26,433 nt of DNA from a virus. Made by a program: the position numbers and the translations under genes. Positions 1 to 26,433 of this stretch are shown here, piece by piece (the stretch's first letter is position 1; every line of letters begins with the position of its first letter). The stretch spans positions 1 to 26,433 of IMG/VR virus record IMGVR_UViG_3300043119_000268. One strand, written 5' to 3'. The notes under the pieces were generated by a model. It searched no databases. It saw only the letters and a program-made list of their open reading frames with translations, and was not told where the DNA came from.

Positions 1-430
1 ACAAGTGGCGGTAACCCGTTTCTGTCCCTAGATCATTTTTAATAGGCAAGTACCCGCGCTTTGACGGGAATACCTTATTAAGCAGGTGGGCCAGAATAGC
101 GCGGTCGTGGCGCGGGTGTCTGGCATAAGATGTGACTTGGTAGGTAAGGTCCCAAGCCACTGGAACTTCGTAGGTGTACAGCTTCCCAGTTACCGGAGCA
201 ATAGTTCCCTGAGCGTCGTTGTCTACAATCAAGCCAGAGGCCTGACGGTAGCTAGCCCAGGTTGTATCAATTAGCTCAACGGTGATGTAAGGGTAAGACT
301 GCGCACGCTGTTCAATATCAGGGTTAGCAAACCAAACGCCAACCTCACGGTTGCTGTTCTTCTCGTCAGAAACGATTATTCCCTTAAGGCGGTTCTTTAG
401 GGCCTCATCTTCGCTAAATAGAAAACTCAA
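1..430 (-). CDS. Probable tail terminator or tail-completion protein, partial at left edge
   Basis: An open frame runs off the left edge; 143 codons are visible. The start is a TTG at 430-428 that overlaps the TGA of the upstream gene (TTGA), consistent with translational coupling. The visible C-terminal part reads as a globular alpha/beta protein with the stretch YEVPVAWDLTYQVTSYARHP, then a D-R-A-I-L segment and FPSKRGYLPI. A pattern of 'beta strand, Y-x-V-x-x-Y-A, D, helix, FP-x-x-G' is what I associate with small phage tail-terminator or tail-completion proteins. The position directly after a gp10-like gene fits, because neck and terminator genes usually follow each other. The role is inferred from pattern and order; the reading frame is secure. 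Confidence 0.55.
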   Translation of the reverse strand, partial: MSFLFSEDEALKNRLKGIIVSDEKNSNREVGVWFANPDIEQRAQSYPYITVELIDTTWASYRQASGLIVDNDAQGTIAPVTGKLYTYEVPVAWDLTYQVTSYARHPRHDRAILAHLLNKVFPSKRGYLPIKNDLGTETGYRHL

Positions 431-753
431 GGTAGCACCCCCGAGTCAAATAGATGATTAATCGACGACTCGGCAAAAACGTTCTGAAAGTCATCTGAGT
501 GTCGATCTACAAATAGACGAAGGACCGGCGTAGGCGGCTGGTCTTCGCTACCGTACTCTAGGTCTTCGATGTCTCGTGCCAGCTTCTCTGTGTAATCGAT
601 GTAAATATTTGACTGGTCAACTCGAACGCTCAGCGCATTGGCGTACAGCTTAGGCCACCCGGCAGAGATGGCGTCAGTTTGTAGCTCCCTAGTCAAAGCT
701 GACTGGAGCGTCTTAAGTGAGTTGGCTGCGGTATCTTTAAAGGTTGTCGCCAC
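427..753 (-). CDS. Probable neck / head-tail connector protein (HK97 gp10-like)
   Basis: A 108-aa protein. I chose the GTG at 753, which shares a base with the TAG of the upstream gene (TAGTG) and has GGTGG eight bases upstream. An in-frame GTG at 765 is possible but lacks a ribosome site. The protein has an N-terminal helix (SLKTLQSALTRELQTDAI), a central beta segment (NIYIDY), then LEYGSEDQPPTPVLR. The 'E-Y-G, P-P-x-P-x-L-R' arrangement resembles gp10-like minor neck proteins, which carry a vEfGt...PflR motif. The next gene looks like a tail terminator, which supports a neck role. Function is moderately supported; the gene itself is well supported by length and tight packing. Confidence 0.6.
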   Translation of the reverse strand: MATTFKDTAANSLKTLQSALTRELQTDAISAGWPKLYANALSVRVDQSNIYIDYTEKLARDIEDLEYGSEDQPPTPVLRLFVDRHSDDFQNVFAESSINHLFDSGVLP

Positions 754-920
754 TACTTGTACCACCGTACTGCTTTATTTACTAGAAACCCTATTGCTAG
801 ACCAGCCAGCAGATTCGCTGTGCCGTGGCCCTTAGTAGCGCTGTCAGCCATTCCGCGGATGAAATCCATCTCGGAAAATTGTGAGACCGTTCTGTGTTGG
901 TCTCTGTCAAGGCTAGACAT
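753..920 (-). CDS. Small single-membrane-span protein, 55 aa
   Basis: A 55-aa reading frame from ATG 920, with GGAG six bases upstream. An earlier in-frame ATG at 932 has no ribosome site. The N-terminal half is polar. The C-terminal half has one hydrophobic segment, NLLAGLAIGFLV, followed by NKAVRWYK, the pattern of a single membrane helix with a positive cytoplasmic end. It shares one base with the start of the next gene. It is the first gene after the terminator at 993-1020. I do not recognise a family; a small virion membrane-interacting or holin-like protein is possible but not shown. Confidence 0.55.
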   Translation of the reverse strand: MSSLDRDQHRTVSQFSEMDFIRGMADSATKGHGTANLLAGLAIGFLVNKAVRWYK

Positions 921-992
921 GAGTGTCTCCATTAAATAAGCAAAGTACAGCGCAAGTTTGGTTCAGCCCCCGCATAGGGCCACTTACAGGAT

Positions 993-1020
993 AAAAGAAA
1001 AGCCCTGCTTTCGCAGGGCT
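993..1020 (-). terminator. Intrinsic terminator after the lysine-rich gene cluster
   Basis: On the minus strand AGCCCTGC pairs with GCAGGGCT around a GAAA tetraloop, followed at once by TTTCTTTT. An eight-pair GC-rich stem, a GNRA loop and a U tract form a textbook terminator. It lies 14 bases past the stop of the 69-aa gene and closes the unit that begins near 3376. Confidence 0.85.
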
Positions 1021-1033
1021 AAACCTTATTTAA

Positions 1034-1243
1034 TTACTGCCGTCCGGCATGAAACTCAGAGTTCCGTTTAGTGTAGTTTCCTACGTACTCTGCAGACTTG
1101 ACATTGTTGTCCCAAGACATCTTTGGCCAGGCCTTAGTAGACTCGGTAGTCTTATCGCCCAGCTTGCCGTACGTATCGTTTTTACGACTAGCCTCGGCGT
1201 GGCGCTTGGCGGTAAGTCTGACTGCCTTTGGGGTGTTAGGCAT
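1034..1243 (-). CDS. Small lysine-rich protein, 69 aa
   Basis: A 69-aa basic protein beginning MPNTPKAVRLTAKRHAEASR, whose ATG shares a base with the preceding stop (TAATG). It is rich in Lys, Arg, Asn and Thr, with aromatic residues spaced through the second half (AWPKMSWDNN, AEYVGNY). It has no hydrophobic segment or Cys. It is the last gene of the lysine-rich run and is followed by a strong terminator. I do not recognise the family. Its composition suggests a DNA-binding or internal virion protein, but that is inference from charge alone. Confidence 0.6.
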   Translation of the reverse strand: MPNTPKAVRLTAKRHAEASRKNDTYGKLGDKTTESTKAWPKMSWDNNVKSAEYVGNYTKRNSEFHAGRQ

Positions 1244-1539
1244 TACTTGCGTCCAGGCTTCTTTTCCATCTTGTCCTCACGCTTTTCGCCGCGCTTGGTC
1301 TCCTTGGACTCGTGCTTCTTCTCGCCGGCCTTAATCTTGCCGATGATCTTAGCGTCGATCTTCTTATCCTCGGCCATGGTCTTAGGCTTGCCCTTGGCAG
1401 CGTGAGCCTTGTCCATCTTCTCGAACTTGGCCTTGTCCTCCTTGTCAGTTAGACCGGCTTTGCGGAGCATTGCTGCGTCCTTTGGCTTGTCTTTCTTCTC
1501 GGTGTACTTGCCTTTTTCGTATGCTGGCTTCTTATTCAT
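1243..1539 (-). CDS. Hypercharged Lys/Glu-rich helical protein, 98 aa
   Basis: A 98-aa protein beginning MNKKPAYEKGKYTEKKDKPK with a good ribosome site (AAGGA, six bases before ATG). Lys, Glu and Asp dominate, and only a short KIDAKIIGKI stretch is hydrophobic. The pattern predicts a soluble, largely helical or disordered polypeptide. The ATG is nine bases beyond the previous stop, and the stop is coupled to the next gene by TAATG. Similar short Lys-rich proteins are common in environmental tailed phages, but I cannot name a family. A role in DNA condensation or as an internal head protein is plausible and unproven. Confidence 0.6.
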   Translation of the reverse strand: MNKKPAYEKGKYTEKKDKPKDAAMLRKAGLTDKEDKAKFEKMDKAHAAKGKPKTMAEDKKIDAKIIGKIKAGEKKHESKETKRGEKREDKMEKKPGRK

Positions 1540-1548
1540 TTACTTTCC

Positions 1549-1848
1549 TTACGCTGGGATAACTAGTGAGAATAGAACAGAGACGTCATAACCAGAACCG
1601 GTACCGGCGGCTGAAACTGCGTATAGCGAGTCCCCACCGTTTAGCCAGATGTCCTGGTTTGTAAGCGTAGCGATCCTAAGACCGCGGTCTATTGTACCCG
1701 CTGCAGCTACTGAAGAGTCTCCGATAAATACCGAAGCGCCATTTGAGTTGCTAACAACTACGTGAGTCAGTGGGTTGCCCATAGGGACAGTCGCAATAAG
1801 TACTGGGGTGTTTGCAGCTAAAACAAAGCTGTTGTGTACAATGGCCAT
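1549..1848 (-). CDS. Small beta-sandwich virion protein, 99 aa
   Basis: A 99-aa protein of alternating hydrophobic beta strands (PVLIATVPMG, HVVVSNSNGASVFIGDSS, LRIATLTNQDIWL, YDVSVLFSLVIPA). Its layout of a short N-terminal tag, 'I-A-T-V', 'V-S-N', a turn and a final hydrophobic strand resembles the proteins at 7459-7788 and 21663-21992. I read all three as small beta-sandwich decoration or fibre-associated proteins. AAGGAG lies eight bases before the ATG, inside the C-terminal codons of the 17-aa microprotein upstream. A structural role is inferred. Confidence 0.6.
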   Translation of the reverse strand: MAIVHNSFVLAANTPVLIATVPMGNPLTHVVVSNSNGASVFIGDSSVAAAGTIDRGLRIATLTNQDIWLNGGDSLYAVSAAGTGSGYDVSVLFSLVIPA

Positions 1849-1901
1849 TAGTTAGGCTCCTTCTTTCCGCAACCGCAGTTGCCGCACTTGCAGTCTTTCA
1901 T
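1848..1901 (-). CDS. 17-aa cysteine-rich microprotein, metallothionein-like
   Basis: A complete reading frame encodes MKDCKCGNCGCGKKEPN, with four Cys in a C-x-C-x-x-C-x-C arrangement. Both ends are TAATG junctions: the ATG shares a base with the stop of the 74-aa gene, and its own TAA shares a base with the ATG of the 99-aa gene. This exact fit, identical to the junctions of its larger neighbours, is the main argument that it is translated. The Cys spacing resembles metallothionein-like metal-thiolate motifs. Its codons for KKEP also supply the AAGGAG of the next gene. It is too short for standard gene finders. It could instead be a coupling spacer with an accidental frame. Confidence 0.5.
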   Translation of the reverse strand: MKDCKCGNCGCGKKEPN

Positions 1902-2125
1902 TACTTACTTCTTTTCTTCGCAGTGGCGGCTGCCTTGTTGCGCGTCTTTGGTGATGCCATAGCGAGGATCTCGCCTGGAGCTTTAATTGTACCACCCTTG
2001 GCTACAGAACCTTTAGACAAAGCCTCTCGGGCTTTGCGGTCTACTGGGTTGTTTGGAGCATACTTTGGCTCAGCGTTTGACTTCTTATTGATTGAGCTCT
2101 TGGAGCCCTTTGGTGCTAGACCCAT
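1901..2125 (-). CDS. Small lysine-rich protein, 74 aa
   Basis: A 74-aa protein beginning MGLAPKGSKSSINKKSNAEP and ending KAAATAKKRSK. It is strongly basic with many Lys, Ser, Ala and Pro, and looks largely disordered except for a short VAKGGTIKAPGEILAMAS segment. It is joined by TAATG on both sides. It belongs to the run of basic proteins between the probable stopper and the neck genes. No family is recognised. Basic charge suggests a nucleic-acid or internal virion role. Confidence 0.6.
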   Translation of the reverse strand: MGLAPKGSKSSINKKSNAEPKYAPNNPVDRKAREALSKGSVAKGGTIKAPGEILAMASPKTRNKAAATAKKRSK

Positions 2126-2442
2126 TACTTGGTGCCTTTCTTCTTGTTTTCGAGACGCTTAGACATGGCAGCTGCCTTCTTCTTAGCGTCAGCTTTGGAT
2201 GATGCTCCCCACGCCTGTAGCGATAGCAGTAGGCGGGTGGGGTCTCCGTTTGGCTTACGTTCTGGGCCGGGGTTACCGCCCATTCGAGCTAGGAACGAAG
2301 CGCGGCGAGGGTTGTCGCCGGACTTTACTGGGGCTTTTAGGTCAGAGCCAGGGTTAGCCTTTTCATAAGACTTACGGCCCTTTTCGTTCAGGCCGCCTTT
2401 CTTAGCTTTGCCTTCTTTTTTCTGCCAAGCTTCACTTGCCAT
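2125..2442 (-). CDS. DUF6321-like basic protein, 105 aa
   Basis: I place the start at ATG 2442 (MASEAWQKKEGK), with AAGG seven bases upstream; an upstream in-frame start at 2502 would lie deep inside the preceding gene. The sequence has the order AWQKKEGKAKKGGLNEKGR, LKAPVKSGDNPRRASFLARM, a PGPE turn, then RLLLSLQAWGASSKADAKKK. As I remember it, this matches the small phage family called DUF6321, found in many environmental phages and of unknown function. The family is basic and may act on DNA or in the virion. It overlaps the upstream gene by 11 bases and is coupled to the next by TAATG. Confidence 0.7.
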   Translation of the reverse strand: MASEAWQKKEGKAKKGGLNEKGRKSYEKANPGSDLKAPVKSGDNPRRASFLARMGGNPGPERKPNGDPTRLLLSLQAWGASSKADAKKKAAAMSKRLENKKKGTK

Positions 2443-2668
2443 TTCGTTTACCTTTTCCAATCTCTGGGTGCTTCTTGTGGTAGTCCTTGGTATCCTTGAC
2501 ACCCTGCTTAACGGTCTTAGCTCCCGATAGCTTGGTGAGGTTCATACGTTCTTTTTTACCAGTCTTGCTGCTCTGCTCAACAATAATGTCGCCTTTATTT
2601 CCAGCACCCTTGTCGACCTTCTTTTGGGTGACTTTGTGGTTTAAACCCCCGGCGGTTACTTTAGCCAT
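2432..2668 (-). CDS. Small lysine-rich protein, 78 aa
   Basis: A 78-aa basic protein beginning MAKVTAGGLNHKVTQKKVDK and ending HPEIGKGKRNGK. A short beta-like stretch (GDIIVEQSS) is followed by a Lys-rich helix (LSGAKTVKQGVKDTKDYHKK). It starts by TAATG coupling with the 55-aa gene and its 3' end overlaps the DUF6321-like gene by 11 bases. No family is recognised. Basic charge and position suggest the same kind of role as its neighbours. Confidence 0.6.
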   Translation of the reverse strand: MAKVTAGGLNHKVTQKKVDKGAGNKGDIIVEQSSKTGKKERMNLTKLSGAKTVKQGVKDTKDYHKKHPEIGKGKRNGK

Positions 2669-2835
2669 TACTTGCCCTTTTTCTTTTTAGCCGCATTCAT
2701 GTTGTCTACGAGGTTAGGGTAAGGCCTACCAGCGGCCTTAGCCTTGGCTTTCGCAGAGGACTTCTGGCTTTTGCTAAGCGGCTTATCTTTTTTAGTAGGG
2801 TCTGGTTTTTCCCAAACAGGTTTCTTGTCAGCCAT
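2668..2835 (-). CDS. Small lysine-rich protein, 55 aa
   Basis: I place the start at ATG 2835 (MADKKPVWEKPDP), which has AGGAG four bases upstream. A longer frame reaching 2874 would overlap the preceding gene and lacks a ribosome site. The 55-aa product is Lys/Ala/Ser-rich (SKSQKSSAKAKAKAAG), has one conserved-looking patch (RPYPNLVDNMNAA) and ends KKKKGK. The lysine-block C-terminus is shared in kind with several neighbours. It is the first of the basic run and follows the probable stopper gene by eight bases. Function unknown; DNA binding is a guess from composition. Confidence 0.6.
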   Translation of the reverse strand: MADKKPVWEKPDPTKKDKPLSKSQKSSAKAKAKAAGRPYPNLVDNMNAAKKKKGK

Positions 2836-2842
2836 TTTTCTC

Positions 2843-3376
2843 CTATGATTGTGCGTAACTGAGGAACTGTACATCGTTTACCAGCTCATCCGGAGCTAGC
2901 TGCATCAGGTCAATAACAATTAGGGTGTGGCGATTAGCCACTAGACCGGCTGGCTGTGTCTTGATAGGGCGGTAAACCTGACCCTTCCACACGACGCGGT
3001 ACTTGTTTGCAAGGTCGATAGACGGCTTAATCTTAGAGCGATCAGAGAATAGCTCTGAGCTGATATCGTACATGTCATCGATGTTGACAGTAAGGTGAAG
3101 GGTGTCTGTGTTGTAGAAACCACGGGTGTTTAGAGGGCTAGATCCCTCAGTAACTGAGGAACGAATAACACGTAGAGTGCTAGGCCCTGTCCATACTCGG
3201 CCGGTTCCGATAGGCTCTACATCGTACACCGCGTCTACAAGGCTGCTGACTGAGTTAAATTTCCACCATTCAGCTGAGTTACCTGCGGGATTGGCTAAAT
3301 CCTCAGTGATGCCTTCACTGATACGATCGGACTCAAAGTCCGCGTCAAATCTACCGCCAGGTGTATGTGCTCTCAT
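2843..3376 (-). CDS. Probable head-tail stopper / head-closure protein, 177 aa
   Basis: A 177-aa protein, first gene after the terminator-promoter pair at 3391-3465. The C-terminal half is beta-rich (YRVVWKGQVYRPIKTQPAG, then RHTLIVIDLMQLAPDEL). The order 'V-W-K-G-x-x-Y, G, R-H-x-L-I-V' is typical of the small barrel of head-closure proteins (SPP1 gp16 / HK97 gp9 type). The N-terminal part is polar with an E-W-W-K segment. The putative neck and tail-terminator genes follow it a little over 2 kb downstream, which fits. AGGTAATC immediately precedes the ATG and may be the very 5' end of the transcript. Function is inferred; the gene is secure. Confidence 0.6.
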   Translation of the reverse strand: MRAHTPGGRFDADFESDRISEGITEDLANPAGNSAEWWKFNSVSSLVDAVYDVEPIGTGRVWTGPSTLRVIRSSVTEGSSPLNTRGFYNTDTLHLTVNIDDMYDISSELFSDRSKIKPSIDLANKYRVVWKGQVYRPIKTQPAGLVANRHTLIVIDLMQLAPDELVNDVQFLSYAQS

Positions 3377-3390
3377 GATTACCTTTTTTT

Positions 3391-3420
3391 AGTATACTGG
3401 TATTTTGTCAGCTTTGTCGG
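3391..3420 (-). promoter_or_regulatory. Leftward promoter for the neck and lysine-rich unit
   Basis: Minus strand: CCGACA (4 of 6 matches to TTGACA), an 18-base spacer, then TATACT at 3396-3391. Predicted transcription start is near 3384, only about eight bases before the ATG at 3376, so the mRNA would begin almost at its ribosome site. It lies just downstream of the terminator at 3431-3465, so it restarts transcription. The -35 box sits in one copy of the direct repeat TTGTCGGGTA (3414-3423; second copy 3474-3483). Confidence 0.6.
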
Positions 3421-3430
3421 GTAATTAATA

Positions 3431-3465
3431 AGTAAAGCCCCAGTCACCTCTGCTGGGGCTTTACT
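3431..3465 (-). terminator. Intrinsic terminator at the end of the fibre and glycosyltransferase unit
   Basis: AGTAAAGCCCCAG pairs perfectly with CTGGGGCTTTACT around a nine-base loop. On the minus strand the stem runs into TTATTAATT, a moderate U tract. It lies 28 bases after the glycosyltransferase stop. A/T-rich stem ends make it workable on both strands. Confidence 0.75.
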
Positions 3466-3492
3466 CTAGTACCTTGTCGGGTATTTTTGTTC

Positions 3493-4248
3493 CTACCTGC
3501 TACCAGGTAAGTCTTTATTTAACTGACTTAGGTCAAGACGCTTATTATTAGTCTGAAAAGTGGAAGCGCTCCCATCAAGTCTGATGCCGCTATAAATATT
3601 TGGTTTTAGTGTATAAGAAATGATCTTTTCAGTCTGCTTAGACCAGAACCAATCTAAGGGTAGATCGATACCTTCTTTAACTATATCTAGCAGCTTCTGG
3701 GCCGATCTCCTATTAATCACATAGCATAAGTTTGACCACTCCTGGTATACCCTACAAACATTCGGCGCTCCGACATCTAATTTTTTTGAGTACCACCCTG
3801 CGTCTTGATCGTGCACAAAGTGATGGTACATATCCCAGTCATCTGGCAACTCTGCCATGTAAGAAACTAACGTCGGCATAAAGTCCGGGTTAAAGATAGC
3901 ATCATCTTCCATCAAAATCAGGTAGTCAGAGTCTGTATCTAGAAAAGCCTTCCAGGCCAGGAAGTTGCTAGCCCATATCCCAACCTCCCCTAGCTTCCAC
4001 CCCTTAAGCGTAGGCAGCGTCCGTAATAATAAGTTTCTAGTAAGGTCTTTCGGGTTATATCCAGAGAAATCTAACGCAAAATCTAAGTTAGACTTACAAA
4101 AATCATTAATGCCTACAACTGATTCAAAATCAACTGTAGGTGAGTTTATAAGCTCAGCAAACTCCAGCATATATTCGTGCATAGCCTGAACATTCGCGTC
4201 TCTGTAGTCATCTTTTGATAGATGAAACATATTGTAAGAGTACTTCAT
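3493..4248 (-). CDS. Glycosyltransferase, family 25-like
   Basis: A 251-aa protein. Residues 86-117 read KLGEVGIWASNFLAWKAF, then a hydrophobic strand and MEDDAIF, with the E-D-D at 114-116. This is the order in family 25 (LgtB/LpsA type) transferases: 'G-E-x-x-x-x-x-S-x-x-x-W' followed by a hydrophobic strand ending in E-D-D, the metal and sugar-nucleotide binding motif. A later DLPLDWFW near 195-202 fits the conserved second acidic motif. The expected product is a glycosidic bond from a nucleotide sugar. Its place at the end of a fibre cassette suggests it glycosylates a virion protein; modifying host surface glycans is the alternative. Start coupled by TAATG. Confidence 0.8.
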   Translation of the reverse strand: MKYSYNMFHLSKDDYRDANVQAMHEYMLEFAELINSPTVDFESVVGINDFCKSNLDFALDFSGYNPKDLTRNLLLRTLPTLKGWKLGEVGIWASNFLAWKAFLDTDSDYLILMEDDAIFNPDFMPTLVSYMAELPDDWDMYHHFVHDQDAGWYSKKLDVGAPNVCRVYQEWSNLCYVINRRSAQKLLDIVKEGIDLPLDWFWSKQTEKIISYTLKPNIYSGIRLDGSASTFQTNNKRLDLSQLNKDLPGSR

Positions 4249-4574
4249 TATATGTACTCGACGCCTACCCCGATGAACTGGTACGTTAGCTCTTCATTAG
4301 GAAATCTTGGGTACCCGCTGGGCATGAGAAAGACCTGTGGGTCACGTGACTTAAGGAGATTCATAAGTCGCTTTATGCTAACCTCTGCTACCTTCCACTT
4401 TGGATCAAGCGAAGGCAAGTCAACCTCATCAGAAATTATGCAGACAATAGCTTGCTCAGGAGTATTGTGTATCGCATCGACAAACCCGCCGGCTGCTCTG
4501 ATTATGTCAAAAATCTCTACCGGCGCTTCTTTTTGCCCCGGCTCGTAATAAGGAGTCCATTCCATATATCTCAC
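4248..4574 (-). CDS. Unknown protein of the fibre cassette, 108 aa
   Basis: A 108-aa protein starting at GTG 4574, which overlaps the stop of the previous gene (GTGA) and has an AGAGGTG ribosome site eight bases upstream. The sequence alternates helix and strand (EIFDIIRAAGGFVDAI, AIVCIISDEVDL, KVAEVSIKRLMNLLK), which suggests a compact alpha/beta fold. An SGYPRFPNEEL stretch near the end is unusual. No family is recognised. It is coupled by TAATG to the glycosyltransferase, so a partner or chaperone role is possible. Confidence 0.6.
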   Translation of the reverse strand: MRYMEWTPYYEPGQKEAPVEIFDIIRAAGGFVDAIHNTPEQAIVCIISDEVDLPSLDPKWKVAEVSIKRLMNLLKSRDPQVFLMPSGYPRFPNEELTYQFIGVGVEYI

Positions 4575-5119
4575 TGGTCTGTCACCTCTGGCGCTTGAGC
4601 TGGGTCTTCCTCTATGAACTTAACCCCAATTTGACGTAGAGCATCCAGAGACGCCCAGCCGACGTGGCCTCCACTGCCCATGGCCTCTAAGTGGGCCTGG
4701 CGGTTTAAGCGCGTGTGCCAGTACACAGGCTGGTCTGCCTCTATGTCCTCATAGGTGTACTTAGTCTCAAAGGACTCCCAGATAGCTACGATGTCTTGGA
4801 TCTCACGGCGCATTCCGAGTAGCGATAGCTTTTGCTGGTCTAGCTGTATGCGGTGGATTTCAGCATCAATAGCATCTATTTCATCGCCGGTTTTTAACAG
4901 TCTTTTTATCTGGATCTCGGATTTCTTTATCTCAAGCTCTGTAATCCTTATGTTTGTAACTAAAACTGAGAACTCTAACAAGGTCTGCTTATATTGCTGA
5001 ACTTCGGTGTCATGTTGGCCGACTACAAAGTTTTGTAACTGAAATTGACTCCTAGGCTTTTGAATTTCTACTAGGGCCTTAAAGATAGGGTGCGTTTCAT
5101 CAATTACTTTTAGTTCCAT
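4571..5119 (-). CDS. Coiled-coil protein of the fibre cassette, 182 aa
   Basis: A 182-aa protein with AAGGAG five bases before ATG 5119. A long helical segment at about 38-115, rich in Glu, Lys, Ile and Leu with heptad-like spacing (ITELEIKKSEIQIKRLL, IDAEIHRIQLDQQKL), predicts a coiled coil. The C-terminal 60 residues look globular (QPVYWHTRLNRQAHLEA, GWASLDALRQIGVKFIEEDP). No family is recognised. Small coiled-coil proteins next to fibres are often assembly chaperones, so that is a reasonable but unproven guess. Confidence 0.65.
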   Translation of the reverse strand: MELKVIDETHPIFKALVEIQKPRSQFQLQNFVVGQHDTEVQQYKQTLLEFSVLVTNIRITELEIKKSEIQIKRLLKTGDEIDAIDAEIHRIQLDQQKLSLLGMRREIQDIVAIWESFETKYTYEDIEADQPVYWHTRLNRQAHLEAMGSGGHVGWASLDALRQIGVKFIEEDPAQAPEVTDQ

Positions 5120-5128
5120 TTTTGCTCC

Positions 5129-6082
5129 TTAGTAGGTGTTCCAGGTATTTACGCCAGTTCTGTTAACAGTAGCGGTCGCTACGTTAGATACCGTTTCGTT
5201 AGAGTAAGTTAACTTACTTACCGTAGTTAAGACAGGCGCTGCCGAACCTCCAGTGCTTCTACCGCTGGCGTAGTAAGCAGACACTCCGGCTTGCACCCCC
5301 ACTCTGGCGGGGGCTCGGGCCGCTGATAATGTTGCCGATAAAGTAGAGTAGCTGGTATCACTGGCAAAAGATATCTTAAGTATATTAGTTGGAAATGTCT
5401 GATAGGGCATTGAGTTACCGCCAGCAAGATATGCTCCAGTAGAGCCGTTTTCAGCTCCTGATGTGTTTGCCCTGGAGGTGGCTGTGGCATCTGCCCACAC
5501 ACTGCTCGCTGTGCTACTAGAAGTGTTAAATTTAACTAACCCCCCGTAGTAATATGGGCCGGCTGGGGTACCTCCCCCAAAGTAAATTGAAGGGCTATTG
5601 CTAAAGGTGTAGTTTCCAAAAGGGCCTATATTACTAAAACTTTGTAGGGCAGTAGATGTCGTAATAGTATCGGTTGAAAAATTCCAAGCGTTTACTATAG
5701 CACCGGACATGGCGGTCGTTGGGTTAGTGACATAGTAAGCGGCAGCGGGGGTAAACCCGCCCCTATAAGTACCTGCTAGCTGGGACGGAGTACCTAAAGT
5801 AGAAATAGTTTCCGTACCTAGGTTAAATTTATTTATAGCAGAGCCGCCTAGAAGGGCATAGCCATTTATGTTGGAACTAAACGCTGTGCTGAGGGTGAAC
5901 GCAGAGAACGTTAAGGTAGCGGATAACGTAGAAAAAGTCTCTGTGTTAAACGGCATCTTATTTATTGCCGTTGAGCTTCCTTCACCTGGGGTAAACATCG
6001 AAGGATTAAGGGGTAAGTACCCCAAGTTTCCTACGAGCATGGAGCGGTAATCCCATTTTTCCTTAATTCCGCTTCTAGTCAT
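5129..6082 (-). CDS. Kelch-like beta-propeller virion protein
   Basis: A roughly 317-aa protein starting at ATG 6082, four bases past the previous stop. In-frame starts at 6103 (ATG, GAGGAG too close) and 6124 (TTG, no ribosome site) are possible. At least six degenerate repeats follow the pattern 'I/V-x-K-x-x-F-x-T-x-T-x-S-T-L': INKMPFNTETFSTL, INKFNLGTETISTL, VNAWNFSTDTITTS, LVKFNTSSSTASSV, ILKISFASDTSYSTL, VSKLTYSNETVSNV. Each is followed by a Gly/Tyr-rich turn (YALLGG, YYYGG, AYLAGG, AYYASG). Spacing of about 45-60 residues matches kelch-type propeller blades. Such propellers occur in phage fibres and would bind a surface ligand. Confidence 0.7.
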   Translation of the reverse strand: MTRSGIKEKWDYRSMLVGNLGYLPLNPSMFTPGEGSSTAINKMPFNTETFSTLSATLTFSAFTLSTAFSSNINGYALLGGSAINKFNLGTETISTLGTPSQLAGTYRGGFTPAAAYYVTNPTTAMSGAIVNAWNFSTDTITTSTALQSFSNIGPFGNYTFSNSPSIYFGGGTPAGPYYYGGLVKFNTSSSTASSVWADATATSRANTSGAENGSTGAYLAGGNSMPYQTFPTNILKISFASDTSYSTLSATLSAARAPARVGVQAGVSAYYASGRSTGGSAAPVLTTVSKLTYSNETVSNVATATVNRTGVNTWNTY

Positions 6083-6086
6083 AGAT

Positions 6087-6374
6087 CTATTCAATTGGGA
6101 CATACTCCTCGAGCTGCTCGTCAAAGATGTGGGGCTCCCCGCCTTCTGGTGGGTACTGCCCAGGCTCTATAAACCGGTCTAGCTCTTCGTCATAGGTGTA
6201 GCCAACTCCGGCAAATACCCCGCGGAAGTTGTTGTTATAAGAGGTCTTAACCCAGCGACCGCCTAAATTTTCCATGATCCATCTGTAGCCTTCATCGCCA
6301 TTAGGGTCATTGTTGTCCCCCACAATAACCCTAATTACTACATTGTCTTCATTAAGTTCAGCCCAGTGAGCCAT
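6087..6374 (-). CDS. Conserved fibre-associated protein, 95 aa
   Basis: A 95-aa protein beginning MAHWAELNEDNVVIRVIVGD. It continues with LGGRWVKTSYNNNFRG, VFAGVGYTYDEELDRFI and PGQYPPEGG. This resembles a small protein widespread next to tail-fibre genes in cyanophages and other environmental phages ('MAHFA-x-L-D-x-N-N-V-V', 'K-x-T-S-Y-N', 'A-G-I-G-Y-T-Y-D'). Its function is not known to me; a fibre-assembly or tip role is often assumed from context. It is coupled by TAATG to the glycine-rich adhesin. Confidence 0.7.
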   Translation of the reverse strand: MAHWAELNEDNVVIRVIVGDNNDPNGDEGYRWIMENLGGRWVKTSYNNNFRGVFAGVGYTYDEELDRFIEPGQYPPEGGEPHIFDEQLEEYVPIE

Positions 6375-7447
6375 TACCCACCAACCGATGCTTTTGTATA
6401 ACGGAAGATTACTATTCCAGAACCGCCGTTACCGACAGTGCCGCCCACGCTCTGTGCAGTAGTACTACTAGTAGCGTAGTAACCACCGCCGCCGCCTCCG
6501 CCGCCCGTATTCGCAGCCCCGGTAGTCGGGCCGGTGGGAGTAGCGCCCACCGATGCTTGCCCAAGTCCTGTACCCCCGCCGCCGTTGCCGCCGGCTGCGG
6601 CTCCAGCCCCCGCGTAGTAAATCCCGCCGCTTTGATAAAGACCCATGCCGCCGCCGCCGCCGCCGCCGATCCAGTAAGTTCCAGAAACATTTTGGCCCGC
6701 CGAGCAAGCTTGAAGCCACGACGAGTATGCAGAAGTGCCATTGCCGCCGCCACCGCCGGGAGATGCGGTGTTAGTAGTAGTCGTGCTTCCATTAGCACCG
6801 TTGTTACCGTTACCGGCACCACCGCCGCCACCGCCGTTACGGGACCCGTTATAAATAGCAGATCCTCCAGTACCTCCGGCACCGGCAGCTCCTGCGACAG
6901 TTGCGCCGCTACCACCTCCGCCGCCACCGCCGTTTGATGTAGGGGCCTGTGTAACAACCCCTGGGCAGCACACGCTACCGCTCCACCCGCCAAAGCCTCC
7001 TACAAGACCTTGAGTTCCACCGCCGCTGGTTGGGGTTACAGTAGACGCTGTTGCATCAAGCATGTAACCATTACTGGTGTTTTGCGCTCCACCAGCAGCT
7101 ACTACTACTGAAAAACTGCCTGTGGCAAACACGGCGTTTGTCCAAACGCTAACTATTCCGGCACCGCCACCGCCACCGCCTTGGTGGGCAGCTGTATAGC
7201 TTCTTCCACCGCCGCCTCCGCCACCCACGAGCATCACATCCGCAGTAAGGGAGGCGTTTGCTGGGTAACCACCAGAAACAACTAAGCTACCGCTGGCTCT
7301 GAAAGCGCGGTAGTAATAGGTTGCGTCAGAATAAAGGGTGCCGCCTGTGACCGTAGGGTAAGGAAAATTTGGGCTATTTTCCGCAAGTGCGCTGCTGTAT
7401 TTTTTAAAGGTGGAAACCCCAGAGCGCTTAAGAGATTGAATTGCCAT
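6374..7447 (-). CDS. Glycine-rich phage adhesin / receptor-binding protein
   Basis: A 357-aa protein. Residues 1-70 form a short attachment region. Most of 75-345 consists of poly-Gly blocks (GGGGGGG, GNGGGG, GGGGGGAGNGNNG) separated by short variable loops, and it ends GNGGSGIVIFRYTKASVGG. The 'GSG-I-V-I-x-R-Y' ending with many Gly tracts is typical of phage glycine-rich domain proteins and recalls the polyglycine-II sandwich of gp38-type adhesins, where loops contact the receptor. Two adjacent Cys (SVCCPG) and one later Cys could crosslink loops. AAGGAG lies seven bases before the ATG. It probably sets host specificity. GGC-rich DNA here is open in other frames, so the other frames are not genes. 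Confidence 0.85.
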   Translation of the reverse strand: MAIQSLKRSGVSTFKKYSSALAENSPNFPYPTVTGGTLYSDATYYYRAFRASGSLVVSGGYPANASLTADVMLVGGGGGGGRSYTAAHQGGGGGGAGIVSVWTNAVFATGSFSVVVAAGGAQNTSNGYMLDATASTVTPTSGGGTQGLVGGFGGWSGSVCCPGVVTQAPTSNGGGGGGGSGATVAGAAGAGGTGGSAIYNGSRNGGGGGGAGNGNNGANGSTTTTNTASPGGGGGNGTSAYSSWLQACSAGQNVSGTYWIGGGGGGGMGLYQSGGIYYAGAGAAAGGNGGGGTGLGQASVGATPTGPTTGAANTGGGGGGGGYYATSSTTAQSVGGTVGNGGSGIVIFRYTKASVGG

Positions 7448-7458
7448 GCGGCCGCTCC

Positions 7459-7788
7459 TTAGCTAATTTCGGACCCGAACAGGTTAAAGCTTAAGTTAGC
7501 GGTAGATGCGTAGACAGTAACTACGTCAGTTGCGGCCAGTGTGATACCCAGAGTCAATGTGGTGGAATCTGATAGGCCGACAGTAATGTCGTAAGCAATG
7601 TAGTGCTGGTTGGCTAGCGTTGCGCCGGATGGTCTAATTGCAATACGGTATGTCGCTGCGCTTGTAGTACGGTTGGCGATCACAATAGTGGAAATTACTG
7701 CATTCTTACCGGCACCTACGGTGTAGATGTCAGTTGCAGTAGTGGCTGATGGTGCCGATTGTGCGAGAACCTTGTAAACGGTAGGCAT
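7459..7788 (-). CDS. Small beta-sandwich virion protein, 109 aa
   Basis: A 109-aa protein with AGGAG seven bases before the ATG. The layout is: TDIYTVGAGKNAVISTIVIANRT, TYRIAIRPSG, SDSTTLTLGITLAATDVVTV, and final FNLFGSEIS. The 'I-Y-T, K-x-x-I-x-x-I-x-I-x-N-x-T' start and the G-x-E-I-S ending are shared with the 109-aa protein at 21663-21992. Such small beta proteins commonly sit between fibre genes and probably decorate the virion. A structural role is inferred from this and from its place in the fibre cassette. Confidence 0.7.
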   Translation of the reverse strand: MPTVYKVLAQSAPSATTATDIYTVGAGKNAVISTIVIANRTTSAATYRIAIRPSGATLANQHYIAYDITVGLSDSTTLTLGITLAATDVVTVYASTANLSFNLFGSEIS

Positions 7789-7818
7789 GTCTTATCTCCT
7801 ATAGATATATATATTATA

Positions 7819-8052
7819 TTATGCGCCCATTAGTAAGAATGGATCAAGTCCGCCAGCGCTAGGCGTAGTCCAAGTAGGGCTTGTACCGGTACCTGAAGAT
7901 GTAAGCACCTGACCCGCTGTACCATTACTTCCGACAGGAAGAGTTATGGGCGAGTTTGAGCCGCTAAATGTGATGCCTCCGCTAAATGTAGCTGCACCAG
8001 AATGACTAGAAGTGCTTTCTAGGGTTACTGAGGTTTTAAATACTCTTGCCAT
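7819..8052 (-). CDS. Short fibre-like protein, 77 aa
   Basis: A 77-aa protein beginning MARVFKTSVTLESTS and containing GTAGQVLTSSGTGTSPTWTT, a motif ('G-x-x-G-Q-V-L-T-S-x-G') very common in phage tail fibres. The MARxF start is shared with the 562-aa fibre just upstream (MARNFYTPINL), so it may be a truncated paralogue or a separate small module. An AT-rich stretch of about 30 bases separates it from the next gene. The ribosome site is moderate (AGGC). Confidence 0.65.
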   Translation of the reverse strand: MARVFKTSVTLESTSSHSGAATFSGGITFSGSNSPITLPVGSNGTAGQVLTSSGTGTSPTWTTPSAGGLDPFLLMGA

Positions 8053-8061
8053 AGCTTAAGC

Positions 8062-9750
8062 CTAGCCTACAATAACGTACTGGAATCCAGTCAAGGTCTG
8101 TGAAGAAGCAAATGTAAATGTCGTAGTTCCGCTGTTGGTAGACGCATTTAGCACATCCACTTCAACCAAGTTACCGCTAGTGTCAAAGATCTGGGCAGTA
8201 ACCCACTGACCAAGGCCGTGGTTCACAACCATTGCTGTACCAGTACCAATACCGACGCCGGCTACGCGGCGAGCAGAGGTGATTGTTCCAGAAGCGGCTG
8301 TAGCTGTAGCTGTAGAAGTAGTGGTGCCTAGCGCGGTAAACGGAACAGACGTGTAAGTCACACCAGTTACGCGACCGTAGGTGTCAACCGTGATGTCGTC
8401 TACGATAGTAGAAGAGCTTGCCGAGCCAGAGTTGCTTGCTGTAACAGTTGCAAGGTTAACGGCATCGGCGGTTACGGTTAGCGTGGTAGAGGCAATGTCT
8501 AGCTGGTTAGGGTTAGTTCCATTAGTAACAAGACCGGCACCAGCAAGGGTGGCAGAGGATCCAGAGAACTGTGACCAAGTAACAGCTGAGGTACCGATAG
8601 TAGTAACGATAGCGGTCTCTACGAATCCGTTACCGCCGTTTGATGTACCTGCAAGAACGTATACCAGGTCACCGGCTTCAAGCTCCGGAACCTGGTCGTT
8701 GTCAGTTGCACGAGTAAATACAAACGAAGTGGTGTTTCCAACCTCACCGACAGAGGTTACAGTGTAAATACCGTTCTGAAGTGCAGACGCCTGGTTTTTA
8801 ATTAGAACGCGGTCAGTAACAGTTAGAGACTGGCCGTCAATTGTGATAGCAGTCCAGTTTGAGGATGTTCCGATGGTAAGCGTTGCACCCTGGCCGCTAG
8901 ACCCATTTGCATAGGTAGTCGTGATAGTACCGCCAACAAGGTTGCCAGTGGTGCCCAGTGCGCCAGTGGTGGCGTAGTTAACGGCATCGTGTGAGTTAAG
9001 GCCCTGGGATACGTTATCAACGTACGATTTAGTAGCGGCATCGTCTCCTGCGGTAGGAGTTCCAAGACCGGTGATCTTGCTTCCACCCATAGCGATAGCA
9101 CCAGACATAGTGCCACCTGCCTTTGGAAGGGCGGCATTAGCTAGGTCGTAGGCAGACTTAACGCTGTTTGGGGTAGCGGCAGTCGTAGTGCTGGTAGACG
9201 AAGTAGAGTCAGTTAGGGAGACAATACCTGCAGTCGAGGTAGAGCCAGTAGCAACGCTTAGTGTACGGGCTGTGCCACCTGTGTAGGTAGTGCCAGCATC
9301 GTAAGAAAGTCCGGTTCCTAGGCTAAGAGCGCCTAGGGTGCTACCCAGAGAAACGCCAGAAATAGTTGAGTTAGTAAGGCCAGCGTTAGGGATTGTGGCT
9401 ACAGACCCTAGAACACCGCTGCCGTTATTGGTCACATAACCAGCAGTGGTAAGCGGCGTAGTAATGGTGCCGCTAAACGTAGGCCCTGAAAGGGTAAGAC
9501 CTGCAATTGTGGTAACTGTGTCACCTAGGGCTACAGAGGTGCTACCAAGTGTGAAAGACCCAGCGCCTGAAGATATAGTCTTCCAGCCAGTGTTGTCACG
9601 GTACTTAAGGACGTGCAGGGTGGAGTCATACTGGATACGGCCAGTACCTGACGTGATGGAGTTGATAGACGTAGTCGATAGGTTACCTACCGCAGCGTCT
9701 TGAAGTTCAAGACCATTCAGGTTTATTGGGGTATAAAAATTACGAGCCAT
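8062..9750 (-). CDS. Phage fibre protein, 562 aa
   Basis: A 562-aa Ser/Thr/Gly-rich fibre with AGGA before ATG 9750. Residues 1-60 are the attachment end (MARNFYTPINLNGLELQ, then YDSTLHVLKYRDNTGWK). At 185-245 is the fibre-shaft pattern ending KITGLGTPTAGDDAATKSYV. At 250-395 is a compact domain with DRVLIKNQASALQNGIYTV, frequent in phage fibres. The last 60 residues ('N-H-G-L-G-x-W-V, D-x-S-G, F-T-F') match the C-terminal domain of the collagen-like fibre next to it. It is the longest fibre here and follows the adaptor and collagen-like genes. Confidence 0.85.
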   Translation of the reverse strand: MARNFYTPINLNGLELQDAAVGNLSTTSINSITSGTGRIQYDSTLHVLKYRDNTGWKTISSGAGSFTLGSTSVALGDTVTTIAGLTLSGPTFSGTITTPLTTAGYVTNNGSGVLGSVATIPNAGLTNSTISGVSLGSTLGALSLGTGLSYDAGTTYTGGTARTLSVATGSTSTAGIVSLTDSTSSTSTTTAATPNSVKSAYDLANAALPKAGGTMSGAIAMGGSKITGLGTPTAGDDAATKSYVDNVSQGLNSHDAVNYATTGALGTTGNLVGGTITTTYANGSSGQGATLTIGTSSNWTAITIDGQSLTVTDRVLIKNQASALQNGIYTVTSVGEVGNTTSFVFTRATDNDQVPELEAGDLVYVLAGTSNGGNGFVETAIVTTIGTSAVTWSQFSGSSATLAGAGLVTNGTNPNQLDIASTTLTVTADAVNLATVTASNSGSASSSTIVDDITVDTYGRVTGVTYTSVPFTALGTTTSTATATAASGTITSARRVAGVGIGTGTAMVVNHGLGQWVTAQIFDTSGNLVEVDVLNASTNSGTTTFTFASSQTLTGFQYVIVG

Positions 9751-9758
9751 TTACTTTC

Positions 9759-10154
9759 CTAAGATAGATACGCAAATCCGGTTGTGCCGAAGCCAAAGTC
9801 GATAGTTAGAGTAGTAGCGCTCGTGTAGTTCACTGTGCCCTCCATGCTGAAACCAGCGGAGTCTGTGGTAGTGACGTTAGGTTTGAAACTCAGATTGTGT
9901 GTAATGCTCCAAGTAGAGGATACCGCATTTTGCGTGTGGGTGTATGCGATAGTGGGCGTAGTTCCAGCAGGTCCTTGAGGTCCAGTAGCACCAGTAGCAC
10001 CAGTAGCACCAGTAGCGCCAGCAGGACCAGTTTCTCCTGGAGGGCCTGGCTGGCCCTCAAGTACTGATATTTGAGGTGGGGGTGTTGTCGGCGTTACCGC
10101 CGGAGTTACTGTTACTGTGACAGACGGAGAGGGCGTTACTATTACGTCTACCAT
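9759..10154 (-). CDS. Collagen-like fibre protein, 131 aa
   Basis: I place the start at ATG 10154 (MVDVIVTPSPS), which shares a base with the adaptor stop (TAATG). An in-frame start at 10256 would lie fully inside the adaptor gene. Residues 1-35 are Val/Thr/Pro-rich. About ten Gly-X-Y triplets follow (GQPGPPGETGPAG and GAT repeats), which can form a collagen-like triple helix. The last 50 residues form a beta domain (TWSITHNLSFKPNVTTTDSAG, then DFGFGTTGFAYLS) typical of phage collagen-like fibres and probably trimeric. Confidence 0.8.
   Translation of the reverse strand: MVDVIVTPSPSVTVTVTPAVTPTTPPPQISVLEGQPGPPGETGPAGATGATGATGATGPQGPAGTTPTIAYTHTQNAVSSTWSITHNLSFKPNVTTTDSAGFSMEGTVNYTSATTLTIDFGFGTTGFAYLS
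9982..10017. repeat. 9-bp tandem repeat in the collagen-like gene
   Basis: Three perfect copies of CCAGTAGCA and a fourth with one change (CCAGTAGCG) lie head to tail. In frame on the minus strand each copy encodes one Gly-Ala-Thr triplet. Copy number changes here would lengthen or shorten the collagen-like rod by one triplet without a frameshift. Confidence 0.9.
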
Positions 10155-11218
10155 TAAGCTGTCGTCACCTCTCGGTTTACAAACACCTGACCGCGTAGGT
10201 AAGTGCGTGTAAAGGTAGGATCTGACAGAGAAGTTGCTTGGATATCCCAGGCGCATCGTACAGGAAGAATATCAGTCTGCTCTTTAGTAAGCGACACGGT
10301 CAGCTTCTTTAGAGTCGAGCTATTTACAGCAATACCCATAGTTGCCCACAACGTAGGCGATCCTGGGTAAGTACGGATCTGAGCCTTGAATACCAAGTCA
10401 TTAAAGTTAGTGTCGTCTGGGAAGTCTAGAGTTACAGAGAAGTTGTCGCCCTCTTCAATAACCAAGTCGTAGATTCCAACGGTAGTAGGAAGCGGCCCAC
10501 GACCAGTAAGGTCGTTCTGCAAATAGACTCTCTCCGGCTTTCTGCCGTCATCAATTTCCTGAGCCATGTAAACAGGTACAAGCTTGTTCGTTGTCCTGCT
10601 CACGCGGCGTAGAACGCCCATTTCGATACGCCAGAGGCCGATGTTAAGGGCAGAACAAATGTTGCGGTATTGTTCCTGGCGCTGGGCAATAAGTCCCATG
10701 AGCTGGCTGTAGCGCTGCGCTCGCGGGATTGTAACGCCATCCGGTGCTTGGATGTCGATATCGAAAGAAGCGTCTGTTGCCAGAGCGTATAGGGCCTCTA
10801 TGGTAGATAAGATCGTTATTGGATAGACCTCGACCTCTGGCAACATGCTAATGTTCATCTGTCGACCGAAACCGTCTGTGCGGTTATAGGTGTGCTGGGT
10901 CACAGCAGTATTAACAAAATACTCAATTTCGGCATCAGAGAAGTATCGGTAAACGCTACCAACTACCTTAAGGATAACGTTAGACGCAGGGGCAGTAACG
11001 GTATGAACAACACCAATACTCGCCTCAACTGTGTAGGTTGTTGGGTTGGTAAGGGTTGTGCTACCTGAAGTAACTAGAAGAGTGTTAGCATCAATCGGCT
11101 TAACGCCGAGATTAAAGTCTTTAGTTGCGCCGTCCCCCGTGAACGACTTAGTGAACTGACGAGGCTGGTCGTTCAGTTCAGTTCTTACCTTAGCCACTAG
11201 GTCTAAGAGAGTTGCCAT
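10154..11218 (-). CDS. Probable head-tail adaptor fused to an LtfC-like domain, 354 aa
   Basis: A 354-aa protein with AGGGG seven bases before the ATG. Residues 1-200 begin MATLLDLVAKVRTELNDQP and include helices around FSDAEIEYFVNTAVTQ and QRYSQLMGLIAQRQEQY; a 'V-R-x-x-L-N-D' N-terminus just after the capsid genes is typical of head-tail adaptors. Residues 248-354 look like an LtfC-like beta-sandwich: YDLVIEEGDNFSVTLDF, 'L-V-F-K-A-Q-I-R-T', LTVSLTKEQTDILP, and the ending RTYLRGQVFVNREVT. That domain is known mainly from actinobacterial proteins and phages and in phages often carries fibres. The gene is coupled by TAATG to the collagen-like fibre, which may attach here. Confidence 0.65.
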   Translation of the reverse strand: MATLLDLVAKVRTELNDQPRQFTKSFTGDGATKDFNLGVKPIDANTLLVTSGSTTLTNPTTYTVEASIGVVHTVTAPASNVILKVVGSVYRYFSDAEIEYFVNTAVTQHTYNRTDGFGRQMNISMLPEVEVYPITILSTIEALYALATDASFDIDIQAPDGVTIPRAQRYSQLMGLIAQRQEQYRNICSALNIGLWRIEMGVLRRVSRTTNKLVPVYMAQEIDDGRKPERVYLQNDLTGRGPLPTTVGIYDLVIEEGDNFSVTLDFPDDTNFNDLVFKAQIRTYPGSPTLWATMGIAVNSSTLKKLTVSLTKEQTDILPVRCAWDIQATSLSDPTFTRTYLRGQVFVNREVTTA

Positions 11219-11288
11219 TTAATAGCCCCTAACGGATTCACTATAACTATGGTGCCTTAAATGTAAGGAAAAGTCTGGATAAACGAAA

Positions 11289-11309
11289 CAGCGGGCACTA
11301 GGCCCGCTG
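11289..11309 (-). terminator. Intrinsic terminator after the capsid unit
   Basis: Minus strand: CAGCGGGC pairs with GCCCGCTG around a five-base loop, followed by TTTCGTTTA. It sits between the 122-aa head protein (stop at 11328) and the adaptor gene. It would separate highly expressed capsid genes from the adaptor and fibre genes, perhaps with partial readthrough. Confidence 0.7.
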
Positions 11310-11327
11310 AGTCGTAGGAAGCTGTGT

Positions 11328-11696
11328 CTAGTAACGAGTGGCTAGGTAGCCCTTTTGCTCTAGGTGATAAGCAACCTCTGGGGTCACTTCGTACTTCTGA
11401 CCAGCCTTAAAAGTGTAGTAATTGCCAGCGCCTAGAGTCATCGATTCGATGTCCTCTGCAACTCGGATTACGACAGTCTTGCCGCTTGCGCCTGTAGTTG
11501 TGATGTCGTCTACTACGATAGTCTCAACTAGGTTTGGCTTGGTTGCGTCGAGAATTTCAGTCTCGACCTTGAAAGCTGCTTCTGCAGTAGCAAGCGCCAT
11601 TTCAGTAGCGCGTTCCTGCATAGCCTCTAGATTTTCTTGCGCAAGCTTGTCGCGCTGACGTCCTGTAAAGTCGGTTGCCTTTTTTTGTGTAGCCAC
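11328..11696 (-). CDS. Small head-associated protein, 122 aa
   Basis: A 122-aa protein starting at GTG 11696, with AGGAG eight bases upstream. The N-terminal half is a charged helix (RQRDKLAQENLEAMQERATEM). The C-terminal half is beta-rich (VVIRVAEDIESMTLGAGNYYTF) and ends KYEVTPEVAYHLEQKGYLATRY. The 'E-V-T-P-E-V-A-x-H-L-E-x-K-G-Y' ending is familiar from small proteins directly downstream of capsid genes in actinobacterial phages, where the role is uncertain (head decoration or completion). It lies between two hairpins, which suggests graded expression. Confidence 0.65.
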   Translation of the reverse strand: MATQKKATDFTGRQRDKLAQENLEAMQERATEMALATAEAAFKVETEILDATKPNLVETIVVDDITTTGASGKTVVIRVAEDIESMTLGAGNYYTFKAGQKYEVTPEVAYHLEQKGYLATRY

Positions 11697-11734
11697 GGGG
11701 TATTCTCCTGATTAGTAACTGATGGGGGGTGAAA

Positions 11735-11762
11735 AGTGGGGGGCCATCTCTGACCCCCCACT
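11735..11762 (-). terminator. Strong hairpin after the capsid gene, possible partial terminator
   Basis: Minus strand: AGTGGGGGG pairs with CCCCCCACT around a ten-base loop, then TTTTCACC. It starts 14 bases past the capsid stop. The short U tract suggests partial termination or mRNA 3'-end protection that keeps capsid expression above that of the genes beyond. Confidence 0.55.
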
Positions 11763-11775
11763 AATCGGGGTACTA

Positions 11776-12843
11776 CTAGTTGGTTTCTGCAATCACAACA
11801 GCCTGGTCAGTGATTAGACCAAGACCGAAGATTGAGTACCAAGCGAGGGCGTGCTCACGACCGAAGTCAAGAATACCGCCGTCACGAAGCTCTACTGGAA
11901 GAGAGATCGCGTGACCGAATGCGTTGTCACCAATGAAGATGGCGTCGTAGCGGTCAGACGAACCGTTACCGGTAAAGTCGTTTGGAGTGATGTAACCTCC
12001 ACCAGGAGTTACTGTGTAAGCAGCAGCTGTGTCGGTGGTGTAGTTGGTACCTGCACCGTTAGGTGTACGGCGAACCTGAGTGGTCTCGATGAATACGGTG
12101 TCGTATAGACGGCCGATCTCACCTAGCATGAAGTTACCAGGTGCAGCGTACTTGGTTACTTCGATGAACTCTGGGTTGTCGCGTAGACGACGGCTCTGGT
12201 GTGGGTGAACGAACGCAACGTAAGTCTCACCTAGTCGTGGGATGTTCTTGGTCGAGAGTGTCTCAACTGCATCCTTGACGGTGCGAGGGCTTAGGTAGTT
12301 CTGACCGGTCATCGAAGCACGGCTTGTACCGTTAACTCCGTAAGCGTACCAGTTGTTTACACCAGCAAGACCTGAACGGTCCTCACCGTAGATTGTAGAA
12401 GTCGCGCTGTATAGAGTGTCGCGTGACAACTTGTCTAGGTAAAGAGCCATGTTACGGCCTAGAAGACGCGAAGCTGAAGCCATTACGTCATCGAACGAAG
12501 CGTTTAGAAGAAGCTCTGATACAGCAAGTGCGTATCCGTGCTCTGAAACGGTGATCGAGAACTGCTGTGCAGTCAGTGCGTTGGTCTGCATACGTACACC
12601 TTCAACGAGCGGTGAAGCTGCTCCGAGGTTGTTGTAACGCAGGAAGTTAATCTGAAGACCAGGTGCAACACCTAGTTCTGTCTTCTTAACTGCGAACTGC
12701 TCAAAGCGAAGGATCGGCATAGCCTGGAAAAGGATTTCCTTTGACCAGATCTGCTGAATCGCCTGAGTTAGCTGGGTGTTTGTACCCGAGTATGAGGTTG
12801 GGGCTGCGGCTAGATTGCCGGTACCCGTAATACCTGATGCCAT
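11776..12843 (-). CDS. Major capsid protein, N4-gp56 family
   Basis: A 355-aa protein with AAGGAG eight bases before the ATG. Recognisable landmarks of the N4-gp56 capsid family appear in order: IWSKEILFQAMPILRFEQF near 33-51, 'P-G-L-Q-I-N-F-L-R-Y' near 61-70, LVEGVRMQTNALTAQQFSIT near 78-97, EHGYALAVSELLLNASFDDV, YVAFVHPHQSRRLRDNPEF, and a late IFIGDNAFGH. The length is normal for the family, which has the HK97 fold and assembles the icosahedral shell around the scaffold encoded just upstream. The gene sits in the standard position after portal and scaffold. Confidence 0.92.
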   Translation of the reverse strand: MASGITGTGNLAAAPTSYSGTNTQLTQAIQQIWSKEILFQAMPILRFEQFAVKKTELGVAPGLQINFLRYNNLGAASPLVEGVRMQTNALTAQQFSITVSEHGYALAVSELLLNASFDDVMASASRLLGRNMALYLDKLSRDTLYSATSTIYGEDRSGLAGVNNWYAYGVNGTSRASMTGQNYLSPRTVKDAVETLSTKNIPRLGETYVAFVHPHQSRRLRDNPEFIEVTKYAAPGNFMLGEIGRLYDTVFIETTQVRRTPNGAGTNYTTDTAAAYTVTPGGGYITPNDFTGNGSSDRYDAIFIGDNAFGHAISLPVELRDGGILDFGREHALAWYSIFGLGLITDQAVVIAETN

Positions 12844-12881
12844 TGGTTTGTCTCCTTAAAGACTTAGTGGTTGAGGTTGGG

Positions 12882-13691
12882 TTAGTTTCCGAACAGTCCC
12901 TGGGAGCGTCCCTGAGCCGTTGGGCTCAGTAGGCGCTGTCGATATTTAGCGTATTCGTTCATCGGCATGGCTGCAATTTCATCAGCCGTGTAGTTTCTTT
13001 GCTCCGAATTAATGTCCATTGGCCCGGCGGGAGGAGTTGTTACACTCGTTCCCTTCATTTCCTTACGAGCATTCTGCATTGCTGCTTGAGCACTCTCAAG
13101 AATACGAGCTGAGCGCTCTTTCAAGCCCTCGATGCTCTGTGCGATCTCTTCGCGGGTGTTTCCGCCTACAAGATCCAATAGTTCGGGAATGATGTTTTCC
13201 CGCTCAGCTTCCAAAACGTCAGTTTTAAAAGACTGGATGTCAGCAAATTGCTTCTCGCGCTCCAGCGTTGCAAATAGGCGTTCACGCTCCTGGCGTTCAC
13301 GCTCCAACTGCTCGTTGAACTCCTGTTCCTTCTGCTTTAGAAGGTCCCGAACGTCCATCTCTGCCTCAGCCTTGGCGCGGGCTTCCGCATCCCTGGCTTC
13401 TTTCTCAGCGAGTTTAGCCTGGACCTCTTCATCTCGGAGCTTCTTTAGCTCTTCGAGTTCGGCCTTGTACTTCTCGATCTGAGGGTAGAGTTTATCCTTC
13501 TCCTGCGCACGAACTTTAGCGAGATCATCGTCAGTGTAAAACTTTGACGACTTCTCATTCTGCGTCTGGGTGAAGGTAGACGTGTCCGTAGCAATTGACG
13601 CGTCAGCGTCGGGGCTTACTACGACTGGAGTTACTCCTGCTTCGGCTTCAAAAGCCTCTGCAGCAGCTGATGGGGTTTCTGCTGTGCTCAA
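12882..13691 (-). CDS. Capsid scaffolding protein
   Basis: A 269-aa protein starting at TTG 13691 with AAGGA six bases upstream. Residues 1-45 are Ala/Thr-rich and disordered. Residues 55-160 are a long charged coiled coil (EKYKAELEELKKLRDEE, EKEARDAEARAKAEAE, EFNEQLERERQERERLF). The rest has shorter helices and ends YAKYRQRLLSPTAQGRS. Coiled-coil character, high Glu/Lys/Ala content and position between portal and capsid identify a scaffold that guides shell assembly and is later lost. I see no protease motif. The upstream intergenic region has two dyads. Confidence 0.85.
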   Translation of the reverse strand: MSTAETPSAAAEAFEAEAGVTPVVVSPDADASIATDTSTFTQTQNEKSSKFYTDDDLAKVRAQEKDKLYPQIEKYKAELEELKKLRDEEVQAKLAEKEARDAEARAKAEAEMDVRDLLKQKEQEFNEQLERERQERERLFATLEREKQFADIQSFKTDVLEAERENIIPELLDLVGGNTREEIAQSIEGLKERSARILESAQAAMQNARKEMKGTSVTTPPAGPMDINSEQRNYTADEIAAMPMNEYAKYRQRLLSPTAQGRSQGLFGN

Positions 13692-13815
13692 TTTATTTCC
13701 TTTATTCTATAGGTCGTTTTCCAAATGCACCTAGGTGCGTAGCTCGTATGACCGCTCAATGGTTTCAGTATCAAGTATGACTTGACACTTTTGTTTTTTT
13801 GGTGCTAAACCCTAA
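13692..13815 (-). promoter_or_regulatory. Portal-scaffold intergenic region with two dyads
   Basis: This 124-base gap holds a perfect 12-bp palindrome GCACCTAGGTGC (13727-13738), about 15 bases upstream of a minus-strand TATAGA (13711-13706) that could serve as a -10 box for the scaffold. The palindrome would then lie over the -35 position. Further upstream is a 9-bp inverted repeat with one mismatch (GTATCAAGT, spacer ATG, ACTTGACAC; 13768-13788) next to a T-run. Operator and promoter roles are inferred from geometry only. Confidence 0.4.
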
Positions 13816-15522
13816 TTATTTCTCGTAATCTTGCGGTACTTGCCTCTGTGGGAGACGAGTTCCGTAAGCTTCGGTGACAAGTCGTGTTCTGACTTTCTGC
13901 TCACCTAGGCGTAGGTTATCGAGAATAGCTGGGTCTAGGACTTGGGTGCTGCCAGTGGCCTGTTCAGCCATAGCAACTTGCTCAGGTGCAGCCGGGGTAG
14001 CCTGTCCGTCAGGTCCAGTGGCCATACCAGTGAGCGACATGATCTCATTTTGGATCTCTGTCTTAATAAGGTTGAGGGAGCCCTCTGCCAGAGCGTCGTC
14101 AATAAGTTCCTGACGAATCTCCTGTAGCTTCGACTCTGGGAACTCCTCGCCTAGGTCGCGCAGCGCGCCTTCCTTAGACTGAAGACCAAGCGATAGAAGT
14201 GACTGAATTTCGTTCAGCACGATTAGCTTGTCTAGCGGTAGCGGTGGAGGGAAGTGGCAGTAGGTGCGGTACGTGTGCGGGTCGTTAGGGTCAAGCTGAA
14301 TAAGCTGGTCAGGCTTAGGTGGAGTCTCGCTGTCAGGGTCAAACATAAATGTTTCTGGCTCTTTAATAGCGAGGGTCTTAAGTACAAGCTCATTGATACG
14401 CTCTAGGCCGTGCGCGTACTGCACGATCTTCTGGTGGTAGCGGTTCATCAAAGGCTGGAACTGAATAGAAAGAGCAACACCAGAAGTGTTAGAGATAGGC
14501 TGTGCCTGACCAAGAGCAGTCTCAGGAACACCAGTCATTTCGTGCATAGCCTTCTTTAGGCGGTCCATGAAGTCCATAGCGCCCTTGAGGCCTGTGCCGC
14601 CGCCCTCAAGGTTCATAACCTTAGCGTCCTTTGGCAGACCGCCCCAAACCTTGTTAGCGCCCTTCTCAAGCTGGCTAGCCTTTGCGCCTGTGATAACGGT
14701 TACAGGAGCGGCGTGGTAGTTAACGATGTCTGCGATGTCTGTAGCGACCTCGTTGTACGTGCGGTTAATGTTGATAATTTCATTACAGTCGCTAAGGCCC
14801 CAAGGAGAACCAGAGACACGAACATTAGGAATATGAATGATAGGAATAACACCAAGTGGGTTAGGGCGCGAGTCAATAAGTTCATCATTAATGTACTCTT
14901 CAATCATGTCGTCAGTAAGGATTTCGGTGTAGGTGTAAACCTGGCGGGTTCCTTCTAGCGAGGTGCCCCAGAAACGGTACTTGAGCTTGAAGCGGATAAG
15001 GCGCTCGCGGTCGTGAGGGTGGAACTCAGGGAAAGCAAAAGAAGAGTTAAGCGGAAGAATGCGAACACGGCCCGGGTGGATCATTCCAGCTGGGTCTTGG
15101 TATCCCTCTTCGTACGCAACCTTGATAAAGCAGTCGCCTGACACACCGCCCTGCTGACCAATCTCCCAAAGGACGGTAGCCTTATTGTTGTCTACTTCCC
15201 AGACACGCTCTAGAAGGGACGGCAGGATAGCTTCGGTGGCCTTCTCGCTGCGGAACTGTACGCCCTTGCTGAAGGTAAAGTTAATAATAAAGTCTGTGAT
15301 TGCTCGGTAGTAATTTAGAACAATAGAAGATTCGCCAGCCTGACGGCGGTAAGAAGTGTGGTGGCCTAGGTACATGGCCCAGTTCAAAGAGTAACGGTTT
15401 AGACGAGGACCGTGGACCTCAAATTCTTCATCAGCAAGCTCAACAAGACCCAATGGGGAAATGGAGATAGTGAGGTCGGAAGACGCAGCTCTATAGCTTG
15501 GTGGGGAAAAATCAATTGACAT
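13816..15522 (-). CDS. Portal protein, SPP1 gp6-like
   Basis: A 568-aa protein. Features of the SPP1-type portal family are visible: an N-terminal ADEEFEVHGPRLNRY region, YYRAITDFIINFTFSKGVQF, a central beta region with VRILPLNSSFAFPEF and NPLGVIPIIHIPNVR, then the long-helix region from SDCNEIININRTYNEVATDI through MDRLKKAMHEMTGVPETALG and SNTSGVALSIQFQPLMNRYHQK. The length is usual for portals. It forms the dodecameric vertex ring through which terminase packages DNA. The ribosome site is weak (GGA about 12 bases from ATG). A 98-base AT-rich gap precedes it. Confidence 0.9.
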   Translation of the reverse strand: MSIDFSPPSYRAASSDLTISISPLGLVELADEEFEVHGPRLNRYSLNWAMYLGHHTSYRRQAGESSIVLNYYRAITDFIINFTFSKGVQFRSEKATEAILPSLLERVWEVDNNKATVLWEIGQQGGVSGDCFIKVAYEEGYQDPAGMIHPGRVRILPLNSSFAFPEFHPHDRERLIRFKLKYRFWGTSLEGTRQVYTYTEILTDDMIEEYINDELIDSRPNPLGVIPIIHIPNVRVSGSPWGLSDCNEIININRTYNEVATDIADIVNYHAAPVTVITGAKASQLEKGANKVWGGLPKDAKVMNLEGGGTGLKGAMDFMDRLKKAMHEMTGVPETALGQAQPISNTSGVALSIQFQPLMNRYHQKIVQYAHGLERINELVLKTLAIKEPETFMFDPDSETPPKPDQLIQLDPNDPHTYRTYCHFPPPLPLDKLIVLNEIQSLLSLGLQSKEGALRDLGEEFPESKLQEIRQELIDDALAEGSLNLIKTEIQNEIMSLTGMATGPDGQATPAAPEQVAMAEQATGSTQVLDPAILDNLRLGEQKVRTRLVTEAYGTRLPQRQVPQDYEK

Positions 15523-15565
15523 GCTTTAGCGCGCTTCCAGGGTTGTAATCAGCATTTTTTTATTT

Positions 15566-15580
15566 TACACCTAAAGTGTA
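15566..15580. promoter_or_regulatory. 15-bp dyad upstream of the portal gene
   Basis: TACAC, spacer CTAAA, GTGTA form an inverted repeat in the 98-base AT-rich gap before the portal gene, overlapping a minus-strand TAAAAT that could be a -10 box. No clear -35 box is visible. It may be an operator, but the site is short and could arise by chance. Confidence 0.3.
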
Positions 15581-15620
15581 TCGTAATTAAATATTTGTAG
15601 TTTGGAGTGTTTCGAGTTAT

Positions 15621-15920
15621 CTAGATCTTTTTAGTAACTTTTTTAGTGACTTGTTTAGTGACTTTAGTTTTAGACTTCTCTTCCTGCTTATCCATCTTTT
15701 CCTGGGCGTAGTCTCGGAATCTAGGGTCTACATCCTTCTCGGAATCGACAAAGCGGCCGCCTAGCTGCACATAACGTGAGTGCACCCAGTGAGCCGCTGC
15801 AGGTGAAGGGTATTTAGCAAACTTAACCTTTGCTTGTGTGGTGGTCATGTTCCACAGCTTAGGGTTAGCAGGAATCTGTCTAGGAGTTTCCTTTACTTCT
15901 TGGCCTTTAATTAAAGCCAT
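15621..15920 (-). CDS. Small conserved phage protein, 99 aa
   Basis: A 99-aa protein beginning MALIKGQEVKETPRQIPANP. The central region reads KLWNMTTTQAKVKFAKYPSP, then AAAHWVHSRYVQLGGRFVDS, an aromatic-rich core that looks conserved. The C-terminus is a Lys-rich tail with three V-T-K units (KVTKQVTKKVTKK), mirrored in the DNA as a short imperfect tandem repeat. I recall similar W-V-H-x-x-Y-V-Q-x-G-G proteins in other phages without a known role. Position between terminase and portal suggests packaging or head assembly. Confidence 0.6.
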   Translation of the reverse strand: MALIKGQEVKETPRQIPANPKLWNMTTTQAKVKFAKYPSPAAAHWVHSRYVQLGGRFVDSEKDVDPRFRDYAQEKMDKQEEKSKTKVTKQVTKKVTKKI

Positions 15921-15991
15921 AACACACCACCTTAGATGCTAGTGCACCCCGCCCGCTGCGGTTAGCAGCGAGCGAGGGCAATAAGCAATTA

Positions 15992-16390
15992 CTAGTCCTG
16001 GACCTGAGCAGGGTTTGGGTGCTGCTGGTGAGAACCGCTAACGAACTTTTCTTCGTAGGTGTTCTGACCGTAGTCCTGGAACGAACCGCTAGAGAATTCC
16101 TGAAGGAAATCAGGTGCTTCTACCCACGATGCTGAACCGACGTGAGCACGCTCGCTCATGGTCTCTTCAGCAGTCTTTGTGTGGACAGCCTGGTTGCGGT
16201 TTGGGCGACCTGGTGCTGGCATGTAGCCCTGCATTGCTCCACGCGAGAATTCGTTTGGAACGTCGGTGTCAGTGCCGATACCCTCTTCAAAGCGAAGTGG
16301 GCCGCGCTGGCCAGGAACTGCTGCAGATACCTTACGGTCGTAAGTTGTTCCCGGCTTTTCTGGGAACTTTGGAGCTGGGGCGATTGACAT
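15992..16390 (-). CDS. Unknown protein between terminase and portal, 132 aa
   Basis: A 132-aa protein with AGGAGA six bases before the ATG. It is rich in Pro, Gly, Gln, Glu and Ser and lacks hydrophobic segments, so it is probably flexible. An internal duplication is visible: NEFSRGAMQGY is echoed by QEFSSGSFQDYGQ and more weakly by KFVSGSHQQ. No family is recognised. The gene lies at the normal place for packaging or capsid-accessory genes. The repeated 'F-S-x-G-x-x-Q' could be a docking motif for a multimeric partner; that is a guess. Confidence 0.6.
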   Translation of the reverse strand: MSIAPAPKFPEKPGTTYDRKVSAAVPGQRGPLRFEEGIGTDTDVPNEFSRGAMQGYMPAPGRPNRNQAVHTKTAEETMSERAHVGSASWVEAPDFLQEFSSGSFQDYGQNTYEEKFVSGSHQQHPNPAQVQD

Positions 16391-16465
16391 AAATATTCTC
16401 CTAAAAGGTTGAGGCCTCCATACAAGTGTTGCCCTAAATTGATTATTTTGCAGGATAAACGCAAT

Positions 16466-18046
16466 TTATCTAAAAAATGGTGAGGAAGAAACTTCTACCT
16501 GCGGCATAGTCAAATCTATGGTCAAAGACACGGCTATCGCTAGGCTGTCGGCGTAGTCATCGTGCGCGTGCGCCTCGTCCGGCGCGTGAGCTAGGAAATT
16601 AGGTCCAGTGAACTTAGTCTCTAGATCAGTCATCTGCTGGTAAAAGCGCTTCCAGGTGCGGAGGCGTCGGGTCTTGGCGTGGGCCGGCCAGCCTACCATT
16701 CGCCTGTCCAGCAGCTGCTTTAGGTGCTTCCAGCGCTTTGATTGCTCTGGCTGGCTCGACCCAATTGAATATACCTCTGAACGGGGGAGTAGCAGCCTCA
16801 GACGCTGGGCTACAGCATCTCCAACTCCATTCGCGTCTACGCCCACAGCTAAGACATTGTAGTTCTCTAAGAAGTTTACTATCTGAAAGTATTGGTCTTC
16901 CCAATCGTCACCTTGAATCTCTAGCCAATTTAATATACGGTGGTCAAAATAACCGAACTCGTCTGGGCGATCCCAGTCTACCCATAGTACCGTTACTACA
17001 GTAGAGTCCATCTTACGGGCGGGGTCAATGCCCACCACACAAGCTGTTCGGTGCCAGGCCTTTACAACCTCTTGTGAAGTGTCGCCCAGCTCGTCCATAA
17101 CGCCTGAAGTAACAAACATACCTCGCTCAAGGAGCCACTTGCAGTTGTATGACATTTGGAACTCGTCAGAGTCCTCGCCGATGCGTAGGGACTCTTTCTT
17201 AATAAACTTACCGTATTCTACGCTCACCTTAGAGACGTCACGCCAATCCCACTGGAAGTGGTTTTGCTTTGTTCCGCGCCCGGTCTGTCGGCGCTTATTC
17301 ATTTGAATAGCGCGATAAAAGTTGTTCTTGTGCGTAGTAGGGGTTCCGGTCTTAACCATCGTACCGTTAGTAGAAGCAAGCATAGGACCAATAGACTTGG
17401 CCACGATAAAGTCGTCGGCTTCCTGACACTCATCGATAACAATAAGGTGGAAGGTCTTAGACTCAATCTTTGCGCGGGGGTTAGCAGTCATCATCATTAC
17501 TGATGAACCAGAGTTCTTTAGCTTTACCTGCTTAGTGACGCCGGCAACCTTCTTTGCCTCATCATCAATCTCTGGATCTCCCAGAATCTCTAGAGCATGG
17601 TCGCTAGTAAGACGCGAGATAACACGGCTGAACAGTGTTTCTGCCTGACCCTCTACAGGGGCAAATAGCCCTACCCAAAGGCCGTGCTTAAACCTACCCA
17701 ACAAATCAGGGTACATCTTAGCCAAACGGGGCAGGATGACCATAAGAGCGGCTACGGTGTCTGCTACGGTCTCAGACTTACCTGACTGACGAGAAGCTAG
17801 CGCAGTAATCTCTTCGCCGTCGTTAATAATGACTGATTCTATTAAGCGGCGAGCTAACGGCTTTTGGTAGGTGCGCAGGTCATGCCCAACTAAAGCCTTC
17901 ATAAAGATCATGATCTTATCGACGAGTGTCTCTACAAATTCGCGAGAGAGCTCATCCAGGCCGTCGTCGTACTCGTCCGCTAACTCATCGTCAGGGTTCT
18001 CTTGTTCCTCGAAATCATCTTCGTAGAAATCTTCTAAATCGCTCAT
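16466..18046 (-). CDS. terL: Terminase large subunit (ATPase and nuclease)
   Basis: A 526-aa protein with AAGGTG before ATG 18046. The N-terminal 35 residues are very acidic. ATPase motifs are present: Walker A ASRQSGKS at 84-91, Walker B FHLIVIDE with D205-E206, and coupling motif TGTPT at 233-237. The RNase H-like nuclease has VGIDPARKMDSTVV (D341), VGVDANGVGD (D404) and HDDYADSLAIA (D497/D500). All catalytic acids are intact and the length is normal. It drives DNA into the procapsid through the portal and cuts the concatemer. No small terminase subunit is obvious upstream. A terminator-like hairpin lies only 20 bases before the start. Confidence 0.95.
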   Translation of the reverse strand: MSDLEDFYEDDFEEQENPDDELADEYDDGLDELSREFVETLVDKIMIFMKALVGHDLRTYQKPLARRLIESVIINDGEEITALASRQSGKSETVADTVAALMVILPRLAKMYPDLLGRFKHGLWVGLFAPVEGQAETLFSRVISRLTSDHALEILGDPEIDDEAKKVAGVTKQVKLKNSGSSVMMMTANPRAKIESKTFHLIVIDECQEADDFIVAKSIGPMLASTNGTMVKTGTPTTHKNNFYRAIQMNKRRQTGRGTKQNHFQWDWRDVSKVSVEYGKFIKKESLRIGEDSDEFQMSYNCKWLLERGMFVTSGVMDELGDTSQEVVKAWHRTACVVGIDPARKMDSTVVTVLWVDWDRPDEFGYFDHRILNWLEIQGDDWEDQYFQIVNFLENYNVLAVGVDANGVGDAVAQRLRLLLPRSEVYSIGSSQPEQSKRWKHLKQLLDRRMVGWPAHAKTRRLRTWKRFYQQMTDLETKFTGPNFLAHAPDEAHAHDDYADSLAIAVSLTIDLTMPQVEVSSSPFFR

Positions 18047-18065
18047 TTAATACACCTTAAAAATA

Positions 18066-18098
18066 AGTAACCCTGAGCCAACACGACTCAGGGTTACT
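18066..18098 (-). terminator. Terminator-like hairpin immediately upstream of terminase
   Basis: AGTAACCCTGAG pairs perfectly with CTCAGGGTTACT around a nine-base loop. On the minus strand TTATTTTTAA follows. The next gene starts 20 bases later, leaving no room for a promoter, so transcripts for terminase must pass through this hairpin. It may be an attenuator, a readthrough terminator or a processing site. Confidence 0.75.
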
Positions 18099-18160
18099 AA
18101 GTGCCACACGGGAGAGAGGAGGTTGGCTATTTAATAATAGCAGAACTAAATAGTAAAGTA

Positions 18161-18409
18161 TTAAAATAGAGGCGTAATTCTTTTATTTAATTCGTTTGTA
18201 ACGGCATGCACGGCCTCTGCAGCTGTAAGTAATTCTCCGGCAGTTTCTTTTCCCGGGTTTCTTTCATACGCGCTGGTCAATCTACCTAGCTCATAAATAG
18301 CTTGGTCTAACCATACGGTTAAGTCGTTGGTAGGTATGCGAGATACTCGCTTAGAGATCTTTTCTGAGAACGGCTTATCCCACTTACGGCGGCTACTAAA
18401 AATCCTCAA
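18161..18409 (-). CDS. Small helical protein, 82 aa
   Basis: An 82-aa protein with a probable TTG start at 18409, overlapping the 3' end of the 95-aa gene by 14 bases with AGG five bases upstream. The N-terminus is basic (IFSSRRKWDKPFSEKISKR). The rest predicts two amphipathic helices (LTVWLDQAIYELGRLTSAYE, AGELLTAAEAVHAVTNELNK). It is the last gene before the hairpin upstream of terminase. A small terminase subunit would be expected near here, and a basic helical protein could fill that role, but I see no specific motif. Confidence 0.5.
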   Translation of the reverse strand: MRIFSSRRKWDKPFSEKISKRVSRIPTNDLTVWLDQAIYELGRLTSAYERNPGKETAGELLTAAEAVHAVTNELNKRITPLF

Positions 18410-18683
18410 GTTCGCCTACCTTTTGCCAGGTTTTGATTTCCTCTGGCTTTGGTGCCTTGTCGAACGCCTTAACGGCCTTTTGCAAAGCTACGTCTTCATG
18501 TACTGGCTTGCCCCAAATTCCAAAGGCATAACCGCGAGGTGCGAATGGTACCCAGAACACGATGCAAACGGCGCTCTCTCGGAACGGCTCTTCGGTTTCC
18601 TGCGACCAGCCCCACTCAAACATTGGTCGAATTGGGTGCTTTAGTTTGATGGTGTCTACGTATAGTGATCCGATTGACTTCAT
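18396..18683 (-). CDS. Unknown protein, 95 aa
   Basis: A 95-aa protein beginning MKSIGSLYVDTIKLKHPIRP with AAAGGA five bases before the ATG. It has a beta-rich aromatic core (FEWGWSQETEEPFRESAVCIV, FWVPFAPRGYAFGIWGKP) and a C-terminal helix ending KTWQKVGELEDF. No family is recognised. It follows the KTSC gene by nine bases. Confidence 0.6.
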   Translation of the reverse strand: MKSIGSLYVDTIKLKHPIRPMFEWGWSQETEEPFRESAVCIVFWVPFAPRGYAFGIWGKPVHEDVALQKAVKAFDKAPKPEEIKTWQKVGELEDF

Positions 18684-18692
18684 TGGGTTCCT

Positions 18693-19196
18693 TTATTGAT
18701 TCGGTTTATTACTAGGATACATGTAATCTGCAAATTTTTGCACATCGTTCATCTGAGCGCGACGGTTGCGCGGCATGTTAGTCACATCTGCCGGCCCCAT
18801 GTCAGCCCAGTTGTCTAGGCCAGAACTACGCAAGAACTTTCCCTTAGAAGGAGCAGAGTTAAAGCTTAGCCACATCGAGGCTGGGACCTCACGGTATTCC
18901 CACCAAGTGCCATCCCTAAAGATGACGGTCATTGTGTTAGTTGTGTAGTCGTACCCAGCTTGTAGCGTGCGAGGCCTGTCTGGGTTAGAAGAAGATGTTA
19001 CAGACAGCAATGGTCCGCCCTGATCCATAGTTTCAAAGTCTGTGTCTTCTTTAGGAGAGACCTCTGCCATCATGGTATCGCGCCACTCCGCCGGAGTAGA
19101 TGGTTTAGGTGGCAGGAACGTTTTTTCCCAGGTCTTAGACACTCCCGCGCCTCGGCTGAGGTCATCCCAGCTTGGGATGCTTGGTCTTTTAGCCAT
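18693..19196 (-). CDS. KTSC-domain protein, 167 aa
   Basis: A 167-aa protein. Residues 65-130 match the KTSC domain pattern: a Ser/Arg lead, AGYDYTTNTMTVIFRDGTWW, 'Y-x-x-V-P-A-S-M-W', then FNSAPSKGKFLRSSGL. KTSC domains are small beta domains found in phage and bacterial proteins, often with nucleic-acid or repair domains, but their activity is unclear. Residues 1-60 are Pro-rich and polar; the C-terminus (NRRAQMNDVQKFADYMYPS) is charged. The start follows the upstream stop directly (TAAATG) with GGAG five bases before. Confidence 0.75.
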   Translation of the reverse strand: MAKRPSIPSWDDLSRGAGVSKTWEKTFLPPKPSTPAEWRDTMMAEVSPKEDTDFETMDQGGPLLSVTSSSNPDRPRTLQAGYDYTTNTMTVIFRDGTWWEYREVPASMWLSFNSAPSKGKFLRSSGLDNWADMGPADVTNMPRNRRAQMNDVQKFADYMYPSNKPNQ

Positions 19197-19460
19197 TTAT
19201 TCTCCGCAGATATGAGCTTCTATTTCTTCTTCCGTTACGCGAAGGTCGCAGTGTCGGCATCTAAAATAGCGAGCAGGTCTGTAATTGTTCTGGGCGGTAG
19301 CGCCTGGTTCTAGACTAGACGAGCCATCGTCGTCTTCGCTAGCATAGTCGTAGATAATCTCTGGTTCGTCAAACAACTCTACCGGAAAAGGGCCGTAAGG
19401 CTCGTGTACCCTTTTGGGCACTGGGTGGGCTTGTACAGCCTGTACCCGAACAATTTTCAT
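19197..19460 (-). CDS. Small C-terminal zinc-finger protein, 87 aa
   Basis: An 87-aa protein. The first 60 residues are Pro/Glu/Asp-rich and probably disordered. The C-terminus has RCRHCDLRVTEEEIEAHICG, a C-x-x-C, eleven residues, H-x-C arrangement that can bind one zinc. It is joined to the preceding zinc-binding gene by TAATG, so the two are translated together. A DNA or protein adaptor role is a reasonable guess. Confidence 0.65.
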   Translation of the reverse strand: MKIVRVQAVQAHPVPKRVHEPYGPFPVELFDEPEIIYDYASEDDDGSSSLEPGATAQNNYRPARYFRCRHCDLRVTEEEIEAHICGE

Positions 19461-19699
19461 TATTCGGCTTCGTCTGAAGAAGGCTCTTCTACTACGGGCT
19501 CTTCTACTGAGGCCTCTTCTACAACAGGGGTAGACTTCTTCTTAGAAGAGGTTACTACAGGCTCGTCTAGAGGGAATAGGCCTAGGTGTGCCTGTGCCTT
19601 GTATGAGAGGGGAAGGTGCTTCTCGCAGTAGTAGCGTACGTTGGCTACTATAGGGTCGATCTTATAGAGAGCTGATTCTGAACAGTTAGCGCAGTTCAT
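19460..19699 (-). CDS. Small N-terminal zinc-binding protein with acidic tail, 79 aa
   Basis: A 79-aa protein with AAGGA five bases before the ATG. It starts MNCANCSESALYKIDP and continues VRYYCEKHLPLS, giving a C-x-x-C followed by C-x-x-H, a plausible single zinc site. The last 30 residues are an acidic low-complexity tail of Glu/Val/Pro/Ser units (VVEEASVEEPVVEEPSSDE) with an imperfect repeat. No family is recognised. The C-terminal stop is coupled by TAATG to another zinc-finger gene. Confidence 0.65.
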   Translation of the reverse strand: MNCANCSESALYKIDPIVANVRYYCEKHLPLSYKAQAHLGLFPLDEPVVTSSKKKSTPVVEEASVEEPVVEEPSSDEAE

Positions 19700-19746
19700 A
19701 GGTTTCCTTAGTAGTTAAATGAATTAATAGGTATAGTCTACCAGAT

Positions 19747-20016
19747 TTAGCGGATTGTTTCTTTAATGTGCTGATCGAACTTGCCTTCTAGCGAGGCCAC
19801 GTCTACCTTAAGCTCAACTACGTCAGAGCGAATGCCCTTTACCTCATCTCTTAGGGATGAGCCTGAGTTCGGCTTAAGTTCGGACAAATACTCTTTAATT
19901 AAACCACTGACAACGCGATTAGTGTGGTTGCGCATAATGCGTGCGAGTAGGGTGCCGACAAAAGCTAGCACTGTGGCGAAGGCGGCGAGCGTGGTGGCTA
20001 GCTCTGCAATTGTCAT
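19747..20016 (-). CDS. Membrane protein, possible holin, 89 aa
   Basis: An 89-aa protein with AGGA seven bases before the ATG. Residues 4-27 form one hydrophobic helix (LATTLAAFATVLAFVGTLLA), followed by RIMRNHTNRV and a charged C-terminal coiled coil (LRDEVKGIRSDVVELKVDVA). One N-terminal span plus a cytoplasmic coiled coil is seen in small holin-like and DUF2746-like phage proteins. Holins open the inner membrane at lysis. I see no endolysin in this window, so the call depends on shape only. Confidence 0.5.
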   Translation of the reverse strand: MTIAELATTLAAFATVLAFVGTLLARIMRNHTNRVVSGLIKEYLSELKPNSGSSLRDEVKGIRSDVVELKVDVASLEGKFDQHIKETIR

Positions 20017-20102
20017 TAGAAAATCCTATTTAATTCGGCAAAAAAGCATTAGTAAAAGTGTCGCATTTTTTGACTTTACAAACGGGCTTAACTTCTGAAA
20101 AA

Positions 20103-20387
20103 TTACCACTTATGCAGCGGGCACTCAGCATGTTTGATTGTGGTTTTAGCTTTCATAAAGCAACCGCACTTTTTGCACTGCAGTAATCCCTGTATTAGTT
20201 CAGGGCATGATTTGCAAATATCTAGGCGAATGGCCGCCTCTTCTTTAGATACGTACTCGGTATTAGGGTTTATGAGGTCCCAGGGCCTAGATGCCTTGTT
20301 TACTTCGCCTGATCGAGCTTCCACCAAAGACTTAGAATAATCTTCGGGATTAGCTTTATATTTTTCCCACTCACTCAGGTCGGCCAT
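20103..20387 (-). CDS. Zinc-binding DUF6171-like protein, 94 aa
   Basis: I place the start at ATG 20387 (MADLSEWEKYKANPED), with GAGG six bases upstream; an earlier start at 20429 has no ribosome site. The C-terminal 45 residues carry RLDICKSCPELIQGLLQCKK, CGCFMKAKTT and ECPLHKW: six Cys at 58, 61, 71, 74, 76 and 89. The order 'R-L-x-x-C-x-x-C, C-x-x-C-G-C-F-M-x-x-K, C-P-x-x-K-W' matches a small zinc-ribbon family (DUF6171 as I recall), common in phages with unknown function. It overlaps the upstream gene by 17 bases. Confidence 0.75.
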   Translation of the reverse strand: MADLSEWEKYKANPEDYSKSLVEARSGEVNKASRPWDLINPNTEYVSKEEAAIRLDICKSCPELIQGLLQCKKCGCFMKAKTTIKHAECPLHKW

Positions 20388-20733
20388 AGCGAACCTCAAA
20401 ACTAACGCCTGTTCTATAGGCAGCAGCAAGCGCTGCGTGCTCTACTAGAGAAGGGTCTAACAAGTGAACATAAACGCATACCTCATCCACGACAAACGCA
20501 AAATAAAGCATGTCGGGCAACAGGCGGGGGTATTTTTCGGTCTCAAACTCTGAGCCATTCCAGCGAGCTCCGCGGGCTGGCTCCCAACCCATTCCGGTAA
20601 TCTCAACAATAAGCGTTGGGTTTTCTGCGATAGTTAGCCAATGGCGGGCTTTATCTAAGTCAGTTAAATAAACGGCTTGTACCAGGTCGTCGCCAACCTT
20701 TATTTCTACTACCGCTTTTACGTTTTCAAACAT
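20371..20733 (-). CDS. Unknown protein, 120 aa, probably leaderless
   Basis: A 120-aa alpha/beta protein (VKAVVEIKVGDDLVQAVYL, then PTLIVEITGMGWEPARG, then MLYFAFVVDEVCVYVHLL). No family is recognised. No ribosome site precedes the ATG; instead TATACT lies exactly six bases before it, the geometry of a leaderless mRNA. It is the first gene of the unit that runs on to the hairpin upstream of terminase. Confidence 0.6.
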   Translation of the reverse strand: MFENVKAVVEIKVGDDLVQAVYLTDLDKARHWLTIAENPTLIVEITGMGWEPARGARWNGSEFETEKYPRLLPDMLYFAFVVDEVCVYVHLLDPSLVEHAALAAAYRTGVSFEVRYGRPE

Positions 20734-20739
20734 GTTAAG

Positions 20740-20745
20740 AGTATA
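20740..20745 (-). promoter_or_regulatory. -10 box of a probable leaderless promoter
   Basis: Minus strand TATACT, then CTTAAC, then ATG at 20733. Transcription would begin at the A of the start codon. There is no convincing -35 box and no ribosome site, as expected for actinobacterial leaderless genes. It would restart transcription after the adhesin gene at 20755-21510. Confidence 0.5.
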
Positions 20746-20754
20746 CAGCTTTAG

Positions 20755-21510
20755 CTAGCCCTCAATGCAGATGTTGCCATCTACAATCACAACTCGGTTA
20801 GCGCAAGTTGTTCCGCAGCAAGGATCGTACTGAGCGTAAATGTATCTAACTCGGTTAACCCCATAAGGGCCGCATGTGAACTCCCCGGTATCCTGGCAAC
20901 AAGCAGTGCAGGGGTAGGCGCTACAGTCCGGGTAACTGTAAATTTCGGAGCCGGAGCAGACCCAGCCATACGGATAGCCATAATTAGCTTGCATCTGGTT
21001 GCACGCGGCAGACACGTCGGTATACCCATCCATGAATGAGGCACCGCCGGTGCCTGTGTTCACGCCTGAACAAAAAGCAAAGTAAATAGTTACTCCGGTA
21101 GGTGCCGGCGCTGCCACTGAGATGTTTACAGAGTATGTGGCAGTGTTAACGCCATTTTCTGCGGTAACTACGATGCTCTTAGTGTTCGGGTTGCCGCTGT
21201 AGGATACAGAGACTGTCCCCAAGCCAGTAGCCGTAGCTCCCGCAGGTATTGTGGCGGCTAGTACCACTGAAGTGGTGCCATTGGATACAGGATAAGTACC
21301 ACCATTAGCTACCGCGTTACCGTTTACAGTCAGGTTAGTTAAGGTTGTATCGGCTGAAAGCGGGTACGGGTAAGCAGTTACCCAAGCGCCATTTACTTTA
21401 GACTTAACGCCAGTAGCCAGCTTCCAGGTACCCGCTACTTTTACATAAGTTGCAGAAACGGTACGCCATTCACCGCTTACTTTAACCTTGCTTCTATAGA
21501 CGTCAGGCAC
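20755..21510 (-). CDS. Fibre/adhesin with Ig-like domain and cysteine-rich C-terminus, 251 aa
   Basis: A 251-aa protein starting at GTG 21510, with AAGGAG five bases upstream. Residues 5-46 contain three short repeats of the type 'V-K-V-x-G-x-W' (VKVSGEWRTV, VKVAGTWKLA, SKVNGAWVTA), seen in phage fibres. Residues 52-133 form a cadherin-like/Ig-like beta domain (TTLTNLTVNGNAVANGGTYP, then IVVTAENGVNTATYSVNISV). Residues 146-251 contain twelve Cys, including YPCTACCQDTGEFTCG and DPCCGTTCANRVVIVDGNIC, suggesting a disulfide-stabilised or metal-bound tip outside the cell. I do not recognise the Cys domain. It is probably a receptor-binding protein. Confidence 0.7.
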   Translation of the reverse strand: MPDVYRSKVKVSGEWRTVSATYVKVAGTWKLATGVKSKVNGAWVTAYPYPLSADTTLTNLTVNGNAVANGGTYPVSNGTTSVVLAATIPAGATATGLGTVSVSYSGNPNTKSIVVTAENGVNTATYSVNISVAAPAPTGVTIYFAFCSGVNTGTGGASFMDGYTDVSAACNQMQANYGYPYGWVCSGSEIYSYPDCSAYPCTACCQDTGEFTCGPYGVNRVRYIYAQYDPCCGTTCANRVVIVDGNICIEG

Positions 21511-21519
21511 GAAGGCTCC

Positions 21520-21663
21520 TTAAGCGTAGACGATCCAGACATCTCCATTTTGACCGTCGGTAGATGTAGGAGCCGAGGTTGAAACAAAAATGTTGCGCTG
21601 ACCGTCGTCATTGCTAGGAAGAATAGTAGTGCCGTAAGAGGTCACATCACTTGGGCGTGCCAT
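21520..21663 (-). CDS. Small fibre-associated protein, 47 aa
   Basis: A 47-aa reading frame from ATG 21663, sharing one base with the preceding stop (TAATG). It begins MARPSDVTSYGTTILPSNDD and ends PTSTDGQNGDVWIVYA. The 'P-x-x-x-D-G-x-x-G-D-V-W-I' ending is frequent in phage fibre proteins, often near their tips. Its stop lies just before the AAGGAG of the adhesin gene. It lies between two fibre-type genes, so a structural role is likely. Confidence 0.6.
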   Translation of the reverse strand: MARPSDVTSYGTTILPSNDDGQRNIFVSTSAPTSTDGQNGDVWIVYA

Positions 21664-21992
21664 TAGCTAATCTCAATTCCACTTACTAGGTAAGTAATTA
21701 CTGAGCCCGTAGCAGCAAGCATAGATAGCTTCTCGCCCACGGTGATTGGGATGTCAGCTGCCCAGATAAGCTGCGAGTTAGGGGCAACAGTCAGTGAGCT
21801 GATGATTGCGTTGGAGGCACCTGCGCTAGCGCCTACTGGAAGAATGTAAGCAGTAACTGCTACAGCGGAGGCTGAAGTGTTATTAATAATAATCTGCTTA
21901 ATAACCGCTGTACTAGGAGCGGTGTAAATAGCAGTAGCCGAAGTAGATAGCTGGGCTGGTCCAGCAAGTCTCTTAGGGGTATAGGTGGCCAT
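21663..21992 (-). CDS. Small beta-sandwich virion protein, 109 aa
   Basis: A 109-aa protein with AAAGGA five bases before the ATG. It shares length and layout with the protein at 7459-7788: 'A-I-Y-T-A-P, I-K-Q-I-I-I-N-N-T-S', a central 'Y-I-L-P-V-G', 'T-V-A-P-N-S', and an ending SGIEIS against GSEIS. The two are therefore probable paralogues placed in separate fibre cassettes. Short beta proteins of this kind probably decorate fibres or capsids. Confidence 0.7.
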   Translation of the reverse strand: MATYTPKRLAGPAQLSTSATAIYTAPSTAVIKQIIINNTSASAVAVTAYILPVGASAGASNAIISSLTVAPNSQLIWAADIPITVGEKLSMLAATGSVITYLVSGIEIS

Positions 21993-22049
21993 TACGGTCC
22001 TTTCAAATGCTTCAGGTCAAGGATAAACTATTATCCCAAATAAATCAGG

Positions 22050-22205
22050 CTATCTAGTTCCCCACCAGTGTCTGCCGGGGTTGTTGTATGTAAGGATACT
22101 TGGTTTTTCCAAAGTATTCAGGTAAATCTTTCGGATGCCAAAACGCGAATCATTTATTTGAACTGGCTTAAAAACAGCGCTCTTAAACTCTTTTTTATTT
22201 TTCAC
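22050..22205 (-). CDS. Small basic protein, 51 aa
   Basis: A 51-aa frame from GTG 22205, overlapping the TGA of the 37-aa gene (GTGA) with GGAAGG eight bases upstream. The product begins with a Lys-rich segment (KNKKEFKSAVFKPVQ), continues SRFGIRKIYLNTLEKPSILT and ends NNPGRHWWGTR. It is basic and aromatic at the C-terminus. No family is recognised. The good ribosome site and overlap support translation. Confidence 0.55.
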   Translation of the reverse strand: MKNKKEFKSAVFKPVQINDSRFGIRKIYLNTLEKPSILTYNNPGRHWWGTR

Positions 22206-22315
22206 GGCGTCCACCTTCCCCACTGGATCAGGTTAGTTCGCTGACCAGGAAGGCCGTAATCTCCGACACGCATAATGGCGTCTCGAAACTCTCGCGTTCT
22301 TCCTGAAGGCTTCAT
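22202..22315 (-). CDS. Very small protein, 37 aa
   Basis: A 37-aa frame from ATG 22315, immediately after the stop of the glycine-zipper gene (TAAATG). It begins MKPSGRTREFRDAIMRVGDY and ends TNLIQWGRWTP. Its stop overlaps the next start (GTGA), so three genes are chained. No family is recognised. Confidence 0.5.
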   Translation of the reverse strand: MKPSGRTREFRDAIMRVGDYGLPGQRTNLIQWGRWTP

Positions 22316-23038
22316 TTACTTCCAAGTACCGTCTGACTGACGGGTTACTTCTTGATAGCCCGGGGACGTAGGCTTGCGAGGTGCACGCGGGGCAGATGGA
22401 GCAGGAGGGGTAGGGGCAGAAGCTACTGGCTGCGCACCCGCCTTCGGCCCACCAGCCTTCTTAGCCTTAGAATTTGCAAGTGCGTTTGATACAGCGCTTC
22501 CTGCGGCTTCTCCAAGCTTAGCGCCGACTTCTCCGCCTACTGCGGCACCTGCAGGGTTCTTAACGGCTGCGGCTCCTAGGGCAGTTCCAATAGTGCCGCC
22601 AATTGCAGCACCTACCTCAGCACCGCGGCTCTTAGATCCTGTAGAAGGCTTAGGAGGGGTTTTAGCAGTCTGACGGCTACGTGTAGCAGCTGGTTTTGCT
22701 TCTGCCTTTGCTGCGGCCTCTGCTCGGCGCTGGGTGTAGGCGTTCTTTACGCCTCTGTCACCGTACTCTACGCCACTGGCAAAAGTGCCTTCTGGAGATA
22801 GTTCGTGAGACTTACCTAGGTAATCAAGACGACGAGCGTGCTCACGGTTAGCGTAAGCATCCATGTTTTCCCAGTGGGCTTGGCTAGGTTCGCCATTCCT
22901 ACCAGATCTGTTAGATGGCCTATTGTCTGCAAAGTACTTGCCGGTAAGAATACCTGCAAGTACCGAGTTGTGGCCTCGGCTTGCTCCAGCCGCACTGGAT
23001 ATTTGATTTTGCGCTGCGCGCTCGATGTTTTCTGCCAT
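22316..23038 (-). CDS. Glycine-zipper protein, possible membrane-active virion protein, 240 aa
   Basis: A 240-aa protein. Residues 1-100 are polar and charged. Residues 105-137 are Ala/Lys/Pro-rich. Residues 139-184 form a Gly/Ala zipper (AEVGAAIGGTIGTALGAAAV, then AGAAVGGEVGAKLGEAAG), a pattern able to insert in or cross membranes. Residues 190-225 are Pro/Ala-rich, and the C-terminus is SPGYQEVTRQSDGTWK. Such proteins in phages can be internal ejection or membrane-interacting proteins. No ribosome site is visible; TACAAT lies exactly six bases before the ATG, suggesting a leaderless mRNA. It follows a strong terminator. Confidence 0.6.
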   Translation of the reverse strand: MAENIERAAQNQISSAAGASRGHNSVLAGILTGKYFADNRPSNRSGRNGEPSQAHWENMDAYANREHARRLDYLGKSHELSPEGTFASGVEYGDRGVKNAYTQRRAEAAAKAEAKPAATRSRQTAKTPPKPSTGSKSRGAEVGAAIGGTIGTALGAAAVKNPAGAAVGGEVGAKLGEAAGSAVSNALANSKAKKAGGPKAGAQPVASAPTPPAPSAPRAPRKPTSPGYQEVTRQSDGTWK

Positions 23039-23044
23039 GGTTCG

Positions 23045-23050
23045 ATTGTA
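23045..23050 (-). promoter_or_regulatory. -10 box of a probable leaderless promoter
   Basis: Minus strand TACAAT, then CGAACC, then ATG at 23038. The spacing puts transcription start on the A of the ATG, the same geometry as at 20740-20745. It lies between the terminator at 23086-23109 and the gene, which therefore needs its own promoter. Confidence 0.5.
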
Positions 23051-23085
23051 GAGCGTTTTAATAATTAATTACTGCTAAAAGAAAA

Positions 23086-23109
23086 AACCCCAGCCGATTG
23101 GCTGGGGTT
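23086..23109 (-). terminator. Strong intrinsic terminator after the PASTA-like gene
   Basis: Minus strand: AACCCCAGCC pairs perfectly with GGCTGGGGTT around a four-base loop, then TTTTCTTTTAG. It is the strongest terminator in the window and closes the unit that holds the 400-aa protein. Confidence 0.9.
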
Positions 23110-23124
23110 CTTCTTTGGGAGCTA

Positions 23125-24327
23125 TTAGCTTGCAGCTGCCCATGGGGTGATAGTGATTGTAGCGGTTGTTGCGATAGACGCAGCACCTGCTGCAGTTGAC
23201 TGAGACTTGATAGTTCCAGCAACTGCCACAACTGCACCTGTAAGGCCTGTAAGAGCCAGTACTGTGGTTGCGGTTGATACGATTGTGAAGGTGTCGTCTG
23301 TGAGCTTAGTGATGGTGAAGGTTCCGTTAACACTTGAGTTACCAGTGGAAGAGATTGTGACCTTGTTGCCGGTAACAAATCCGTGTCCTGCATCTGTAAT
23401 AGTCGCAATTGCAGAACCTGCTGTACGAGATACTGCTGTAACAACTCCAGCTGCGTTAGTTGCAGCAGTAGCAGTGGTGATGTTAGCGGCCTCGTAGCCA
23501 GCGTCCTTTAGCGCGTCAAGAGCAACAGCAGTGGTTGCGCCTAGAACGTTAGGAACGATGATGTAGCCGAGACCAGCGCCGTCAGCAGCTGTTAGTGCAT
23601 CAGTTGCCTGAACCTTGCCGTACTGACCGGTAACAAGACCAGCGTTAGCAGAGTTAGTAACTGTGAACGAAGTAGCGTTTACAGATGCCACAGTGGCGCT
23701 AGTAAGGTTGTATGCCGAAGCAGTTAGTCCGGTAATGTTTACAACTTCGCCAACAGTCAAGAAGTTCTGTGAGGTGTAGGTGACTGTGGTTCCGTTACCA
23801 GATGCAGCAGTAACGATGAAGTTACCTTCGCCAGCAACGAATAGAGGGTAGCCTGACCATCCGGCCTCTGCGTCCGAGTGCCCGTCAAGAGCAGCGTTTA
23901 GTCGGTCTGAAGCAACCTGAGTAGTAGCCGACCAGTTGTAGTCTGCACCAACGCCTGGAAGGCGTCCAGCAGCAGCGGTAGCAACAGCAGTAGCGCCAGT
24001 AACAGCGGTTCCGGTAGCTGCGTTAGTTACAGTGAACTGTGTACCTGATACTGTACCAACTGCTACGTTAGTCAAGTTAAACGCAGAAGTCGATAGACCA
24101 GTGATGGTTACGATCTCGCCTACCTGAAGAGTGTTAGCAGATGTGTAAGTTACAACGCCACCTGAAGCCGAAGCCGCAGTAACAACGTAAGTCTTGTTCT
24201 GAGTCTGAGTAGAACCAGTGGTTCCACCAGTGTTGCTGATTGTAGCCGCACGGTCATCGTTTGGCTGCATAGGGAATTTTCCCCATACGAAATCTACGGC
24301 TTGCTGGCCGCTAGAATCTGTTGCCAT
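23125..24327 (-). CDS. Virion surface protein with Ig-like repeats and a PASTA-like segment, 400 aa
   Basis: A 400-aa protein with AAGGA seven bases before the ATG. N-terminal QQAVDFVWGKFPMQPNDDR resembles the start of phage structural proteins. Two clear repeats (47-112 and 170-234) share 'V-T-A-A-S, V-T-Y-T-S, V-G-E-x-V-x-I-T-G-L, F-T-V-T-N'; a third, weaker one spans about 305-365 (GFVTGNKVTISSTGNSSVNG). Between them, 257-281 reads VPNVLGATTAVALDALKDAG, which fits a PASTA motif. PASTA domains bind peptidoglycan or cell-wall precursors. I infer a virion decoration or attachment protein that touches the host wall. Confidence 0.7.
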   Translation of the reverse strand: MATDSSGQQAVDFVWGKFPMQPNDDRAATISNTGGTTGSTQTQNKTYVVTAASASGGVVTYTSANTLQVGEIVTITGLSTSAFNLTNVAVGTVSGTQFTVTNAATGTAVTGATAVATAAAGRLPGVGADYNWSATTQVASDRLNAALDGHSDAEAGWSGYPLFVAGEGNFIVTAASGNGTTVTYTSQNFLTVGEVVNITGLTASAYNLTSATVASVNATSFTVTNSANAGLVTGQYGKVQATDALTAADGAGLGYIIVPNVLGATTAVALDALKDAGYEAANITTATAATNAAGVVTAVSRTAGSAIATITDAGHGFVTGNKVTISSTGNSSVNGTFTITKLTDDTFTIVSTATTVLALTGLTGAVVAVAGTIKSQSTAAGAASIATTATITITPWAAAS

Positions 24328-24405
24328 GGTTTTTTCCTTAATCTCTAGAGAAGTAGTTACAGCGCCTGATCGGGACGCTACTAATAAGTATCGCGCCTAG
24401 GAGAA

Positions 24406-24423
24406 AGTTTAAAGGTCTAAACT
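24406..24423. promoter_or_regulatory. 18-bp dyad upstream of the PASTA-like gene
   Basis: AGTTTA, a six-base spacer and TAAACT form an inverted repeat in the 107-base gap between the 50-aa gene and the 400-aa gene. A minus-strand GATACT about 20 bases downstream could be a -10 box, though no good -35 box is present. It may be an operator or a weak hairpin. Confidence 0.3.
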
Positions 24424-24434
24424 AAATTATTTGT

Positions 24435-24587
24435 TTAGTAACCTTCAACACCGGAAGTGGAAGTGCTGGCAATAGATGGTGCAGAACCAGTAGCAGCAGG
24501 TGCCTCAGTAGGCTTGCTGCCCTCATTGCCGGTCGGGGTAGCAGCGCCCATAGAAGCGCCTGGAGTCTGAGTTGTGTTTGGGTACAT
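24435..24587 (-). CDS. Pro/Thr/Ala-rich small protein, 50 aa
   Basis: A 50-aa frame from ATG 24587 sharing a base with the preceding stop (TAATG). It begins MYPNTTQTPGASMGAATPTG and ends STSTSGVEGY. It is low-complexity and uncharged, very unlike its Lys-rich neighbours. It is the last gene of the seven-gene operon. No family is recognised; the junction supports translation. Confidence 0.55.
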   Translation of the reverse strand: MYPNTTQTPGASMGAATPTGNEGSKPTEAPAATGSAPSIASTSTSGVEGY

Positions 24588-24799
24588 TACTTGCCCTCTT
24601 TGTTTGTGGTGTGATCTACAACGTCATAACCATACATTCCATTGCCACGATCTGCGCGGTGCATTCTGACGTCCTTGCCCCAAATGTCTTTACCCATAGT
24701 CGAGGCAGCGCCGCAGTCAGGGCACGCCTCTAGGTTAGCTGGGTCGTGCTCACTTTGTAGCTTGCGCAGTTCAGCAAACTGATCTTTGTTTGGTTCCAT
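24587..24799 (-). CDS. Tagged zinc-binding small protein, 70 aa
   Basis: A 70-aa protein beginning MEPNKDQFAELRKLQSEHDP, which carries the shared N-terminal tag of this operon. A single C-x-x-C (EACPDCGAAS) and two later His (VRMHRADRG, VVDHTTN) could bind one metal. Joined on both sides by TAATG. No family is recognised. Confidence 0.6.
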   Translation of the reverse strand: MEPNKDQFAELRKLQSEHDPANLEACPDCGAASTMGKDIWGKDVRMHRADRGNGMYGYDVVDHTTNKEGK

Positions 24800-25023
24800 T
24801 AGTTTTCGTACGCTTTCTTTACTTTAAGCTCTCGGGCTCTGTGTTGAGTGATGTCCTGAAGTAACTGAGCGCCGGCACTGGTATAGGTTCCTGGCCCCTC
24901 GTACTCGCCTTCAAATTCGCTTGGATCAACTAAAGCAGCTCTCATAGTAGCTGCCTTCTGAGCAGCTTTAGACATTCCGTGCTCTTCTAGCAGGTCAGGC
25001 AGCTGCTTGTCCTTCGGCTCCAT
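24799..25023 (-). CDS. Tagged small helical protein, 74 aa
   Basis: A 74-aa protein beginning MEPKDKQLPDLLEEHGMSKA with the shared tag. It continues as a helix (AAQKAATMRAALVDPSEF), an acidic glycine-rich turn (EGEYEGPGTYTSAG) and a C-terminal helix (QLLQDITQHRARELKVKK). Joined by TAATG to the HNH gene upstream and the zinc-binding gene downstream. Function unknown. Confidence 0.6.
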   Translation of the reverse strand: MEPKDKQLPDLLEEHGMSKAAQKAATMRAALVDPSEFEGEYEGPGTYTSAGAQLLQDITQHRARELKVKKAYEN

Positions 25024-25355
25024 TACTTCTCGTTTTCCTTCTTGCCGGCACGACGCTTGTTTTCCTTAGCGGTGTTAGCTCCGTGCTTAAGTGGGCGAAG
25101 GTTCGACATCTTGTCGTCAGAGTGATTGTTGTTCTTGTGGTCGACGTCGGTGCCCTTTGGGAGCTTGCCGTGCTTCTGCTCATACTTGAACTTAGCAGCA
25201 TCTACAGACGTGCGAGAACCGTCCTTGTTTACGACAGACATCATAGGGCGTCCGCCATTCTTAGCGGAACCCTTGAATGGTCCGTAGACCTTCTTACCAT
25301 CTTTAGTGGTAGCGGCCTTAGTCTTAGCCTTGCTTGCTGGTTTCTTCTCAGCCAT
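25023..25355 (-). CDS. HNH endonuclease-like protein, 110 aa
   Basis: A 110-aa protein with a Lys/Ala-rich N-terminus (1-30). The rest reads GGRPMMSVVNKDGSRTSVDA, KHGKLPKGTDVDHKNNNHSD and DKMSNLRPLKHGANTAKENK. The D72-H73 pair, Asn at 75-77, N85-L86 and N94 form the HNH pattern found in homing-type and phage HNH nucleases. These cut DNA with one metal ion. Phage HNH proteins can help packaging or act as selfish nicking enzymes. The tail KKENEK is Lys-rich like its neighbours. It sits inside a TAATG-chained operon, so it is probably a working phage gene rather than a recent insertion. Confidence 0.75.
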   Translation of the reverse strand: MAEKKPASKAKTKAATTKDGKKVYGPFKGSAKNGGRPMMSVVNKDGSRTSVDAAKFKYEQKHGKLPKGTDVDHKNNNHSDDKMSNLRPLKHGANTAKENKRRAGKKENEK

Positions 25356-25549
25356 TATTTCTTACCCTTATCGTCAGCGCGGGTCTCCAGGTCGGAAACG
25401 CAGTCGTCGCAGTAATTGTAATCCCCATAGAAGCCGTTGTGGAGCACGCCCTTGCAGTTGACGCAGTTAGGTAGCGGTCCGTTGACCTTGACAGGATTGT
25501 CCTTGCGCATGTGAGACATGTCGCCAAACTGATTGTCTTTAGACTCCAT
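25355..25549 (-). CDS. Tagged zinc-ribbon small protein, 64 aa
   Basis: A 64-aa protein beginning MESKDNQFGDMSHMRKDNP with the shared tag. Two knuckles, LPNCVNCKGVLH and YNYCDDCVSD, separated by about 16 residues, form a typical four-Cys zinc ribbon. The end is Lys-rich (DDKGKK). Zinc ribbons bind nucleic acids or proteins. Joined on both sides by TAATG. Confidence 0.65.
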   Translation of the reverse strand: MESKDNQFGDMSHMRKDNPVKVNGPLPNCVNCKGVLHNGFYGDYNYCDDCVSDLETRADDKGKK

Positions 25550-25731
25550 TAGAAATTTCCTCTGTAAGGGTTGCGTGCGACGTCCGATGCCGCAATAGAA
25601 ACATTGTACCGCTGAACAGCACCTCTAGGACCGGTAAAGATACGATCGTTTACTCTGTGTACATCAGCTTCAAAAACGGGCTTTTTTGGGGTAAATACAC
25701 CCGATTGGAACTCGTGAACGCGGCCGGCCAT
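25549..25731 (-). CDS. Small protein, 60 aa
   Basis: A 60-aa protein beginning MAGRVHEFQSGVFTPKKPVF and ending SDVARNPYRGNF. It is beta-rich, mildly basic and has no Cys or membrane segment. HEFQSGVF is faintly like the 'E-F-S-x-G' repeat of the 132-aa protein next to terminase. It is linked by TAATG to the genes on both sides. No family is recognised. Confidence 0.6.
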   Translation of the reverse strand: MAGRVHEFQSGVFTPKKPVFEADVHRVNDRIFTGPRGAVQRYNVSIAASDVARNPYRGNF

Positions 25732-25904
25732 TAGTTCTCTTCCTTCTTTGGTTGCTCTTTTACTGACTTGTGCTTGATGCGGTTCTCAGGGTCGCCGCGG
25801 TAGGCGCTCATAGGACCGAATGGTGTACGACGCGCGATACGCTCGTCAGCCAGGTTGATTACTTCCGCATCCTTCTTAGGGAGCTGCGAGTCTTTAGGTT
25901 CCAT
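25731..25904 (-). CDS. Tagged small protein, first gene of the operon, 57 aa
   Basis: A 57-aa frame from ATG 25904 to a stop joined by TAATG to the next gene. It begins MEPKDSQLPKKDAEVINLAD and continues RIARRTPFGPMSAYRGDPEN, with a charged end (VKEQPKKEEN). It carries the clearest copy of the N-terminal tag found in four proteins of this operon. It is the first gene after the consensus promoter at 25952-25979, with a leader of about 40 bases. The ribosome site (GGA, close to ATG) is weak. Function unknown. Confidence 0.6.
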   Translation of the reverse strand: MEPKDSQLPKKDAEVINLADERIARRTPFGPMSAYRGDPENRIKHKSVKEQPKKEEN

Positions 25905-25951
25905 CGTTCCATTATCTACTAGCCGGGAAGCTCTAGCCCTGTAAACGTTCG

Positions 25952-25979
25952 ATTATACTTAAGATTTTTTGCATGTCAA
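25952..25979 (-). promoter_or_regulatory. Consensus sigma-70 promoter, leftward
   Basis: Minus strand TTGACA (25979-25974), a 16-base spacer and TATAAT (25957-25952): both hexamers match consensus perfectly. Start is expected near 25945, about 40 bases before ATG 25904. A LexA half-site (TCGAAC, 25952-25947) touches the -10 box, but no second half-site follows at the right spacing. It drives the seven-gene operon and would be active with the host's main sigma factor. Confidence 0.85.
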
Positions 25980-26058
25980 GCTAGCTATTCGGGCGCGCAG
26001 CAGACAAAGCTACTTCAACTCTTCCAATCATCTATTAAAGTAGCTATTCAAATATTTA

Positions 26059-26072
26059 ATGCAGATCTGCAT
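26059..26072. promoter_or_regulatory. 14-bp perfect palindrome
   Basis: ATGCAGATCTGCAT is its own reverse complement. It lies in the non-coding region about 80 bases upstream of the leftward promoter. Size and symmetry suit a dimeric DNA-binding protein; no specific protein is implied. Confidence 0.4.
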
Positions 26073-26242
26073 GCGCCGCAGGAAAAAGTTACTATGCACG
26101 TTACCTGCTCCATACGATTGTTTAAGCAATAACCAAGAGAACCCGCCGATCCCGCTGCGCCGCCGTGCCCGCCACCCCCGCCGTTTTAGGCTACTGCCTA
26201 CCTTTTAGCACCTTCAATCGTTCCTGACACCTGGCGGGGTAG

Positions 26243-26258
26243 TCGAACAGATGTTCGA
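26243..26258. promoter_or_regulatory. LexA (SOS) box 1
   Basis: TCGAACAGATGTTCGA matches the actinobacterial and Bacillus LexA box (CGAAC-R-N-R-Y-GTTCG) at every defined base, with arms TCGAACA and TGTTCGA. It lies inside a wider inverted repeat (GGGGTAG at 26236-26242 and CTACCCC at 26265-26271). Host LexA would bind here and release after DNA damage. Confidence 0.8.
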
Positions 26259-26276
26259 TTAACCCTACCCCCCTGA

Positions 26277-26292
26277 GCGAACAAGTGTTCGA
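26277..26292. promoter_or_regulatory. LexA (SOS) box 2
   Basis: GCGAACAAGTGTTCGA again matches CGAAC-R-N-R-Y-GTTCG fully, with arms CGAACA and TGTTCG. Its centre is 34 bp from that of box 1, a little over three helical turns. GAGAAC follows at once, giving another partial half-site. It adjoins the -35 position of a possible rightward promoter. Confidence 0.8.
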
Positions 26293-26319
26293 GAACAGTC
26301 GTTATCATTCCGTTATAAA
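26291..26319 (+). promoter_or_regulatory. Possible rightward promoter under LexA control
   Basis: TATAAA at 26314-26319 is a reasonable -10 box. Seventeen bases upstream the -35 position (26291-26296, GAGAAC) is poor and touches LexA box 2. Weak -35 boxes are common in Actinobacteria. LexA on box 2 would block polymerase, giving SOS-dependent rightward transcription. This is inference from spacing. Confidence 0.4.
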
Positions 26320-26350
26320 GTATGTCTGTTAGCAGGATTGTTAGGCACTA

Positions 26351-26423
26351 GATTAGTAGTAGTTGGAGGGAACCAACTAATCGGCTAGGCGATTACCTAG
26401 ACACTATCCCGCAAGGGAGATAG
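26351..26423 (+). ncRNA. Three successive hairpins, possible structured leader RNA
   Basis: Downstream of the rightward -10 box come TAGTTGG/CCAACTA (26360-26379; extendable to GATTAG/CTAATC with a bulge), CTAGG/CCTAG (26385-26400), and CTATC/GATAG closing a GCAA loop (26404-26423). The window ends ten bases later, so the full element is not visible. It may be a 5' leader, a small RNA or part of a packaging site. I found no match to a known class. Confidence 0.35.
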
Positions 26424-26433
26424 GGGCTAGACA

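Follow-up and report, generated by a model that had tools for sequence, protein, structure and literature searches.

Most phages known to make use of host LexA are temperate. In the Bacillus phage GIL01, host LexA acts with the phage protein gp7 (PMC4551915, PMC6182141). Host LexA on several boxes at an early promoter gates the lytic programme there, and a classical CI repressor is absent; the same is predicted for the phage described here. However, GIL01 belongs to the tectiviruses, is temperate and has co-factors of its own (gp7, a LexA homologue), while the present phage is large and contractile-tailed, gave no match to the lysogeny-gene profiles used, and carries its LexA boxes beside MtrA-type boxes. 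The nearest published idea is the 'lytic deferment' of alphaproteobacterial phages controlled by CtrA (PMC9437464). These are also apparently virulent and have sites of a host master response regulator at phage promoters, but the regulator and the host phylum are different, and here the slots of a fixed hub hold LexA sites in some phages and MtrA or other sites in others. Another virulent phage, phi29, is likewise halted or released by a regulator of its host, Spo0A (cited in PMC9437464), although this is a sporulation regulator and the host belongs to the Firmicutes.

The nearest named phages are the Streptomyces phages BRock, LuckySocke and pSt2308 (Borockvirus group), with TerL about 54-55% identical. 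They share the contractile tail and a similar gene order but have no CGAAC-N4-GTTCG hub. LexA boxes in BRock-type Streptomyces phages were also considered and rejected, because the GAAC-N4-GTTC counts are not above control. The phage studied here is a contractile-tailed relative of BRock. The stretch that was analysed (the window, 26,433 bp) is the entire IMG/VR record IMGVR_UViG_3300043119_000268, so its right edge is a contig end and not a gene boundary. Two longer records extend it. G001 (39,985 bp) includes the window at 99.98% identity and continues 611 bp beyond the right edge. G002 (85,632 bp), whose TerL is 97% identical to that of the window, continues about 2.7 kb beyond. Terminase, portal and capsid genes were identified, and helicase, primase, polymerase and tail sheath genes were recognised by reading the G002 translations. 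The phage also encodes a RecA-like recombinase, a WhiB and a weak MerR-like protein.

The earlier note on this DNA had raised the case that no phage repressor is present, and our profile searches gave none. Peptidase_S24 (PF00717), LexA_DNA_bind (PF01726) and Phage_integrase (PF00589) had no match in five records of the group while control genomes matched, and Trans_reg_C (OmpR-type regulator) likewise had no match in the same five records with matching controls. Of the integrases these profiles cover the tyrosine type, and the phage records may be incomplete, with about 3 kb or more of the early arm possibly absent from the contigs. Within this scope a phage-encoded LexA, S24 repressor, integrase or OmpR-type regulator was rejected. 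TerL relatives were searched in about 85,000 bacterial genomes and none was found, so a prophage origin was rejected too. Since LexA, S24 repressor and tyrosine integrase were not found and the bacterial genomes searched gave no TerL relative, the phage is probably lytic, which is the simplest reading of these genomes.

Two LexA-type boxes at the right end of the window

The features of the region are as follows.

25731 to 25904, minus strand: ORF of 57 aa with which the leftward structural arm begins
25952 to 25979, minus strand: leftward sigma-70 promoter TTGACA-N16-TATAAT (12/12), which belongs to the structural arm, lies about 265 bp away from box 1 and is kept in G002
26187 to 26199, no strand: anchor A, TAGGCTACTGCCT, a TAGGC-N3/4-GCCT dyad; all 15 hubs have it 72-74 bp ahead of anchor B
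26243 to 26258, no strand: LexA (SOS) box 1, TCGAACAGATGTTCGA, in operator slot 1, ending 1-2 nt before the TAACCC element
26260 to 26273, plus strand: anchor B, TAACCCTACCCCCC, which separates the two slots; of 15 distinct hubs, 14 have TAACCC and one has TAAGGG
26277 to 26292, no strand: LexA (SOS) box 2, GCGAACAAGTGTTCGA, in operator slot 2, kept in G001, G002 and G023
26301 to 26316, plus strand: MtrA-type box GTTATCATTCCGTTAT, an 11-bp direct repeat at which an activator of the rightward early promoter is predicted to bind
26321 to 26357, plus strand: predicted rightward early promoter core, from comparison, with -35-like CTGTTA (26326-26331), 17 nt and -10-like TAGATT (26349-26354)
26361 to 26433, plus strand: leader of the rightward early unit, whose first ORF has 81 aa and, in G001, its start at window-equivalent 26436

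Two sites that match the LexA consensus, with centres 34 bp apart, had been noticed before, and both are present at 26243-26258 and 26277-26292. The centre distance is 34 bp in the window, G001 and G002 and 35 bp in the relative G023. With at most one mismatch, CGAACNNNNGTTCG (CGAAC-N4-GTTCG) is found three times in the window, where 0.49 matches are expected, and three were not reached in any of 100 dinucleotide shuffles; a chance match is thus very unlikely, as had been claimed. Only two copies in the window are perfect, and these are box 1 and box 2. Scattering of the motif over the genome, which would have spoken against control, is not seen: the 85.6-kb G002 has exactly two perfect copies, both at the corresponding hub position. 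Across 16 related phage records there are seven copies, six of them as hub pairs in G001, G002 and G023, and the motif read backwards as a control gives none. It is hardly credible that the boxes are chance palindromes without function, against which stand the shuffle statistics, the sole location in G002, the conservation of the slots in G001, G002 and G023, and the separate grouping of their TerL (below).

The box cores AGAT and AAGT both fit RNNY, and both boxes agree with the palindrome tCGAAC-N4-GTTCGa. The LexA consensus of S. venezuelae is tCGAAC-N4-GNNCGa (PMC9380542). Boxes of the same type are found in two actinobacterial MAGs, which were reached via the motif search and not via proof of being hosts. 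The first (G027, 2.0 Mb) has four copies of CGAACN4GTTCG and none of the reversed control. Two share a single intergenic region, and the other two precede recA-recX and dnaE2, respectively. Three of the four are CGAACATCTGTTCG; their core 14-mer and that of phage box 1 are exact reverse complements of each other, and one of these three precedes recA. In the second MAG (G030), the two boxes precede recA-recX and dnaE2. The phage boxes match the actinobacterial LexA box far beyond chance, and on this basis they are predicted to bind LexA.

A regulator encoded by the phage could recognise a LexA-like sequence instead, and the changes of slot content described below would then be immunity-type operator variation. 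Phage immunity regions typically vary their operators within a constant frame, many phage proteins have no assigned role, and a WhiB and a weak MerR-like protein are encoded. But no LexA-type DNA-binding domain or S24 peptidase occurs in the five records, the core 14-mer is identical to recA-type boxes of actinobacterial MAGs, and the slot contents of relatives resemble host motifs. We regard this explanation as quite improbable.

Tandem boxes of this type are not confined to the present group. At least 119 IMG/VR stretches have them, compared to 19 for the reversed control pattern. Among the matches listed, 61 of 108 distinct tandem boxes lie outside ORFs of 100 aa or more (control, 1 of 19), and 219 of 252 boxes have the RNNY core. 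Control of phage genes by LexA may therefore be widespread, and the earlier statement that direct LexA control is unusual has to be toned down. One further stretch, IMGVR_UViG_3300032523_001269 (10836-10893), has two LexA boxes, between which TTGTCCACA and TTATCCACA lie, and an MtrA-type repeat nearby.

MtrA-type boxes and the predicted early promoter

To the left of the hub every ORF runs leftward, starting at 25904. Control of this structural arm by the boxes was rejected, as the arm has its own perfect promoter; near the hub of more distant relatives, this sigma-70 promoter was not seen. The leftward arm also encodes a 110-aa HNH endonuclease-like protein (25023-25355, minus strand; HNH_3, matched on the G002 copy). 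To the right, a gene close beyond the edge had been proposed, and G001 provides it. The ATG of the 81-aa ORF comes three bases beyond the window, at about 145 bp from box 2, which places the boxes about 145-190 bp before the ORF. A second rightward ORF of 99 aa overlaps it in G001 and matches phrog_2267, a family without known function. In G002, small rightward genes run on to the contig end, and the far end (78.5-85.6 kb) has genes on the same strand; we read both as one early arm. At 79.4-82.9 kb, this arm of G002 encodes a CobS-like ATPase (phrog_249) and a large neighbour of CobT-like appearance.

Upstream of the predicted promoter, positions 26301-26316 fit the direct repeat RTAAC-N6-RTAAC. 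The MtrA site of C. glutamicum, (A/G)TAACAATttn(A/G)TAACAAT (PMC3353115), is the reverse complement of the form that the repeat takes in the phage. Exact copies of the 19-mer CGTTATCAWWYCGTTATAA occur in 31 genome stretches; about 17 of these are from actinobacteria, many with a high G+C content that makes a chance occurrence unlikely. In three mycobacteria it adjoins a 193-aa protein, which we read from its sequence as a probable EctA; in Streptomyces, MtrA is reported to activate the ect operon (PMC13189361). The direct repeat was at first read as a PHO box; this was rejected, since both the scan of genomes and the consensus in the literature indicate MtrA. These comparisons point to an MtrA-type box, with another OmpR-type regulator as a possible reader of the site.

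The repeat is abundant in the longer records. G002 has nine sites against about 0.8 in shuffles, and a further relative (G003) has 17 against about 1.0. Of these 26 sites, 24 are intergenic and nearly all lie in the early arm, before many early units. Over the 16 records, RTAACN6RTAACG occurs at 46 sites and its reversed control at none. In G003 the repeat stands at a fixed distance before GGGTATG-N12 and a -10-like hexamer, at about -40 to -57 from the expected start; in C. glutamicum, MtrA activates from upstream of the -35 (PMC3353115), which is the placement in G003. Direct repeats arrayed in 11-bp register are seen at 3306-3344 of G003. The distribution of MtrA-type boxes over the early arm suggests an early regulon run by an actinobacterial two-component system of the host. 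We found no earlier report of an MtrA-run phage early regulon in the literature searched.

The predicted start lies near 26361, placed by comparison only. The 37-bp core block recurs with 92% identity at a second early promoter of G002, where the MtrA box stands one helical turn further upstream, so the core does not depend on the MtrA box. This bears on the earlier proposal that box 2 touches the -35 of a promoter. Such a promoter needs TATAAA (26314-26319) as its -10, but TATAAA belongs to the MtrA-type box, and the better-supported core is further right; box 2 on a -35 was rejected. Similarly, the inverted repeat GGGGTAG/CTACCCC described around box 1 does exist (26237-26243/26265-26271), but its arms are lost in relatives, so it is probably incidental and was rejected as a structural element. 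In outline the earlier interpretation was right, while its promoter details found no support.

We consider it reasonably likely, judged from the arrangement of sites, that host LexA gates an MtrA-driven early promoter in the hub of this apparently lytic actinophage and that DNA damage relieves the gate. The hub lies between the leftward structural arm, with its own promoter, and the rightward small early genes. The host response regulator MtrA would switch on the rightward promoter, and is probably its activator because the -35 is weak and an MtrA-type box lies just upstream. In the undamaged cell, LexA dimers bound at both slots, directly next to the MtrA box on its upstream side, would keep the promoter down. 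During SOS, RecA-driven cleavage of LexA, induced by outside damage or by infection itself, would free it. Measured from the predicted start, the boxes are at about -70 to -83 and -104 to -117, which is far for simple occlusion and leaves the promoter core uncovered, so repression would have to act via MtrA or via upstream contacts of the polymerase. Box 2 and the MtrA box directly adjoin in G023, as would be expected for direct interference. Because LexA mainly represses in the bacteria studied, we infer repression relieved by SOS as the most likely sign and mechanism. As a counterpoint, the phage could block SOS early.

Anchors and operator slots of varying content

Eighteen IMG/VR stretches have TAGGCTACTGCCT followed by TAACCC, and with one more from a TerL relative they give 15 distinct hubs; since the hubs were collected by anchor patterns (45-75 nt allowed between elements), the identity of the anchors is partly due to selection. 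TAGGCTACTGCCT is invariant in the hubs (including L240), and a second copy occurs once elsewhere in the early arm of G002 (83161) and of G003 (81991). Slot 1 adjoins TAACCC, and slot 2 comes after a C run. In four hubs (L148, L232, L234 and L244), a G run (TAACCCTGGGGGGG) of similar length replaces the C run after TAACCC.

The contents of the slots vary. They are LexA box pairs in G001, G002 and G023, and 11-bp direct repeats GTTAY-N6-GTTAY, of the MtrA type, in G003, G014 and G016. In the G004-type hub (L233), slot 2 is GTTCACC-N4-GTTTACC-N4-GTTAACC, which tentatively resembles the actinobacterial PHO box, and a PHO-like content may likewise be present in L129. Pairs of TTATCCACA, a DnaA-box sequence, lie in or near the slots of G022 (L148) and G020 (L237). 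This content is tentatively DnaA-like, and the inner GATAAC could also be MtrA half-sites. The G019 hub (L234) has about five copies of AACGGACA, an operator-like repeat, around its slots.

In the TerL tree, the three phages with LexA-type slots do not form one clade (p-AU 0.0019), though TerL need not track the history of the hub. G023 has two perfect LexA boxes in its slots while the rest of its hub is unlike that of the window and its TerL groups apart, so the arrangement was either retained or acquired on more than one occasion. Hubs may have been exchanged, or LexA boxes may have been gained twice, and both suggest selection. There are also close relatives without LexA boxes in the hub, so LexA control is not needed for phages of this kind.

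The slots also bear on what bound LexA would do. The boxes might serve as decoys which, on multiplied phage genomes, draw LexA off the host SOS genes with little effect on the early promoter. They do lie upstream of the predicted promoter core and not on it, and a phage with its own RecA-like recombinase could profit from a relaxed SOS regulon. Yet two sites per genome are few, and a fixed slot filled with sites of other regulators in other phages fits promoter control better, so we hold a decoy role to be unlikely. LexA could also act in activation or DNA architecture, for example at an origin or packaging hub, rather than in repression. The slots of relatives hold extra MtrA sites, which there would be activator sites; two phages have the DnaA-box-like sequence, and an invariant TAACCC stands between the slots. 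We nevertheless doubt this role, given the mainly repressive action of LexA in studied bacteria, and keep to a LexA gate on the early promoter.

Meaning for lytic actinophages

The new elements here are that an apparently lytic phage combines LexA boxes with an MtrA-type early regulon, and that operators are exchanged in a rigid frame. The LexA boxes stand at a single hub that feeds early genes, in a phage in which no lysogeny gene was found with the profiles used. Beyond this phage, we put forward as a possibility, with less confidence than we would need to favour it, that a virulent actinophage lineage reads the state of its host through an exchangeable two-slot operator in a fixed early hub. 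It would swap sites for LexA (DNA damage), MtrA (cell cycle/osmotic) and perhaps PhoP or DnaA, each setting when infection proceeds or waits, as a non-lysogenic gate of the lytic programme. If this is true, lytic phages that abound in the environment may respond to damage or to the growth state of the host and adjust the time of lysis to it, and this would change how 'lytic' is read from genomes without an integrase.
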